From Luteibacter jiangsuensis (GTDB lineage Bacteria; Pseudomonadota; Gammaproteobacteria; Xanthomonadales; Rhodanobacteraceae), in assembly GCF_030812295.1 (NCBI RefSeq), contig NZ_JAUSSK010000002.1:581001-645000 (forward strand): a stretch of 64,000 nucleotides of DNA. Direction: 5' to 3'. The position numbers and the translations under genes are program-made. The notes under the pieces were generated by a model that ran no database searches, was not told the origin of the DNA, and was given only the letters and a program-made list of their open reading frames with translations. The stretch's first letter is position 1, and every line of letters begins with the position of its first letter. Of this stretch, positions 1-64,000 are shown in pieces.

Positions 1-81
1 ATCGGCGTAGCTGAAACCGTTGTAGCCCCGCGTCTGTATGAGGTAGCGGGCTGAATCGATGAGTTTCTGCTGGGTGCTCAT
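1..81 (-). CDS. TetR/AcrR-family regulator, N-terminal fragment (cut by window edge)
   Basis: Only the first 27 codons are inside the window; the gene runs off the left end. They read M-S-T-Q-Q-K-L-I-D-S-A-R, then a Gly-Tyr-x-Gly-Phe-Ser turn, which is the usual start of the TetR DNA-binding domain. The start at 81 is an ATG with a 14-bp inverted repeat about 10 bp upstream (92-105). The same motif occurs twice beside the second TetR gene at 6874, so the two regulators may share operators. The ligand and the rest of the protein cannot be judged. Confidence 0.75.
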   Translation of the reverse strand, partial: MSTQQKLIDSARYLIQTRGYNGFSYAD

Positions 82-91
82 GCCCGGAATT

Positions 92-105
92 CTACCATGT
101 GGTAG
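92..105. promoter_or_regulatory. TetR-type operator, CTACCA-TG-TGGTAG
   Basis: This is a perfect 6+6 inverted repeat with a 2-bp spacer just upstream of the partial TetR gene. It matches the consensus CTAMCA-NN-TGGTAG, also found at 6773-6786 and 6828-6841 around the amidase/TetR pair. The placement fits autoregulation. Confidence 0.6.
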
Positions 106-180
106 GTGTCGGTCTTGGCACAACCTGAATCGTGGGCCTGTAAATAAAGATTCATCTTGGCAAGGTTGACGCATTACCTA

Positions 181-192
181 CCTACTAGTAGG
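181..192. promoter_or_regulatory. 12-bp palindrome upstream of membrane-protein gene
   Basis: CCTACTAGTAGG is a perfect palindrome 28 bp before the start at 221. A TTGACG -35-like hexamer lies at 166-171, so the palindrome falls in the spacer/-10 area of a plausible promoter, where a repressor would act. The binding protein is unknown. It resembles the nearby TetR motif only in its TACC/GGTA flavour. Confidence 0.4.
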
Positions 193-220
193 GTGTTATC
201 ACCTTATTCGGACTCCCTCC

Positions 221-760
221 ATGAATCCCCTCCGATCCTTCTACTACCTGCGCGCGGGCGTCGCCTTCGCATGGGTGGCCGCGGTACTCCTGTCCGCACC
301 CGCGCCGGTACCGCTCGCGGCGGCGCTGCTCGTGGTCTACCCCGCCTGGGACGCGATGGCCAACGTCATCGATGCCCGGCGAAGCGGTGGACTGCAAGCC
401 AATCCGGGCCAGAAATTCAACGCCCTCGTCAGCGTGATCACGGCCATGGCCATGGCTGTTGCTTTTGTCTTGCGAGGAAATGCGGGTGGCGTGCTGGTGT
501 TTGGCGCATGGGCCCTGCTGGCCGGGCTCTTCCAGTTGGCCGTCGGCATTCGTCGCCGCAAGCTCGGCGGCCAGGTGTTCATGATGATCAGCGGTGCCCA
601 GTCGGCACTCGCGGGTGTGGTCTTCATCGTCCAGTCGTTTGGCGTGGCGCCCGGCCTCGCACAACTCGCGCCCTATGCCGGATTCGGTGGTCTTTACTTC
701 CTGCTGTCCGCCCTATGGCTGACCTTCAGGAAACCGCGCCCGTCACCTTTGACGCCCTAA
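221..760 (+). CDS. DUF308-like integral membrane protein
   Basis: 179 residues, mostly hydrophobic, with about five or six predicted membrane segments (roughly residues 10-28, 31-50, 65-85, 90-107, 117-137 and 145-165) separated by short Arg-rich loops such as IRRRK. It resembles the small DUF308/HdeD-like membrane protein group, whose function is not settled. It sits downstream of the divergent TetR gene. Its TAA overlaps the stop of the convergent esterase gene by a few bases. No catalytic motif is visible, and the family assignment is tentative. Confidence 0.65.
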   Translation: MNPLRSFYYLRAGVAFAWVAAVLLSAPAPVPLAAALLVVYPAWDAMANVIDARRSGGLQANPGQKFNALVSVITAMAMAVAFVLRGNAGGVLVFGAWALLAGLFQLAVGIRRRKLGGQVFMMISGAQSALAGVVFIVQSFGVAPGLAQLAPYAGFGGLYFLLSALWLTFRKPRPSPLTP

Positions 761-1746
761 GGGCCGGCGGAAGGAACGACACCGATCGTGCTCATCCAAT
801 GCTCCGCCAGCGACGGCCATCCGGTGATGGGGTCGGCCGTCTTTCGCAAACCGAAGGCATGGCCGCCGTTGGCGTACAGATGCATCTCGACGGGAATCTT
901 CGCCTGCTGGAGTGCGAGGTAATAGGTAAGCGATTCGCGGATGTCGTCCGTCGGATCGTTCTCCGCCTGGATGATGAGCGTCGGCGGGGCATGCGGGTCG
1001 ATCTTTACGCCGGGATCGAGTGTCAATCCTGGTTTTTTCCAGAGATGCCCGGGATAGAGCGCGATGGCGAAATCGGGCCTCGCGCTTTGCCGGTCGGCCG
1101 CATCGACGGGGCGATAGCTGCGCTGCGGGTGGTTGCTGACGTCCGCGACCATGCGGCCGCCAGCGGAAAAGCCGACGACGCCGATCTTGTGTGGGTCGAT
1201 GCCGAGCGCAGTCGCTTGTTCGCGCAAGAGGCTGATCGCCCGTTGCGCATCCTGCAAGGCCATCGGTTCCGCTGGAACGCGCCTGCAGTTGCATTCGTCG
1301 TTCCAGTAGGGACCGGAGCCGGGAACCCGGTACTTCAGGACGACACAGGTGATGCCCTTGGGCGTGAGCCAGTCACAGACCTCGGTGCCTTCGAGGTCGA
1401 TCGCCAACACCCGGTAACCACCTCCGGGAAACACGACCACGGCGGCACCGGTGTTCTTGCCGCTGGAGCGATAGATCGTCATGGTGGGAACCGACACGTG
1501 TTGGACCACCGTGACCGGGCGGCCTGCGATTTGCCCTCGTCCTGTCCCGAACACTTCGTGGCCGGGCGAGGCGGGCGCGGCGATGGAAAGTCCCTTCGGC
1601 CAGAGCGGTGTCTGCACCGCCGGTGCCACGGGTTGCCATGGCCGGTCCTGCCGGTTGAGCAGCGGTTCGCTTCCCGTCGTCGCCACCGCGGCGGCGATGG
1701 GTGCCGATAGCGCGATGACAAAGCCGATCCATGCCGTCGTCTTCAT
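757..1746 (-). CDS. secreted alpha/beta hydrolase (esterase / acetylxylan-esterase-like)
   Basis: 329 residues. The ATG at 1746 puts a signal peptide (about residues 1-20, basic start then a hydrophobic Ala-rich core) at the N-terminus, so longer upstream in-frame starts are unlikely. The fold is shown by the oxyanion-hole motif FPGGGY, the nucleophile elbow GFSAGG, an acid-containing segment QAENDPTDD and a late His in GGHAFG, which together give the Ser-Asp-His triad. The protein probably hydrolyses carboxylic esters in the periplasm. It lies tail to tail with the membrane-protein gene at 221 and back to back with a LysR gene. The substrate cannot be read from sequence. Confidence 0.8.
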   Translation of the reverse strand: MKTTAWIGFVIALSAPIAAAVATTGSEPLLNRQDRPWQPVAPAVQTPLWPKGLSIAAPASPGHEVFGTGRGQIAGRPVTVVQHVSVPTMTIYRSSGKNTGAAVVVFPGGGYRVLAIDLEGTEVCDWLTPKGITCVVLKYRVPGSGPYWNDECNCRRVPAEPMALQDAQRAISLLREQATALGIDPHKIGVVGFSAGGRMVADVSNHPQRSYRPVDAADRQSARPDFAIALYPGHLWKKPGLTLDPGVKIDPHAPPTLIIQAENDPTDDIRESLTYYLALQQAKIPVEMHLYANGGHAFGLRKTADPITGWPSLAEHWMSTIGVVPSAGP

Positions 1747-1864
1747 GAGTTGATCACCCCGGTGCGAGAAGCGAGCCAGAGCCGCTACCTTCACCGGGCC
1801 GTCTGTCTTTATCGTGGCGGAGCGAAAGCCGAAACGTGGCAACCGAAGATCCGGTTGATGCTCG

Positions 1865-2833
1865 TCAGCGACGCGAAGCACCGGGATCGCGAGTGATCCG
1901 GATAGCCGCATCGACCGCCGAAAACCGCGCCGGCAAGTCCTGCTCCCGAAAGCACTCCACGATGTGATCGATGAACAGCCTCGTCTTCTGCGGCAGCAGA
2001 CGTTGCGCCGGGTAGTAAAGCGACAGTTGGCCACCTTCGACCCACCAGTCCGGCAACACGCGCACGATTCGCCCTCGCTCCATCCAGGGCAGGGCGGATT
2101 GCACGGCAAGCAACGCGATGCCCATGCCGAGTGCGGCGGCGTGACCGGCGGCGTCGGGGTCGTCGAACAGGATGCGGCGATCCAGTGCCACGGCCGCTTC
2201 CGCGCCGTGCCGGTCGGAAAGTACCCAATCCCTCACGCGGCCGGTTTGCGGCGAGCGAATGAGGATGCCTTCGCGACCGGCGAGATCCGCGGGCGTGGCG
2301 ATCGCGGGTCCGTTCGCGAGGAATTCCGGTGACGCCACCAGGATGCGGTGAGCCGGTGCGAGCGCACGGGCGACGACGCCTGGCCGCATGTCGAAGCCTC
2401 CACCGATGGCGACATCGAAGCCTTCGGCGATGAGATCGACCGGGCGGTTGTCGAAACGCCAGTCAGGCCTTACGGCGGGAAACGCTTCCAGGAACGAGGC
2501 AAGCATCGGCACGATGTATTCCCGGCCGAACGCGTAGGGAAGCGCGACCCTCAGCGACCCGGCGGGGCCGGTCGTGCGTGCCCGCGCATTGGCCATGGCG
2601 CCGTGGAGTTGGTCCAGGCTGCCCTGGACTTCCAGCCGGAATGCCTCGCCCGCTTCGGTGAGTGAGAGCCGCCGCGTGGTTCGCTGGAAAAGACGAACCC
2701 CCAATTCGGCCTCCAGGCGTGCCACATTCTTGCCCACGGCGGCGGGCGTGAGCCCGAGTACCCGCGCGGCAGCGGCAAAATTGCCCAGTTCCGCGCTGCG
2801 TACGAAGCAAGCGATGCCGTTGAGGGTATCCAT
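1865..2833 (-). CDS. LysR-family transcriptional regulator
   Basis: 322 residues. An N-terminal winged HTH (about 1-60: LNGIACFVRSAE, AAARVLGLTPAAVGKNVARLE, FQRTTRRLSLTEAG) is followed by a periplasmic-binding-like effector domain (about 90-295). It is divergent from the SDR gene at 2948. The 114-bp gap holds a perfect 20-bp inverted repeat at 2869-2888, a good LysR target. It most likely controls the SDR gene and itself. The inducer is unknown. Confidence 0.9.
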   Translation of the reverse strand: MDTLNGIACFVRSAELGNFAAAARVLGLTPAAVGKNVARLEAELGVRLFQRTTRRLSLTEAGEAFRLEVQGSLDQLHGAMANARARTTGPAGSLRVALPYAFGREYIVPMLASFLEAFPAVRPDWRFDNRPVDLIAEGFDVAIGGGFDMRPGVVARALAPAHRILVASPEFLANGPAIATPADLAGREGILIRSPQTGRVRDWVLSDRHGAEAAVALDRRILFDDPDAAGHAAALGMGIALLAVQSALPWMERGRIVRVLPDWWVEGGQLSLYYPAQRLLPQKTRLFIDHIVECFREQDLPARFSAVDAAIRITRDPGASRR

Positions 2834-2868
2834 GTGGCGACTCTAAACCAGATGGATCGAATGAAACT

Positions 2869-2888
2869 ACCACTAGGTCGCTAGTGGT
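2869..2888. promoter_or_regulatory. LysR operator candidate, ACCACTAG-GTCG-CTAGTGGT
   Basis: A perfect 8+8 inverted repeat with a 4-bp spacer lies in the divergent promoter region between the LysR gene (start 2833) and the SDR gene (start 2948). Symmetry, position and spacing fit binding by the adjacent regulator. Confidence 0.6.
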
Positions 2889-2947
2889 TGAGGCTCCAAG
2901 GGCCTAGATTTGCTCGGGAATCGAACACAACTTACCGGAGTCCCACC

Positions 2948-3697
2948 ATGAACGACCTCAATTCCATCCAAGGCAAGAGCGCCCTCGTGCTCGGCGGTTC
3001 ACGTGGCATCGGTGCTGCGGTAGCGCGTCGGCTTGCCGCCGGCGGCGCATCCGTCGCGATCACCTATGTGCAAGGCGCTTCCGCCGCCCATGCCGTCGTC
3101 GACGACATCACCAAGGCCGGCGGCCGCGCCATCGCCATCCAGGCGGACAGCGCGAACGATACGGCTATCGAGGCGGCGGTGAGCAAGACGAAGGAATCCT
3201 TCGGTGGCTTCGACATCCTGGTAAACAACGCGGGCGTGCTCGCCATCGCGCCGATCGAGGAGTTCACGACGGAAGACATCGACCGCACGATCGCGGTCAA
3301 CATCCGCGCCGCCGTGATCGCCAGTCGCGCCGCGGCTCGTGTCATGGGCAAGGGCGGCCGCATCATCCACATCGGCAGCACCAATGCGGAGCGCATGCCG
3401 TTCGCTGGTGGGGCGGTCTATGCGATGAGCAAGTCGGCGCTGCAAGGCCTGACACAGGGCCTTGCGCGCGATCTCGGACCGAAGGGGATCACCGTGAACG
3501 TGGTGCAGCCGGGACCCATCGATACCGACATGAATCCGGCGGATGGTCCGATGGCCGCAGGCCTCATCCCCATGCTTGCGGTTGGCCGCTATGGCCATCC
3601 TGACGAAGTCGCCAGTCTTGTCGCTTACCTGGCGGGGCCCGAGGCGGCCAACATCACGGGCGCGGGCCTTTTGATCGATGGTGGATTCGCCGCGTAA
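2948..3697 (+). CDS. SDR-family NAD(P)-dependent oxidoreductase
   Basis: 249 residues, the length of classical short-chain dehydrogenases. The Rossmann motif is GGSRGIGAAVA near residue 18. NNAG stands at about 90, the catalytic Ser in HIGSTN at about 140, and the Tyr-x-x-x-Lys pair in YAMSKSAL at about 155. The C-terminal segment NITGAGLLIDGG is typical. The start has a CCGGAG ribosome site 7 bp upstream. It is divergent from a LysR regulator with a clear operator between them. The substrate is not predictable; FabG-like or 3-oxoacyl/sugar dehydrogenase activities are possible. Confidence 0.9.
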   Translation: MNDLNSIQGKSALVLGGSRGIGAAVARRLAAGGASVAITYVQGASAAHAVVDDITKAGGRAIAIQADSANDTAIEAAVSKTKESFGGFDILVNNAGVLAIAPIEEFTTEDIDRTIAVNIRAAVIASRAAARVMGKGGRIIHIGSTNAERMPFAGGAVYAMSKSALQGLTQGLARDLGPKGITVNVVQPGPIDTDMNPADGPMAAGLIPMLAVGRYGHPDEVASLVAYLAGPEAANITGAGLLIDGGFAA

Positions 3698-3734
3698 GCG
3701 TGATCCACTGATAACTTCTCGACTGTAAGGAACG

Positions 3735-3765
3735 GGATGGGCCGTGCCCTGCGCACGGCCCATCC
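3735..3765. terminator. bidirectional hairpin terminator
   Basis: A 13-bp perfect GC-rich stem (GGATGGGCCGTGC and its complement) with a CCTGC loop separates the SDR gene from the convergent small-protein gene ending at 3772. The following bases on the plus strand are TTATGTTT, a weak T-tract. Confidence 0.6.
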
Positions 3766-3771
3766 TTATGT

Positions 3772-4062
3772 TTACTTGCCCTCGGGAACGAGGTTGGCCA
3801 GCTTGCCCTTCTTGTCGAACTGGCAGGTGAAATTCTTCTTGCCATCCATGCCCGCGTCGGCGGTACCGGTGATCGTGTAACCGGCATCGGCGGCCTGGAT
3901 CGGCTGCAGTTGGATGTAGTCGTTCTTCACGTCGAACTTGTCCGCGGCGGCATCCAGGCAGCGGGTGGTCAGCTTGCCCGGATCGGGACGGTCGGAAGCG
4001 ACGGCGTGCGAGGCAAGGACGAGGCCGAGAGAAGCGGCCAGAAGCAGGGTGGAATGGCGCAT
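3772..4062 (-). CDS. small secreted protein of unknown function
   Basis: 96 residues with a clear signal peptide (MRHSTLLLAASLGLVLASHAVA, cleavage near 23). The mature domain of about 73 residues has two cysteines (in TTRCLD and FTCQF), which could form a periplasmic disulfide, and a Lys-rich end (KKGKLANLVPEGK). I do not recognise a named family. The mature part has the look of small periplasmic beta proteins. Single gene, with a terminator just downstream. Confidence 0.7.
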   Translation of the reverse strand: MRHSTLLLAASLGLVLASHAVASDRPDPGKLTTRCLDAAADKFDVKNDYIQLQPIQAADAGYTITGTADAGMDGKKNFTCQFDKKGKLANLVPEGK

Positions 4063-4180
4063 GGGACTATCTCCGTACGAGGCACGAGGCCGGGATACTG
4101 CCAGCGCGAGTCTGCCTTGGAATTCCTTGCGGCAGGATGAACTGGGGTAGGCGGCCGTAGGTGCCGGCGTTCAGCTTGGC

Positions 4181-4203
4181 GTGGGAGCGGACCCTGTCCG
4201 CGA
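4181..4203 (+). repeat. REP-like interspersed repeat
   Basis: GTGGGAGCGGACCCTGTCCGCGA is a short imperfect palindrome in the gap upstream of the minus-strand TPR gene's stop. It is a variant of the elements at 34821-34902 and 45931-46013. The surrounding gap (4063-4248) shows nothing else. Confidence 0.55.
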
Positions 4204-4248
4204 ACCCTCAGCCCGGCACGGTACGAAAGAAGCCGTGCACCACATCAG

Positions 4249-5094
4249 TTACCAGGAGTCATCGTCGCTAGACCCGCCATCACCCGACGAACTGTCATCC
4301 CACGAACTGTCGTCATTGCCCATATCGATCGGGTCGCTACGAAGATCGTCATAGGCCTGTGCCGAAGGATCGCGATCATCACGAACGACAGAGCCTGTTT
4401 CGCGCGATACCTCGCCATCGCCGTGGGAGCGGAGCGCTTCGTCGAGCAACATGCCTGCTGCCACGCCGCCGAGTCCCGCCGCTACGGCCGTGCCCACGCC
4501 CGAATGTGCTTGCGGAGGCGGGGGCGGGGCGTAGGGACCGTTACCCGGGTACCCGCTGTAAGGTGACGCCCCGCCGGGCGGCGTTGCGAGGGGATAGCCG
4601 GTGGAAGGGCCATCCACTGCGCGCTTCCGGCGCATCCAGAGGGACGCGATAAGCGCGATACCGGCCCCGATGGCCAGGATCTTGAGCAGGTTCGACGAAC
4701 CGCCTTCGTCGCGGGACGGCTGTCCGGTCTCGCCGTAGCGCGCAGGAGCCGCCGTGGTCCGAACGTTGGCCGCAGGGGCCAGCGCCCCATTCAGCTTCCG
4801 CTGAAAAGCCTGGAACTTCGCGGGATCGGTGAAGTGCGTACCCGGATCGAGCGTTGCCGCCTTGGACGCCTCCGCCTTCGCCTCGCCGATGTTGCCTTCG
4901 TGAGCCAACACCTCGGCCAGCACGTAATGGGCCTTCGCGCTTTGCGGATGTTCCGCGATGGCGTCGCGAAGCATCGCTTCCGCTCCCGCATAGTCACCGC
5001 GAGAGATAAGGGCCTGCACGTCCTTGGGCGAGTCGGCGGCGCCCGCCAGCGGCGCGAGGATCAGCAACGCGAAAAAGAGAATCAGCTTCTGCAT
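4249..5094 (-). CDS. TPR-containing membrane-anchored protein with acidic Ser/Asp tail
   Basis: 281 residues. A signal peptide (1-19) is followed by two tetratricopeptide-like repeats (about 24-95: RGDYAGAEAMLRDAI and SAKAHYVLAEVLAHEGNIGEAKAE). Then comes a linker, one membrane helix (LKILAIGAGIALIASLW, about 137-153) with a basic RRKR stop, a Pro/Gly-rich region, a second small hydrophobic Gly/Ala segment (GTAVAAGLGGVAAGMLL), and an Asp/Ser-rich C-terminus ending GGSSDDDSW. It probably faces the periplasm with its TPRs. The partner is unknown. It stands alone between two gaps. Confidence 0.75.
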   Translation of the reverse strand: MQKLILFFALLILAPLAGAADSPKDVQALISRGDYAGAEAMLRDAIAEHPQSAKAHYVLAEVLAHEGNIGEAKAEASKAATLDPGTHFTDPAKFQAFQRKLNGALAPAANVRTTAAPARYGETGQPSRDEGGSSNLLKILAIGAGIALIASLWMRRKRAVDGPSTGYPLATPPGGASPYSGYPGNGPYAPPPPPQAHSGVGTAVAAGLGGVAAGMLLDEALRSHGDGEVSRETGSVVRDDRDPSAQAYDDLRSDPIDMGNDDSSWDDSSSGDGGSSDDDSW

Positions 5095-5187
5095 GAGGTT
5101 CTTCGGTGCCCGGGTTGGTGGCTTTCGGCAGCCTACTCTCCCTCGATTTTCATCAAGCTTTCTTTGATGAAACAGCCGTCACCTCAC

Positions 5188-5262
5188 TCACGCGCGCACG
5201 AAGAATTCGAGGCCATCGCGCAGGCGGTCGTAGAAAATCTTCGGAATGAGGTTCTTGAGCAT
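5188..5262 (-). pseudogene. 24-codon ORF resembling the start of a VOC/glyoxalase-like protein
   Basis: A 24-residue reading frame starts with a good ribosome site (AGGGAGCG, 5 bp before the ATG at 5262) and reads MLKNLIPKIF, then YDRLRDGLEFFVRA and a stop. The pattern IPKIFYDxLxDGLxFF resembles the first beta-alpha unit of VOC-superfamily proteins, which normally continue for another 100 residues. Here nothing continues. It is either a truncated remnant or a genuine small protein. The homology is my inference from pattern alone. Confidence 0.35.
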
Positions 5263-5350
5263 GACGCGCTCCCTGGAAACCGCTCGATCGTATGCCCGCA
5301 TCGATGGTTCGACAAGCTGTGCAAGCAATAGGGGCCCGGTGGGCCGGATG

Positions 5351-6760
5351 TCAAAGCGCCGGACGCAGACCCCGGACGGGGCTGATGGCTTCGAGCAACG
5401 AAGCGACATGCAGGATGGTCGATTCGGCCTGCCACTTGCCGACAATCTGCACGCTGATCGGAAGGCCCTCCTTGCTCGTGCCGAACCGCATCGCCAAGCC
5501 AGGCAGACCCGTGAGGTTGAGCGGTACGGTCGCGCCCTGGAGGTAGGTGGCATCGACGGTCTGCCCATCGATGGTGAACTCCTCGACGCCATGCTTGTGG
5601 GCGGGAATCGGCAACACGTGGGTGATCAGGGCGTCGTAGCGCGAGAAGTAATCGGCGTAGCCATCGCGCAACCGTTCCACTGCCTGCTCGGCATCGATGA
5701 AGTCGTCCATCGACGTATCGGGCAGTGAGAGCATGGTTTTCGCCATCTTGTAGAGTTCGTCGGGACGGCGCCCCGCCGTGGCTTGCCGGAAGGCGGGCTT
5801 CATCTCCATGACGTGCAACCGATTGAACACGTCGAGCGCGAAGTCGCGTTCGAGCGCCGGAATGCCTACCTGCTCGACGAACACCCCCCATTGCTTCAAG
5901 GCATCGGCCGCCGCCTTCACGGTGGCCACCACCTCGGGATCGACCGGCCCGAATCCCGGCCCGACCATCCAGCCCACGCGCAGCTGTCGATAGGGCTGGC
6001 GCCCGATACCTGCATCGAAGGCAGCGGTGCTGGTCGCGAAAGCATCCTGGCCATCGGGTCCAGCGAGCAGGGAGAAGGCGAGGGCGATGTCGCGCACCGA
6101 ACGTGCCATCGGTCCCACATGCCAGAAACGACGTGGCGCACGTGGCCAGATGCCAGTCATCGGTACGCGACCGTGGGTGGCCTTCATCGACGTGATGCCG
6201 GTTTGCGCCGCTGGGCCGCGCACGGAGATGGCGAGATCGGTGCCGAGTCCGATCGGCGACATGCCCGCGGCGATCGCCGCCGATTCACCGCCACTCGATC
6301 CACCCGGTGTACGGGTCAGGTCCCAGGGGTTGTTCGAGCGGCCGGAGAGAAGGTTGTCGCTCTCGATCCAGTACGAAAACTCGGGGAGGTTGGTCTTCGC
6401 CAGCAGGATGCCGCCGGCCGCTTTCATGCGCGCGACGCTCGTGGCATCGGTGTCGGGCACGCGGCCTTGGAAGAGCGGGGAGCCACGCTGGGTGAGGACG
6501 CCCGCCGTGTCGATCGAGTCCTTCACCGTGAACGGGACACCGTGCAAGGGGCCGAGCGCGTCGCTCGACATGACGGCTTGCTCGGCGGCCTTGGCGGCAT
6601 CGAGGGCGCCATCCACCACCGTGACGATCGCATTGACCCTGGGGTCGACGGTGGCGATCCGGTCGAGATGCGCCCGCATGATTTCGACGGGGGAGACCTC
6701 TTTGGTGCGGACCAGTTCCGCCAGCTTCGTCGCGTCGGAAAAGAGGATGTCGTCGCTCAT
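5351..6760 (-). CDS. amidase-signature family amidase
   Basis: 469 residues, normal length for the amidase-signature family. The Ser-cisSer-Lys triad is visible: Lys in PFTVKDSIDTAG (about residue 80), the cis-Ser in TPGGSSGGESAA (about 154) and the nucleophilic Ser in DLAISVRGPAA (about 178). The usual GGS before the nucleophile reads AIS here, which is slightly atypical. It probably hydrolyses an aliphatic or aryl amide in the cytoplasm. It is divergent from a TetR gene, with two copies of the same operator in the 113-bp gap, so it is very likely repressed by that regulator. Confidence 0.88.
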   Translation of the reverse strand: MSDDILFSDATKLAELVRTKEVSPVEIMRAHLDRIATVDPRVNAIVTVVDGALDAAKAAEQAVMSSDALGPLHGVPFTVKDSIDTAGVLTQRGSPLFQGRVPDTDATSVARMKAAGGILLAKTNLPEFSYWIESDNLLSGRSNNPWDLTRTPGGSSGGESAAIAAGMSPIGLGTDLAISVRGPAAQTGITSMKATHGRVPMTGIWPRAPRRFWHVGPMARSVRDIALAFSLLAGPDGQDAFATSTAAFDAGIGRQPYRQLRVGWMVGPGFGPVDPEVVATVKAAADALKQWGVFVEQVGIPALERDFALDVFNRLHVMEMKPAFRQATAGRRPDELYKMAKTMLSLPDTSMDDFIDAEQAVERLRDGYADYFSRYDALITHVLPIPAHKHGVEEFTIDGQTVDATYLQGATVPLNLTGLPGLAMRFGTSKEGLPISVQIVGKWQAESTILHVASLLEAISPVRGLRPAL

Positions 6761-6769
6761 ATCGTCATC

Positions 6770-6789
6770 TACCTAACATTTGGTAGGTA
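6770..6789. promoter_or_regulatory. TetR-type operator 1 of the amidase/TetR gap
   Basis: TACCTAaCATTTGgTAGGTA is a 20-bp inverted repeat with one mismatched pair. Its core at 6773-6786 fits CTAMCA-NN-TGGTAG. It lies 9 bp upstream of the amidase start, where binding would block transcription. Confidence 0.65.
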
Positions 6790-6827
6790 AACCATAGGCG
6801 CCATCCACGGCGCCCGTCAAGGCCTAA

Positions 6828-6841
6828 CTAACACATGGTAG
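6828..6841. promoter_or_regulatory. TetR-type operator 2 of the amidase/TetR gap
   Basis: CTAACA-CA-TGGTAG has the same core as the sites at 92-105 and 6773-6786, with one mismatched pair. It is 32 bp before the TetR start at 6874, consistent with autoregulation. Confidence 0.6.
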
Positions 6842-6873
6842 GATGCTTGTCGCGGTAACCACCGGAGCCAGGC

Positions 6874-7431
6874 ATGAGCACGAACGAAGCCATTCTTTCC
6901 GCCGCACGGCGCAGCGCCCAGGCGCACGGGTACGGCGGCTTGAACATTCGCGACTTGGCCGGCGAGGTCGGAATCAAGGCGGCCAGTATCTATCACCACT
7001 TCCCGAGCAAGGCCGAACTCGGCGCGGCGGTGGCGAAGCGCTATTGGGAAGACACGGTGGCCGACCTGGAGGCGATGTCCCAAGAAACGCCAGAACCCCG
7101 GGACGCCCTGCGCAAATATCCGCAGATTTTCCGGCGCTCCCTCGAAAACGGGAACCGTCTCTGCCTGGGCAGTTTCATGTCCGCCGAATACGACGATCTT
7201 CCGGAGCCGGTGAAGAAGGAAGTCCAGACCTTCGCGGATGTGAATGTGGCCTGGATCGGCAAGATGTTGAAAACGGCCGGCGTGGTCACGGCAGAAGAAA
7301 GCGAAGCGCGCGCGCGAGCCATCTTCGCCGCGGTTGCCGGTGCGCAACTGATGGCGAGAAGCCGCTCGGACATCTCGTTGTTCGACACGTTGATCGAGAG
7401 TTACCGTGAGGCCGGCCTGTTGCCCGCTTAA
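6874..7431 (+). CDS. TetR/AcrR-family transcriptional regulator
   Basis: 185 residues. The N-terminal HTH is clear (IRDLAGEVGIKAASIYHHFPSKAELG, about 27-52), followed by an all-helical ligand domain. The opening MSTNEAILSAARRSAQAHGYGGLNI parallels that of the partial TetR at the left edge. It sits divergently from the amidase gene, with two operator copies between, and probably represses it and itself. The ligand may be an amide or its product; that is inference. Confidence 0.9.
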   Translation: MSTNEAILSAARRSAQAHGYGGLNIRDLAGEVGIKAASIYHHFPSKAELGAAVAKRYWEDTVADLEAMSQETPEPRDALRKYPQIFRRSLENGNRLCLGSFMSAEYDDLPEPVKKEVQTFADVNVAWIGKMLKTAGVVTAEESEARARAIFAAVAGAQLMARSRSDISLFDTLIESYREAGLLPA

Positions 7432-7538
7432 GCAGGCCAGGCGTTATTCGGGGAGAGGCTGTCGAATTCCGTACCCTTCGTTCGACGTATCGGTAAGGCG
7501 GGCATTGGCCCGACTGAAAGCCACTCGAGGAGAAGGTG

Positions 7539-7886
7539 ATGCCGCAGTATCTGGTTGCTGGTTACCTCCCCGACGATTTCGACCCGTCCCAGATGGATGA
7601 AGCCGTCGGCCGCGAAATTCACGCGTTGAACAAGGAAATGATCGACGCCGGCGTCAGGAAGTTCGCTTGTGGACTCGGCGCCGCGAAGTCGCTGCGCACG
7701 CAAGCCGGCGGCGACGTCTTCATCACCGATGGTCCGTACCTTGAAGCCAAGGAACATATCGGCGGCTTCTGGATACTGGAATGCGCCGACATGGACGAGG
7801 CACTGGCGTGGGCGCGGAAGGGTGCCACTGCCACCCGGGGACAGGTCGAGGTGCGGGAGATCTTCTTCAGTCCGGCTCCGGAATGA
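7539..7886 (+). CDS. YciI-like (YCII-related) protein
   Basis: 115 residues of the YciI/DGPF-domain type: an N-terminal strand MPQYLVAGYLP, the family motif TDGPYLEAKEHIGGFWILE in the middle, and a dimeric ferredoxin-like ending with EVREIFF. Relatives are putative small-molecule enzymes and are often linked to ECF sigma factors, though none is adjacent here. The ATG at 7539 has AGGAGAAGG just upstream; a GTG three bases earlier is possible. The biochemical role is unknown. Confidence 0.8.
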   Translation: MPQYLVAGYLPDDFDPSQMDEAVGREIHALNKEMIDAGVRKFACGLGAAKSLRTQAGGDVFITDGPYLEAKEHIGGFWILECADMDEALAWARKGATATRGQVEVREIFFSPAPE

Positions 7887-7926
7887 TCCCGGACTTACCA
7901 GTCTTCGCATCTCCGGCGTCCGCGAA

Positions 7927-7948
7927 GATGGCGCTGGGTAACCAGCGC
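7927..7948. terminator. hairpin between convergent genes
   Basis: TGGCGCTGG-GTAA-CCAGCGCCA is a perfect 9-bp stem with a GNRA-like loop. It sits between the YciI gene and the end of the TonB receptor gene. There is no T-tract, so termination may be weak. Confidence 0.45.
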
Positions 7949-7960
7949 CACCTGACATCC

Positions 7961-10957
7961 TCAGTAGTCGTAACTCACACCAAGCCGCACGTAACGCGGC
8001 ACCTGGCGAACCACCGCCTGCCCATACTGCGGGTCGGGCACGCCGGGATCGGTCTGCGAGTACGGGTACCGGTTCAACGGGCGCTGCTCGTTGAACACGT
8101 TGAAGACACTGGCGGTGAAGGACAGCTTGCCGTCGGCGAAGGCCGGGCGATACGTCGTGCCCAGGTCGAGCTGGCGGATCCAGGGCAGCCGGCCCTGCTT
8201 GCCCGGCGGCGACGCGACGCCGTCGCAGTAGTGGTACGAACCACCGTACTTGCCAGGGTCCGAGAAGTCGGGGCCGTAGTAGCCCAGGCAGATCTTCGGC
8301 GAACCGGAGGTCAGGCTGAGGTTGGCCGAGACCAGCCATTCCGGCGTCAGCTGGTAGTAGCCGAACAGCTTCAGCTGATGGGTGTGGTCGTTGTTGGTCG
8401 GGCCGTTGGTGTTCTCCATGATGTAGCTGTTGTCCCAATCCTCGCTGGTCGAGGCCGCCGTCTGCTGGAGGTCCGAGCGGAGCTGGCCTTCGGTGTTGCC
8501 GTAGCTGCGCGAGAACACATAGTCGACCTTGCCGTACCAGCGGCCGTCGAACGGGTGCTCCAGGAATCCTTCCAGCGAGTAGTAGCGGCGTTTCAGGCTT
8601 TGAAAGCCCAACTCGCTGTTGCTCAACGGCACGGCGACCAGGTTGCCGGAGGTATCGATCACGTTGAACGTGTTCGCCCGGCCCGGGTTGAACAGGTAGC
8701 AGCTGTTGGTCGTGGTCACGTCGTAACCGAGCGCCGCCGCCTTGGCGACGATCCGGTCGGTGTCGCAGTAGTCGTCGATCGCGCTGCGCAGGATGCGCTG
8801 GGTCGCCTTCGCGCCGTAGACCCAGTCGTGACCCAACGTCTTGGTGAAGCCGAGGATGAACTCGTCCTGGTATTCCGACTTGAGGTTGCTTGCCGTGACC
8901 GTGCGCGGATCGGGCAGTACACCGTAATAGTTGTTCGACGAGACCGGCTGCGAAAAGGCCGTGAGGCCCGTGGGCAGGCCTTGTGCGTCGATGCCTCCAT
9001 AGGTGAAGTACTGCGACGTGCTGAGCGACGCGCCGGCGGCATTGAGGCCGGGATTGAGCGGCAGGCCGAGATAGTAGCGGCCGGCATTGCCGTAGACCTT
9101 GAAGCTGGCGTCGCCGTTCACGTCCCAGCTGAAACCGAGGCGAGGCGCCCACTGCGGCCGGTGCTGCGTGACATAGGCATCGCCGTCGCGGTTGTAGTTC
9201 TCGAACTGGTCGTTGCGCAGGCCCAGCGAGAGCAGCCAGCGATCGTCGACCTGCCATTTGTCCTCGATGTACTGGGCCTTCTGGCTCGCGCGCACGCTGG
9301 CCAGCGAACTGACCACATGCCGGACCACGTAATAGCCCTGCTCACCGTTGACGATGCCACCGGTGGCGGGGACGCCCAGCCCCGTGGAGATCGGCGTATT
9401 CGGATCGGCCTTGCCGTAGGTCCAGTAATAGCCATCGCCCGAAGCCTGTGAGCCCTGGTCGAGCGCACGGGTGACCTGGTTGTCGATGCCGGCGCTGATC
9501 GTGTGGTCGCCGAGCACGTAGGTCACGTCGAAGCGCGTGTTGGTGCTGCGGGTGCCGCGGCCCGAATCGGTCAACGTCTGCACCGTCTGGTTGTTGCCGA
9601 ACGGCGAGCCACCGTTGAGCGCTGGATTCTGGTTCGTGAGTCCGTTGACGTAGGTCAGGTCACCGTTATACGAGCCCGGCTGGTCGTACTGGTCAAGTTT
9701 CATCTTGCCGTACAGCGCCGAGACGGTGAGGTCGTCGGTGATGTAGCCGGTGTACTTGGCCGACCACACGTCGCCGCCCGTCTTGGTGTCGTCATCCGAA
9801 CCGATCCGTCCGCCGCGACGCAGCGCGCTGTAGTCGTAATCGTAGATCGTGCCTTGCGTCTCGCGTTTGCTGGAGGCGCTGGTGACCTCGAGGATGTGGC
9901 TGTCCGTGATGTTCCAGTCCAGCTTGCCGTACCAGCGCGGCGAGCCATACCGGTACTGCACGTCCGGACTCGTGTCGTCCACGTTGTTGTGCGTCGAACC
10001 TTCCTGCCGCTCGAACTCGCCAGCCAGGAAGAAGAACAGCTTGTCCTTGATCAGCGGACCGCCGACGTAACTGCTCACCGTGGTCACCCAGCTGCGGTCC
10101 TCGCGATTGGGCTGGTAAAGATCACCCGCGACGGGCGAGGCGGGCAGGCCGTTGGTGTAATACGTGTTGGCCGACCCGGCACGCGCGAAGGCGGGTTCCC
10201 AGAGCACCTGTCCGCCGAAGTGCCACTCGTTGCTGCCGCGTTTGCCGACCTGGTTGATGACACCGCCGTCGGAGCGCCCGTACTGCGCGCTGTAGCCACC
10301 CGTATAGACTTCCTGCTGGTCGACGGCGCCGTAGGGCAGGGAGATGCCGCCCATGCCGCGTTGCGGGTCGGTCACGTTGTAGCCGTTGATGTAATAGGCG
10401 TTTTCGCTGGCCGCCGAGCCGCCGAAACTGTTCAGCGACGACCCGGTCGGGCCCTTGAATCCACCACTGTTCGACACGACGCCGGGGGCGAGCCGGGCGA
10501 TTTCATCCGCGTTGCGTGTGAGTGGCAGCTTGGCCAGCTGGTCGGCGGTGATCACCGAGCGGGAGTCCACCGATGTCACGTCGATATCGGGCAGGCGCGA
10601 GGCGCTGACACTGACACCTTCGAGATTGGCCGCGCTGGCGACGAAGGACACGTCGGTCGACGCGCCCACCCTGAGCCCCACGTCCTTGCGGCTGTCGACG
10701 TCGACGCCGTTTCGCCGGAGGGTGACGGTATAGGTGCCGAGTGGAAGCTGGCTTGCGCTGTAGCGCCCCTTGGCATCGACCGTGACCTCGCGGGTCAGGC
10801 CGTTGCCGCCTTGTACGACGACGGTGGCGCCCTGCGCATCGCCGACCTGGCCCGAGATGGCGCCGGTGGTCGACTGGGCGAAGGCGGCTTGCGTGCCGAG
10901 TACGGAGAGAAGTGTCGCAGCCAGCAACTGGCGGCGGATCGGTAGCCTGGAATGCAC
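7961..10957 (-). CDS. TonB-dependent outer-membrane receptor with CarboxypepD_reg domain (Oar-like)
   Basis: 998 residues. The GTG at 10957 has AGGGG 7 bp upstream and places a signal peptide (VHSRLPIRRQLLAATLL... AFAQ) at the N-terminus; longer in-frame starts have no leader. Residues about 30-110 are a CarboxypepD_reg-like beta sandwich (GAISGQVGDAQGATV, LPLGTYTVTLRRNG). A plug domain follows (SRSVITADQLAKLPLTRNADEIARL, YYINGYNV), then a 22-strand barrel ending in VRLGVSYDY with a terminal aromatic. It imports an unknown ligand across the outer membrane using TonB. It follows the broken receptor gene by 35 bp, probably in one transcript from the leader region near 13.6 kb. Confidence 0.9.
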   Translation of the reverse strand: MHSRLPIRRQLLAATLLSVLGTQAAFAQSTTGAISGQVGDAQGATVVVQGGNGLTREVTVDAKGRYSASQLPLGTYTVTLRRNGVDVDSRKDVGLRVGASTDVSFVASAANLEGVSVSASRLPDIDVTSVDSRSVITADQLAKLPLTRNADEIARLAPGVVSNSGGFKGPTGSSLNSFGGSAASENAYYINGYNVTDPQRGMGGISLPYGAVDQQEVYTGGYSAQYGRSDGGVINQVGKRGSNEWHFGGQVLWEPAFARAGSANTYYTNGLPASPVAGDLYQPNREDRSWVTTVSSYVGGPLIKDKLFFFLAGEFERQEGSTHNNVDDTSPDVQYRYGSPRWYGKLDWNITDSHILEVTSASSKRETQGTIYDYDYSALRRGGRIGSDDDTKTGGDVWSAKYTGYITDDLTVSALYGKMKLDQYDQPGSYNGDLTYVNGLTNQNPALNGGSPFGNNQTVQTLTDSGRGTRSTNTRFDVTYVLGDHTISAGIDNQVTRALDQGSQASGDGYYWTYGKADPNTPISTGLGVPATGGIVNGEQGYYVVRHVVSSLASVRASQKAQYIEDKWQVDDRWLLSLGLRNDQFENYNRDGDAYVTQHRPQWAPRLGFSWDVNGDASFKVYGNAGRYYLGLPLNPGLNAAGASLSTSQYFTYGGIDAQGLPTGLTAFSQPVSSNNYYGVLPDPRTVTASNLKSEYQDEFILGFTKTLGHDWVYGAKATQRILRSAIDDYCDTDRIVAKAAALGYDVTTTNSCYLFNPGRANTFNVIDTSGNLVAVPLSNSELGFQSLKRRYYSLEGFLEHPFDGRWYGKVDYVFSRSYGNTEGQLRSDLQQTAASTSEDWDNSYIMENTNGPTNNDHTHQLKLFGYYQLTPEWLVSANLSLTSGSPKICLGYYGPDFSDPGKYGGSYHYCDGVASPPGKQGRLPWIRQLDLGTTYRPAFADGKLSFTASVFNVFNEQRPLNRYPYSQTDPGVPDPQYGQAVVRQVPRYVRLGVSYDY

Positions 10958-10992
10958 GTTGTAGCCCCTGGACGGTCGTGGAAAAAGCGCGG

Positions 10993-13380
10993 TCACCAGC
11001 GATAGGCGATGCGCGTGTAGAGATACCGTCCGCTGTAGCCGAACGGCGAGTAATCCGGATAAGGCCAGGTGCCACCGACGGCACCGTCGCTTCCGGTCCT
11101 GTACTTCTGCGGGTAGACGTTGGTGAGGTTGTCGACGCCTGCCGTGAAGGTCCAGCCGTGGACCGCGTAGCTGGTGGACAGGTCGAGCAGCCACCGCGCG
11201 GGAAAGACCTGGTCGAAACCGGGGTTGCCGACCGGGTCCTGGTTGACGGTGAACTGGCCGTAGCGCGTCAGCGCCGCGTGGACGCTCCAGTCGCGGATGC
11301 CGTAATCGGCACCGAAGGCGATCTTGTCGCGCGGCGCACCGTTGGTGATGTAGCCCTGCGCGATGTGTCCGACACGTACCAGTTCCAGGCCGCTCTCGGC
11401 GAGCGTGGCGGGGTTGGGTGCCACCGAGAGGATCGACGTGTGGTTGCGGTTGTAGGCGACCGTGAGCTGGAGTTTGCCAGCATCACCGAAGTCGAGGCGG
11501 TAACCGCTGCTGAGATCGACGCCGCGCGTGCGCGTCTTCAAGGCATTGGTGAAGTAACTGCCGCCCTGGATGTTGGCGAAGCCCTGGCTCTGCAGGTACG
11601 CCTGCACGTCGTCGCCGACCAGGTTCTCCGAGGGAACGATGCGATTGCCGATCGTGATCTGGTACAGGTCGAGCGACAGCGTCCACGTGCCGGGCGCGTA
11701 TACGGCGCCGAGGGTGTAGTTATGCGATTTCTCGGGCTTGAGCGGTTCCGCGCCAAGCGCGCGGGCGACCGGATCGCTCACCGCGACATTGCGGATCTGC
11801 GTCGGCACGCCGCCGATGACATTGGTCGACGTGGTCGTGTAGTACTGCTGCGGCAGCGATGGCGCGCGAAAACCCGTCGCCGCCGTGCCGCGCAGCGCGA
11901 AGCTGTCGGTGAAGTCGTAGCGCGCCGACAACGTGCCCGACGTGGTGTTGCCGAAGTCGCTGTAATCCTCGTGACGGACCGCCAGCGAACCGTTCAGCTT
12001 GTCGGTGATCTGGTTTTCCAGGCTGACGTACTCGGCGACGTCGTGACGGCTGTGGCGCCCCGCGTCCCCTGGCGTGAACCCGGGGAAGCCCTGCGATCCC
12101 GTGCCGAAATACGACGACGGATCGCCGGCTTCGATCTCGTACTGCTGGTGCAGGTACTCGATGCCGAAAGCGAGGGTCACCGGGTTGGTCAACTAGCCCA
12201 CGTCGAGATCGCGGGCCACGTCGACATCGAACGCCTTCTGCGTGGCGATCAGGCGCCCGGCGTTGAAGCGGGTGGGGCTCGCCGCGCCGAGGTCGACATT
12301 GAGCGTATGCGTCGGGTCGATGCTGACCCGATCGCGTCCATAGTTGCCGCTGATGTCCCAGCGCCAACCGCCCGCGGTGGTGCCGCGCACGCCGGCGACC
12401 ACGGCGCTGTCGATCGAGCGCACGTCGTTGAGGGGAAGGTAGCCGTTCGGGTAGATCGACGGCACGTTGCGCGCGCTGTCGTAGGTGCGGAACAGGGCGG
12501 GCGACGTGCCCTCGCGGCTGCTGGTGCTGGCGAAGGCGTAGAAGTCCACGTTCGAGGCCAGCGCGTACTGGACGTTGAGCAGGGCCTGGTGGTTGCCGAT
12601 GTCCGGCTCGCCGATGCGCTGCGTCCTCTGGCCGTAAACGGGCGAGGACGAATCGCGGTAGTCGCGGCCACCACGGTGGGTCGCGTCCGCATGGCCCTGG
12701 ACCAGACTCAGGCGTGCCCAGCCCTTGTCGCCGCCGAGCGGAACACCGAGGCTGGCTTCGCCCTGCCATTGCTTGCCGTCACCCGCGCTGTAGCGTCCCG
12801 CGGTGATGCTCGCTTCATTGGTCCCGGTACCGGCGGCACCCTTGAGCACGATGTTGATCACGCCGGCGATCGCATCGGAGCCGTACTGGGCCGAGGCACC
12901 GTCGCGCAGCACTTCGATGTGGTCGATGGCCGAGATCGGGATCGCGTTGAGATCGGCGGGCGCGGAGCCGCGGCCGAGCGCACCTTGCAAGTTGAGCAGC
13001 GCGCTGGTGTGCCAGCGCTTGCCGTCGACCAGGACCAGTGTCTGGTCGGGTGACAGGCCGCGTAGCGCGGCCGGGCGCACGATACCCGAGCCGTCGTTGC
13101 CCGGGGCGCGCGGGAAGTTGAGCGAGGGGGTGAGCCGCGATAGCACGGCGCCCAACTGGGTATCGCCGAATGATTGCAAGTCCTGCGACGTGACCACGTC
13201 GATCGGTGACAGCGAACTGCTTTGGCTGCGATTGACGGAGCGGGTGCCGGTGACGACCACCGTCTGCAGTTTGGTGGCGTCCTCGGCCTTGTCGGCATCT
13301 TCGGCGTGGGTGACGGGGCCATACAAGCTGGTGGCGAAAAGGACGGACAGCGACAAGCGCGCTGGCAGGGCATGCCTCAT
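10993..13380 (-). pseudogene. TonB-dependent receptor interrupted by an in-frame TAG
   Basis: Read through, this is one receptor of about 795 codons. A signal peptide (1-26) and plug (TVVVTGTRS, VDVVTSQDLQ-like, VLVDGKRW, VLRDGASAQYGSDAIAGVINIVLK) are followed by a barrel ending YLYTRIAYRW. A TAG at 12193-12195 stops it after ...DLDVG. The next codon begins the rest of the barrel in the same frame (LTNPVTLAFGIEYLHQQYEIEAG). A Trp TGG or Gln CAG changed by one transition explains it. Without readthrough the first 395 residues lack most of the barrel and cannot work. Both halves keep normal codon use, so the event is recent or a sequencing error. Confidence 0.85.
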
Positions 13381-13467
13381 GAACGGATTCCTGGATGGTG
13401 CGGGCAGCGGTACGGCACGCGGCGAGGAGCCGCGCGTGACGCAGGGGACTAGGGGGAGGTGTTTCTA

Positions 13468-13501
13468 TCCGCCCGTCAGGCGGAGGGGCGCAGGTGCGCC
13501 C
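13468..13501 (-). promoter_or_regulatory. two consecutive hairpins after a Cys-rich leader peptide (attenuator-like)
   Basis: In transcript order, stem-loop 1 (13501-13486) is GGGCGCA-CC-TGCGCCC, beginning 6 nt after the leader stop codon. Stem-loop 2 (13484-13468) is TCCGCC-TGACG-GGCGGA. A competing pairing exists: GGTGCG at 13534-13529, just before the Cys codons, is complementary to CGCACC in stem 1 (13498-13493). No U-tract follows, so if this regulates, it may act through Rho or translation. Confidence 0.45.
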
Positions 13502-13507
13502 GAAGGA

Positions 13508-13585
13508 TCAGGCAGGACAACAGCAACACGCACCGATCGTGGGGACGATCGGATAGCGCGTGTCGGTCGTGGGCTGCGTGATCAT
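13508..13585 (-). CDS. 25-residue leader-like peptide with four consecutive cysteines
   Basis: The frame reads MITQPTTDTRYPIVPTIG followed by ACCCCPA and TGA. Cys codons 20-23 are TGT TGC TGT TGT. GGAG lies 10 nt before the ATG. It is 128 nt upstream of the receptor gene, on the same strand, with hairpins in between. This is the layout of a translational attenuator that senses Cys-tRNA or cysteine supply. A modified-peptide precursor is an alternative, but no modifying enzyme is nearby. A perfect TTGACA on the minus strand lies about 90 nt upstream. The ORF and its context are visible; the regulatory role is inference. Confidence 0.5.
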   Translation of the reverse strand: MITQPTTDTRYPIVPTIGACCCCPA

Positions 13586-13647
13586 GGCGGTTCTACTCCG
13601 GAGGACGACCAGATGTCTGGGTGTTTAGAAGTCCGAATGGGAAATCC

Positions 13648-13676
13648 ATGCTGGTGCAGGAACGTGCGGTTGTCAA
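13648..13676 (-). promoter_or_regulatory. candidate promoter for the leader/receptor transcript
   Basis: On the minus strand, TTGACA (13676-13671) is separated by 17 bp from CAGCAT (13653-13648). The -35 is perfect and the -10 is weak (3 of 6). It would give a leader of about 60 nt before the Cys-rich peptide start. Confidence 0.3.
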
Positions 13677-13758
13677 CTACCCGCGAGGAGGTGGGGTAGG
13701 ACGTTCTGGGTGGATTCCGCTCGCGGGACGCTCACGCGAGCGGATGTCCTTGCCTGGA

Positions 13759-14271
13759 TCAGCGAGAAATTCGCTTCCAGCCCGTCAATGGAATATCGCC
13801 ATTGGGCCGCGGCGGCACCTTGTAGCTCAGCATGTCGCCGCTCAGTTCATAGCTGCGCACCTGGGTCGTTCCCTCCCAGTTCGGATACGTCGCCCCCTCG
13901 ATGTGGAACGTGAGCGTTCGCTTCACGGGATCGGCCTCGACCGTTCCAAAGTGAGAGCTCGTTCCCAATATGACCGATCGGAATTCATCCGGCGTCCCCG
14001 CGTTCTTGTCGTTGGCGGCGAACCTAGGCCGGGCGCTGTTGAAGATAAACAGCGAATAGTGACCGGCGCGATCGATTTGCAGCACGCCCTTCGGGGCATC
14101 GCCGTAGTCGTGCGTTCGCGTTCCGTCCGGATGTTGAACGTCGGCGAAGGCGAGTGTCCAGGTGCCTTCGATGGGAGCGGCCGTATTCGTGGTGCCGGGC
14201 TCCGAGGCGGTGACTGCACGGATCGGGAGAAGGGCCAGAAGGGCGAATAGAAGCGTCTTCGAGGATTTCAT
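13759..14271 (-). CDS. secreted lipocalin-like domain protein
   Basis: 170 residues from the ATG at 14271. This start gives a clean signal peptide (MKSSKTLLFALLALLPIRAVTA); an upstream in-frame ATG would bury it. The mature part is a lipocalin_5-like beta barrel: IEGTWTLAFADVQHPDGTR, KGVLQIDRAGHYSLFIF, SSHFGTVEADPVKRTLTFHIEG and YELSGDMLSYKVPP. Family members are uncharacterised and often paired with LysR regulators or hydrolases. It is divergent from a LysR gene, with an inverted repeat between them. A role in binding or sensing a hydrophobic molecule in the periplasm is only a guess. Confidence 0.75.
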   Translation of the reverse strand: MKSSKTLLFALLALLPIRAVTASEPGTTNTAAPIEGTWTLAFADVQHPDGTRTHDYGDAPKGVLQIDRAGHYSLFIFNSARPRFAANDKNAGTPDEFRSVILGTSSHFGTVEADPVKRTLTFHIEGATYPNWEGTTQVRSYELSGDMLSYKVPPRPNGDIPLTGWKRISR

Positions 14272-14327
14272 GACGGGGATTTCCTGCCGATGTGCGGCGC
14301 AGTTTAGTGCGCTACCATTCATTTCGA

Positions 14328-14343
14328 ACATATATGAATATGT
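14328..14343. promoter_or_regulatory. inverted repeat ACATAT-ATGA-ATATGT, LysR site candidate
   Basis: A perfect 6+6 AT-rich inverted repeat with a 4-bp spacer lies in the 105-bp gap between the lipocalin-like gene and the divergent LysR gene. It is typical of a LysR T-N11-A type target, and could also overlap a -10 element. Confidence 0.45.
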
Positions 14344-14376
14344 GTTTCAGTCATTTAAGAATGAAATGGATACACC

Positions 14377-15234
14377 ATGAAAGCCCTCGATCTCGATGCC
14401 GTCAAAGCCTTTGTCCTGATCGCTGAGTTGCAGAGCTTCACCCGTGCCGCCGAGGCGCTGAACAGCACGCAGTCGGCGATCAGCCTGAAGTTGCGCCGGC
14501 TGGAAGACCAGCTGGGCCGGCGCCTGCTGGAGCGGACGCCGCGCCAGGTGAGGCTGTCCGCCGAGGGAGCCGCATTCATGGAGGCCGCTCGTGAGTTGGT
14601 CGGTGCGCACGAACGCGCCATCGCGTCGTTCGACGTGAAGCAGCGGCGACTTGTGATCGGCGTCAGCCATCAGTTGGTGGGCAGTGAGTTACCCGGGTTG
14701 TTGCTCTGGATGAACGAGCACGATCCCCATCTGGTGATCGAGTTGCGCGTCGCCGGCTCGAACGAAGTACTCAAGGCCTACGACGACGGCGTGCTGGATG
14801 CCGCCCTGGTGTTGCAGCCGGAAGATCGCCGTCGCCATGGTGAAGTGCTGTTTGCCGAATCGTTCGCATGGATCGCCGCTCCGCATTGGCAACCGCGCCC
14901 AGGTCAACCGCTCCCGCTGTCGACCCAGGGCGAAACATGCAGCATTCGCGCGGCAGCGGTCCGTGCGCTGGATAGTGCCGGCATCGCCTGGACGGAAGTG
15001 TTCATCGGCAAGGGTGCTGCCGTGGTGGGAGCCGCGGCTACGATCGGCTTGGCGGTCGCCGTATTGCCGAGGCGTGCCGCACCGTCCGGTACCATCGATA
15101 TCGGCCAAGCGCTTTCATTGCCTCCGTTACCCACGCACGAGGTGGTGCTGTATTCGGCGCTTCATGACAATCGGTCGCGCAGTGCGCTGCATACGCTGGG
15201 GATGGCGTTCAAGAATCTGTCCAAGACGGGTTAG
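14377..15234 (+). CDS. LysR-family transcriptional regulator
   Basis: 285 residues. N-terminal HTH (VKAFVLIAELQSFTRAAEAL, STQSAISLKLRRLEDQLGRRLLERT, about 8-58) and an effector-binding domain (LVIGVSHQLVGSELP onward). It is divergent from the lipocalin-like gene, which is its likely target. The downstream gene at 15345 has its own leader of 110 bp, so co-transcription is uncertain. Confidence 0.9.
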   Translation: MKALDLDAVKAFVLIAELQSFTRAAEALNSTQSAISLKLRRLEDQLGRRLLERTPRQVRLSAEGAAFMEAARELVGAHERAIASFDVKQRRLVIGVSHQLVGSELPGLLLWMNEHDPHLVIELRVAGSNEVLKAYDDGVLDAALVLQPEDRRRHGEVLFAESFAWIAAPHWQPRPGQPLPLSTQGETCSIRAAAVRALDSAGIAWTEVFIGKGAAVVGAAATIGLAVAVLPRRAAPSGTIDIGQALSLPPLPTHEVVLYSALHDNRSRSALHTLGMAFKNLSKTG

Positions 15235-15344
15235 TCACTTGGATGTAACTTGACGCGATTTTTACGGCTCGCCGCCCCGCTCGACCGGGAGAATTTACGG
15301 CGGGCAGGCAGATACTGGGCCCGTTCCCACTGCCGAGTTCTCCG

Positions 15345-15782
15345 ATGTCGATTCTGTTGCTTGTCGCTCCGGTTCATCCCCAAGAAGCGGAGGCGGTCGC
15401 CGATGACGCGTTGATGGGTTTATGGGACCGCGCGCAAGCGCAAGGGGAAGACCTGGTCTGGCGAGCTTGCGCCGACATCGAGCAGGTGACCGATTGCCTG
15501 GCCGGCCGGGAGGCTGCCTCGGTGGACCTGGTCCTTCTGGACGTCGACGCGGATGCGATACCCGAGGGACAGGTGGCTCCGTTACGCCGCGCGCTCAACG
15601 CGTTGAGCGTGCCGTTGATCGAGATCCACGCCGATAGCCGCGCCGGCGACCTGGCGACGATCTCTCCGGCTCATCCGTCCCTGGTGAGTGTCACCACGCC
15701 GGGCAATCCCGCCGCCGGGTACGAGATGGCGCTTTCGATCGGGCTTCGCTACCTCGCGCGGAACCGGCAGCTGGCGGCGTAG
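15345..15782 (+). CDS. diverged type II dehydroquinase-like (AroQ-fold) protein
   Basis: 145 residues, the length of AroQ. The second half matches the AroQ pattern: PLRRALNALSVPLIEIHADSR corresponds to the VPVVEVHxSN strand with its active-site His, and the C-terminal GYEMALSIGLRYL corresponds to the GYELAL helix. The catalytic N-terminal loop (LNLLGxREP...YG with Tyr and Arg) is absent; the region reads APVHPQEAEAVADDALMG. Dehydroquinase activity is therefore unlikely. This assignment is pattern-based and needs a profile search. Confidence 0.45.
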   Translation: MSILLLVAPVHPQEAEAVADDALMGLWDRAQAQGEDLVWRACADIEQVTDCLAGREAASVDLVLLDVDADAIPEGQVAPLRRALNALSVPLIEIHADSRAGDLATISPAHPSLVSVTTPGNPAAGYEMALSIGLRYLARNRQLAA

Positions 15783-15853
15783 CTAGTGCCGCGGCGACCG
15801 GTTACACGCTTGATGGCTCCTTGCCAAAACTGCATATAACTAGCCGCGTCACG

Positions 15854-15867
15854 TAGGACCACTCCTA
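15854..15867. promoter_or_regulatory. inverted repeat upstream of the RHS gene
   Basis: TAGGA-CCAC-TCCTA is a perfect 5+5 inverted repeat in the 172-bp gap before the RHS gene. Bases near 15831-15840 (TGCATATAAC) are locally AT-rich and could hold a -10 element. Nothing else was seen in the gap. Confidence 0.3.
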
Positions 15868-15954
15868 TATCTCGCTACTTCCTGAATACGTAGTCTTGCG
15901 TGCAGCGCGCATCGGGCTTTCCACGCGCTCAGACAAACACGGCAGGGAAACGCG

Positions 15955-18900
15955 ATGGACGTTCGGGGCACTCAGGGAGGGAGGGCGAATTGGCCCGCCA
16001 CAGGGATGGGTTTGGTCGGTATCGCATGGCGGTATGCTGTTCTGGTGCTTTTCGTCGCTGGCGCGGTGATCTCGCCGGAAGCACGTGGTCAGGATGCCTC
16101 GCCGTCGTCAGGACGACAGCTCCCGGCGTGGACGACGACTGTCCCGGCAGCCGCACCAAACGGCATCGCTGCCACCGTTGACGTGACCGGCACCTGGCAC
16201 GGCAACCTGCATGCAGCCGGTGATTCCACCGCCGCAGACTGGGCCGAGGAATTCGAACTCACGCAGGACGTTGCCGGTAATGTGACAGGCACGCGTCGTA
16301 CGACGCCGCTGTCGAATGCCAGTGGCTGGTACTTATGGTCGATAGCCGGCGGCGTCTCGGGGAACACGTTGACGATCGGCGACGGCACCATCCTTGCGCA
16401 AGGCGGCTCGAACACGGGATGCAAGACGTCGATGTCGCTCGCCTTGTCCGAGACACCGGACGGCACTCGATTACAAGGTACCTGGACCTCAACCCAGGCC
16501 GGCTGTTCCAGTGGCACGGTGGACATCACGCGCTATGGTGGGCAGGCAACCAAGAACCTCGGCAGCGGAGCGAGGTGCGATGGCGGTCTCGGCTCCGCCA
16601 AGTCCGGTAGCGGGAGCGGCGGCACCGCCAGCGGCAATGCCAACGGCTCGTCTTGCGCCGAGGTCATGGGTGCAAACGTCGTGGGCGACCCGATCGATGC
16701 CTCCACCGGTAACTTCCATCTTCAGGAGGACGACTACGAGGGCGGCCCCTGGCTCACCTTCCGGCGCTTCTACAACAGCAACGGCGCGACCGCACCGGCG
16801 GCCATGGGGTTCCGCTGGCGGCACGTCTTCGATCGCTCGCTGAACATCTCGGGCAATCCAGCGAACACCATCATTTCATTGCGCCCCGACGGTAAGCAGA
16901 CGATCTACACGCGCAGCGACAGTACCGGCTCATGGCTCGCCGACACGCGGACGGACATCCTCACCGATCTCCGTGACGCGCAGGGCGCGCCCATGGGGTA
17001 CGCCTTGTTTGTCGGCGGCACACGACAGACCGAAAACTATGATCTGGCCGGTCACCTGATATCGGTGGTTGGCCAGGACGGCCAGGGAATCACGCTCAGT
17101 TATACGGCCACGCCTTCGCCGGCGATCGGATTGCTGTCGACGGTAACTGACTCAAAGGGCCGCCAGCTCGTCTTCACCTACGACAGCTCCGCCCGGCTCA
17201 GTGTGGTGAAGCTGCCCGATGGCAAGAGTCTGTCCTACAGCTACGGCTCTTCCTCGTCCAACCTCAGTCAGGTGGTCTATGCGGACAATCAAACCCGTAG
17301 GTATACCTACAACGAGAGCGGCTTTGTCGGTGCAACACCGCTGCCGAACGCGCTGACGGGCATCACGGACCAGCGCGGTATACGTTACGAAAGCATCACC
17401 TACGACGACCTTGGACGGGCAACCTCGTCGACGTTCAACGGCAATGTTGGCACCACGCGGATCGCTTACCAGGCCGATGGAACCTCGGCGATCACCTACC
17501 CGCTAGGCAATACCGTTCGCATCGCGCCCGTTTCTATCGACGGCCTGATGAGGGTGGGTTCGCTCGACGGTCCTTGCACCCCCGACTGCGGTCAGCCCTG
17601 GCAGTCTCGCACGTATGATGCGCGCGGCTTCCCAGCGAGCATGGTGGACTTCAACGGCGTTTCGACGCAGACCACATACGACGCCTTTGGGTTACTGGAG
17701 TCGACCAGCGAAGCAGTGGGCCTGCCCGAGGAGCGGCGCACGCAGACCACATGGGACACGGGTCTTCGCTTGCCATTGGTGACGCGTGTGCTCGACGGTG
17801 CCGGAACGGCGCTCATGGCCACGAGCCAGGTCTACGATGCGACAGGGCTATTGCTTGCACGTTGCCAAGCGGATCTCGCAGAACCTGGCGCTTCGACCTA
17901 TGTCTGCTCGCCGACCGGAGATGTCCCTGCTGGCGTACGTCGCTGGATCTACACCTATTGCGCTGTGGTCGACACCACACAGTGTCCGCTAGCCGGTCTT
18001 CTGCTGAGTATCACCGGACCGCGCAAGGACGTGGTGCAGACCACGACGTACCAGTACTACATGGACGATACCGCTCAGTGGCGACACGGCGACCTGAAGT
18101 CCGTCACCGATGCATTGGGCCACGTCACCCGCATTGCGAAGTACGACGGCGCGGGTAGACCGACGCGCACCATCGATGCCAATGGCGTCATCACCGATCT
18201 CACGTACACGCCACGCGGATGGCTACAATCGCGGACGGTACGGGCCAATGCCGATGGCTCGGATGCATCGGGCGACGTCCTGACGAAAATTGCCTACACA
18301 ACGTACGGCAACGTCGAGACCCTCACCGACCCCAGCGGTGTCGTCACGAATTTTATCTACGACAACGCCCATCGCCTGACGGACATCAAGGACACCGCGG
18401 GAAACCGCATTCACTATATTCTCGATGCGGCGGGCAATCGCGTGCAAGAGCAGGTGCTCAATCCGTCTGGCGTCGTGATCAAGGGCGTAACGCGGACATA
18501 CAACGCCTTGGGACGCCTGACCCGACTCTTCGACGGCCTGAACCACGTGATCATGGATGCCAGCGCCCCCGCCGCATACGACGGCAACGGCCATCTCGTA
18601 CAAAACATCGACGGCCTGGGCGTGCAGACGAAGGCAACGTACGACGGCCTGGATCGACTGGTCGTGGCTATTCAGGATGCCAGCGGGAAGACAGCGGCCA
18701 CTCAAAACACGCAGACCGTGACGCAATACGATGCGCTCGATCACATCGAGGGCATCAGCGACCCCGAGGGCCTAGCGACCACGTACGTTCGCAACGCCTT
18801 CGGCGATGTCGTGAACCAGGTGAGCCCGGATACGGGGCCATCGTCGGCAGGTTTCGACGAGGCTGGCAACGCCACGACCAGCACGGATGCCCGTGGCACG

Positions 18901-20586
18901 ACCGTCAGCTACACCTACGACGCACTGAACCGTCGTACCTCGGCGACTTACCCGACGACCGCCGACAACGTGTTGTGGCGTTACGACGAGCCGGACAGTA
19001 CGACCGGATGCGCGGGCTCCTTCCCGATCGGCCGGCTCACCCGCATCGTGGAATCGGCCGTGACAACGACCTATTGCTACGACCGGCGTGGGAACGTTAC
19101 CCGGAAGAGCCAGACGCTCGGAACACAGACCGACACGACCAGTTACACCTATACCCGCGCGGATCGGCTGGACACCGTGACGTATCCAAATGGTGGCAAG
19201 GTGACCTATTCGCGGGACTACCGGGGTCGCACGGTATCGATACTCTTCACGGCCCCTGGGGTGGGCCAGACCGTGGTCAGTAGCGTCACCTATCTGCCTT
19301 TCGGACCGGTGGCAAGTTACCGCCTGGGGAGCGGGCAGACCGTTACGCGAACTTACGATGCGAACTTTGCGGTCACCGACGTCTCCAGCCCGGCGCTCGA
19401 TCTGCACTTCGCACGCGACGTCATGGGCAACCTCGTGTCGCTCGGTGCCACCCCTGGCGCCATTCCGGCAACGGAAACCTACACTTATGATCCGCTCTAC
19501 CGCCTGACCTCCGTGAATGACGCGGATGGCGCGGCGATCGAGGCCTACACGTATAACAGGACCGGCGATCGACTGAACAAGGTGGCGCCAGGACAAGCCA
19601 CCGGCGCTTACGGCTATCAGGCAGGTACTCATTGGCTCACGAGCGTAGGAACCGATTCCCGTACCTACGATTCCAATGGAAACACGACCGGAAGCACGAT
19701 CGCCGGCGAGGCACTCGGCTACGGTTACAACGGCCGCAATCGCATGACGGCGGTCCGGCGCAATGGCGCTACGGTAGGTACGTACGTCTACAATGCGCTC
19801 GGACAGCGAGTGTCCAAGACGGTAACAACGCCTGCTGCTGGTATCACGCGGTTCGTGTATGACGAAAACAGTCAGCTATTGGCCGAGTATGGGGCCACGA
19901 ACCGGGATATTGTCTGGCTGGACAACTTGCCTATTGCAACGGTCGACATCGCTGGCGGAATTGCGACTTTCGGATATATTCACGCGGATGCATTGGGTAC
20001 GCCTCGTGCGGTCGCCGATGCCAAGGGCGTGACGATCTGGACGTTGGTGTTTCAGGGAAACCCGTTTGGCGAGATGCTGCCGGCGTCTCTGACGGGTTAC
20101 ACGTTGAATCTTCGTTTTCCCGGTCAGTACTTCGATGCAGAGAGTGGGCTGAGCTACAACGTAAACCGTGACTATGAACCCGCAACTGGGCGGTACATTC
20201 AAAGCGATCCACTCGGTTTACTCGCAGGCACTACTACGTTCGCCTACGTAGGAAGCAATCCGCTTGGTTACGTAGATCCTCTAGGGCTCGCTACAAAGTG
20301 CAAAACGATTCTCAAGCTTCCCGGCTTCGACCTCCAGAAATGCTCCGACGATGGATCACAGCCCTCGCCACAAGATGCGAAGGATGCGAAGCGGATGTCA
20401 CCGGGACAGTTGGACAAGGCATGTGAGGCAAACGGATACAAAGACGCACATGAAATGAAGAGGGATCTAAACCTCGGCAGCGACCGTGACATATTTGTCG
20501 ACGGGAATGGGAACATGTATTCCGGGCCACGGCAAGGAACCGGGCAAATGGAATACTTAAATATGAACTCGAACGGGTGGAAGTAA
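15955..20586 (+). CDS. RHS-repeat polymorphic toxin, C-terminal toxin type 33-like
   Basis: 1543 residues. The ATG at 15955 has AGGGA upstream. A membrane/signal segment (about 27-45) is followed by a beta-rich domain (VTGTWHGNLHA..., about 75-200), a DUF6531-type entry motif (GDPIDASTGNFHLQEDDYEGG), then many YD/RHS repeats (YDALNRRTSATYP and similar). The conserved RHS end is NVNRDYEPATGRYIQSDPLGL and NPLGYVDPLGL near residue 1443. The last 100 residues are a separate lower-GC module (MSPGQLDKACEANGYKDAHEMK, DRDIFVDGNGNMYSGPRQGTG) resembling polymorphic toxin type 33. The protein likely forms a shell that delivers the toxin tip to competitors. The next gene is the probable immunity gene. 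Confidence 0.85.
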   Translation: MDVRGTQGGRANWPATGMGLVGIAWRYAVLVLFVAGAVISPEARGQDASPSSGRQLPAWTTTVPAAAPNGIAATVDVTGTWHGNLHAAGDSTAADWAEEFELTQDVAGNVTGTRRTTPLSNASGWYLWSIAGGVSGNTLTIGDGTILAQGGSNTGCKTSMSLALSETPDGTRLQGTWTSTQAGCSSGTVDITRYGGQATKNLGSGARCDGGLGSAKSGSGSGGTASGNANGSSCAEVMGANVVGDPIDASTGNFHLQEDDYEGGPWLTFRRFYNSNGATAPAAMGFRWRHVFDRSLNISGNPANTIISLRPDGKQTIYTRSDSTGSWLADTRTDILTDLRDAQGAPMGYALFVGGTRQTENYDLAGHLISVVGQDGQGITLSYTATPSPAIGLLSTVTDSKGRQLVFTYDSSARLSVVKLPDGKSLSYSYGSSSSNLSQVVYADNQTRRYTYNESGFVGATPLPNALTGITDQRGIRYESITYDDLGRATSSTFNGNVGTTRIAYQADGTSAITYPLGNTVRIAPVSIDGLMRVGSLDGPCTPDCGQPWQSRTYDARGFPASMVDFNGVSTQTTYDAFGLLESTSEAVGLPEERRTQTTWDTGLRLPLVTRVLDGAGTALMATSQVYDATGLLLARCQADLAEPGASTYVCSPTGDVPAGVRRWIYTYCAVVDTTQCPLAGLLLSITGPRKDVVQTTTYQYYMDDTAQWRHGDLKSVTDALGHVTRIAKYDGAGRPTRTIDANGVITDLTYTPRGWLQSRTVRANADGSDASGDVLTKIAYTTYGNVETLTDPSGVVTNFIYDNAHRLTDIKDTAGNRIHYILDAAGNRVQEQVLNPSGVVIKGVTRTYNALGRLTRLFDGLNHVIMDASAPAAYDGNGHLVQNIDGLGVQTKATYDGLDRLVVAIQDASGKTAATQNTQTVTQYDALDHIEGISDPEGLATTYVRNAFGDVVNQVSPDTGPSSAGFDEAGNATTSTDARGTTVSYTYDALNRRTSATYPTTADNVLWRYDEPDSTTGCAGSFPIGRLTRIVESAVTTTYCYDRRGNVTRKSQTLGTQTDTTSYTYTRADRLDTVTYPNGGKVTYSRDYRGRTVSILFTAPGVGQTVVSSVTYLPFGPVASYRLGSGQTVTRTYDANFAVTDVSSPALDLHFARDVMGNLVSLGATPGAIPATETYTYDPLYRLTSVNDADGAAIEAYTYNRTGDRLNKVAPGQATGAYGYQAGTHWLTSVGTDSRTYDSNGNTTGSTIAGEALGYGYNGRNRMTAVRRNGATVGTYVYNALGQRVSKTVTTPAAGITRFVYDENSQLLAEYGATNRDIVWLDNLPIATVDIAGGIATFGYIHADALGTPRAVADAKGVTIWTLVFQGNPFGEMLPASLTGYTLNLRFPGQYFDAESGLSYNVNRDYEPATGRYIQSDPLGLLAGTTTFAYVGSNPLGYVDPLGLATKCKTILKLPGFDLQKCSDDGSQPSPQDAKDAKRMSPGQLDKACEANGYKDAHEMKRDLNLGSDRDIFVDGNGNMYSGPRQGTGQMEYLNMNSNGWK

Positions 20587-20972
20587 TGTCGTCGAAATTG
20601 TTCATCTCATTTTCACTCATCGGCACAACCACGCATCCTCGTGATATTTCTGCCGTTACTCGCATCAAGCCTTATACGGAATTATTGCGAGGCGAGCGAA
20701 ACAGCGAGCGAGACTTACCAAGATCCAATCTATGGACGCTTCGCTCGGAAGGCGGCCCGGAACAGTCCGTGGAGTCACATTGGAACACAATCGAGAAAGA
20801 TCTTCTGTCCAACATCGATGCTTTTCGTCGTTTTTCTGCAGAAGGTAGAGCAGTTATAACCATTGTCGTTATGGGCGATGACCCGCGATGTCCGAGTATT
20901 GAGATTCCCCCGTCCATGTCGCTTTTTGCTGGATCAATTGGTGCGACGATCGATGTCGATCACCTACAATAG
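20586..20972 (+). CDS. DUF4279-like protein, probable cognate immunity protein
   Basis: 128 residues. The ATG at 20586 shares its first base with the RHS stop (TAATG), so the two are translationally coupled. The pattern fits DUF4279: KLFISFSLIGTTTHPRDISA, LWTLRSEGG, a long helix ending LLSNIDAFRRFSAEG, VITIVVMGDDPRCPSIEIPP and a final GATIDVDHL. DUF4279 proteins are common directly behind RHS or contact-dependent toxin tips. The GC content is lower than the RHS core, matching the toxin tip. It should bind and neutralise the tip in the producing cell. Confidence 0.75.
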   Translation: MSSKLFISFSLIGTTTHPRDISAVTRIKPYTELLRGERNSERDLPRSNLWTLRSEGGPEQSVESHWNTIEKDLLSNIDAFRRFSAEGRAVITIVVMGDDPRCPSIEIPPSMSLFAGSIGATIDVDHLQ

Positions 20973-20990
20973 GAGTTCCGGGGAAGTAAT

Positions 20991-21038
20991 TACGATGTCG
21001 AGTCGCATCTGAGCTTCAGCGTAAATCGTGACAACTGA
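20991..21038 (+). pseudogene. RHS core fragment (orphan-module scar)
   Basis: The 16 codons read YDVESHLSFSVNRDN and stop. They match the RHS motif FDAESGLSYNVNRDYEP in the intact protein (20131-20175), also at nucleotide level. No RHS frame continues on either side. Such scars remain when toxin-immunity modules are displaced and stacked behind an RHS gene. Confidence 0.6.
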
Positions 21039-21598
21039 ATTGCTCCGGTTCTATCGAGTGAAGGGGGCGGTGTACAGCAGGGAGACTGGCTTCTTTGCAC
21101 CGATTGCAGAGATCAACACGTCGGACTATTTTCACAACGTTGATTGTGGCGAAAGCTTTGATAGGGTTCAGAGCGATGACGCCAAACGAGAGCGGGCATC
21201 GCTTCCGAAGCATGACAGGCAGTCTCTACATAGTTTGATCAAGCGAGAGTATTCGTTACTGCGGGCGCTCTTCGAGTGATAGGGACTGCAACGCAGCGGC
21301 GTCGCCAGTCACTCTTTGGCGGGCGTCGTCGGGGCGGCTTCGTTAGTCTGAATCCAAACAGTCACTGTACGGCGGCGGCAATCCTATCAATACGCGCGTC
21401 GCTTTGGATGAATAAACATGGGTCTCAGCTAAGTCTTGGGCTTGTATCCTTGTGGTCGCATCAAGATTAAGAGCGGCCGCATGCGGGCCGAACACGGGCG
21501 GCAGTGGTCTTTGACCAGTAGTCCGGCCAATCCCCGGCTCGCCGCGTCATACTCGCAGTGGGCGGAGTGCCAAGAGCTAGCGGCGGCTCCCCCTTGGC
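21039..21598. other. 560-bp stretch without a convincing gene
   Basis: A GTG-started frame at 21028-21279 (83 codons, ending SLIKREYSLLRALFE) overlaps the RHS scar and may be a decayed toxin or immunity remnant; I see no family signature in it. From 21280 to 21598 no frame has a ribosome site and plausible composition. No tRNA or insertion sequence was seen. Confidence 0.4.
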
Positions 21599-22012
21599 TC
21601 ATCGGCCGAAGGTGATGAACCGCTTGAGCCTGCCCGTTGCTCGTGCGATCACCCGACGCGTGCGCTCCCGCCACGAGCGACTAGCCCGATCAGAGGCGAC
21701 GTGACGTGCTACCTGCTTCCGCATGATCGCTTCGGCTTGGCTTGGTGAGAAGGCCCGAAGCCATTCCACTTCTCCATTGGAAATAAAGTAATGCGAGTGG
21801 CACGGAGCATCAGCAACGAGAATCGACGGCGTAATAGACGGTCCAGTCACCGTCGCTGAGATACGGTGACCGTCTGGCACCAACAGCGTGATACGGTGAC
21901 CGCATCCGCATGCGCAAAGGAGCGCTGCTAACTCGAATTCCACGTTGTGGTACACGACGCCCGCGATCAACTCCGCAGGAATACGCTGTACTGCCTCATA
22001 TCTGTATCTCAT
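21599..22012 (-). CDS. DUF6527-family protein of a ubiquitin-like module
   Basis: 137 residues. The core (about 1-90) carries the family's metal-site look: CACGCGH at about 33-39 and CHSHYFI at about 71-77, i.e. CxCGxH ... CHSH, good zinc ligands. The remaining 50 residues form a basic helix-rich tail (QVARHVASDRASRSWRERTRR). The start overlaps the E1 stop as ATGA (22009-22012), so it is the third gene of the Ubl-E1-DUF6527 operon. The family is uncharacterised; deconjugation, Ubl maturation or an adaptor/ligase-like role are all possible. Confidence 0.75.
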   Translation of the reverse strand: MRYRYEAVQRIPAELIAGVVYHNVEFELAALLCACGCGHRITLLVPDGHRISATVTGPSITPSILVADAPCHSHYFISNGEVEWLRAFSPSQAEAIMRKQVARHVASDRASRSWRERTRRVIARATGRLKRFITFGR

Positions 22013-23220
22013 TCGCTGGCTCGCTCGGCGTCCGCTTCAAATGACGCGGTTTCGAAGGTGTACCACGCGGCGTCGTTCGTCCGGTCATATAGCCCGAAAT
22101 GCTGTTTAAAGCGGACAACGGCCATCGCCGCATTCAGCGCATTGAGCTCAATGATCTGCGCCTGCTTGCGGTACTCCGCATCCTTCGGATTCACAGTTGG
22201 CAAGTATGGGCTATCCACGGCTCGTTCGTAGGCCTCGCGATCGATTCCGGTGATGCGAACCACGCCGTTAAGCGTTCCGCCGAAGGATCGATTGAGTCCC
22301 ATACCGCAATCGACATAGGGGATGCCCCCATTGCTCAGCCATTCGACGATGAAGCGCCGCGAGGGGCCATCGTCGACTGAGACGAAGACGAAGTCGAAAT
22401 CGCGCAGACGATCTATGTTCTCGGCGGTAACCCGCTCTGGCACAGGTGTGATGCCAGCGTGCCAACTGTCGTAGTACTGACTCAGTGCTTCGACCTTCGG
22501 CTTTCCGATGGCGTTGCTGCCTATGACTCCTGGGATCCGAAACAGCGTATGGACGTGAATCTTGTCATCGTCGAACAACGTGATGGCTTCCAAGTGTGTT
22601 CGCACAACAAAATCCAGGATGCATGATCCGGTACCCCCGAGTCCGACAATGGCTACCTTTTTTCGTCGAAGGCGGTCACTTAGGTCGTTAATGCCGTAGT
22701 TCGAAGAAGCCGTGTCTGGGAGCCGAAGCGGCGATCCCTGCTCGGCAGCCCGCCGTTCGATGCCACGCAAAGGTGTCGCGCCGGGATGCGCCGCTATAGC
22801 TGGCCGGACTATGACGTCGAGATAGGTTTGGATCTTCTCTTGGAAGGAGACGTAGTTGCGCGGCTGCTGGTCATCGTCCCGCAGCTTCAACGAGAACGCC
22901 CAGTCCGTCATGATGCCGGGAATGATCTGGACAGTCGCAGGTGCGGCACCAATGCCCAGCTCGACTCCGCCCGCGGCGTACGGCCGGCCGCCACGCCACC
23001 ACACCTGGTGGGTGCCGGCAGGCTCGATCACTGATTCGGGACCAAGGGCAACGGGGGTGAACAGATCGCCATATTGAATAGCGCCGGCCTGATCCAGGTA
23101 GGGCAAGCCGTAGAGCGAAAAGTGCCCCCCCAAGAAGTCGGCGTGGTAGCCGAGTTCATGGAGGTCCCGGACGAACGGATTACGACTCGCCAGTTCCAGA
23201 AACACGGAATCGCATGCCAT
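22009..23220 (-). CDS. E1-like ThiF-family adenylyltransferase with N-terminal DUF6791-like domain
   Basis: 403 residues from the ATG at 23220, which overlaps the Ubl gene by 41 bp. Residues about 1-165 are a DUF6791-like domain (NPFVRDLHELGYHADFLGGHF, WWRGGRPYAAGGVELG). Residues about 187-400 are a Rossmann ThiF/E1 domain with the ATP loop VGLGGTGS (192-199), the acidic strand ITLFDDDKIHVHTLFR (Asp/Arg for Mg-ATP) and FVFVSVDDGPSRR. A Cys at 305 (PYVDCGMGLN) is the best candidate for a catalytic thioester residue. It should adenylate the C-terminus of the adjacent Ubl. There is no E2 gene nearby. The third gene, DUF6527, is translationally coupled. Confidence 0.85.
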   Translation of the reverse strand: MACDSVFLELASRNPFVRDLHELGYHADFLGGHFSLYGLPYLDQAGAIQYGDLFTPVALGPESVIEPAGTHQVWWRGGRPYAAGGVELGIGAAPATVQIIPGIMTDWAFSLKLRDDDQQPRNYVSFQEKIQTYLDVIVRPAIAAHPGATPLRGIERRAAEQGSPLRLPDTASSNYGINDLSDRLRRKKVAIVGLGGTGSCILDFVVRTHLEAITLFDDDKIHVHTLFRIPGVIGSNAIGKPKVEALSQYYDSWHAGITPVPERVTAENIDRLRDFDFVFVSVDDGPSRRFIVEWLSNGGIPYVDCGMGLNRSFGGTLNGVVRITGIDREAYERAVDSPYLPTVNPKDAEYRKQAQIIELNALNAAMAVVRFKQHFGLYDRTNDAAWYTFETASFEADAERASE

Positions 23221-23428
23221 TTTTGATTCTAACCTCTTCTGAAGGTGCGAGCGTGCCACTCGGATTCTCCGAGGGGCCATGGGAATACTTGACGACGTAC
23301 TGTTTCGACTGCGGTTGGCCTGCGCCAAGGTAGAGATCGACGACACGCTCGTACGAAATCGTCTGTGTCTCGACCTCGTGGCTATCCTGGTTGACGAAAA
23401 TATGAAGCTTTTTCTTTTCGGTGGTCAT
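23180..23428 (-). CDS. single-domain ubiquitin-like protein (multi-ubiquitin family)
   Basis: 82 residues, one beta-grasp domain of the multi_ubiq type. KLHIFVNQDSHEVETQTISYERVVDLYLG gives the first hairpin and helix, YVVKYSHGPSENPSGTL the middle strands, and EEVRIKNGMRFRVSG the last strand. Family members often carry several tandem domains; this has one. The C-terminus is ...SGTGES, so Gly is followed by two extra residues. Conjugation through Gly would need trimming; direct use of Ser is the alternative. It is the first gene of the operon and likely the substrate of the E1 encoded next. Confidence 0.8.
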   Translation of the reverse strand: MTTEKKKLHIFVNQDSHEVETQTISYERVVDLYLGAGQPQSKQYVVKYSHGPSENPSGTLAPSEEVRIKNGMRFRVSGTGES

Positions 23429-23487
23429 AATCTGTGCTCTCGAGGAGGTCCGTATAAAAGCCCATGGCGGTCATGAAATTAGAGACA

Positions 23488-23540
23488 ACTCATCTTTATG
23501 AGTCCATGGACACAGATGCTGTGTTCGACTAAGAATCGAA
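23488..23540. promoter_or_regulatory. three adjacent inverted repeats in the divergent promoter region
   Basis: Within the 282-bp gap between the Ubl operon and the sigma-like operon lie ACTCAT-CTTT-ATGAGT (23488-23503), ACACAG-ATG-CTGTGT (23510-23524) and TTCGA-CTAAGAA-TCGAA (23524-23540). The cluster is AT-richer than its surroundings and lies about 60-110 bp before the Ubl start. It probably carries the operator(s) controlling both operons. The rest of the gap to 23710 shows only a good AGGAGG at 23700-23705. Confidence 0.5.
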
Positions 23541-23710
23541 CATACAACGCGTTAGGTCGGGCACAGGGCCGCCCATATCCTTAGGCGCTTGGAAACGGCA
23601 AGTTCGGACATGACCGAAGGAACTATCTCCAGGGGCATCGCGTTGGCGGTAAAGTTGGGTGGCGTGTCCTAACGGGCGCGTCTGGAGAGCCTAAGCACAA
23701 GGAGGCCGCC

Positions 23711-24268
23711 GTGACCAAAGCAGATCCCGATCATTCCATCCGGTCTACGGACGAAATTCATTCATTGATTCAGCAGCTTACGCGTGCCGAATGGCGGCGA
23801 TTGATGGTCGCCGCCTCCCGTCTCGCATCGAGCCTGCCAGGCTCAAGCGCTGAAGACGTGCTGCAAGAAGCCCTAGATGCGGCCTTGACTGGCCGACGAA
23901 TCTGTCCCAGGCATGTACCCGTTGTGACCTTTCTTGCGAATGCCATGCGTAGCGAACTAAATAACCTGCGCAAGAAGGCGGAGCGAACGGATGCATTGGA
24001 CGAAGTCTCGGAGGATCTCGATGGTTTGGTCGTCGAGTCGGCCGAGGACGCCGTGGTGTGGATGAACGACCTCGTCGCGCGGGTGCAACGCATCGCGGCG
24101 GCGTCGAAAGACGGTCGGGTACTAATGGTTCTTGAGGGGCGAGCAGAAGGGATGTCGCGCGAGGAGTTGCGTGACATGCTTAGCATCCCTTGGACCGAGT
24201 TCGAGTCCCTGGAGCGGCAGATCCGCCGGCTTCGGGATCGCGACGCCGACGAGGAGCGGACGGCATGA
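23711..24268 (+). CDS. sigma-70-like protein of the Ubl module
   Basis: 185 residues from a GTG with a perfect AGGAGG 5 bp upstream. Residues about 35-95 resemble sigma region 2 (SSAEDVLQEALDAAL, VVTFLANAMRSELNNLRKKAERTDAL). Residues about 125-180 resemble region 4 (VLMVLEGRAEGMSREELRDMLSIPWTEFESLERQIRRLR, an HTH). The long acidic linker between them is unusual, so it may be a specialised or degenerate sigma. It starts the plus-strand operon facing the Ubl operon; the next gene overlaps by ATGA. It probably drives one or both operons under stress or infection, but that is inference. Confidence 0.7.
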   Translation: MTKADPDHSIRSTDEIHSLIQQLTRAEWRRLMVAASRLASSLPGSSAEDVLQEALDAALTGRRICPRHVPVVTFLANAMRSELNNLRKKAERTDALDEVSEDLDGLVVESAEDAVVWMNDLVARVQRIAAASKDGRVLMVLEGRAEGMSREELRDMLSIPWTEFESLERQIRRLRDRDADEERTA

Positions 24269-24690
24269 CCAAGCACGCCAACGATGCGAAAGACCAGTTC
24301 GAACGGACGCTTGATTTCCTGCTTGAGGATGTCGATCGCCTGACCGACGCGGAGGTCGAGGAGGAGCTGCGCCTGGCCTTTGGCGATGTGTCTGCCGCCG
24401 ATGCCGCCGCTGCGCGCGCATTGATGGGCGCGAAGCGAGCCGGCGGGGCTGCCCGATTGGCCAGGGCAAAGATGGCCCTCGCCGGCCAATCGCGCGCCGA
24501 CGCACTACCTAGCGTGTCCGGCGCCGAAGCCAAGGCAGCGGTGCTCGGATACTGGCGTGCCAACCCGGGAGAACGGCCGATCACTATGGCCGCGAGAAAC
24601 GGCCAGACCTTGTCGGAAAGCGATGCGCTAGAAGTCTATCGCTCTCTCTTAGCATTGGGTTTAATCTCGGAGCCATCGAGTGGCCAGTGA
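24265..24690 (+). CDS. unknown 141-residue protein coupled to the sigma-like gene
   Basis: 141 residues. The ATG at 24265 overlaps the sigma stop (ATGA). It is almost all helix: an acidic first half (DFLLEDVDRLTDAEVEEELRL), an Ala-rich middle (ADAAAARALMGAKRAGGAARL) and a C-terminal segment (SESDALEVYRSLLALGLI) that could be a small winged-helix piece. I do not recognise a family. Its position between a sigma-like gene and an ImmA/IrrE protease gene suggests an anti-sigma factor or protease-sensitive adaptor; this is inference only. Confidence 0.65.
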   Translation: MTKHANDAKDQFERTLDFLLEDVDRLTDAEVEEELRLAFGDVSAADAAAARALMGAKRAGGAARLARAKMALAGQSRADALPSVSGAEAKAAVLGYWRANPGERPITMAARNGQTLSESDALEVYRSLLALGLISEPSSGQ

Positions 24691-25471
24691 TTTGGCCGCA
24701 GAGGCGCTCATCGACGAGCTGGGCATTGACCATCCAAAAGACATCGATCTCGACGCGATCGCGTTGACAGTGGGCATCTCGGTAACCTATCGCCGCTTGA
24801 CTGGTTGCGATGCGCTTCTCGTTGGACATGAGGCTCGTGCCATGGTCACAGTCAATCGGGACTGCTCGACAGAGCGGCAACGGTTCTCGTTAGCCCACGA
24901 ATTGGGACACTGGCACTATCACCGAGGTCAAGGCTTGTATTGCTTGTCGGGCGACATAGACGGCGACCCCCGAGTAGGTCGAGAGCCAGAGCTGACGGCC
25001 GATCATTACGCCTCGTCGCTATTGATGCCCACACGACTTTTTGTACCCTTCGTGGACGCAGCGCAACCAACGTGGAAGCACATGCGTTCCGTTGCATCAG
25101 CTTTCTCAACTAGCCTCGTCGCAACCGCTCTGCGAATGTCAGAATTGAGCGCTTCACCGTTGCTGTTTGTCGTGGCCAAGCATGGGCGAAGGCAGTGGTT
25201 CCATCGAGGTCCAGCGGGTACCGAAGCGGGTTGGTTTCCTACAGAGGCGCTGGGGGCGGAGAGCGCCGCGTTTGACCTGAGCTTCAGAGCGGAGCCGGCA
25301 CGTGGGCCTCGCCGCGTACCGGCCCACGCTTGGTTTGATGGGTGGACGTTTGGGGGCGGCATGGAGATCATGGAGGATGCAATCCGCGTCGGCGACTCAG
25401 CCTACGCATTGCTCTGGCCCACTACGGGTGGTCTGCAAGCGAGGTCTAGGGGTGCGTCCCGGACGTGGTGA
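24680..25471 (+). CDS. ImmA/IrrE-family metallo-endopeptidase
   Basis: 263 residues from a GTG at 24680 that overlaps the upstream gene's stop. The zinc motif HELGH in FSLAHELGHWHYHRG (about 74-78) and a downstream Glu/Asp-rich helix TADHYASSLLMP (about 113) are the standard ImmA/IrrE metalloprotease core. The C-terminal half (about 145-263) is a less conserved sensor-like domain with aromatic and Gly turns (GWFPTEALG, FDGWTFGGG). ImmA-type proteases cut repressors or regulators in response to a signal. Here the neighbours (sigma-like and 141-residue proteins, or the Ubl) are plausible substrates. Confidence 0.85.
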   Translation: MASDLAAEALIDELGIDHPKDIDLDAIALTVGISVTYRRLTGCDALLVGHEARAMVTVNRDCSTERQRFSLAHELGHWHYHRGQGLYCLSGDIDGDPRVGREPELTADHYASSLLMPTRLFVPFVDAAQPTWKHMRSVASAFSTSLVATALRMSELSASPLLFVVAKHGRRQWFHRGPAGTEAGWFPTEALGAESAAFDLSFRAEPARGPRRVPAHAWFDGWTFGGGMEIMEDAIRVGDSAYALLWPTTGGLQARSRGASRTW

Positions 25472-25850
25472 CCTGATCAGAAAATTGAGGCAAATGCTCG
25501 CGCTAGGGCTGCATCGTTCGTCTGCACTCGTGGGTAGACGAACGGTCAAGGAAGTCGTTGGTAATGGACGAACGCAAAGACCATCTTTCGTCGCATCGTA
25601 TGTGCCGCAGACACCAGTATTGCAAACGGCCATAATAGGCCGCAGAAAAATCACCACATCAATCGGCTCGACCGAGGTGCAATCCGCTGGCAGCTCATCT
25701 TGCAAGCCAGGCGAAAGCCAAACGTCGTGATACGCCTGTTCGCGGCGCCGCTTGTAGGTCTTTCAGGCCCCACGCCTGCCCTCGCTGTCAAGCCCAGTCA
25801 GGCGCCGACGCGCCGTCATGCTCGAGCCATTATGTTTGTCGTTAACGAAG
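25472..25850. other. 379-bp gap without a convincing gene
   Basis: Several short frames run through both strands but lack ribosome sites and sensible composition. No clear terminator was found after the ImmA/IrrE gene. It may be decayed sequence between defence modules. Confidence 0.4.
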
Positions 25851-26726
25851 ATGATTCACCACTACACCAGTGCCGCCACGCTCAAACTGATTCTCGCCAA
25901 CCGAACGATTCGCTTCAGGCGCGCGGACTTGCTCGACGATGAGTCCGAGGTGCCGTTTCAGCATGCGCTTGTACATCGGAAATCGTTCTTCATCAGTTCT
26001 TGGTCGCAGGCAACAGTCGGCGAAGCAGGCATGTGGTCGCGTTACGGCGACTTTGACCAAGGTGTTCGCCTCTCGGTAGACACCTTGCGCTTTCCATGGT
26101 CACCACTGTCTCTGGAGATATCCCGAGGCACCGGAAGGCTAAAACCCGATGGCACGCCTCAGCGTGTGGGCCTCAAGGTGACCGATCTTTTAGTTCCCTT
26201 CTCAAAAGAGACCTTCTTGGGAAACGGCTATATCGCGACCCCCATGAGCGGGGACTTGCAAGAGACCTTCGGCGGAAGAGTGCACTACGCCACCGATCCG
26301 CAGGCCGTCATCGCGCAGCTCATTAATGTCACAAACGAGGGCATTACCGTCAGAGGCGACGGCTCAATTTTGGCGCGTGTCAAAGACAGCGGATGGGCGG
26401 ACCAAGCGGAGTATCGCTTCGTTCTCCACGCGATTCGTGGTCCGGCTATGGTCTACACGGCGGATCCGGCGGCATATGAGCGGTCAATGGTGAATATGGT
26501 GGAGGCGGCCCTAGAGCGGATGGTGTTCGCCGACTTGCATCCCGAAGTCGAGTTCATCGACTTGCCCCTCGCTTATGACGCTTTCGACGATCTCACCGTC
26601 ACTCTGGGGCCTGCCATGACAGCAGAGCAGCAACAGGCGACCATCGAAGACGTCCACGCGCTAGCACCATCGGTGCGCGTCGTGCCATCGGCCCTACGCA
26701 TCAAGCCCCGACCTCGTCCTGCCTGA
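25851..26726 (+). CDS. DUF2971-family protein
   Basis: 291 residues. The ATG at 25851 starts directly with the family motif HHYTSAATLKLILANRTIRF. Then DLLDDESEVPF and SSWSQATVGEAGMWSRYGDFDQGVRLSVD follow, all diagnostic of DUF2971 (phage- and defence-associated, function unproved). An in-frame ATG at 25818 would add 11 residues that do not fit the family. The fold may relate to ADP-ribosyl or NAD-binding folds, but I cannot show this from sequence. It lies between the Ubl module and the metallophosphoesterase-NTPase gene, on the same strand as the latter, 311 bp apart. Confidence 0.75.
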   Translation: MIHHYTSAATLKLILANRTIRFRRADLLDDESEVPFQHALVHRKSFFISSWSQATVGEAGMWSRYGDFDQGVRLSVDTLRFPWSPLSLEISRGTGRLKPDGTPQRVGLKVTDLLVPFSKETFLGNGYIATPMSGDLQETFGGRVHYATDPQAVIAQLINVTNEGITVRGDGSILARVKDSGWADQAEYRFVLHAIRGPAMVYTADPAAYERSMVNMVEAALERMVFADLHPEVEFIDLPLAYDAFDDLTVTLGPAMTAEQQQATIEDVHALAPSVRVVPSALRIKPRPRPA

Positions 26727-27037
26727 GCCGCTGGCACCGCGTAGCGTTGCCAAGGATCGGCATTCGTGACACGAAGGCACGCCCATGACGCGTTGCCGAA
26801 AATGCGTACTGGCCTTAGGGGAGTGGTCGAAAAAATATCACTGAGGACGCTTCAGCACATTGATATGATGGATCGCTACAGGGGAAGCACAGGGTTTCAT
26901 GCGCGCCGCCAACGCGGTGATCCATTCGGATCATCGCTGGTCGCTCCGTGGATGAGGCACCAATGGGTTCACCTGAGAGTGGGGTGCAAGCCATTGATCG
27001 GCCTGCGCCATGTCGATGACCCAATCCAGGAGCGCCC
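26727..27037. other. 311-bp intergenic stretch
   Basis: No supported gene. A frame from 26766 to 27041 has no ribosome site and basic, low-complexity composition. AGGAGCG at 27028-27034 serves the gene that starts at 27038. Confidence 0.4.
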
Positions 27038-30000
27038 ATGAAGGTCGCGATGCTCATCTTGAGCGACGTCCATATCTCACATGCTGCCGACCCTATCTTG
27101 GGTAAGGCAAAAGAGATTGCGCAGGCGTCGTATGTCTGCTTGGCCAATGTGGACGCCGTACTCATGCTGATCGCCGGGGATGTCGCGTTTAGCGGTCGAG
27201 CAGAGGAATACGATCTAGCCACACCATTCTTCAGTGAAATAATTTCAAGCCTGCGGGCCGAGCGAGACCTGCCCATACATGTCGCTGTCGTACCCGGTAA
27301 CCATGACTGCGACTTCTCCCAGAACGACTCCATACGAAAAATGCTCATCAAGGGCGTGCTGAGTGGCGACAAGGCTGACGACGAGGTCGTCAAGAAGTGC
27401 ACCGGAGTTCAGGAGGCGTTCTTCGCCTTCCGTGACGCACTCGAGGGTGTAACCAACAAGCGCGACATCAGTGATCGCTTGTGGCGTACCACTGAGATCG
27501 TCGTGGGCGACGAGTCCGTATTCATCGATGCCATCAACGTCGCTTGGCTGTCGACGCTCAAGGAAAAGATCGGCGAGCTCACGTTCCCTTGGGAGGACTT
27601 CGCCCCAGCTTTGGCGCCGAGCGCAAGGGGGCTTCGGGTGGCTATCCAGCATCACCCGTCGAACTGGCTGCATCAAGCGACGTACCGGCCTTACCGTGCA
27701 TTTTTGAAGAAGCGATCGCAGATCGTGATCACCGGCCATGAGCACGAGCCCAACGTCGGGCTAACCATTGACACCGAAGCGGCCACGACCACCTTTGTCG
27801 AATGCGGGCCCTTGCAAGAACACGATGGCCTGGGCCGCGCGAGCTTCTTGGTGCTAACGGTTGATACCGGAGCCGAGCAGGTCTCGGCCTGGCGTTTCAG
27901 CTTCGATGGCACCAGATTTGTGCCCGCGGCCGACGCACCTTGGGTACAGCCCCGGGCGCTTCGATTGACCGAAGGTGAGGCCTTCGTAGTTCGCGCCGCC
28001 TTTGAGCGAACACTCAATGACCCAGGTGCGCCAATCATGGACGCCTACAGCCGAGAAATCGAGCTGGCCCAGTTTTTTGTATACCCTGACATGACCGATC
28101 AGGCCCAGCGCGGTAAGCGCGGGTCTATGCCGATTTATTCAAGCACCGAACTGGCCTCGATGGAGTGGCTCAAGACTGGTGTCATTGTAGCTGGCGAGGA
28201 GAAGTCGGGCCGGACGTCGTTGCTCTATCAGCTCTTTGGGCGGTATCGCGATGCAGCGCTGATTCCGGTCATCGTCAATGGTAAGGATCTCAAACACACC
28301 CAGCCTGATCAGATCGAGCGGGTGATTCGCGGCGCCTTCGAAGCCCAATACGAAACCGACTATCTCCGCTTCCAGCAGCTGGAAGTGGCGCGAAAAGTCG
28401 TCCTCGTCGATGATTTCCAATTCGTCGGGCTCAAGAACGAGCAACATCGTCGCGTGCTGTTAGCGAACCTTAAGGCAGTCTGCGGTGGCCTGTTGATAGC
28501 GTGTGACAAGGCGTTCTCGACGGGCGGTCTGGAGCTGGACGGAGTCAAGCTACGCCGGTTTAGTCTTCAGCCATTTGGATACAAAGCACGCCAAGAGCTG
28601 ATCCAGCGTTGGTACGGATTCTCCGAACCCAACCTCAGCGAAGCTGAGTTCACGGTCCGTTGCGACGAGTCTGAGCGCGTGGTCAATCATGTCATGACTC
28701 GAAAGGTTATTCCGGCGCTGCCGCTCTACCTGGTCACGCTACTGCAAAGCCTGACGGTCAAGCGTGGGCCTGAGCTTATCGACAGCAGCCTCGGTCATTA
28801 CTACCACTACCTTATCTCGGAGGCATTCCGTGGCTCTCATGCGCCTTTAGAAAAGTTCAACGAACTGTTCGACTATTGTGCGCACCTTGCTTGGACGTTT
28901 CATTTAGGTGGTGCGGAGGACCTGTCTGAGGCGAGTATGCGAAGGTTCACGCAGGAATACGCGAAGGAGTGGACGACGACCGAATTTGAGTCCCGATTGG
29001 AATTCTTACTCAAAGCCAAGATCCTGGAGCGTCGCGGCTCGTCTCTGTCGTTTCGCTACCCGTATGTGTACTACTATCTCAAGGGCAAATATCTCGCTGA
29101 GCAGATCGACGACAAAGAGGTTCGGGCGTACATCGAATCGGCCTGTGCTCAATTGTATGTGCGTGACAATGCCAACACGGTGCTGTTCTTGGCTCATCAT
29201 GCGCACGAGGACTTCTTTGTGCGCTCTATCCAAGGCACCCTCGACGCTCTATTCGCCGATTTCAATCCCGTTTGCTTTGATGGTGACATTCGTGATGTCA
29301 CAGATCTGGTGACCAAGGCTGCGCCGAAGATTGAGTTCAGAGGCGGTACGCCGAAGGAGCATCGGGCCAAGGCAGCTGAATTCCAGGATGACATGGACGA
29401 CGGCGACGACGGCCTGATGGATGTCCCCGAGACGGGCGATCAAGCTAGCTTTCAAGCTCAGACGACCATGCTGTTCAAGACCACCGAGGTATTGGGGCTG
29501 CTCCTCAAAGCCCAATACTCGAGCTTCCGTCACAGCCGGAAGCAGGAGCTTCTAAGCAGCATTTTCAACGGTTCGATGCGCGGCCTGCGAGCCATCTATG
29601 TCGCACTGATTAAAGAGCCTGAGCGGCTTCAGCGCAGAGCGGACTCCTTTGCCGGCAAGGCTGTTAAGAATCTCGAGGAACGGCGGAAGCTAGTGGAGCG
29701 CATCATTGCGTTGATTATCGAAATGTTGAGCTTTGGCTACGTGGTCCACGCAGCGGAATGCGCACGTTCCCCCGATTTGCGTGACGATGTAGAAGCGGTT
29801 ATCAAGCGAACGAATTCCTCGGCCTTTGACCTGATCTCGGTCGCGATATGCTTGGATTCGGGTAATGGATTGCCTCGTGCTGAGCTTCGTGAGCTAAAGA
29901 AGCGTGTCGCGGACAACCTAGTGGCCACACGGTTGCTGTCGCTGGTCGTAATGTATCGCCTATACATGTTCGAGACGACCGACGAGGACCGGGTCTGGGT

Positions 30001-30094
30001 GTATCGAGAGTTTGGTTTTGGTTATGGGAATCCAGGGGCCGCCATCGCCGCAACCAGCTCGTCCATGGCTGGCTTGGCCACGCTCGATAGTTAG
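27038..30094 (+). CDS. metallophosphoesterase-P-loop NTPase fusion (STAND-like), defence candidate
   Basis: 1018 residues with a strong ribosome site. Residues 1-300 are a calcineurin-like phosphoesterase with all metal motifs: LSDVHIS (D10, H12), AGDVAFSGR, VPGNHDCD and GHEHEPN. Residues about 380-620 are a P-loop NTPase: Walker A in VAGEEKSGRTSLLYQL, Walker B in KVVLVDDFQF, then a winged-helix-like LRRFSLQPFG. The rest (about 620-1018) is helical, without a recognised domain, and includes an acidic patch (QDDMDDGDDGLMD). This is the architecture of signal-sensing immune NTPases: effector domain first, NTPase switch, sensor last. The phosphoesterase may degrade nucleotides or nucleic acid. 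Confidence 0.8.
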   Translation: MKVAMLILSDVHISHAADPILGKAKEIAQASYVCLANVDAVLMLIAGDVAFSGRAEEYDLATPFFSEIISSLRAERDLPIHVAVVPGNHDCDFSQNDSIRKMLIKGVLSGDKADDEVVKKCTGVQEAFFAFRDALEGVTNKRDISDRLWRTTEIVVGDESVFIDAINVAWLSTLKEKIGELTFPWEDFAPALAPSARGLRVAIQHHPSNWLHQATYRPYRAFLKKRSQIVITGHEHEPNVGLTIDTEAATTTFVECGPLQEHDGLGRASFLVLTVDTGAEQVSAWRFSFDGTRFVPAADAPWVQPRALRLTEGEAFVVRAAFERTLNDPGAPIMDAYSREIELAQFFVYPDMTDQAQRGKRGSMPIYSSTELASMEWLKTGVIVAGEEKSGRTSLLYQLFGRYRDAALIPVIVNGKDLKHTQPDQIERVIRGAFEAQYETDYLRFQQLEVARKVVLVDDFQFVGLKNEQHRRVLLANLKAVCGGLLIACDKAFSTGGLELDGVKLRRFSLQPFGYKARQELIQRWYGFSEPNLSEAEFTVRCDESERVVNHVMTRKVIPALPLYLVTLLQSLTVKRGPELIDSSLGHYYHYLISEAFRGSHAPLEKFNELFDYCAHLAWTFHLGGAEDLSEASMRRFTQEYAKEWTTTEFESRLEFLLKAKILERRGSSLSFRYPYVYYYLKGKYLAEQIDDKEVRAYIESACAQLYVRDNANTVLFLAHHAHEDFFVRSIQGTLDALFADFNPVCFDGDIRDVTDLVTKAAPKIEFRGGTPKEHRAKAAEFQDDMDDGDDGLMDVPETGDQASFQAQTTMLFKTTEVLGLLLKAQYSSFRHSRKQELLSSIFNGSMRGLRAIYVALIKEPERLQRRADSFAGKAVKNLEERRKLVERIIALIIEMLSFGYVVHAAECARSPDLRDDVEAVIKRTNSSAFDLISVAICLDSGNGLPRAELRELKKRVADNLVATRLLSLVVMYRLYMFETTDEDRVWVYREFGFGYGNPGAAIAATSSSMAGLATLDS

Positions 30095-30174
30095 CCGCAT
30101 GCGTTAGGTCAGCCCCTGCGCGGACAACGACGTTACACCCAGTTGGCAGGACGCGGAGGACTCTGGAAAAAATT

Positions 30175-30218
30175 CCCGTCCCGTCCCGTCCCGTCCCGTC
30201 CCGTCCCGTCCCGTCCCG
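30175..30218 (+). repeat. CCCGT pentanucleotide tandem repeat, 8.8 copies
   Basis: Eight perfect CCCGT units (30175-30214) are followed by CCCG. It is intergenic, 80 bp after the end of the NTPase gene. A run this regular can slip during replication and vary between strains. It codes for nothing here. Confidence 0.9.
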
Positions 30219-30291
30219 CGTTCGGCTGCGGGGTAGGCCGAGCGAATTACTAGGTATGCATGAGCGCCGTTAGTATCCCTATGGTCCCTGC

Positions 30292-30325
30292 AAAAAAAGG
30301 CCTGCTAGTGAGCTAGCAGGCCTTT
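30292..30325 (-). terminator. strong Rho-independent terminator (minus strand)
   Basis: GGCCTGCTAG-TGAG-CTAGCAGGCC is a perfect 10-bp stem extended by AAA/TTT. On the minus strand it is followed by a run of seven T (A7 at 30292-30298 on the plus strand). It ends the operon of the proteasome-like gene. On the plus strand it has only TTTCT, so it may also stop transcription from the NTPase gene weakly. Confidence 0.85.
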
Positions 30326-30354
30326 CTACGGCACACGGTAAAGAAGGCGGGCGA

Positions 30355-30558
30355 TCATCGCTTCCTAACGGAACCGTTCTTCACGGAAAAAACGCCATCA
30401 TTGAACACTACGGTGTACGAGCGTGTCTTCGTAGGTCCACGTGTCTCAGCTGACCTGGGTGTGCTAACCGCTCCGGTCCGCTCTGACGGCTTCGAAGGAC
30501 TGGCGCCCTTCGATGATCGGGGTGATCTAACTGAGTTGGTAAACCCGTTATCTATCAT
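30355..30558 (-). CDS. small basic protein coupled to the proteasome-like gene
   Basis: 67 residues, very basic and Ser/Thr/Pro-rich at first (SVRSPRSSKGASPSKPSERTG), ending in a short beta-like segment (TRSYTVVFNDGVFSVKNGSVRKR). The ATG at 30558 overlaps the end of the upstream gene by 11 bp, and a strong terminator follows 30 bp after the stop, so it looks translated. I do not recognise it. It could be a substrate, adaptor or inhibitor of the hydrolase. Confidence 0.5.
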   Translation of the reverse strand: MIDNGFTNSVRSPRSSKGASPSKPSERTGAVSTPRSAETRGPTKTRSYTVVFNDGVFSVKNGSVRKR

Positions 30559-31579
30559 GGCTGAATCCCGTGTGGTCGTGCGTCAGTTCCGGTTCGTGAA
30601 GCATGGTGAAGCGCTCTCCACGCCGCAATACGCCAATGTGGGTACGCCCCCCGACCGTTGCGATACCTTTGCTGAAGTGCTGCATACCGGACTGTGTGTT
30701 AACCAGGAACGAAACTAGATCGATGCCGTATTGAGTCGGGAGGTTGGCATAATCTATATCTGCCCAGCCCACCGACCACGGTAGGGACGGTTCGACCGTC
30801 TCCTCGATCCGAAGTTCCGTTCCATCAGGAACGGCGATTCCGGCAACGTGAAGTTCCCGTGAAACTCCTTCCAGCAGCGTCGTTCGCTGGTCCTCGAGCG
30901 CCCGAACGATCTCACGGCTAACAATGGCCCGCAACCTTCCGTCGACGCCGCTCAGGAGCCGTTCGACGAAGTTTGCCTGGCCGGTCCAGCAGAGACCCGA
31001 CCGTTCTTCCTCAAACTGCTCATGGCAGGAATTCTCCTTGGTATCGATCACGAATACTTGGCCGTGGTCGTGGTCTGGCGAAAAGCCTCCCACGATGAGC
31101 TCTACCGTTCCCAAATATCGCTTCCGTTCGTCAGGGAGGTTCTCCCAGTCGGTTTGCCTCTCCCATTCGCTGCGGATGTATGCCCGGAAGTCCTCGGCAA
31201 CGGCGCTGACCGAGTCAAAGTGGGTGTTCGCCCGACCGCACGCTCGTCTATAACGTCCAGCGTGAGCCGCGATGGTCAGCCCGTTCAACGTGCCCATTCC
31301 CGCAGTCGTCGCAGCGACGCTGGTATCGCCGTCCTCGAATAGTAGAAACATCTTATTGACGCCCCCGAATACTGTGGTGGCAACAGTCTCGATGTGAGGC
31401 TGGGCGAGAGCGACAACGAAGTTGCCATCTCTGTCGGTAATGAAATCGCCATTCTCGTCGAGCGCAAAGCCCGCGCCATCTGGGCGGAATGGAAAGATTG
31501 CGGTGTCGGTGAGACTAGAGAAGCTGTCGCAACCGAGAACGATGGCGTCATACGTAAGCGCAGCAACATTAATTGTCAC
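30548..31579 (-). CDS. proteasome-beta-like N-terminal-threonine (Ntn) hydrolase
   Basis: 343 residues. The GTG at 31579 has a strong AGGGAGGG site. The N-terminus Met-Thr-Ile-Asn-Val-Ala-Ala-Leu-Thr-Tyr-Asp followed by GCDSFSS matches proteasome beta subunits. After Met removal Thr would be residue 1 and Asp would be residue 17, the canonical spacing. A Lys-33 equivalent is probably K76 in GGVNKMFLLFE, after an insertion of about 40 residues. TAGMGTLNG then corresponds to the Gly-47 loop. The C-terminal 150 residues are extra. It lies 9 kb from a ubiquitin-like module. Whether it is a peptidase is untested; other Ntn hydrolases share this pattern. Confidence 0.6.
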   Translation of the reverse strand: MTINVAALTYDAIVLGCDSFSSLTDTAIFPFRPDGAGFALDENGDFITDRDGNFVVALAQPHIETVATTVFGGVNKMFLLFEDGDTSVAATTAGMGTLNGLTIAAHAGRYRRACGRANTHFDSVSAVAEDFRAYIRSEWERQTDWENLPDERKRYLGTVELIVGGFSPDHDHGQVFVIDTKENSCHEQFEEERSGLCWTGQANFVERLLSGVDGRLRAIVSREIVRALEDQRTTLLEGVSRELHVAGIAVPDGTELRIEETVEPSLPWSVGWADIDYANLPTQYGIDLVSFLVNTQSGMQHFSKGIATVGGRTHIGVLRRGERFTMLHEPELTHDHTGFSHDR

Positions 31580-31929
31580 AAACAGACCCTCCCTGCCATG
31601 CGATCGGCGGCAAGTGAAGCATATTCAGAGCGAAGCAGTGTCAGGCCCGGGCGGAGCAGGAAGCACGCCGCAAAGAAAACGGACCAAAAAAGCAAAACCG
31701 TAGCCCAGTCCACCCTTTACGGGCCGATCAAGCAAAAGGGCTATAAGCAAATCAATCACTTACAGGCACCTATCGGCGGGGGCGAATCCGCATCCATCAA
31801 CCTAGTCACGCCGTCTCCGTTCGTGCGTTCACCATAGTGCTCACTGCAGCGAGAACTATGGTATTCCGTCCACCTCAGCCCCGAATCCGTCCCATTGCCC
31901 CCGCCCCCCTAACTCCCTACATTGGTGCA
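31580..31929. other. 350-bp gap at the island/ntrB boundary
   Basis: It holds the promoter of the minus-strand hydrolase operon and of ntrB, but no gene I can support. A Lys-rich frame near 31600-31836 has no ribosome site. Base composition is lower in G+C (AAGAAAACGG, AAAAAAGCAAAA at 31675-31700) than in the flanking ntrB. No tRNA or direct-repeat attachment site was recognised. Confidence 0.4.
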
Positions 31930-32935
31930 ATGCATGCACCCAGCCAGGCGGAACTGCTGACCCTGCTGTCCACCGGCCTAGCCATCGTGGGCTTGGATGG
32001 CCGCGTCCAATGGCTCAACCCCGCCCTCGGCGAGGTCCTGGACGTGGGCCCAAGAACCGCCGTAGGCCAGGAACTGACGGCCCTGATGCGCGAGCCCGGT
32101 CTCGCCTCGCAACTCACCCGTACCCTCTCCGAACGCCGCGCCTTCAACCTCCGTGGAGTGACCTTCGGCGTGGCGCGGGGGCGCGAAGTCACCGCCGACC
32201 TGACCATGCAGCCGATCGACGAGGACCGGATCCTGGTCGAGGTTCACGCCCTCGCTCCCGACCTGACCCCGGGCGGCACGCCCCTCTCGGCAACCCTGCG
32301 CGGCTTCGCCCATGAGGTGAAGAACCCCCTCGCAGGCTTGCGCGGTGCGGCCCAACTGCTCGAACGCCGCGTGGTGGAGGAGGACCTGCGCCAACTCGCC
32401 AGCATGGTGATCGGCGAGGCCGACCGGCTGGCGGCGCTGGCCGATGGCCTCCTGCGCCATCGCGGCGCGGCACGAATCGGCCCGGTGAACGTACACGAGT
32501 TGCTCGAACGGCTCGAAGGCCTCGTCGGTGCCGAAGCGGATGCCCCGCGTCTTCGCCACGACTACGACCCCAGCTTGCCGGACAGCCTCGGCGATACCGA
32601 CCGCCTGCTCCAGGTGCTGCTCAACCTGACCCGCAACGCCGGGGAAGCCGGGGCGGAGACGATCACGCTGCGCACGCGCGTGGAACATGGCGCGCGCCTG
32701 GGCGAGCGGACGGTGCGCGCGGCCTTGCGTGTCGATGTGGTCGACGACGGTCGTGGCGTGCCGGACGAGTTGCGCGATTCACTCTTCCAGCCCCTCGTGT
32801 CGGGACGGCCGGACGGCACGGGCCTTGGCCTCGCGCTCTCGCGCGAAATCGCCCTCGAACACGGCGGCGACCTGCGCTACACCAGCCATCCCGGCGAGAC
32901 GGTCTTCTCGCTGTACCTTCCGATGGAGCGGCCGC

Positions 32936-32943
<8 letters not shown>
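31930..32943 (+). CDS. ntrB: nitrogen-regulation sensor histidine kinase NtrB (GlnL)
   Basis: 337 residues from the ATG at 31930. A PAS domain (about 5-110) is followed by the dimerisation/phosphoacceptor helix with His in GFAHEVKNPLAGLRGAAQLL (about 130), N-box LLNLTRNAGEAG (about 246), and G-boxes DDGRGVP and GTGLGLALS. It is soluble, as expected for NtrB. It phosphorylates NtrC when nitrogen is short and is controlled by PII protein GlnB. Its stop overlaps the ntrC start by 8 bp. A 6+6 inverted repeat GGTGCA-N5-TGCACC (31924-31940) overlaps the start codon. Confidence 0.92.
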
Positions 32944-34321
<1,378 letters not shown>

Positions 34322-34325
34322 CCCC

Positions 34326-34781
34326 ATGACCCTCGAGATTCGCCGCGCCGCGCCGGATGACGCCGACGCCATCGCCCGTTGGAACATCGCCATGGCATGG
34401 GAGACCGAGGAGAAGCGCCTCGATCCCGGGACCATCGGCCGTGGCGTGCGTGCGGTGTTCGACGAGCCGCGCCGGGGCTTCTACCTGATCGCCGAACTGG
34501 ACGGCGTCGCCGTGGGCTGCCTGCTCGTCACCTATGAGTGGAGCGATTGGCGGTGTGGCGATTTCTGGTGGGTGCAGAGTGTCTACGTGGCGCCCGAGGC
34601 GCGGCGTGCCGGAGTGTTCCGCGGGATGTACGCGCATGTGAAGGCGATGGCCGAAGGTGCGGGTGCGGTGGGCCTTCGGTTGTACGTGGAAGTGGAGAAC
34701 GAGCGCGCGCAGGCGACGTATGCGGGGTTGGGGATGGAGCGGTGTCACTACTTCATGTATGAGGCGGCGCTGGGGGCTTGA
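34326..34781 (+). CDS. GNAT-family N-acetyltransferase
   Basis: 151 residues; the start is 4 bp after the ntrC stop. The acyl-CoA loop is in VYVAPEARRAGVFRGMY (an Arg/Gln-x-x-Gly-x-Gly/Ala variant, about 97-113), followed by the terminal LRLYVEVENERAQATYAGLGM pattern. It acetylates an unknown amine. The close spacing suggests co-transcription with ntrBC, but a functional link is not implied. Confidence 0.85.
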   Translation: MTLEIRRAAPDDADAIARWNIAMAWETEEKRLDPGTIGRGVRAVFDEPRRGFYLIAELDGVAVGCLLVTYEWSDWRCGDFWWVQSVYVAPEARRAGVFRGMYAHVKAMAEGAGAVGLRLYVEVENERAQATYAGLGMERCHYFMYEAALGA

Positions 34782-34820
34782 GGCGGTGCTGCATGGATGA
34801 GGCGGCGCTGGGGCCTTGAA

Positions 34821-34902
34821 TCGCCGACAGTGTCGGCTCCCACCAGAACCGCTCCACCCGCCGCGGCATGTAAGCCTTTGTGGGAGCCGCTTCAGCGGCG
34901 AT
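34821..34902. repeat. inverted pair of REP-like elements
   Basis: An element in minus orientation (34821-34843, GTGGGAGCCGACACTGTCGGCGA read in reverse) faces one in plus orientation (34880-34902, GTGGGAGCCGCTTCAGCGGCGAT). Each is a short palindrome and together they form a larger inverted repeat. They lie between convergent genes, where they may act as terminator or mRNA-end protection. Relatives occur at 4181 and 45931-46013. Confidence 0.7.
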
Positions 34903-34907
34903 GCCCC

Positions 34908-37424
34908 TCAATCCACCGGCACACGCGGGTCACCGGTATCCACCGCCGAGATGCGCTCCTCGAAATCGCGCACCGTCATGGCCTTGCCGAACAGGAAGCC
35001 CTGCATCTGCGAGCAGCCGACCGAGTCGAGGAAGCTGGCCTGTTCCATGCTTTCCACGCCTTCGGCGAGCACGTGTTTGTTCATGCCCTTGCCCATGGTG
35101 ATGATCGCACTCACGATGGCGGCGCTGTCGTTGTCCCAGGCGACATCGCGGATGAAGGCGCGGTCGATCTTCAGCGTGTCGATCGGGAAATGCTTCAGGT
35201 AGGACAGGCTGCAATAGCCCGTGCCGAAATCGTCCAGGCTCAACGAGACACCCAGCGACTTGATCTTGCGTAGCAGGTTGGCGATGTGGTCGCCGCCTTC
35301 CATCACCGTGCGCTCCGTCAGCTCCAGCTCGAGCAGCGTGGGATGCAGGCCGGTTTCCGTGAGGATGCCGCGCAGGGCTTCGAAGAAGCGTGTGTGCTGG
35401 AACTGCAAGGCGGAGACGTTCACGGATACCGATAGGGGCCGGTGGAGGCGTGTCCATGCTTCGGCCTGGCCACAGGCCTCGCGCAGCGCCCATTCACCGA
35501 TGGGAACGATCAGGCCGCAGTCTTCCGCCACCGGGATGAACTGTTCCGGCGTATAGACATCCTCGCCATCCACTTGCCAACGCAACAGCGCCTCCGCGCC
35601 GACGATCGTGCCGAGACTGACATCGACCTTGGGTTGGTAGTACAGGCTGAGTTCGTTCCGCGCCAGCGCCTTGCGCAGTTCCACCTCGATGCGCACGCGC
35701 GCGCTGTTGCGCTCGTTCATGTGCGGATTGAAGAAACGGTAGCCGTTGCGGCCTTGCATCTTCGCCTCGTACATCGCGGTGTCGGCGTTGCGCAGGAGCG
35801 ACTCGGCGTCGATCGCGTCGTCCGGATACACGCTGATGCCGATGCTGAAACTGATCGTCAACGCGGAAGTGTCCACGCCGACGGCCTGGCTGCAGGCGGC
35901 CAGTACCTTTTCCGCCACGGCGCTCGCATCGGACGGACCTTCGATCTGCGGCAGCAGCACCACGAATTCGTCGCCGCCCAGGCGGCTCACGGTGTCGTCG
36001 GTGCGCACGGAGGCACGGATGCGTCGGGCGATCTCCTGGAGCAGGACATCGCCCGCGGCGTGCCCCATGGTGTCGTTGATCTGCTTGAAGTGGTCGACAT
36101 CGACGAAGAGCAGTGCCGCGCGCTGGTGGCGCCGTGCCGCCACGGTCACCGCGAACTCCATGCGTGAGGTGAGGAGGGCTCGGTTGGGCAGGCCGGTGAG
36201 GGTGTCGTGGTGGGCGAGGTGGGCCATCTTCAGCGCGAGTGCGCGGGTCTCGCTCACGTCATGGAACACCACCACGCCACCGATCACGTTGCCGGCGTGG
36301 TCGTGGATCGGAGCGGCGGAATCCTCGATGGGGCTGTCGAAGCCGTTGCGATGAACGAGGATCGCATCGGTGGTGAGCCCGACGATGCTGTTCTTGTCCA
36401 CCGCCATGATCAGCGGGTTGGGTATCGGCCGCCGGGTGAGGGGGTCGCGCAGCTGGAAAATGTCGTCCATCGGCCTGCCCACGGCCTCGTGGCTGGACCA
36501 CCCGGTCATCGCTTCGGCGATGGGATTGAGCGAGGTGACGACCAGATTCGGATCGGTGGTGATCACCGCGTCGCCGATCGACTTCAGCGTGACCTCGGCC
36601 AGCTCGCGTTCGCGGAACAGGGCTTCCTCGAAGGCCTTGCGCTCGCTGATGTCCTGCACCTGCGAGATGAAGTACAGCGCCTCGCCATGCTCGTCGCGCA
36701 CGAGGGACACGCTGAGCTGTGCATGCACGACGTGTCCGTCGCGGTGCAGGTAGCGCTTCTCCATGTGGTACGACAGACTCTCGCCCGCGAGCAGCTTCCC
36801 GACCAGCGCGAGATCGGCGGCGAGGTCGTCGGGATGGGTGAGTTCCTGGAACGAGCGCATCATCAGTTCGGATTCGTCGTACCCCAGCATGGCGCACAGC
36901 GCGTCGTTCACCTGCAGCCAGCGTCCGTCGGGGAGCACCAGCGCCATGCCGATGGCGGCGTAGCGGAACGCCTGGAAAAAGCGCCGCTCGCTTTCCTTCA
37001 GCCGCGCCTCGAGTTCGCGCCGGCTGGAGATGTCGGCAAGCAGGATGGCCACGCCACGTACCTTGCCCAGCGCGTCGATGTCGGGCGAGAAGGTGGCTTG
37101 GGCATGGCGGCTGCCATCCTCGTGGGCGATGGCGCGATCGGCCACGACCGGCGCCCCGGCGAGGGCCGCGCACAGGTCCGGTTCGATGCTTGCGTGGAGA
37201 TCGGGCGAGATCAGTTCGTCGATGCGCCGGCCGACCACGTCGTCTTCCTGGATGTTCATCCAGGCGAGGTAGGCGGGGCTGGCATAGCGGTAGCACAGGG
37301 ATGTATCGACGTAGGCGATCATCGCCGGCGCGCGTTCCAGCAGGTACGCGGACCAGTCCGAGGGTGAAGCGTTCGCGGGGAGGGCGGAAGCGGGCATGCG
37401 GTCGCCGTAAGGACGTCGACCCAC
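34908..37424 (-). CDS. PAS-GGDEF-EAL cyclic-di-GMP signalling protein
   Basis: 838 residues from a GTG (an ATG at 37397 is an alternative). Three PAS domains (about 20-140, 145-265, 275-390) are followed by GGDEF (about 400-560, intact RLGGDEFVVLL active site) and EAL (about 580-830) with GAEALLRW, NVSALQF, ELELTER, LSLDDFGTGYCSL and KIDRAFIRD. No membrane helix is present, so it is cytoplasmic. Both catalytic domains look intact, so it could make and break cyclic di-GMP depending on the PAS ligand (redox, haem, flavin or a small molecule). Single gene. Confidence 0.93.
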   Translation of the reverse strand: MGRRPYGDRMPASALPANASPSDWSAYLLERAPAMIAYVDTSLCYRYASPAYLAWMNIQEDDVVGRRIDELISPDLHASIEPDLCAALAGAPVVADRAIAHEDGSRHAQATFSPDIDALGKVRGVAILLADISSRRELEARLKESERRFFQAFRYAAIGMALVLPDGRWLQVNDALCAMLGYDESELMMRSFQELTHPDDLAADLALVGKLLAGESLSYHMEKRYLHRDGHVVHAQLSVSLVRDEHGEALYFISQVQDISERKAFEEALFRERELAEVTLKSIGDAVITTDPNLVVTSLNPIAEAMTGWSSHEAVGRPMDDIFQLRDPLTRRPIPNPLIMAVDKNSIVGLTTDAILVHRNGFDSPIEDSAAPIHDHAGNVIGGVVVFHDVSETRALALKMAHLAHHDTLTGLPNRALLTSRMEFAVTVAARRHQRAALLFVDVDHFKQINDTMGHAAGDVLLQEIARRIRASVRTDDTVSRLGGDEFVVLLPQIEGPSDASAVAEKVLAACSQAVGVDTSALTISFSIGISVYPDDAIDAESLLRNADTAMYEAKMQGRNGYRFFNPHMNERNSARVRIEVELRKALARNELSLYYQPKVDVSLGTIVGAEALLRWQVDGEDVYTPEQFIPVAEDCGLIVPIGEWALREACGQAEAWTRLHRPLSVSVNVSALQFQHTRFFEALRGILTETGLHPTLLELELTERTVMEGGDHIANLLRKIKSLGVSLSLDDFGTGYCSLSYLKHFPIDTLKIDRAFIRDVAWDNDSAAIVSAIITMGKGMNKHVLAEGVESMEQASFLDSVGCSQMQGFLFGKAMTVRDFEERISAVDTGDPRVPVD

Positions 37425-37478
37425 TCTAATCCGTCACCCTGGCCCGCGTATATCGAACGATTCGGGAAAACGCGAGTT

Positions 37479-38606
37479 TCAATGCAGGCTTGGCGCGGGT
37501 GCCGACAGCGCGCCATCCGCGTCGAGGAGCACGCGGCCGAGGGCATGGACCTCGTGCTCCGTCGCATAGCGTCCGGCCAGGGTGTCCAGCAGCGGCGCCA
37601 GCGCATCGGGCGCCAGCGGGTAGCCGTGGGCCAGGATGCGCGCCTTGCCTGCCGCCGGCTGGGCCACCGTGAGCGCGGCCATGCCCAGACCGGGTGCCTC
37701 GTGCGCGTAGATCGCGGGCGCAGGCAGGGCGGGATCGGCGTCGGCGACCGGCTCGATCAGGTAGCCGGCGGTTTGCGCGGGCTGGCCCTGGAGGTGCAGG
37801 GGTACGTGGTGCGCCGCGAGCAGCGCGGCGTACTGGCGAAGCTCGAACAGGGTGCCGGCGAATTCGTGGGCGGGGTTTTCCCGCTGGGCCCCGGCGCGGG
37901 CGAACCAGGCGGCCGGACCGGGGATGCCGACCCGCCCCTCGGCGTAATGCAGCGGAAGGCCGCGCGAGCCCAGTGCGGTCTCTTCCTTGTAGGGGGTGAG
38001 CAGGGCGGCTTCGAGCATCGTCCACAACGGGGCCAGGTTCACGTGTTCGTACTGCACGCAGGTGAGCGCCAGCAGGTCGTCGCGGCTGAGGTAGCGCGCG
38101 TGTTCGAGGCGCATGCCCAGCGTGCGCATGAGGAAGTCGGCGGTGGCGGCGCCGGCTTCGCCACGGCCCACCAGTTCCACTTCCATGCGTGCCGTGAGTT
38201 CCGCGGCCAGGTCTTCCGGCGCCAGCAGCATCCATGGGACCAGGCGCATCGGCCCGCCGGCATAGCGGGTATCGGGCACCAGCGGCTGGGCCGGCATGTG
38301 GCCATCATGGGTGCCGAAGGCCACCACGCCGCCCGCGGTGGTCACGCGGGGAATGCGCCGGGCCAGTTCTTCCAGCGTGGTGAACACGGGGAAACCGGGC
38401 CTGAGCAGTTCGACACCGTCGAACAGGGCGCCGGCCAGGGCGAAGCGCGAGGCCTCCACGCCGGGCAGCAGGGTGCGCAGGTCGTCGGCCACCAGGGTCG
38501 CCAGGGCCTGCGCCTCGTCCCGGGTCAGTTCCAGCCGGGCGGGCACTTCGCCCGCAGCCAGTTCCAGCGCCAGGACGGCGGGGCAGGCGATCAGCGACTC
38601 GTTCAC
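37479..38606 (-). CDS. conserved unknown protein
   Basis: 375 residues, no signal peptide or membrane helix. The composition is Ala/Leu-rich with an acidic N-terminal half. Notable segments are GVVAFGTHDGHMPAQPLVPDTRYAGGPMRLVPWMLLAP and YEHVNLAPLWTMLEAALLTPYKEET. I do not recognise a family; it looks specific to the Xanthomonadales. Its downstream neighbour at 37424 is on the same strand, 54 bp away. The start ATG is well placed, but no strong ribosome site is visible. Confidence 0.7.
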   Translation of the reverse strand: MNESLIACPAVLALELAAGEVPARLELTRDEAQALATLVADDLRTLLPGVEASRFALAGALFDGVELLRPGFPVFTTLEELARRIPRVTTAGGVVAFGTHDGHMPAQPLVPDTRYAGGPMRLVPWMLLAPEDLAAELTARMEVELVGRGEAGAATADFLMRTLGMRLEHARYLSRDDLLALTCVQYEHVNLAPLWTMLEAALLTPYKEETALGSRGLPLHYAEGRVGIPGPAAWFARAGAQRENPAHEFAGTLFELRQYAALLAAHHVPLHLQGQPAQTAGYLIEPVADADPALPAPAIYAHEAPGLGMAALTVAQPAAGKARILAHGYPLAPDALAPLLDTLAGRYATEHEVHALGRVLLDADGALSAPAPSLH

Positions 38607-38796
38607 GGCAGGTTTTTCCGAACGGCAAAGGAACGTAATTCTATCATCGGGGCACGTCGGGCTTTCGCCGGGCGGGGATGCGGGTTAGCCTTGCCGATAC
38701 GCGTTCGTCGGCGATCGTCGGCGTCCGCGATCCCTTCGTCTTCGCATTTCGGCTTGCCCCCGTGGCATCCCCATCGGTCTGGATCGTTTCTCAAGC

Positions 38797-40083
38797 ATGG
38801 ATAAGACGCAAAAGCGTGTGGGTGTGGTCGGCGGCGTCCGCATTCCCTTCTGCCGCAACAACACCGCCTATGCCGATGTCGGCAATTTCGGGATGTCGGT
38901 CAAGGTGCTGGGGTCCCTGGTGGAGAAGTTCGGCCTCCACGGCGTGGAACTGGGCGAGGTCGCGATGGGAGCGGTCATCCGCCACTCCTCGGACTGGAAC
39001 CTCGCGCGCGAGGCCCTGCTGTCGTCGGGGCTGGCGCCCACCACGCCCGGCATCACCACGGCACGTGCCTGCGGCACCTCGCTCGACAACACCATCCTCA
39101 TCGCCAACAAGATCGCCACGGGCCAGATCGACGCGGGTATCGCCGGTGGCTCGGACACCACCAGCGACGTGCCGATCGTCTATGGCCAGAAGTTGCGCAA
39201 GCGGCTGCTGGCCCTGAACCGGGCGAAGACGCTGAAGGAGAAGTTCCAGGTCGCCACGCGCGGTTTCGCCCTGAAGGAACTGAAGCCATCGTTCCCGGGC
39301 GTGGCCGAACCGCGCACCGGCAAGTCGATGGGCGACCACTGCGAGTTGATGGCCAAGGAGTGGAAGATCGGCCGCATCGAACAGGATGAACTGGCCCTCG
39401 CCAGCCACAAGAAGCTGGGCGCCGCGTACGAGGCGGGCTTCTTCGACGACCTGGTGGTGCCTTTCCGGGGCCTGAAGCGCGATGGCTTCCTGCGTGCCGA
39501 TTCCACGCTCGAGAAGCTCGCTTCGCTGAAGCCGGCCTTCGACAAGACCAGCGGCCAGGGCACGCTCACCGCGGGTAACTCCACGGGTTTGTCCGATGGC
39601 GCGGCAGCCGTGCTGCTGGCCAGCGACGAATGGGCCGCCGCGCGCGGCCTGCGGATCCAGGCCTACCTCACGCACGCCCAGGTGTCCGCCGTGGATTTCG
39701 TCCATGGCGAAGGCCTGCTGATGGCGCCGACCGTGGCCGTGCCGCGCATGCTCAAGCAGGCCGGACTCACGCTGCAGGACTTCGACTTCTACGAAATACA
39801 CGAGGCTTTCGCCGCGCAGGTGCTCTGCACGCTGCGTGCATGGGAGAGCGAGGACTATTGCCGGAACCGGTTGGGTCTCGAAGCCCCGCTGGGATCGATC
39901 GACCCGGCGAAACTCAACGTCAACGGTTCCAGTCTCGCCGCCGGCCACCCGTTCGCGGCGACCGGTGCGCGCATCGTCGCGACCCTGGCGAAGATGCTGG
40001 AGCAGAAGGGGTCGGGTCGCGGCCTGATCTCCATCTGCACGGCCGGTGGCATGGGCGTCACCGCCATCCTCGAACGGCCCTGA
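38797..40083 (+). CDS. thiolase-family acetyl-CoA acyltransferase (FadI-like)
   Basis: 428 residues, close to FadI length. The acylated Cys is in ITTARACGTSLDN (C92). The two further catalytic segments are NVNGSSLAAGHPFAATG (His) with EIHEAFAAQVLC, and the C-terminal CTAGGMG (Cys). The extended loop with MGDHCELMAKEWKIGR is typical of the FadI/trifunctional beta type. It cleaves 3-ketoacyl-CoA in fatty-acid oxidation, or runs in the condensing direction. No FadJ partner is adjacent. Confidence 0.88.
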   Translation: MDKTQKRVGVVGGVRIPFCRNNTAYADVGNFGMSVKVLGSLVEKFGLHGVELGEVAMGAVIRHSSDWNLAREALLSSGLAPTTPGITTARACGTSLDNTILIANKIATGQIDAGIAGGSDTTSDVPIVYGQKLRKRLLALNRAKTLKEKFQVATRGFALKELKPSFPGVAEPRTGKSMGDHCELMAKEWKIGRIEQDELALASHKKLGAAYEAGFFDDLVVPFRGLKRDGFLRADSTLEKLASLKPAFDKTSGQGTLTAGNSTGLSDGAAAVLLASDEWAAARGLRIQAYLTHAQVSAVDFVHGEGLLMAPTVAVPRMLKQAGLTLQDFDFYEIHEAFAAQVLCTLRAWESEDYCRNRLGLEAPLGSIDPAKLNVNGSSLAAGHPFAATGARIVATLAKMLEQKGSGRGLISICTAGGMGVTAILERP

Positions 40084-40102
40084 TGCCTTCCGCGCAAGAC
40101 TC

Positions 40103-40663
40103 ATGCTCACACTACGCAGCAGTACATCGCTCAGTGCCCTGGCCCTCGTCATGGGTATCGCCGGCACCAGCTGGCTCACGGCGCTGACTTACGAACGCGC
40201 ACCCATGACGCGCCGTCTGGCCGAGGTGACCCTGCCAACGGCTGCGCCCGCCCTGGTCTCGAAGACGGTGTCCCGTATCGCGCCGTCGCCGGTGGTGGCG
40301 GTGGCGGATGCAGCGTCGCGTTCGCACCATGCCGTCGCGCGGATTCCCGGGCCGCGAGTAGCTCCGGTGCAAACGACGACTCCGATTCCCGCGACGGAGC
40401 CCCTCGTGCCCGTCTACATGCCATCGCCGCGCTACCCGATGTCCGCCCTGCGCGCGGGGCGGGAGGGCAAGGTGGTCCTGAGCGTCACGGTCACGCCGGA
40501 AGGCGATGTCACCAGCGTCACCGTCGGACATTCCAGCGGGGACATCGACCTGGACCGTGCGGCGGAAGACGCCGTGCGCGGCTGGCGCTTCGCCGCCGCC
40601 GACCGTCCATCGCGCTATACCGCCGACCTGCCGGTCAACTTCGAGCTGACCCGCACGTATTGA
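40103..40663 (+). CDS. TonB C-terminal-domain protein
   Basis: 186 residues. The N-terminal membrane anchor (about 9-28) is followed by an Ala/Pro/Val/Thr-rich periplasmic linker and a TonB_C fold (about 110-186): SPRYPMSALRAGREGKVVLSVTV, GDVTSVTVGHSSGDIDLDRAAEDAVRGWRF and LPVNFELTRTY. It begins 19 bp after the thiolase gene. It could energise one of the TonB-dependent receptors, but no exbB/exbD is near. Small TonB paralogues are common in this order. Confidence 0.82.
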   Translation: MLTLRSSTSLSALALVMGIAGTSWLTALTYERAPMTRRLAEVTLPTAAPALVSKTVSRIAPSPVVAVADAASRSHHAVARIPGPRVAPVQTTTPIPATEPLVPVYMPSPRYPMSALRAGREGKVVLSVTVTPEGDVTSVTVGHSSGDIDLDRAAEDAVRGWRFAAADRPSRYTADLPVNFELTRTY

Positions 40664-40688
40664 GCGAGGGTGGATGGCGGTTCGTCGC

Positions 40689-42629
40689 TCAGAGGATGCC
40701 GGCCGCGGACGAACCGAAGGCCGTGATCATCCGCGTGTAGATCAACTTCAGCGAGACATCCACTTCCGGGAAGTCGCCCACCGGTTCGTAGCATTCGAAG
40801 AATCGCGGGTCGCTCCAGCGCATGGGGATGCAGCCGGGCTTGAGCTCATAGCTGGTGGCGTAGCGGAACGGCCATAGGTCGAAGAACGGCAACCGCTCGG
40901 AGACATCGCCGATGAATTCGTTGACCGACGACAACACCGGGATCGACTTCCGCCGCGGCGCGATCACCCAGGCGTTGCCGGGCCGGGTGTCCTGCATGAT
41001 CGAGTCGCGCAGACGGTCGGCGAAGCGCTTGTCGTAGACGATGACGCCCGACTCGGTGTTGTAGTGGTCCGAACGCGGGTCCAGGTTGTGCGTGCCGACC
41101 ATGGCGAAGGTGTCGTCCACCACGATCGATTTCGCGTGCAGGCCGAAACGGACGCCTGCGGTCAGCAGCGGTGCGGGCCGGCTGCGCGCGCCGCGCCCCG
41201 AACGGCTGCCGAAACCGAGGAAGTTCGCCGCTTCCGAAGGGGGTCCCGGGCGCCCGGCTGAGGCGCCGTGCGACGAACCACGCCCGCGCCTGCCCTTGCC
41301 GGTGTCCTGTGCGGCCAGCGGCGGCGTGGCCACGTCGGTCGAGCGGCCTTCCAGTTCGTCGATATCGCTGTCCGCGGGGCGCGGTTTGAGTTCATAGATT
41401 TCGAAGCCGTAGTCGGTCAGGTAGCGCTTGCGATGTTTGTAGGACATCGCATACACGGCGAAGGCATCCGTGGAGGCCAGTGAGTTTGTGGAGACCACGA
41501 CGCGCGGCGGTTCTTCCTGCTGGCGTAGTCCGCTGAAGACTTTCTGCGCTGGTTTACTCATCACCAGGTAAGGCGTCTGCAACACGATCTCGCTCTTGGC
41601 TTCGCGCAGCAGGCCCATGATGTGGCGGGTCAGTGCGCGTACCTCGCGGCGCTTCGGTTCGTCGGTCTTGCCCGGCAGGTCGGAGAGATACTCCACGCGG
41701 TTCAGGCGCAGGGAGGCCCGGCCGAGGTGTTCCTCGATCCAGACGGGGTCCTCGGCATCGGCGACGATCTGCGCGACGCGGTCGGGACGTTCGTAGATGG
41801 GGACGTTCCAGTGCCGGGGATCGTCGGTGTCGGCCAGGAGTTCGCGATTCACGTCGCGCAAGTGGGTCAGCCGCGCGGAACGCTTGTGCGTCCAGAACTG
41901 TTCGAAGCTCGCGCCCATCGCCTTCGCGGCGGGGCCGCCCACCATGACGTCGCGGTCGATGTAGTCGAAGGTCTCGTCCCAGTCGAAGTAACGGTCCTCG
42001 TAGTTCCGGCCACCGGTGATACCGATGAGGTCGTCGACCACCAGCAGCTTGTTGTGCATGCGCTGGTTGAACTTGTAGAAGCAGCACAGGATGCCCGCGG
42101 CGAACTCCAGGGGGGGTGTGCGGGCGCTGTGGAAGGTCGGGTTGTAAAGGCGGATCTCCAGGCGATCGCTGGCGCGGGCCAGCCCCGCGAGCAGGCCGGG
42201 GTCGCGGAACGAGAACAGCTGATCGGCCAGGATTCGTACACGCACGCCGCGGCGCGCGGCCTGGACCAGTTCGTCGAGAACCAGCTTGCCCGCGTCGTCC
42301 TGCTCCCAGATATAGGTCTGCACGTCGATGGATTTCCTCGCCGCGCGGATCAGGTTGATGCGCGCCGCCATGGCGCTCTCGCCATCCTCCAGGAGCGTGG
42401 CCACATGCACGGGACGCGTGGGTGTCGAGGCGGCGTTGGCCTCGATGGCGGCGTCGATGAGCGGGGAGGGCGTCGCGCAATGGCTGGCGTCGGCCGGGTC
42501 GCAGGTGTCTTGCCGGTCGACGGTGAGGGTCACCACCGCATCGGCCTTCTGTATGCGCGTGCGCGACAGGGAGCAGCCGCCGGTGGCGAGGACAGTGGCA
42601 AGGAGCAGGATCGTGGGAAGGCGGCGCAT
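40689..42629 (-). CDS. phospholipase D-family lipoprotein (two HKD motifs)
   Basis: 646 residues from the ATG at 42629, which gives a lipoprotein signal (MRRLPTILLLATVLATGGC, lipidated Cys 19). Two phospholipase D active sites are seen: MHNKLLVVDDLIG with GGRNYEDRYFD (about 225) and LHAKSIVVDDTFAMVGTHNLDPRSD (about 500). They carry the HxK(x4)D pattern of the cardiolipin synthase ClsC type. Between them, about 50 residues (KGRRGRGSSHGASAGRPGPP and on) are a basic low-complexity insertion. It probably remodels phospholipids at the envelope. It lies downstream of yceI, perhaps in the sixA-yceI operon. Confidence 0.85.
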   Translation of the reverse strand: MRRLPTILLLATVLATGGCSLSRTRIQKADAVVTLTVDRQDTCDPADASHCATPSPLIDAAIEANAASTPTRPVHVATLLEDGESAMAARINLIRAARKSIDVQTYIWEQDDAGKLVLDELVQAARRGVRVRILADQLFSFRDPGLLAGLARASDRLEIRLYNPTFHSARTPPLEFAAGILCCFYKFNQRMHNKLLVVDDLIGITGGRNYEDRYFDWDETFDYIDRDVMVGGPAAKAMGASFEQFWTHKRSARLTHLRDVNRELLADTDDPRHWNVPIYERPDRVAQIVADAEDPVWIEEHLGRASLRLNRVEYLSDLPGKTDEPKRREVRALTRHIMGLLREAKSEIVLQTPYLVMSKPAQKVFSGLRQQEEPPRVVVSTNSLASTDAFAVYAMSYKHRKRYLTDYGFEIYELKPRPADSDIDELEGRSTDVATPPLAAQDTGKGRRGRGSSHGASAGRPGPPSEAANFLGFGSRSGRGARSRPAPLLTAGVRFGLHAKSIVVDDTFAMVGTHNLDPRSDHYNTESGVIVYDKRFADRLRDSIMQDTRPGNAWVIAPRRKSIPVLSSVNEFIGDVSERLPFFDLWPFRYATSYELKPGCIPMRWSDPRFFECYEPVGDFPEVDVSLKLIYTRMITAFGSSAAGIL

Positions 42630-42690
42630 GGCGCAGATCATAGGCGAGCCTCGACAACGCCACGTGAGCCGGCCAGGCCGGCCCTCTTGC

Positions 42691-43245
42691 CTAAGGGGGT
42701 GTCAATACGATGGCCATGCCCAGGTTCACGCGATCCGACAACGCCCCGCGTCGCCCGCGCATCTCGAAATCGGTGCGGTCGATCATGCCCTGGAGTTGCA
42801 GTACGCATCCGGCCAGTGCCTCCGGTGGGCAACGGTTGGCCTGCAAGTGGAAGGTCACCGGCTGGGTCACGCCGCGCATGGTGAGCTTGCCTTGCACATC
42901 GCCACCCTCGCTCAGCAATTGCAGGGCCGTGGGGTCCGACTCGAAGTGGATGCGTGGATGGTGCTTCGCGTCGAAGAATTCCGGGGCAAGGACCCAGCGC
43001 CGCAAACGGGCCGAGTCCATGCGGATGCTTTCGGTGTCGATGTCGGCGTTGACCACGGCGGTCTGCGCCGCGCGATCGATGACGAGGTCGCCACGGATGC
43101 CGTCGAAGCTACCCGATACGGTGCTCACCCAGAGCAGGCGTACGCTGAACTCGGCGCGTGAACGCACGGGATCGATGCGCAGGTCGGCGGCGGACAAAGG
43201 CGCCGCCGCCAGGAGCATGGCGATCGCCGGCATCAGGTGGCGCAT
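42691..43245 (-). CDS. YceI-family periplasmic protein
   Basis: 184 residues with a signal peptide (about 1-20). The YceI lipocalin-like barrel is clear: DLRIDPVRSRAEFSVRLLWVSTVSGSFDGIRGDLVID, DSARLRRWVLAPEFFDAKHHPRIHFESDP, GKLTMRGVTQPVTF and DRVNLGMAIVL. The family binds isoprenoids or amides in the periplasm; the ligand here is unknown. It starts 9 bp after the sixA stop on the same strand. Confidence 0.9.
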   Translation of the reverse strand: MRHLMPAIAMLLAAAPLSAADLRIDPVRSRAEFSVRLLWVSTVSGSFDGIRGDLVIDRAAQTAVVNADIDTESIRMDSARLRRWVLAPEFFDAKHHPRIHFESDPTALQLLSEGGDVQGKLTMRGVTQPVTFHLQANRCPPEALAGCVLQLQGMIDRTDFEMRGRRGALSDRVNLGMAIVLTPP

Positions 43246-43254
43246 TCGACGGGC

Positions 43255-43722
43255 TCAGTTCGGGGGGGACCAGAATGTCTCGAGCTTGGCCCTGCCTGGC
43301 TCAAGGGAGCCATCGAAGCGAAGACGAGCCATGCCGGCGGGCGGCATGCCGCGGTAGTCCTCGGAGCGGCCATCGACCAGGAAGGCCACCAGTTGCTCGA
43401 TGCCCGGGTTGTGGCCGACCAGGACCACCCGCTCCGCATCCTTGTGCTGGTCGAGCAGGTCGAAAAGATCCCCGGGAGTGGCGTTGTAGATCGCCGGTTC
43501 GTAAGAGGGTTCTACCTGGCCCAGGGCCAGCGCCGCGGTTTCCTTCGTTCGCTCGGACGGGGAGCAGAGGATGCGGTCGTAGGTGACGCGATGCGATGAC
43601 AGCCATTCGCCCGCTGCGCGGGCTTCGTTCTTGCCATGTTCGGTGAGTCGTCGCTCGCGGTCGTCCTTGTCGTCTTTGCCGGGTTCCGCTTCCGCGTGAC
43701 GCAACAGGATGAGTTCTCGCAT
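43255..43722 (-). CDS. sixA: phosphohistidine phosphatase SixA-like
   Basis: 155 residues. The ATG at 43722 is followed by the histidine-phosphatase motif LLRHAEAEPG (nucleophile H9), later the second His in LVGHNPGIEQ. The start has GGAGG 8 bp upstream. SixA removes phosphate from phospho-His in phosphotransfer proteins such as NPr. It heads a likely operon with yceI, 9 bp away. Confidence 0.88.
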   Translation of the reverse strand: MRELILLRHAEAEPGKDDKDDRERRLTEHGKNEARAAGEWLSSHRVTYDRILCSPSERTKETAALALGQVEPSYEPAIYNATPGDLFDLLDQHKDAERVVLVGHNPGIEQLVAFLVDGRSEDYRGMPPAGMARLRFDGSLEPGRAKLETFWSPPN

Positions 43723-43784
43723 GGGTACCGTCCTCCGCTGTGCCACCACAAGGTGGCGTGATCGATGACGCGGCCCCGGTCGGC

Positions 43785-44417
43785 TCAGGTGCTGCGCTTT
43801 ATCCAGCGTAGCAGTTTTGCCCAGTCTTCCTGATGCCCGCGTACATTTTCCGAGTGGTAATCGAAGATGCCCTTACCGAGCGCCGTGAGCAATACGTACG
43901 CTTGGGAGTCGCGAAGTTCCGCGACGACGGGAAAGGGAGCGCGTTCGCCCAGTTCGGCGATGGCGGCCTGGCTGGCATTGGTCCACGGCTTCAGGCGGTT
44001 GCCTACGAGGCCGACCGGCAATTTCCCACGCTTCACCCGGTTGATGCCTCGCAGCATCGTAAGGAAGTCGAGGGTCGCATCCAGGTCGAAATGGGAAGGC
44101 AGGACGGGCACGATGATGACATCGGCGCGTTCGAGATAGGGTTCGAGGTCTTTTTCGCCAACGCCGGCGGGGGTGTCAACGATGACCCGCTGCACGTCGC
44201 CCGGCAGGCGGTCGAAAGCCCTGCGGCTGCCTTCTATAGCGGTAATGCCTGGCGCGTTCTCAGGGCGGCGACCGACCCAGCGCAAGCTTGAGTGCTGACG
44301 GTCCGCATCGATGACGGCCGTCTGCTTTCCGGTCTGCGCCCAGTGTGTCGCGAGCTGGGTGACCAGCGTCGTCTTGCCGCAACCACCCTTGCTGCTTGCC
44401 ACGAGCGTCGTAAGCAT
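43785..44417 (-). CDS. ParA-family ATPase (orphan)
   Basis: 210 residues. The deviant Walker A is KGGCGKTT (about 10-17), with Asp motif DADRQHSS at about 38 and Walker B-like VIVDTPAG at about 79, as in ParA/MinD/McdA proteins. There is no parB, parS or chemotaxis gene nearby, so it may position another cargo such as a flagellum, chemoreceptor or storage body. Single gene. It is shorter than plasmid ParA and lacks their N-terminal HTH. Confidence 0.85.
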   Translation of the reverse strand: MLTTLVASSKGGCGKTTLVTQLATHWAQTGKQTAVIDADRQHSSLRWVGRRPENAPGITAIEGSRRAFDRLPGDVQRVIVDTPAGVGEKDLEPYLERADVIIVPVLPSHFDLDATLDFLTMLRGINRVKRGKLPVGLVGNRLKPWTNASQAAIAELGERAPFPVVAELRDSQAYVLLTALGKGIFDYHSENVRGHQEDWAKLLRWIKRST

Positions 44418-44495
44418 CCGCGAGCACCTGCCTTGGGAGGACTCCTAGCCTACACATCCCGGGCCGCCGGTGGTAGGCGCACGGGGCCGCACGCC

Positions 44496-44693
44496 TCAGA
44501 ACATCTTGGCGCGTACCTTCGGCAGGATCACGAGGATCAGCGTGGCCAGGGGGCCGAGGAACAGGGAAAGCACCCACCAGAGCAAGCCGCCGCGGTTCTT
44601 GCCCTGGGCAAGGCCGGCGTTGATCAGCGTCAGGGTGCCCCAGCCAACGAAGAAACCAGCGCGTTCGCTGGCGAAGAGGGCGAATTGATCCAT
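44496..44693 (-). CDS. small two-helix membrane protein
   Basis: 65 residues with AGGAG before the ATG at 44693. Two hydrophobic stretches (AGFFVGWGTLTLINAGLA and LLWWVLSLFLGPLATLILVIL) are joined by QGKNRGG, and the C-terminus is KVRAKMF. It is a probable inner-membrane protein. No family recognised. Confidence 0.65.
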   Translation of the reverse strand: MDQFALFASERAGFFVGWGTLTLINAGLAQGKNRGGLLWWVLSLFLGPLATLILVILPKVRAKMF

Positions 44694-44869
44694 TCTAAAC
44701 TCCTGTTCTGTCGCAGGATTGGGTCGTGCGGTCATGCGGACCAAGGGCCAGCGTTCCCCCCGCGCGGTTTCCGATAGTAACAACCTTGCCGCGAATGGCA
44801 TCGTTCGGGCGCAGCTTCCGTTCATGGTGGAGCCGTATGCTTGTCGTTTTATTTCACGGAGATGGGCCC

Positions 44870-45904
44870 ATGCGGGGATGCCGCGTCCTGACCCTGGCCC
44901 TAGCGGGCCTGCTTTCCCTGCCCGTCATGGCGGCCACGCCGTGGCCCGGCGCGACGAAGGGTCCCGCCAAGGGACCGGTCGTGCAGAAGGACCCGACCAA
45001 GGCGTTGTTGCAGTTCCAGAAGGACCTTGCCAGCGTCCTCGCGCTGCGCACCGAGGCCGAGCCGTTGCTGGGCGCCGCCCTGCTGGCCCGTCCGCTGGCG
45101 AATCCCCCCGAGGTACTGACCTACCACGCCCTGCTCGAGCGCGCGTCGCGCAATGCCGACGCCGGTCCTCAGGTGGCCTGGGCCCGCCTGGCCGACTGCG
45201 ATGCGAAAGCCGGTACCTGCCCCAATACCGATGCGCTGGGCGTGTTGGAGAAACAGGCGCCGGACAACGCGGCCGTGTGGCTGCTGAAACTGGGCATGGA
45301 TGAGCATGCGGGTGCCGGCGATGCCGTGCGCGCCGACCTCACCCGTGCCGCCAATGCCAAGCTCTACGACGATTACCTCGGCGCCAGCCTGAAGGCATTG
45401 GCCAATTCGGTGAGCCAGCTCCCCCCGCCGGCCGATACCTATAACCCGCTGCAAGGCGCGGGGGCTGCCGGCGTGCAGATGGTGATCGTCTTCGGTCTCG
45501 CCAGTGCGCAACCCTTGCCGGGATTCCAGGCGACGGCCAAGTACTGCGAGGACAACAAGTCCGACGCGGGCGTGGTTGGCGATTGCCTGAAGCTGGCCAA
45601 GGTGCTGGAGTGGGGCAGCAGCCCGCTCGGGCGTTCGCTCGGCCTGCACCTGCGCGAGACGCTGTCGCCCGACGTGGCCGACCAGCAGGCGGCGAAGAAC
45701 GCCCGGCTCAACCTGGTCTGGCAGATGCAGCGTTTCGCCCAGCTCAACATACAGGCGCAGGGCGACAAGGCCACGGCGCAGAAGCTGCTGGCGCTGGCCC
45801 GCAGCGGCGGCACGGAGATGAGCGTGATCCTGGCTTCGCTACGTGCCTACGGCATGCCGCCGGAGGCGCCCGCTGGCTGGGAGCCGGCCAAGGTAGAGAA
45901 ATAA
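44870..45904 (+). CDS. secreted helical-repeat protein of unknown function
   Basis: 344 residues from the ATG at 44870 (GGAG upstream), giving a signal peptide (MRGCRVLTLALAGLLSLPVMAA). The mature part is Ala/Leu-rich and all-helical with a TPR/Sel1-like rhythm (LEKQAPDNAAVWLLKLGM, LTRAANAKLYDDYLGASLKALA) and Cys pairs (DCDAKAGTC, YCEDNKSDAGVVGDC) that may form disulfides. It probably works in the periplasm. Followed by a terminator and a REP-like pair. Confidence 0.7.
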   Translation: MRGCRVLTLALAGLLSLPVMAATPWPGATKGPAKGPVVQKDPTKALLQFQKDLASVLALRTEAEPLLGAALLARPLANPPEVLTYHALLERASRNADAGPQVAWARLADCDAKAGTCPNTDALGVLEKQAPDNAAVWLLKLGMDEHAGAGDAVRADLTRAANAKLYDDYLGASLKALANSVSQLPPPADTYNPLQGAGAAGVQMVIVFGLASAQPLPGFQATAKYCEDNKSDAGVVGDCLKLAKVLEWGSSPLGRSLGLHLRETLSPDVADQQAAKNARLNLVWQMQRFAQLNIQAQGDKATAQKLLALARSGGTEMSVILASLRAYGMPPEAPAGWEPAKVEK

Positions 45905-45905
45905 G

Positions 45906-45925
45906 AAGGGCCGAACCCGGCCCTT
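45906..45925 (+). terminator. hairpin terminator after the helical-repeat gene
   Basis: AAGGGCC-GAACCC-GGCCCTT, with the outer A-T pairs closing, is followed by ATTCG. A 7-bp stem just 2 bp after the stop codon. Confidence 0.6.
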
Positions 45926-45930
45926 ATTCG

Positions 45931-46013
45931 GTGGGAGCCGACCCTGTCGGCGATGGGTGCTTGCCTCAACCCTGGCCCGCTGCCGCGGGATCGCCGACAG
46001 GGTCGGCTCCCAC
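45931..46013. repeat. inverted pair of REP-like elements
   Basis: GTGGGAGCCGACCCTGTCGGCGAT (45931-45954) faces its near-identical reverse complement (45990-46013). Each arm has an internal short palindrome. They sit between convergent genes and could stabilise both mRNA ends. This pair is the cleanest example of the repeat family in the window. Confidence 0.75.
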
Positions 46014-46027
46014 CACCACTCGGGGGC

Positions 46028-46885
46028 TTATTCGCCCAGTGCCTCGCGCATGAACTCCGGCTGGGCCAGGGCGCCCTTGTGGATGTCGGCGTTGTAGTAC
46101 TTCGTGGCGAAGTTCTTGCTGATGGCGCCGCGCTCGCGGAAGCCCGAGAGATCGCCGTCCTTGCGGGCCATGGTGCAGCTCCACCAGCCGGTGGGGTAGC
46201 ACGGCTGCGGGAACGGCAAGGTGCGCACGGCCTTGAAGCCGGAGGTGCGCATGGCCGAACGCATGGCCTTGATCAATTCGATGTGGGCCAGCGGCGATTC
46301 CGACTGCTGCACCAGGATGCCGCCGTGACGCAGCGCCTTGTAGCAGCTGGAGTAGAAGGCGGCGTTGAACAGGCCTTCCGCCGGGCCGACCGGGTCGGTG
46401 GAGTCGACGATGATGAGGTCGATCGATTCCGGATCGGCCTCGGCCATGTACTTGATGCCGTCGATGAACAGGAGTTCGGCGCGCGGGTCGTCGTTGGCGT
46501 CGCACAGTTCCGGGAAGTACTGCTCGGCGAGACGGGTGACGCGCTCGTCGATCTCCACCTGGGTGGCCGTCTCGACTTCCTCGTGCTTGAGGACCTCGCG
46601 CAAGGTGCCGCAGTCGCCGCCGCCGATGATCACCACGCGCTTGGCGCGGGCGTGGGTGAACAGCGCCGGGTGGGTCATCATCTCGTGGTAGAGGAAATTG
46701 TCGCGGCCGGTGAGCATCACGCAGCCGTCGATCACCATGAGGTTGCCCCAGTCGGTGGTCTGGTAGATCTCGATCGTCTGGAACGGGGTCTTCTCGGCGT
46801 GCAACAGGCGCTCGACGCGGAAACCGATGGAGGATCCCGAAGCCTGGTGGGCCTCGGTAAACCAGCTGAGCTGCTGCTGCGACAT
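46028..46885 (-). CDS. speE: spermidine synthase (polyamine aminopropyltransferase)
   Basis: 285 residues from the ATG at 46885. Motifs: WFTEAHQ, QTIEIYQTTDWGNLMVIDGCVMLT, the SAM-like dcSAM site GGGDCGTLREVLKH, EIDERVTRLAEQYFPELC, and the catalytic Asp in IIVDSTDPVGPAEGLF. It makes spermidine from putrescine and decarboxylated SAM. It is divergent from speA across a 321-bp region with TACAAT-like -10 boxes. Confidence 0.93.
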   Translation of the reverse strand: MSQQQLSWFTEAHQASGSSIGFRVERLLHAEKTPFQTIEIYQTTDWGNLMVIDGCVMLTGRDNFLYHEMMTHPALFTHARAKRVVIIGGGDCGTLREVLKHEEVETATQVEIDERVTRLAEQYFPELCDANDDPRAELLFIDGIKYMAEADPESIDLIIVDSTDPVGPAEGLFNAAFYSSCYKALRHGGILVQQSESPLAHIELIKAMRSAMRTSGFKAVRTLPFPQPCYPTGWWSCTMARKDGDLSGFRERGAISKNFATKYYNADIHKGALAQPEFMREALGE

Positions 46886-47206
46886 GACGCTTTCCTGGAA
46901 ACGGGTAAGGGGGCCAAACCTAAGATTGTACCGGCTCCGGGCCGAAATGCGGCCAAGTCCTTGCCCTGCCTGGTATGTAAGCGGAGTCTTACAACGGGCC
47001 GGCCGATACCCGGATGTCACGAGGCGCCGCTACAATAGGCGGCCTGCCGCGCCTGCACCGGGCCGCGCGCAGCAAAAAGTCTGGTCGGCCCCGCGGCGTG
47101 CGAGGCTCCCGGCCGCCAGGCCCGCTTCAGGTCAAGGTTCGCCGCTGCGACTGTTCCGCGCCCCCTTCCGGGGACACGACACAATCACTTGGAGATCGTC
47201 ACACCC
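46886..47206. promoter_or_regulatory. divergent speE-speA regulatory region
   Basis: A TACAAT on the minus strand (46930-46925) is 39 bp before speE, and a TACAAT on the plus strand (47031-47036) is about 170 bp before speA. Neither has a clean -35, so activators may be needed. The speA leader is long and GC-rich, with several potential hairpins. No riboswitch class was recognised. Confidence 0.4.
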
Positions 47207-49102
47207 ATGACGAACTGGACCATCGATCGCGCGAAGCTGACCTATGCGATCCCTCACTGGAGCAACGGCTACGTCGACGTAGGCGGCGACGGCCATCTGC
47301 TCATGCGCCCCCGCGGCGATGAAGGCCCGGCACTCGACCTGCCGGCCATCGTCGCCAAGGCGACCGCCGAAGGCCTGCGCCTGCCCTTGCTCGTGCGCTT
47401 TCCCGACATCCTCGCCGACCGCCTGGCCCGCTTGCAGCAGGCCTTCGCCAAGGCGATCGACGACGCCGGCTATGCCGGCTCGTACACGGCCATCTATCCG
47501 ATCAAGGTGAACCAGCAGCGCGGCGTGGTCAGCGAACTGGTCGCCGCCGGCGAGCAGGGCTTCGGCCTCGAAGCCGGCTCGAAGCCGGAGTTGATGGCGG
47601 TACTCGCCCACGCGCGGCCGGGCAGCATGGTGGTCTGTAACGGCTACAAGGACCGGGAATACGTCCGCCTCGCGCTCATCGGCCTCAAGCTCGGCCTGCG
47701 CGTGCACATCGTCATCGAGAAGCTGTCCGAACTGGACCACGTCCTCGCCGAGGCCAAGGCGCTGGATGTCGAGCCACTGCTCGGCGTGCGCGTGCGCCTG
47801 TCCTCGATCGGCGCCGGCAAGTGGCAGAACACGGGTGGCGACAAAGGCAAGTTCGGCCTCAGCCCCGGCCAGGTGCTGGAGCTGATCCAGCGCCTGGAGG
47901 CCGCGGGGCTCAAGCACACCTTGAAGCTGCAGCACTTCCACATGGGCTCGCAGATCTCCAACGTCCGCGACATCGCCGCGGGCATGCGCGAGGCTGTCCG
48001 CTATTTCGTCGAATTGCATCGCCTGGGCGTGCCGCTCGAGATCGTCGACGTCGGGGGTGGCCTGGGCGTCGACTATGAAGGCACGCGATCGCGCAGCTAC
48101 AACTCGATCAACTACAGCCTCGAACAGTACGCGGCCAGCATCATCCAGCCGTTGGCCGAGGCCGTGGCCGAGCACGGCATGAAGGCGCCGGTGATCTTCA
48201 CCGAGTCCGGACGCGCCATGACGGCGCACCACGCGGTGATGGTGGTGAACGTCAGCGAAGTGGAGTCGCTCCCGCAGGGCGCCATTCCCGCGGCGCGCGA
48301 GGGCGAGCCGATGGTGCTTCGCCACCTGCGCGAGACCCACGCCGAACTCGACCACCGGCCGGCGCTGGAACTCTTCCACGAGGCGCAACACCATTTTGCG
48401 GAGGGCCAGGCCCTCTTCGCGCTGGGTCAGCTCGACCTGCGCGATCGCGCGCGGCTCGACGAACTGTTCTATGCCATCGCCAACGCGGTGCGGCCGCGCC
48501 TGCTTCCGGCGGAGCGTGCCCACCGGCAGGCCCTGGACGACCTGGACGAGAAGCTGGTCGACAAGTACTTCGTGAACTTCTCCGTCTTCGAATCGGTGCC
48601 GGACATCTGGGCGATCGACCAGATCTTCCCGATCGTGCCGATCTCACGGCTGGACGAAGAGCCGACGCGCCGCGGTGTCATCGCCGACCTCACCTGCGAT
48701 TCCGACGGCCGAATCGATCATTACGTGGACGCGGAAGGCGTGGACGTGAGCCTGCCGCTGCATCCGCTGAAGGACAACGAGTCGTATCGCCTCGGCATCT
48801 TCATGGTGGGTGCGTACCAGGAGACCCTGGGCGACATCCACAACCTGTTCGGCGATACCGACGCGGTGAATGTCCGTGCCACGAAGGACGGCTACGAGTT
48901 CGCGCACATCCGTCATGGCGATACGACGGACCTCATGCTCGACTACGTCGGCTACGATCTCAAGGCGCTGCGCCAGACCTATGCCGAGCGCATCGCGGCG
49001 GCGGGTATCGTCGGCACGGAGGCGGAGACGCTGGCCGCCTCGCTGGACAAGGGCCTTACCGGCTATACGTATCTCGCGGAAACCACCGGGGCAGGCGCAT
49101 GA
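47207..49102 (+). CDS. speA: biosynthetic arginine decarboxylase
   Basis: 631 residues, PLP-dependent alanine-racemase-fold decarboxylase. Lys for PLP is in YPIKVNQQRGVV (about 100). Other landmarks are VRLSSIGAGKWQNTGGDKGKFGL, the phosphate loop VDVGGGLGVDYEGT (about 283) and ESGRAMTAHHAV (about 330). A TTG 18 bp upstream is a possible alternative start. It makes agmatine for the polyamine pathway. The next gene overlaps by ATGA. Confidence 0.94.
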   Translation: MTNWTIDRAKLTYAIPHWSNGYVDVGGDGHLLMRPRGDEGPALDLPAIVAKATAEGLRLPLLVRFPDILADRLARLQQAFAKAIDDAGYAGSYTAIYPIKVNQQRGVVSELVAAGEQGFGLEAGSKPELMAVLAHARPGSMVVCNGYKDREYVRLALIGLKLGLRVHIVIEKLSELDHVLAEAKALDVEPLLGVRVRLSSIGAGKWQNTGGDKGKFGLSPGQVLELIQRLEAAGLKHTLKLQHFHMGSQISNVRDIAAGMREAVRYFVELHRLGVPLEIVDVGGGLGVDYEGTRSRSYNSINYSLEQYAASIIQPLAEAVAEHGMKAPVIFTESGRAMTAHHAVMVVNVSEVESLPQGAIPAAREGEPMVLRHLRETHAELDHRPALELFHEAQHHFAEGQALFALGQLDLRDRARLDELFYAIANAVRPRLLPAERAHRQALDDLDEKLVDKYFVNFSVFESVPDIWAIDQIFPIVPISRLDEEPTRRGVIADLTCDSDGRIDHYVDAEGVDVSLPLHPLKDNESYRLGIFMVGAYQETLGDIHNLFGDTDAVNVRATKDGYEFAHIRHGDTTDLMLDYVGYDLKALRQTYAERIAAAGIVGTEAETLAASLDKGLTGYTYLAETTGAGA

Positions 49103-49959
49103 CCCTCAAGGCAGCTTTCATCGGACTGGGCGCGATGGGCGCGCCCATGGCCGGCCATCTCCACGCAAAGGGTCTGCTGGCCGCCGTCGGCAACCGCGGC
49201 CAGGCGAAGGCCGATGCGCTGGCGAAGCAACTTGGCGTCGCCGCTCCCGCCCTGGCGGATATCGCCGCCTCGTGCGACGTGGTGGCGCTATGCGTCAGCG
49301 CGGATGCCGACGTCATCGGCGTGGTGGAAGCGCTGGCGCCTTCGCTGAAGAAGGGCGCCATCGTCATCGACCATTCGACGGTCGCGCCGGCCACCGCCAC
49401 CCGGGCGGCGCGCATCCTGGCCGAGGTAGGCGCGGACTTCCTCGACGCCCCGGTATCGGGCGGCGTCGAGGGCGCGAAGAACGGCAAGCTGTCGGTGATG
49501 GTCGGTGGCGACACAGGCGTTCTGGAGCGCGCCCGGCCCGTGCTGGAAGCCTACGGCTTACGCATCACGCACATGGGCCAGGTCGGCAGCGGACAGGCCA
49601 CCAAGGCGGTGAACCAGGTGCTGGTCGCGGGCATCGCCCAGGCCGTGACGGAAGGGCTGGCCCTGGGCGAAGCCCTCGGCCTGGAAGCGGAACGCCTGAT
49701 CCCCACGCTCGCCGCGGGCGCCGCCGGAAACTGGTTTCTCGACAAGCGAGGCGCGACGATGTTGCGCAACGAGTTTTCGGTGGGCTTCAAGCTGGCCTTG
49801 CTGCACAAGGATCTCGGCATCGTCCGTGGCATCGCCAGCGAGGCGGGGACGGATCGCACGATCATCGAGCAGTCGTTGGCCGATTTCGGCGAGTTGATGG
49901 CCCAGGGCTACGGCGACGACGACATCTCGGCATTGATCCGGCTGAAGCGCCCGGCGTAA
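49099..49959 (+). CDS. NAD(P)-dependent beta-hydroxyacid dehydrogenase
   Basis: 286 residues. The N-terminal Rossmann motif is FIGLGAMGAPMAGHL (about 6-20), with DHSTVAPAT and DAPVSGGVEGAKNGKLSVMVGGD (substrate loop) following. The catalytic Lys is in GQATKAVNQVLVAG (about 170). It belongs to the 3-hydroxyisobutyrate/2-hydroxy-3-oxopropionate group. It starts inside the speA stop (ATGA), so it is co-translated. The substrate is unknown; a link to polyamine or amino-acid breakdown is a guess. Confidence 0.85.
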   Translation: MTLKAAFIGLGAMGAPMAGHLHAKGLLAAVGNRGQAKADALAKQLGVAAPALADIAASCDVVALCVSADADVIGVVEALAPSLKKGAIVIDHSTVAPATATRAARILAEVGADFLDAPVSGGVEGAKNGKLSVMVGGDTGVLERARPVLEAYGLRITHMGQVGSGQATKAVNQVLVAGIAQAVTEGLALGEALGLEAERLIPTLAAGAAGNWFLDKRGATMLRNEFSVGFKLALLHKDLGIVRGIASEAGTDRTIIEQSLADFGELMAQGYGDDDISALIRLKRPA

Positions 49960-50006
49960 TCCTTCGCGCGAACCTCGCCTGGTCCGGAGGTGGCTGAGTC
50001 GACGAC

Positions 50007-50744
50007 TCAGCCACCTTCCTTCAAGGCGATGGCACTGATGCCCGCCGACTGAAGGCGCTGCTTGGTGCCTTCCAGTTCCGTCGCCGACTTGAACGGGCCA
50101 AGGCGCACGCGGTTGTACGTTTGCGCGCCGACCTTCACCGACTGCACGTTTGCGACGAAGCCCTGCAATGCAAGCTTGGCCTTCAAGGCTTCTGCATCGG
50201 CGGCGCTCGGGAACGCACCGACCTGCAGGAGATAACCCGAGCCACCGGACGCGGCCGCGGGCGGCTGTTGCGCCGGCACGGCGGTGACCGTCTGCGTCGT
50301 CGCCTTCGGCAGGTTCGAGGCGGCCGCGGTGACTTGCGCCTGTTGTGCCGCGGAGGCCTGTTGCTGTGCCGCCGCCTGTTGCGCCGCCTGCTGTTGCTGC
50401 TGCTTTTGCTGTGCCTCGGCGCTGGCTTGCGCGCGGATCTCCGCATCGGGAATCCGCACTTCCTTCTCGGACAACACCGAGTAGAAGTCGTACGACGGCT
50501 TCTTCGGTTTCTCCGGTTCGGCCTGATCCACCACGCCCGGGTCGCTACCCTTCTGCGCGGTGGCCTGCGGGTTAGGCGCGGGGCCATCTTGCTGGCGCAT
50601 CATCGGCATCCAGGTGCCGCGCATCGCGAAAGCCATGAGCAGGGCGCCAGCGAGGATGCCGATCAGCGCCCAACTCCAGCCCGGCATGCCGCTCGAGCCG
50701 TTGCGGACGGCCTGACGGCCCTTGCCCTTCTTGCGTGTTGCCAT
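50007..50744 (-). CDS. SPOR-domain membrane protein (FtsN-like)
   Basis: 245 residues. Basic cytoplasmic N-terminus, one membrane helix (WSWALIGILAGALLMAFAM, about 25-43), a Pro/Lys stalk, a Gln/Ala-rich low-complexity linker (about 105-140), and a C-terminal SPOR domain (about 170-245: GYLLQVGAFPSAADAEALKAKLAL and KVGAQTYNRVRLGPFKSATELEGTKQRL). SPOR binds denuded septal murein. It follows argS with a one-base overlap (TAATG), a common pairing in this group. Confidence 0.9.
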   Translation of the reverse strand: MATRKKGKGRQAVRNGSSGMPGWSWALIGILAGALLMAFAMRGTWMPMMRQQDGPAPNPQATAQKGSDPGVVDQAEPEKPKKPSYDFYSVLSEKEVRIPDAEIRAQASAEAQQKQQQQQAAQQAAAQQQASAAQQAQVTAAASNLPKATTQTVTAVPAQQPPAAASGGSGYLLQVGAFPSAADAEALKAKLALQGFVANVQSVKVGAQTYNRVRLGPFKSATELEGTKQRLQSAGISAIALKEGG

Positions 50745-52432
50745 TACATGCTCTCCGGGGCGGAAATGCCCAGCAGATCCAGACCGTTCCTGAGCACCTG
50801 CTGCGTGGCCGCCACCAGGGCGAGGCGGGCATCGCGCAGGTCGGCGTCATCGACGATCCACTTGTGCTCGTGATAGTAGCTGTGAAGCTCGCCCGCGAGT
50901 TCACGCAGGTATTGCGCGATCAGGTGCGGTTCCAGATTGGCCGCCGCGGCCTCGACCATTTCCGGATACCGCGACAGCTGCACCATCAGCGCCGACTCGT
51001 GCTCTGTCGCGAGCAGGTCGAGCTTCGCCAGGCCGTTGCCACGGTCGGTGGACAGGCCACGATCGGCCAGTTCGCGGAACACGCGGCAAGCGCGCGCATG
51101 GGCGTACTGGATGTAGTACACGGGGTTGTCGTTGCTTTGCGAACGGGCCAGGTCGATGTCGAACACCAGTTGCGAATCGGCCTTGCGTGCGATGAGGAAG
51201 TAGCGCGTGGCATCGCGTCCCGCTTCGTCGATGAGGTCGCGCAAGGTGACGTACGAACCGGCACGCTTGGAGATCTTCACTTCCTCGCCGCCGCGCATGA
51301 CGGTGACCATCTGGTGCAGCACGTACTCGGGCCAGTTCTTCGGGATGCCCGCGTCCAGCGCCTGCAAGCCGGCCTTCACGCGTGCCAGGGAGCCGTGGTG
51401 ATCGGAGCCGAGTTCGGTGATCGCACGTTCGTAGCCGCGTTGCCACTTGGTGCGGTGGTAGGCCACGTCCGGCAGGAAATAGGTATAGGTGCCGTCGGAC
51501 TTGCGCATGACGCGGTCCTTGTCGTCACCGAAATCCGTGGAGCGCAACCAGAGCGCGCCGCCTTCCTCGTACGTGTGGCCGTGGGCGACCAGCTCCCGCA
51601 CGGTTTCCTCGACCTTGCCCTCGGTATAGAGCGACGACTCCAGGTAATAGACGTCGAAGCCGACGCCGAAGGCCTTGAGGTCGAGGTCCTGTTCATGGCG
51701 CAGGTAGGCCACGGCGAAGCGGCGCACATCGTCCAGGTTGTCGGCGTCACCGCTGGCGGTGACGGTTTCGCCATCGGCCTCGACGGATTCGCCGGCCAGG
51801 AAGGCCCGCGCCACTTCGGCGATGTAGTCGCCACGGTAACCGGACTCCGGCCAGCCGGGCTCGTCCGGAGCGATGCCCTTGGCCCGTGCCTGCGTCGAGA
51901 GGGCCAGGTTCGCGATCTGGACGCCGGCGTCGTTGTAATAGAACTCGCGGAATACCTTCCAGCCCGCCGCGTCCAGCAAGCGGGCTAGGCTGTCGCCGAT
52001 GGCGGCCGCGCGGCCGTGGCCGACGTGCAGCGGGCCTGTCGGGTTGGCCGAGACGAATTCGACGCCCGCCGTGCGGCCGGCGCCATCCCGGTTGCGGCCA
52101 TAGCGGTCGCCTTCGCCGAGGGCGCGGACGATCTCGGCGTGGAAAGCGGCCGGCGCAAGGAAGAAATTGATGAAACCGGGCCCGGCGATCTCGACCTTGC
52201 CGACCCACGGAGACGCCGGCATCGCCTCGACCAGGTCGGTGGCGATGTCGCGCGGCTTACGCCCGGCGGTCTTGGCCATCATCATCGCGGCATTGGTCGC
52301 GAAGTCGCCGTGCTCGCGGCTACGGGTACGTTCGATGACGAAAGTGGGCGCGACGAAGTCGGACGGCAGCTTGCCGGACTCCCGCAGCGCACCGATGGCC
52401 TGCAGGACGAGTTGTTTCAGCTCTTGTTTCAC
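50744..52432 (-). CDS. argS: arginyl-tRNA synthetase
   Basis: 562 residues, normal length. HIGH-type motif [17 protein letters not shown] (about 125), a lysine-rich signature [15 protein letters not shown] (degenerate KMSKS, about 352), the N-terminal Add-1 tRNA domain and the C-terminal DALR anticodon domain ([28 protein letters not shown] region). Class I enzyme that charges tRNA-Arg. Its stop overlaps the SPOR gene start. Confidence 0.95.
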
Positions 52433-52507
52433 GGAATACGCGGCGCGGATATGGAACCGGCAATCCTATCAGAAGGGGCGAGCCGGCCGGTCGTGGCGGG
52501 TTTCGCC

Positions 52508-52528
52508 TCATCCACAGCCTGTGGATAA
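52508..52528. other. pair of inverted DnaA-box-like sequences
   Basis: TCATCCACA (52508-52516, plus) and TTATCCACA on the minus strand (52528-52520, perfect consensus) form ATCCACAG-C-CTGTGGAT, a 17-bp perfect inverted repeat. They lie 76 bp upstream of argS. No dnaA gene or AT-rich unwinding region is nearby, so this is not a convincing origin; DnaA titration or argS control is possible. The rest of 52433-52770 shows nothing else. Confidence 0.35.
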
Positions 52529-52770
52529 CTCTGTGGGCAATACGACGGTTTTTGATGGTCTTCGGCGGAGCGGGGTCGATGACATGGATTCGTAATATCT
52601 AATTTCCTTACTATTCATATGCTTAGATCATTGATCTGTGCGCTGGCAACAGCTGTGACGGCCAAGTGAGGATTTGGCCCAATGTGCATAAGTCGGAATT
52701 TGCAAGGCCGTCATCGGCGTTGAAGCGACGCGTCACGGACCTGTCATCGCTCATCGTCACAATTCGTTTC

Positions 52771-52870
52771 GTGCCCGGTGTCTCCCCGGCCCAAGGCACG
52801 GCGGGTTACCCACCCCTCCCTCGAAAGGTGACCCAGAACGGCGCGAGCGGCACTCGCGCCGTTTTTTTTT
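52771..52870 (+). ncRNA. small RNA with C-rich loop, sX13-like
   Basis: A plus-strand unit with no ORF, ending in a strong terminator. Stem 1: GTGCC...GGCAC (52771-52799) enclosing CGG...CGG with a TCTCCC loop. Stem 2: GGGTTACC...GGTGACCC (52803-52834, one G-U pair), whose 16-nt loop holds CCCCTCCCT, an anti-Shine-Dalgarno-like C-rich run. Stem 3: the terminator at 52838-52870. A CACAAT at 52758-52763 may be the -10. Unpaired C-rich loops that pair with G-rich ribosome sites are the hallmark of Xanthomonas sX13. Identity with sX13 is inference; the gene is flanked only by minus-strand genes, so the terminator must serve this transcript. Confidence 0.6.
52838..52870 (+). terminator. Rho-independent terminator of the small RNA
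   Basis: ACGGCGCGAG-CGGCA-CTCGCGCCGT is a perfect 10-bp stem followed by nine T (52862-52870). It is directed on the plus strand, where no protein gene ends. Confidence 0.9.
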
Positions 52871-52879
52871 GCTTCCTGC

Positions 52880-53620
52880 TCACAGCAGGCCGCGCTCGGC
52901 CATGGAGACGGGTTCGCCCTGGCCGATGATCATGTGATCCAGCACGCGGATTTCCATCAGGCCGAGCGCATCCACCAGGGTCCGGGTGATGTCGCGATCG
53001 GCCCGGCTGGGCTCGGCGACGCCTGAAGGGTGGTTGTGGGCGAGGATGACGGCGCTGGCGTGGTGCCGGAGGCACGCGCGGACCACCTCGCGTGGGTAGA
53101 CGCTGGCGCCGTCGATGGTGCCGCGAAACAGTTGCTCGTAGGCGAGGACGCGGTGCCGGGTATCGAGGAACAGGCAGGCGAATACCTCGTATGGCAGGTG
53201 GCACAGCTTCGCCCGGAGGTACTGGGCGCTGTCGCGCGGGCTTTCCAGGCGGGGGAGGTCGACGAGCCCTTCGCCCAGGGCACGCCGCGCCAGTTCCAGC
53301 GTCGCCATCAGGCGCGCCCGCTTTACCGGGCCCACGCCGGCCACCGGCGCCACGTGGCCCGGATCGGCAAGCAGCTTGCCCAGACTGCCCGCCGAGGAAA
53401 GGAGGGCGCGACTGGTCGCCACGGCGTCGCAGCCCACGCTTCCGTTACCGAGCAGGACGGCGAGCAGTTCGGCGTCGGATAGCGCGGCGGCGCCATGGGT
53501 GAGCAGGCGCTCCCGGGGCCGGTCGTGGGACGCCCACTGGCGAATGGGCTGGGGCCGGAAGGCCACGGGTGCCATCGAGGCATCTCGGACGGCGGAGGGG
53601 CGATCGGGCCCGTGCTTCAT
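52880..53620 (-). CDS. radC: RadC-family JAB-domain protein
   Basis: 246 residues from the ATG at 53620. N-terminal helix-hairpin-helix region (LLADPGHVAPVAGVGPVKRARLMATLELARR), then the JAMM/JAB metalloprotease core: VFACLFLDTRHRVL, the HxHPSG motif in VILAHNHPSGVAEPSRAD (metal ligands His, His, Asp) and LDHMIIGQG. Once thought to be a repair protein; its function remains unclear. It stands opposite coaBC, a conserved gene order. Confidence 0.9.
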   Translation of the reverse strand: MKHGPDRPSAVRDASMAPVAFRPQPIRQWASHDRPRERLLTHGAAALSDAELLAVLLGNGSVGCDAVATSRALLSSAGSLGKLLADPGHVAPVAGVGPVKRARLMATLELARRALGEGLVDLPRLESPRDSAQYLRAKLCHLPYEVFACLFLDTRHRVLAYEQLFRGTIDGASVYPREVVRACLRHHASAVILAHNHPSGVAEPSRADRDITRTLVDALGLMEIRVLDHMIIGQGEPVSMAERGLL

Positions 53621-53778
53621 CGGTTTACCTTGATGTCTTGCCGACAGAGTCGCGGCGCGACCTACAACATAGAGTTGCGACGGGTGCATGACGATAGAAC
53701 GATTCTGAAAAATCGTGCGCCGGTCATGCGATGGAAATCCGTTAAGCTAACGTGCCTTCCGAACAGCGTCGTTTCGTC

Positions 53779-54990
53779 ATGACTCTTCGCCAGCGTCGCA
53801 TCCTGATTGGCGTTACCGGGGGTATCGCCGCCTACAAGGTCTGCGAACTCGTGCGCCGGCTGCGCGACCTCGAGGCGGAAGTGCGCGTGGTGATGACCGA
53901 GGGCGCCACGCACTTCGTCACGCCCACCACCTTCCAGGCGCTATCGGGGCAGCCCGTGCGGGTGAGCCTGTGGGACGAGCAGGGCGAAGCCGCCATGGGC
54001 CACATCGAACTGGCCCGTTGGGCCGAGCGCGTACTGATCGCGCCTGCCAGCGCCGACACCCTGGCACGGCTCGCGCACGGTTTCGCCGACGACCTCCTTT
54101 CCACCGTGGTCCTTGCCACGGCGGCGCCGGTCTATGTTGCCCCGGCGATGAACCAACAGATGTGGGCCAGCCTGGCCGTGCAGGCGAATGTGGGCACGCT
54201 GCGCGTGCGCGGCGTGGGCGTGCTCGGACCGGCGGATGGCGACCAGGCCTGCGGCGATATCGGCTCCGGGCGGATGCTGGAACCGCACGAGTTGCGCGAC
54301 ATCCTGGTGGCCTCGTTCGGCGAGCAGCCGCTTCGCGGGCGCACGGTGGTGGTCAGCGCGGGGCCGACCTACGAGGACATCGATCCGGTGCGCTTTATCG
54401 GCAATCGCAGCTCCGGTCGCATGGGTTTTGCCGTGGCGGCCGCCGCGCGCGACGCCGGCGCGGAGGTCACCCTCGTGGCAGGCCCCGTCTCCCTGCCCAC
54501 GCCGCACGGCGTACGCCGTATCGATGTGCGCAGCGCCCGGCAGATGCACGAGGCGGTGCTCGCGGAGGCATCCGCCGCGGACATCTACATCGGCGCCGCC
54601 GCGGTCGGCGACTACCGCCCGCTCGAAGCGGCGGCCCACAAATTGAAGAAAGCCGACGGCGCGCCATTGCGGCTCGAACTCACCGAAAACCCCGACATCA
54701 TCGCGGCACTGGCGGCCCGGGCGAAGCGTCCTTTCCTGGTCGGCTTCGCGGCGGAAACCAGCGCGCTTGCCGCGTATGCCCAGGAAAAACTCCGGCGCAA
54801 GGGCATCGACATGATCGCGGCCAATGAGGTGGGCGGCGGCAAGGGTTTCGAAGTGGCCGACAACGCCCTGCATGTCTACTGGCGCGATGGCGACGACACC
54901 TTGCCCGAGATGCCCAAGACCGAACTGGCCCGCCGCCTGGTCGCGCGTATCGCGGAACGATTCCTCTCCGGCTCCGGAACCACTCCTTGA
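53779..54990 (+). CDS. coaBC: bifunctional phosphopantothenoylcysteine decarboxylase / phosphopantothenate-cysteine ligase
   Basis: 403 residues. CoaC half (about 1-185): [18 protein letters not shown] (FMN loop), active-site His in [21 protein letters not shown], and catalytic Cys in [14 protein letters not shown]. CoaB half (about 190-403): [27 protein letters not shown] (nucleotide loop), [12 protein letters not shown] and NEVGGGKGF. It runs two steps of coenzyme A synthesis. The dut start overlaps its stop. Confidence 0.95.
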
Positions 54991-55442
54991 TCGACATCGA
55001 ACTGAAGATCCTCGACGCCCGCCTGGGCGACTCCATTCCCCTGCCCGAGCCCGCCACCCTGGGTAGCGCCGGCATGGACCTGCGCGCGGCGGTGGAGGCA
55101 CCAGTGACGCTGGCGCCGGGCGAAAGCCTGCTGGTGCCGACGGGCATGGCCATTCACATCGGCGATCCGGCGTGGTGTGCCCTGATCGTTCCGCGTTCGG
55201 GGCTCGGGCACAAGCAAGGCCTGGTGATGGGCAACCTGGTAGGCGTGATCGACGCCGACTACCAGGGACCGCTGATGATTTCCTGCTGGAACCGCGGGAT
55301 CGCGACCCTTACCATCGCGCCAGGCGACCGGATTGCGCAATTGTTGCTGGTGCCGGTGGGACGGGCGCGCTTGCGCGTCGTCGACGGATTCACCCCCTCG
55401 CAGCGGGGCGAGGGAGGATTCGGTTCCACCGGTATCGGTTGA
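54987..55442 (+). CDS. dut: dUTP diphosphatase (trimeric dUTPase)
   Basis: 151 residues from a TTG start overlapping the coaBC stop (54987-54990). All five dUTPase motifs are present: [34 protein letters not shown] (catalytic Asp), [10 protein letters not shown], and the C-terminal arm [10 protein letters not shown]. It removes dUTP to protect DNA from uracil. The conserved coaBC-dut-algC order supports the call. Confidence 0.96.
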
Positions 55443-55468
55443 TCGGCCGAGACGACACAAGGGGCACC

Positions 55469-57802
55469 ATGGCTCGGAAAGAGGGAGGGGCGGGGCTTGC
55501 GCTCCGGATCGATCTGCGACGTCTGCTGCCCCTGGTGGGTGCGACGATACTGCTGGTCGCCGGCGCGTTCTCCGCGTGGCAGGCCTGGTTGATCGCCGAC
55601 GAGGGCGATGCGGCAGAGCGGACGCGGGCGGCGCAGCGGCAAACGGTCAAGGCGCTCGACGAGCTGATCGCCGGCAAGCGCCAGCAGGTACAGCGCGCGC
55701 TCGCCGCAAGCGGCCTCGCCGGGACGACCGACGATCGCGTGGCGGTGGCCGAACGGCTGCGCGCGCAACTGAAGGGTGTGCATGCGGTCGAGGTGTACAG
55801 CGGTGGCCTGGACGAGGTCGTGCGCGCCAACTACCGCGAATTCGGCTATGCCAAGGCCGCTCAGCTGATGGCCGCGCTGGGGGCCAGCGAGATACCGCCC
55901 GCATCCACTTCGCTGCACGGCAACGAGCGCCGGTTGACCATGGTGGAGCCCGTGGCCGCCGACGGCGGCGTGCGCGCGTGGATCTGGCTCGAGTATCCCT
56001 TCGACGACGTCGCGGCGCGGTTCGAGGCCGCCTCGCCGGGAGCGGGGCGTATCGAATTGCGCCAGGGCGACGGGCACGACAGCTTGTCGCTGCTCTCGCA
56101 CGGCTCGCGTTCCGCCGAGTTGGAGGCCGAAGGGCAACGCGTGGCGGGTACCTCGCTGTATGTGTTCGCCGCGATGCCGCGTGCCTTCATCGTCATTCCC
56201 CACTCCGAGGCGCTCGCTGCGCTGCTGGCCCTGGTCGGGTTCGGGGGTGGCGCCGCCCTTCTATGGGCCCTGCGCCGGCGACCGGTCGTGGCCGAGGAAC
56301 CCGAGCCGGAGGAGCCCGTGCTCGTGGCCGACGTGGTACGCAAGCCGCGCTTGCCACCGGCGCCGTCGACCGCGACCGCGCTGCCACGTCCCGTGGTGAG
56401 TGCCAGTGCCCCGGAGGAGGTGGATGCCTCCATCTTCCGCGCCTACGACATCCGTGGCGTCGCCGGTGGCGCGTTGACCCCCGGCGTGGCCCACCGCATC
56501 GGCCAGGCGATCGGCGCGTTGATGGCCGAGCGCGACCTGCGCGAGATCGTGGTCGGCAGGGACGGCAGGCTGTCGGGGCCGGAACTCGCGGGTGCCTTGT
56601 CGGACGGACTGCGCGCGGCCGGTATCGACGTCATCGACCTGGGCATGGTGCCGACCCCCCTGGTCTATTTCGCCGCCTACCATTTCGGCACGGGCTGCGG
56701 CGTGTCCGTGACCGGCAGCCACAACCCTCCCGATCACAACGGATTCAAGATCGTGATCGGCGGCGAGACGCTCGCCGAGGATGCCATCGCCGACCTGCAC
56801 CGGCGCATCGTGGAGAACCGCCTGCCGTCGGACGGCGTCGGAACCTGGCGCGAGCAACCGGTGGTGGAGGCCTACGTTTCGCGTATCGCAGGCGATGTGG
56901 CCGCCGAGCGCCGGCTCAAGGTCGTGGTGGATGCCGGGAATGGCGTGGCCGGGCTCGTGGCGCCCCGGGTCCTGGAGGACATCGGCTGCGAGGTGATTCC
57001 CTTGTACTGCGATGTCGACGGCCGCTTCCCGAATCACCATCCCGACCCATCCGATCCCCGCAATCTCGGCGACCTGATCGCCGCGGTGCATACCGTGGGC
57101 GCCGATCTCGGCGTCGCCTTCGATGGCGACGGCGACCGGCTCGGCGTGGTGACCCAGACTGGCGAAATCATCTACCCCGACCGGTTGCTCATGTTGTTCG
57201 CCCAGGATGTGCTGGCGCGAAACCCGGGTGCCACGGTGATCTACGACGTGAAATGCACCGGGCATCTTCGCCCCGTGATCCAGGAAGCCGCGGGCGTGCC
57301 GCTGATGTGGCGCACGGGCCATTCGCTGATCAAGGCGAAGATGCGCGAGACCGGCGCGGCGCTGGCCGGTGAGATGAGTGGTCACTTCTTCTTCGCCGAC
57401 AACAACCGCTGGTATGGCTTCGACGACGGCATCTATGCGGCGGCACGCTTGCTCGAGATCGTCGCGGGTGATCTGGAGGAGCGCAGCGTCGCCGAACTCT
57501 TCGACAGCCTGCCCAAGAGCGTGTCCACGCCGGAGCTGAAGCTGTCGATGGAGGAGGGTGCGCCGTTCCGCTTCATGGAGGCTTTCCGCGCCTCCGCGAC
57601 CTTCGACGACGCCCGCGTGACGACGATCGACGGCATCCGCGTGGATTGGCCCGATGGCTGGGGCCTCGTGCGGGCGTCCAACACGACACCCGCGCTGGTC
57701 TTCCGCTTCGATGCCGATAACGGCAAGGCGCTGGAGCGCATCAAGCAGGTCTTCCGCCTGCGCCTGCTGGCGGTGGACCGGAGCCTGGCCCTGCCGTTCT
57801 GA
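55469..57802 (+). CDS. algC: phosphomannomutase/phosphoglucomutase with long membrane N-terminal extension (AlgC/XanA type)
   Basis: 777 residues. The first ~320 are an extra module: a membrane helix (LPLVGATILLVAGAFSAWQAW), a periplasmic sensor-like domain, a second membrane segment (ALAALLALVGFGGGAALLWAL), then a Pro-rich linker. Residues about 323-777 are the alpha-D-phosphohexomutase: FRAYDIRGVAGG, active Ser in VSVTGSHNPPDHNG, metal loop DGDGDRLG, sugar loop GEMSGHFFF and phosphate loop RASNTTPALVFRF. It interconverts hexose-6-P and hexose-1-P for xanthan-type polysaccharide and LPS. The membrane half may tether or sense. Confidence 0.93.
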   Translation: MARKEGGAGLALRIDLRRLLPLVGATILLVAGAFSAWQAWLIADEGDAAERTRAAQRQTVKALDELIAGKRQQVQRALAASGLAGTTDDRVAVAERLRAQLKGVHAVEVYSGGLDEVVRANYREFGYAKAAQLMAALGASEIPPASTSLHGNERRLTMVEPVAADGGVRAWIWLEYPFDDVAARFEAASPGAGRIELRQGDGHDSLSLLSHGSRSAELEAEGQRVAGTSLYVFAAMPRAFIVIPHSEALAALLALVGFGGGAALLWALRRRPVVAEEPEPEEPVLVADVVRKPRLPPAPSTATALPRPVVSASAPEEVDASIFRAYDIRGVAGGALTPGVAHRIGQAIGALMAERDLREIVVGRDGRLSGPELAGALSDGLRAAGIDVIDLGMVPTPLVYFAAYHFGTGCGVSVTGSHNPPDHNGFKIVIGGETLAEDAIADLHRRIVENRLPSDGVGTWREQPVVEAYVSRIAGDVAAERRLKVVVDAGNGVAGLVAPRVLEDIGCEVIPLYCDVDGRFPNHHPDPSDPRNLGDLIAAVHTVGADLGVAFDGDGDRLGVVTQTGEIIYPDRLLMLFAQDVLARNPGATVIYDVKCTGHLRPVIQEAAGVPLMWRTGHSLIKAKMRETGAALAGEMSGHFFFADNNRWYGFDDGIYAAARLLEIVAGDLEERSVAELFDSLPKSVSTPELKLSMEEGAPFRFMEAFRASATFDDARVTTIDGIRVDWPDGWGLVRASNTTPALVFRFDADNGKALERIKQVFRLRLLAVDRSLALPF

Positions 57803-57815
57803 GGTGGGGCCGCTG

Positions 57816-58472
57816 TCAGCGGCCGCCGTTCGCGGTGTCCGCTGCCTTCAGTTCGCGATAGTGGCGAAGCTGCGCTTCCATGTTCGCCTTGGCGGCATCC
57901 TTGGCCGCCTGCTGGCGCTGTAGCGTCGCCCGGAGGGAAGCCACCGTGTTGCGCTGCTCTGCGATGCGATCGCCGAGGTACTTCGGCACCGGCTGCTTGG
58001 CCCGCTCGAGGTCACCCGCGCGATTGAGCAGGTCGGCCAGGGCCTTCTCCTGACCCTGCAGGTTCAATCGCGTGGTGCGCGCGGCCTGTTCGAAGTTGTC
58101 GACCTCGGCGCTTTTCGCGGCGGCGAACGCGGCTTCGTCCGGGTATGCGTTCAGCATCTGCGCATCTTCACGCTGCCGCTGCTGCTGCGCCTGTTGGGCC
58201 GCCGCCTGCGCGTCGGCGACCTTGCGGGCCGCCGCGCGTTCGTCCGCCGTGAGCTGGCGGTCGACGTGGCGCACGACCATGCCCTGGCTGTTCACCACGT
58301 CGTATCCGGCCTTCATCGCGTCGGACGTGAGGCTGTCGCTGAAGTACGACTGCCCGGAGGCGTCCTTCCAGCGATAGCGGTAGGCGTTGTTGTTGGCGGT
58401 GTTCTTCTGGGCGAAAGCGGCCGCGCCGATGCACAGTGCCGCCCCCGCCAGGATGTAACGCGCTGCTCGCAT
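57816..58472 (-). CDS. DUF4124-domain secreted protein
   Basis: 218 residues, signal peptide to about 21, ATG at 58472. The N-terminal DUF4124-like strand pair is YRYRWKDASGQSYFSDSL with the typical W/Y-x-D-x-x-G-x-x-x-Y-S/T-D pattern. Then a Gln/Ala/Arg-rich coiled-coil region (about 75-215: AQQAQQQRQREDAQM, LRATLQRQQAAKDAA). A periplasmic protein common in Xanthomonadales, role unknown. Convergent with algC, 13 bp apart. Confidence 0.82.
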   Translation of the reverse strand: MRAARYILAGAALCIGAAAFAQKNTANNNAYRYRWKDASGQSYFSDSLTSDAMKAGYDVVNSQGMVVRHVDRQLTADERAAARKVADAQAAAQQAQQQRQREDAQMLNAYPDEAAFAAAKSAEVDNFEQAARTTRLNLQGQEKALADLLNRAGDLERAKQPVPKYLGDRIAEQRNTVASLRATLQRQQAAKDAAKANMEAQLRHYRELKAADTANGGR

Positions 58473-58571
58473 GGTTTCCCCTCCTGTGCGCGGAGTATAG
58501 CCAGCGGGCGGCCACAGGTTGTGTGAGGCCGGCACGTCGCGTGGATCGCGTGACGCAGTCGCCGTTTCAGG

Positions 58572-59219
58572 TCACGCCTTCACGCCGTAGCGTTCCCGAT
58601 AAGCGAGCAGTCGGCCATGTTCCGCCGCCAGCTCCGGCCGCTCGCCGGCGTAGGTGAGGACATCGGTCAACGTGGCGATGGCGATGACGGGGATGCCGAA
58701 CTGCGCCGCGACTTCCTGCGCCGCCGAGCGTTCGCCCTGGCCGCGCTCCTGCCGGTCGAGCGCGATGAGCACGCCGGCCGGCTCGGCGTCCTGGGACCGG
58801 ATCAGTTCCAGCGACTCGCGCACGGCCGTGCCGGCGGTCATCACGTCGTCGACGATCAGCACGCGTCCCCGCAAGGGGGCGCCGACCAGCGTGCCGCCTT
58901 CGCCGTGGCCCTTGGCTTCCTTGCGGTTGTAAGCCCATGGCACGTCGCGGTCCTGCGTATCGGCCAGGGCGATCGCGGTGGCGGCGGCCAGGGCGATGCC
59001 CTTGTAGGCCGGGCCGAAGAGCATGTCGAAGGGCACGCCCGAACGCATGGCGGCCGCGGCATAGGCGCGGCCGAGGCGGGCGAGCGCGGCGCCGCTGTCG
59101 ATCCGGCCCATGTTGAAGAAGTAGGGGCTGCTGCGGCCGGATTTCAGCGTGAAGTCGCCGAAGCGGAGCACATCGCGGGCGAGGGTGAGTTCAATGAATT
59201 CGCGCTGGTAGTCGTGCAC
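58572..59219 (-). CDS. pyrE: orotate phosphoribosyltransferase
   Basis: 215 residues. PRPP motif [17 protein letters not shown] (about 121-137), orotate region [36 protein letters not shown] and the flexible loop [17 protein letters not shown]. It converts orotate to OMP in pyrimidine synthesis. Located beside the xth gene, a common order in this class. Its upstream GNAT neighbour starts 9 bp before. Confidence 0.95.
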
Positions 59220-59228
59220 GGGAATCTC

Positions 59229-59729
59229 TCAATCGATCGAAGGGCCAAGCGGATACCACAACACGTACTGCGGTCCCGCGCTGCCGCCATGGTACAACCC
59301 GCCGCTGTCGCGATAGCCGGCGCGTCGGTAGGCACGCAGCGCCGCCTCGTTGCGCACGTTCACGGTGAGGAGGATCCGCTCGCGATCCGGATGGCGCCCG
59401 GCGACGTATGCGTGGATTGCTTCAAGGGCGGCGCGGCCGAGGCCCTGGCCCTGCCGCGAGGCATCGATGAGGAAGCTGCGCAGTGCTACCGCTCCGGGGG
59501 CCAGTGGATGATCCGCCAGTGCGGAGGCTCGCCGATCGATGCGCACGTAGCCGACCACCGCATCGCCGTGGAGCAAGGCGAGCGCCTCGCTGCCGGGGCA
59601 CACCGCCACGTCGGCGAGCGAGTCGCGGGTGTAGCCGACGAACGGCCGCTGATCGGGGTGGACGTCCAGCGCGAGCACGGCGGCACGCAGGGTTTCGTCG
59701 ACGGAAAGGACGCGAATGGGTGGATTCAT
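59229..59729 (-). CDS. GNAT-family N-acetyltransferase
   Basis: 166 residues. Acyl-CoA motif in LIDASRQGQGLGRAALEAI (RQGQGLG, about 91-97), and a C-terminal NVRNEAALRAYRRAGYRDSGGLYHGG. The N-terminal half is less typical. Same strand as pyrE, 9 bp upstream, so they are probably co-transcribed. The substrate is unknown. Confidence 0.85.
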   Translation of the reverse strand: MNPPIRVLSVDETLRAAVLALDVHPDQRPFVGYTRDSLADVAVCPGSEALALLHGDAVVGYVRIDRRASALADHPLAPGAVALRSFLIDASRQGQGLGRAALEAIHAYVAGRHPDRERILLTVNVRNEAALRAYRRAGYRDSGGLYHGGSAGPQYVLWYPLGPSID

Positions 59730-59774
59730 AGGAGGTTATGATGCACGGATTGCCGAACACCCGATCAAGGTCCC

Positions 59775-60545
59775 ATGCGCATTATTTCGCTGAACGCCAA
59801 CGGTATCCGCTCCGCCGCCACCAAGGGCGTATTCGAGTGGCTACGCAAACAGGACGCCGATGTCGTCTGCCTGCAGGAGACCAAGGCGCAGGAATCGCAG
59901 CTCACCGATCCGATGTTCCGTCCGGACGGCCACCATTGCTTTTACCACGATGCCCGCAGCAAGAAGGGGTACAGCGGCGTGGCGATCTACTCCCGGCGTG
60001 AGCCGGACGAGGTGCGCGTTTCGCTGGGCAGGGAAGACTTCGATTGCGAGGGGCGCTACATCGAGGCCCGCTACGGAAACCTCAGCGTGGTCTCGTTCTA
60101 CATCCCCTCCGGGTCCTCCGGTGACGAACGCCAGCAGTACAAGTTCCGGATCATGGAGTGGCTGACGCCGATCCTGCGTGAGTGGGCCGCGAGCGGGCGC
60201 GATTACGTGCTGTGTGGCGACTGGAACATCGTGCATACCAAGAACGACATCAAGAACTGGACGTCCAACCAGAAGAATTCGGGCTGCTTGCCCGAGGAGC
60301 GCGCCTGGCTCGACCTGCTGTTCAAGGAGATCGGCTGGGTGGACAGCTTCCGCGCCATCAAGCCCGACGCGGTGGAATACACCTGGTGGTCCAACCGCGG
60401 TCAGGCCCGCGCGAACAACGTGGGTTGGCGTATCGACTACCAGATCGTCACGCCGGGTCTGCGCGAGCGCCTGCGCGATTGCGCCATCTACCGTGACGAG
60501 CGCTTCTCCGACCATGCGCCCTACACCGTGGACTACGCGGAGTGA
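59775..60545 (+). CDS. xth: exodeoxyribonuclease III / AP endonuclease (Xth/Crc family)
   Basis: 256 residues of the exonuclease-endonuclease-phosphatase fold. Key residues: Asn in SLNANGIRSA, Glu in LQETKAQE, the Asp-x-Asn pair in CGDWNIVHT and the final Asp-His in SDHAPYTVDY. The family includes the catabolite regulator Crc, which lacks these; all the catalytic residues are kept here, so it should cut AP sites. Its stop overlaps the ampG-like start. Confidence 0.9.
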   Translation: MRIISLNANGIRSAATKGVFEWLRKQDADVVCLQETKAQESQLTDPMFRPDGHHCFYHDARSKKGYSGVAIYSRREPDEVRVSLGREDFDCEGRYIEARYGNLSVVSFYIPSGSSGDERQQYKFRIMEWLTPILREWAASGRDYVLCGDWNIVHTKNDIKNWTSNQKNSGCLPEERAWLDLLFKEIGWVDSFRAIKPDAVEYTWWSNRGQARANNVGWRIDYQIVTPGLRERLRDCAIYRDERFSDHAPYTVDYAE

Positions 60546-61846
60546 GCGAGGCGGCCGGGACCGGAGCGGTTCGCTACAAGGGGTTGCGTGGCATAGCCGC
60601 TGCGTTCGCCCAACCCGGGGCGGTGACCATGCTGTTCTTCGGTCTCGCGTCCGGCCTGCCTTTCCTGCTGGTCGGTAACACGCTGTCGGCATGGCTGAAG
60701 GAATCGGGCGTGGACTACGGTGCCATCGGCATCGCGAGCTACGTCACCTTCGCCTACAACTTCAAGTTCCTGTGGGCGCCGCTGGTGGACAAGTTCCGCC
60801 TGCCCTTGTTCGGCCGGCTCGGCCTGCGCCGCGGCTGGCTGATGTTCGCCCTGCTGCTGCTGGCGGCCGGCCTGCTCGGGATGGCGGCGATGCCGCCGGA
60901 CGTGTCGCTTCCACGCTTCATGGTCGTGACCGGCGTCGCCGCACTGGCGGGCGCGACGATCGACATCGTCGTGGACGCCTATCGCGTGGAGATCGCGCCA
61001 CAGGAGGCGCAGGGTGCCCTCGCGGCTACGTATACCCTCGGCTATCGCTTCGGCCTGATCGCGGGCGGTGCCGGCATCTTGTTGGTGGCGGACGCCTTCG
61101 GCTGGCAAGGCGGCTATGTCGCCATCTGTGCCCTGCTGGTCATTCCTTTCATCACGGTCCTGGTCGCACGCGAACCGGAGCACCGCGTGCGTGAGCGTGT
61201 GCCGTTGCGCGTGGCCGTGCAGGAGGGTTTCGTCGGGCCGTTCCGCGATTTCCTTTCCCGTTATGGCCTGGGCCTGGCGCTGGGGTTGCTGCTTTTCGTC
61301 GCGCTGTTCCGGCTTCCCGACCAGATGCTCGGGGTGATGGCGTATCCGTTCTATCTCGACGCGGGTTTCAGCAAGACGCAGATCGCGGAGGTGTCGAAGG
61401 TCTACGGGGTGATCGTGGGCATCGTCGGTGCCTTGCTGGGCGGTTGGGCCGTGACGCGCTTCGAGATGCGGCGGCTGTTGGTCGTCTCCGCTATCGGTGT
61501 TGCGCTTTCGAACATGCTCTACTTGATCATGGCGACCAATCCGGGTCAGACATGGGCCTTCGTGGCGACCCTTTCGGGCGATAACTTCGCGCAAGGTTTT
61601 GCGGGTCCGGTGCTGGTCGCCTTCATGTCAGGCCTGGTCAATCGCAGTTTCACCGCCACGCAGTACGCCTTGCTGAGCGCGCTGGCCAATCTTCCGGGCA
61701 AGCTGATCGGAGGGCTGTCGGGCTTCCTGGTAAAGGACTCCGGCTATGCGTCCCTGTTCGTGGTCAGCACCGTTTCCATCGTCCCGACCCTGCTCGTGCT
61801 CGCCCTCTTGTGGCGCCGCATGCCGCGTCCCGCCGAGGCGGGATAA
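60542..61846 (+). CDS. ampG: AmpG-family muropeptide MFS transporter
   Basis: 434 residues, 12-14 membrane helices, GTG start overlapping the xth stop. AmpG-like landmarks: FFGLASGLPFLLVGNTLSAWLKESGVD, SYVTFAYNFKFLWAPLVDKF, IDIVVDAYRVE and the late GPVLVAFMSGLVNRSFTATQYALLSALANLPGK. It imports anhydromuropeptides for recycling, and anmK nearby uses the product. Weakly GC-skewed but normal for the region. Confidence 0.9.
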   Translation: MSEAAGTGAVRYKGLRGIAAAFAQPGAVTMLFFGLASGLPFLLVGNTLSAWLKESGVDYGAIGIASYVTFAYNFKFLWAPLVDKFRLPLFGRLGLRRGWLMFALLLLAAGLLGMAAMPPDVSLPRFMVVTGVAALAGATIDIVVDAYRVEIAPQEAQGALAATYTLGYRFGLIAGGAGILLVADAFGWQGGYVAICALLVIPFITVLVAREPEHRVRERVPLRVAVQEGFVGPFRDFLSRYGLGLALGLLLFVALFRLPDQMLGVMAYPFYLDAGFSKTQIAEVSKVYGVIVGIVGALLGGWAVTRFEMRRLLVVSAIGVALSNMLYLIMATNPGQTWAFVATLSGDNFAQGFAGPVLVAFMSGLVNRSFTATQYALLSALANLPGKLIGGLSGFLVKDSGYASLFVVSTVSIVPTLLVLALLWRRMPRPAEAG

Positions 61847-61917
61847 GCCGGACGACCTATCTTCGCAAGCGATCAAAACTGTGTAATATCGCCGCCACAG
61901 GGGGCATGCGCGAGGAG

Positions 61918-62235
61918 ATGACGCACGTGCCGGATATCGTTGTAAGACACATCGACGAGCAGATGGCCGAGCGCATCAAAACGCTCGCGCGCGAACGACG
62001 CTGGTCGATCAATGAGGTGATCCTGCACGCGTTGCGCTATGGACTCGGCTTGAGTCCTGGCGACGTGTTCAACGAGCTATTGCTCGAGCCCGGCGACATC
62101 GCGCACCTGACCGGCGCGTGGGACGCGGAAGAGCAGGCGGCCTTCCAGGAAGCCCTTTCCGCACTGGCCCAGGCCTCGCCGTCGACCCTGGCCGATGCCG
62201 CCACGCGCCCGGTCAAGTCCACCGAGTCGTTCTAG
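61918..62235 (+). CDS. Arc-like ribbon-helix-helix DNA-binding protein
   Basis: 105 residues. A short strand (DIVVRHIDEQ) and two helices (AERIKTLARERRWSINEVILHALRYGLGL, about 18-48) form an Arc/MetJ-type RHH. The C-terminal half is acidic then Ala/Ser-rich. Start uncertain: ATG 61918, ATG 61906, or GTG 61927 with GAGGAG 9 bp upstream. Probable transcription factor, possibly controlling ampG/anmK. No toxin partner is visible. Confidence 0.75.
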   Translation: MTHVPDIVVRHIDEQMAERIKTLARERRWSINEVILHALRYGLGLSPGDVFNELLLEPGDIAHLTGAWDAEEQAAFQEALSALAQASPSTLADAATRPVKSTESF

Positions 62236-62253
62236 CACCAACAAGACGGTTGG

Positions 62254-63372
62254 TCAGGGTGCGGCGTACAGCGCGCCCAGCAGGCGCGGTCCCCGCGCGC
62301 CGGTCACGGCCGGAAGGTTGCCTGGCTCGCCACGCACGCGCCGATACGCCAGCCATGCGAACGCCATCGCTTCCATGACATCGGGATCGATACCGAACGC
62401 CGAACTCGCCAGCAAGGGCCGCCCTTCCAGCCGCGCACCGATGGCGTGCATCAATGCGGTGTTATGCACGCCGCCGCCACAGGCCACCACGTCCACCGCG
62501 TCGGCAGCGTGGCGTTCGATCGCCTCCGCCACCGATACCGCGCTGAGCGCAAGCAGGGTGGCCTGAACGTCTTCCGGCGACAACTCGGCGACGCGCGGGT
62601 GCGCGTCCAGCCAGGCCAGATGGAAGTGTTCGCGCCCCGTGCTCTTGGGCGGCGGCAGGGTGAAATAGGCGTCGTCGAGAAGTTCGGCGAGCAACGATTC
62701 GTCGACCTGTCCCGACGCGGCGAAGAGGCCGCCACGGTCGAAGGGTTCGCCGCGATGGCGCAGGCACCATGCATCCATCAGTCCGTTGGCGGGGCCTGTA
62801 TCGAACCCTGTGACGTCGCCTGTCGCGCCAAGGCGGGTGACGTTGGCGATGCCGCCGAGGTTGAGCACCACGCGCACGCCACGCTCGGGACGCAACACGG
62901 TGGCGTGGAACGCGGGAACCAGGGGGGCGCCCTGTCCTCCGGCGGCCACGTCGGCGCGGCGGAAATCGGCCACGGTGTCGATGCCGGTGCGTTCGGCGAT
63001 CACCGAGGGATCGCCGATCTGCAAGGTGAAGGGGTGGTCACCGCCGGGGCGGTGACGGATCGTCTGCCCATGGGAACCGATCGCGCGCACATCGCCGGCC
63101 GCGACACCCGCCACGCCGATGACGGCTTGCGCGGCCTCCGCGAAGGCATGGCCCACGGCGACATCGAGTTGCCCGTAGGCATCCAGGTCGAGGCGGAGTT
63201 CATCCTGCGCCACGGCAAGGATGCGCGTGCGCAGGGCGTCGTTCCAGGGGTGGGTCAAGCCAGCGAGAAGGCCGGGACGGCCTTCCGTGAAGCGGACCAG
63301 CACGGCATCGATGCCGTCCGCGCTGGTTCCCGAGATGAGCCCGAGATAGAGACCATCCATGGTGGGTGCCAT
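62254..63372 (-). CDS. anmK: anhydro-N-acetylmuramic acid kinase
   Basis: 372 residues. GLISGTSADGIDAVLVRF (ATP loop), AIGSHGQTIRHRPGG, LNLGGIANVTRLG, GFDTGPANGLMDAWCL and VACGGGVHNTALM are the AnmK signatures. It phosphorylates and opens anhydroMurNAc taken in via AmpG. The ATG at 63372 is 3 nt after the peptidase stop (TGA TCC ATG), so the two are coupled. Confidence 0.94.
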   Translation of the reverse strand: MAPTMDGLYLGLISGTSADGIDAVLVRFTEGRPGLLAGLTHPWNDALRTRILAVAQDELRLDLDAYGQLDVAVGHAFAEAAQAVIGVAGVAAGDVRAIGSHGQTIRHRPGGDHPFTLQIGDPSVIAERTGIDTVADFRRADVAAGGQGAPLVPAFHATVLRPERGVRVVLNLGGIANVTRLGATGDVTGFDTGPANGLMDAWCLRHRGEPFDRGGLFAASGQVDESLLAELLDDAYFTLPPPKSTGREHFHLAWLDAHPRVAELSPEDVQATLLALSAVSVAEAIERHAADAVDVVACGGGVHNTALMHAIGARLEGRPLLASSAFGIDPDVMEAMAFAWLAYRRVRGEPGNLPAVTGARGPRLLGALYAAP

Positions 63373-63375
63373 GGA

Positions 63376-64000
63376 TCAGTCTGCGCTGTGCTGGCCGGCG
63401 TCGTTGCGCGCGAGCTTGATATTGTTGTCCACCTGGTTGAGGCGGGCCAGTTGCGGGCCGACCACTTCCTTCTTGAACTTCGCCAGCTGAGCCGCCGGCA
63501 GCGGTTCCGGCTTCGGCAGCGTGACCGTCTGCGGATCGCGCTGCATGTTGTTGACGCGGAATTCGTAATGCAGGTGCGGACCGGTGGCCAGGCCGGTCAT
63601 GCCGACGTAGCCGATGGTGCTGCCCTGGCTCACGCGCTGGCCGACACGCAGGTTCGCGAAGCGTGACATGTGGCCGTAGGCGGTGCTGATGGTGGCGTTG
63701 TGCTGGATAACGACGAAGTTGCCGTAGCCATTCATCCAGCCGCGGAACTTCACGACGCCATCGCCTGCCGCGTGGATGGGCGTACCCGAGGGCGCCGCGT
63801 AATCCACGCCCTTGTGCGCGCGCATCTTGCCGAGGATCGGATGCATGCGCCCGGCGCTGAATTGCGAGGAGATGCGGGTGAAGTCGACGGGGATGCGCAG
63901 GAAGGAGCCCGTGAGCGGACGACCTTCCTCGCTGAAGTAGCTGACCTTGCCGTCGCTGTTCTTGAAGCGGTAGGCGGTGTAGCGCTTGCCCTGGTTCACG
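63376..64000 (-). CDS. M23-family murein peptidase (5' end outside window)
   Basis: The last ~207 residues are visible. The LytM/M23 zinc site is complete: His and Asp in MRAHKGVDYAAPSGTP, His in YGHMSRF, and HLHYEF after LATGPHLH. The lead-in RIPVDFTRISSQFSAGRMHPILG is of the OapA/MepM type. The C-terminus ends in a helical tail. It cuts peptidoglycan cross-links and precedes anmK, fitting a murein remodelling and recycling cluster. Confidence 0.9.
   Translation of the reverse strand, partial: VNQGKRYTAYRFKNSDGKVSYFSEEGRPLTGSFLRIPVDFTRISSQFSAGRMHPILGKMRAHKGVDYAAPSGTPIHAAGDGVVKFRGWMNGYGNFVVIQHNATISTAYGHMSRFANLRVGQRVSQGSTIGYVGMTGLATGPHLHYEFRVNNMQRDPQTVTLPKPEPLPAAQLAKFKKEVVGPQLARLNQVDNNIKLARNDAGQHSAD

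Follow-up and report, generated by a model that had tools for sequence, protein, structure and literature searches.

We lean toward the view that an operon of three genes in the window, which is the whole 64,000-nucleotide stretch of Luteibacter jiangsuensis DNA analyzed here, represents a compact form of the protein-tagging pathway Bub (Iyer type 6e). It encodes a ubiquitin-like protein (Ubl) ending in serine, an E1 whose DUF6791 half is predicted to be a cysteine-free, E2-like domain, and a DUF6527 protein. In this view, damage or infection would switch the operon on, the Ubl would pass along an ester relay, and tagging would probably proceed with no need for the separate helper enzymes that are otherwise usual. 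The list of open reading frames (ORFs) and the profile searches placed the operon at 23428-21599 on the minus strand, its genes overlapping head to tail in the arrangement given by the first-pass annotation (Table 1). Searches with the profiles PF14452, ThiF/DUF6791, and DUF6527 matched all three proteins above the Pfam cut-offs, namely, the Ubl with PF14452 Multi_ubiq (9.1e-10), the E1 with DUF6791 (9.6e-18) and ThiF (1.1e-16), and the third protein with DUF6527 (4.6e-16). The start codon of the E1 gene lies inside the Ubl gene, and the E1 and DUF6527 genes overlap in ATGA. The ATP loop, previously placed at residues 192-199 of the E1, was found as a glycine loop at residues 192-197, and the candidate cysteine numbered 305 is residue 304 when counted from the ATG at 23217. 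The best NCBIfam matches of the E1 were "hypothetical protein" models below the cut-off. PADLOC gave no known-system name for the Ubl, the E1, or the DUF6527 protein, and its E1-E2 models matched the window E1 within the ThiF part.

Table 1. Features of the operon and of the genes divergent from it, in positions of the window
Feature	Position	Strand	Description
Ubl	23180..23428	-	82 aa, single Multi_ubiq (PF14452) domain, C terminus ...SGTGES
E1-like protein	22009..23217	-	402 aa from ATG at 23217; DUF6791 (17-169) and ThiF adenylation domain (~175-390)
DUF6791 half of E1	22723..23217	-	Residues 1-165 as folded; predicted E2/UBC-like fold
DUF6527 protein	21599..22012	-	137 aa, likely metal site
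Intergenic region, Ubl operon/sigma-like gene	23429..23710	.	282 bp, divergent; presumed regulatory
Sigma-70-like protein	23711..24268	+	185 aa, weak matches; first gene of divergent controller
CapH-like small protein	24268..24690	+	140 aa, weak match to PADLOC capH
CapP-type M78 peptidase	24680..25471	+	263 aa

The operon is real, conserved, and mobile. Its distribution was compiled from a contig scan (41 loci), from searches of 398, 200, 369, and 398 genomes, and from five plasmid records. After removal of JAB-type and truncated loci, 77 DUF6791-type E1s were usable (score > 150, profile start ≤ 60), and collapsing rows identical over 300 residues left 54 distinct E1s, of which 33 came from the contig scan, 16 from the genome searches, 4 from plasmids, and 1 from the window. 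The Ubl gene was on the same strand as the E1 gene in all 54 distinct loci. DUF6527 was present in 52 of them, always in the order Ubl, E1, DUF6527 on one strand, which bears out the linkage expected for orthologous loci. The two others (L044 and L047) are fetched stretches that stop at or just past the E1 gene, and the same loci, as L069 and L070, show DUF6527. On a Methylomonas plasmid (L072:5194-7050), an IS256 element follows directly after the E1 gene, with a partial DUF6527 match beyond it, and in an E2-bearing locus of Bradyrhizobium guangxiense (L086:3252-4856) an annotated phosphotransferase lies between E1 and DUF6527. The E1 was matched by 114 plasmid records, in 109 cases over at least 80% of its length, indicating that the three-gene set is mobile; no phage record matched as an E1 relative. 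DUF6791 was rare among the sampled genomes, with 6 of 200 in the order, 5 of 369 in the class, and 8 of 398 in the phylum, the genome of the window counted. A tree of 54 DUF6791-type and 8 JAB-type E1 rows separated both types into distinct branches with 100/100 support. A Pfam scan downstream of the operons (63 of 105 ORFs found, 33 loci) returned 33 families; the 25 listed each occurred in one member, and no shared extra gene was seen.

The outline of such operons has been known since 2006. The passages of Iyer, Burroughs and Aravind on operon type 6e (PMC1779556) describe one to three Ubl repeats, an E1 that is usually fused to JAB, and a metal-binding protein, as well as a subset with the E1 fused to an uncharacterised domain X, held to be possibly analogous to JAB; a terminal Ser is not mentioned in these passages. 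The statement of the first-pass annotation that known sets normally carry an E2 or JAB partner thus needs qualification, since the combination seen in the window, with an E1 whose N-terminal domain is not JAB, had already been described there. Domain X, which may correspond to DUF6791, was uncharacterised, whereas DUF6791 is predicted to be E2-like. The closest solved system is Bub of Citrobacter (BubA-BubB-BubCD; PDB 9ea4, 9ea5, 9ea8, 9eae, and 9eav), and the earlier assignment of the operon to the bacterial Ubl systems was upheld: the E1 is homologous to BubCD, with an hhalign E value of 1.5e-20 against BubD and the solved Citrobacter BubCD as the top Foldseek match (rank 1) of the E1 model. 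Bub resembles the window in (i) its Multi_ubiq Ubl and ThiF E1, (ii) DUF6527 as the last gene, and (iii) a Tyr that is invariant in the last part of the E1; the E2-like fold predicted for DUF6791 may be a further common feature. It differs in that the window E1 has DUF6791 at its N terminus in place of JAB, that the E2-like part follows the Ubl in Bub, and that the Ubl of the window ends in Ser. A Citrobacter plasmid with a BubCD relative (88% identity, 137 residues compared) has adjacent genes for multiubiquitin, ThiF, and DUF6527; its ThiF protein has an N-terminal, JAB-like HSHPG..S..D stretch, and its Ubl protein has an E2-like part at the end. This gene row indicates that Bub is the JAB-bearing branch of type 6e and that DUF6527 is common to both branches. 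BilABCD and CBASS Cap2 share Ubl-type activation with the window. These systems use cysteine E2s and JAB proteins, and in Cap2 the E2 is fused to the E1 N terminus, as is predicted here. In the literature covered, no text named DUF6527 or DUF6791 or dealt with the chemistry of the operon. Within this scope, three points are new: DUF6791 is predicted to have an E2 fold, Ubls of the DUF6791 type all end in Ser, and conservation speaks against a shared Cys; parts of this may stand in the Bub papers by Ye and by Gong, which lay outside that scope.

A structure search with the whole E1 covered only residues 156-395, and DUF6791 was therefore folded as a separate domain. Alone, it was predicted to adopt an E2/UBC-like fold, for which the structure search returned BubB as the best match. 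H70, P79, S109, and K111 of DUF6791 are invariant, and no Cys is conserved. A sequence-profile comparison between DUF6791 and BubB did not demonstrate identity. The predicted fold suggests that DUF6791 is the seemingly missing E2, fused into the E1. As to further genes, phmmer with the BubB and BubC parts matched JAB-type loci only, except for one match in L032 (E 0.043), and a BubC JAB query found nothing in the DUF6791-type loci; together with the scan of 63 of the 105 downstream ORFs, the phmmer searches speak against a JAB or E2 gene elsewhere nearby. Separate E2 or JAB genes in the style of BilABCD were not found among the ORFs scanned at the locus, and the sole Prok-JAB match in the whole genome, below the cut-off, was RadC (53689-52880), with no JAB belonging to the operon. 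The operon had been described as free of both E2 and JAB genes; this is correct for JAB, and for E2 it agrees with the sequence searches but not with the predicted fold of DUF6791.

The Gly-Glu-Ser end noted for the Ubl is real and not due to chance, since 118 of the 120 close relatives listed (200 found) also end in GES. The last residue was Ser in all 54 distinct DUF6791-type loci (S82 of the window Ubl), and the last three were GES (29 loci), DKS (7), VQS (6), NRS (6), GQS (3), IQS (1), SRS (1), or DRS (1). Residue -3 was thus Gly in 32 loci and Asp, Val, Asn, Ile, or Ser in 22, and residue -4 was Thr in 50. The ZDHYS365 multi-ubiquitin protein (PDB 9cd2), of the same family (profile E 2.3e-22), also has a Ser end (...TQTDKS); its chain of 222 residues, matched over the last 80, probably contains several domains, whereas the window Ubl has one. 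Ubls found with a JAB-type E1 or a separate E2 have mixed ends, including TEG (L082, L085), GQN (L083), GNH (L086), and FGL (L053). Ser ends also occur in such loci (L050, DDNS; L056, HEDS; L081, GQES) and are therefore not exclusive to the DUF6791 type. We read the JAB-free kind as one in which the Ubl is born with its final end, and the Ser carboxylate would be the activated group. The maturation step proposed earlier would require a housekeeping or other peptidase to cut off Glu-Ser and expose Gly80 for ordinary Gly-based conjugation. This we regard as unlikely, even though a short tail after a Gly is seen in several relatives that bear JAB or E2, such as the Citrobacter BubA piece 155-229 with its NNG end and EES tail, and L081, whose NPGQES end resembles GES. 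A last residue that is always Ser, beside a residue -3 that is Gly in only 32 of 54 loci, is not what a disposable tail predicts, although trimming may still occur, and no linked peptidase was seen except the divergent CapP.

A canonical E1, in which Cys304 would form the thioester with the Ubl and transfer it directly to targets with no E2, appears less probable again. Cys304 was kept in all 120 E1 relatives listed (586 found), and all 27 rows that make up the window's clade on the E1 tree have it. Among the 54 distinct loci, however, position 304 was Cys in 32, Val in 20, and Thr in 2, so the family does not have the conserved catalytic Cys of canonical E1s; BubCD has Val there, and L029 and L030 retain a GES Ubl although position 304 is not Cys. 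The Cys state requires three changes on the tree, and an alignment of 27 E1 rows showed no Cys among its invariant or nearly invariant columns. Moreover, position 304 presumably sits in a strand near the ATP site, away from the catalytic Cys of known E1 structures. This conservation pattern rules out Cys304 as the family-wide nucleophile and speaks against the catalytic role first assigned to it; a role specific to the window's clade is conceivable. R227 and K241, which we take to be adenylation residues, were present in 54 of 54 distinct E1s, and D282 was present in 51. Tyr349 was found in all 53 readable sequences; L026 was left out of this count due to a run of unknown bases before that residue. 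The JAB-type E1s have an invariant Tyr370 (8 of 8), and the title of the deposited BubCD-BubB-BubA complex 9eav names this residue as mutated; the Citrobacter numbering was aligned with that of a C. braakii relative, which has an Asp of the JAB motif at position 104 and Tyr at position 370. Tyr349 and Tyr370 both precede the same helix, within one shared stretch, but hhalign opened a gap there and left them unaligned, and the model is unsure in this region; the two may be equivalent.

If the operon is indeed a Ser-ended variant of Bub, the ThiF domain would act on the native end of the Ubl, adenylating the Ser82 carboxylate, and JAB trimming would not be needed. Transfer of the Ubl would run through an ester relay at the invariant Tyr349 of the E1 and, probably, the invariant Ser109 of DUF6791, with no cysteine taking part, and DUF6527 would select the substrate or aid Ubl release. 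The Bub pathway uses an oxyester intermediate, which guided this reading. The scheme builds on the observed gene order, conserved residues, and kinship of the E1 to BubCD, and on the predicted fold of DUF6791. We put forward tentatively that this is a Ubl pathway without any catalytic cysteine, in which a single 402-residue protein of fused E1 and E2 would activate the invariant C-terminal serine and carry out a Tyr-to-Ser ester relay, with no maturation protease. The least probable alternative is an MccB-like chemistry, in which the adenylated terminal Ser of the Ubl would become joined to a small molecule or a nucleotide, or cyclised, and no protein conjugate would form, because a domain of predicted E2 fold and a DUF6527 partner, both common with Bub, are unexpected in a peptide-nucleotide pathway. 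What usually marks a ubiquitin-like modifier is a glycine at the C terminus, a thioester Cys in both E1 and E2, and the use of separate enzymes. The present family (54 distinct loci, and 109 plasmid records matching at least 80% of the E1) departs from the usual form in all three respects, having a Ser end throughout the 54 loci, no family-wide E1 Cys, and a predicted E2 within the E1. Should the fold prediction hold, the family would rank with the most compact machines for Ubl conjugation and offer a simple means to ask (i) whether ester relays replace thioesters and (ii) which residue besides Gly an E1 activates.

The DUF6527 family also provides the third gene of the Citrobacter Bub operon. 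C33, C35, C37, C71, and H74 are invariant in the relatives of the DUF6527 protein and likely form a metal site. The motif C33-x3-C37-x33-C71-x2-H74 suggests a site similar to the C-x3-C-x35-38-H-x2-C given in the type 6e passages of Iyer et al. (PMC1779556), with different spacing and order. Comparison of DUF6527 with PDB sequences gave chance-level matches only. Some DUF6527 proteins of JAB-type loci (L082:3334-3702 and L083:3298-3633) are devoid of part of the Cys set, and metal binding may not be general in such loci.

The genes divergent from the operon point to its control. Upstream scans covered 64 of 169 ORFs, from 33 of 40 loci; among these 64 ORFs, M78 peptidase was matched by 27 and HTH_3 domains by 25, and the defense models gave 25 matches for capP, 19 for capH, and up to 35 for RmrA models. 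A CapH-CapP-like controller is thus common beside the family. The sigma-like gene joins this set in the window and in Rhodanobacter L002. Relatives of the sigma-like protein were present in 15 plasmid records, and the CapH-like protein matched no plasmid record. In three of those plasmids that we inspected, the sigma-like gene, a small gene, and an M78 peptidase gene occur in a row, adjoining a nucleotidyltransferase/SAVED (CBASS-like) set in Cereibacter and restriction genes in Sagittula; the third is from Fuscovulum. At 23711-25471, the sigma-like protein seems to have been added to a CapH-CapP pair, and the damage switch may here take a sigma/anti-sigma form. Damage or infection would likely activate CapP, whose cleavage of the CapH-like partner would free the sigma-like protein and turn on the divergent operon. 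A search for operators in the intergenic region revealed only short, unconvincing repeats.

In the passages concerned, a 2016 study found that 70% of PF14452 proteins adjoin loci with a COG2856/DUF955 protein (PMC4963859), a 2025 review counted Bub among systems with an apparent role in phage defense (PMC12687455), and a 2026 report placed 219 of 544 Bub operons beside CapW or CapH and CapP and noted that phage protection by Bub had yet to be demonstrated (PMC13373217). A 1,018-residue protein (27038-30094) with metallophosphatase and STAND NTPase matches is recognized by NCBIfam DS8_antiphage above the cut-off, and a 302-residue protein with a weak DUF2971 match (25818-26726) lies between CapP and this DS-8 gene. 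Since the CapH-CapP-like controller is common, the trios lie beside defense genes, and DS-8 is nearby, a role of the operon in phage defense appears likely. On the other side of the operon, at 15955-20972, an Rhs-repeat protein whose C terminus matches Ntox33 below the cut-off is followed by a DUF4279 protein, which could be its immunity partner.
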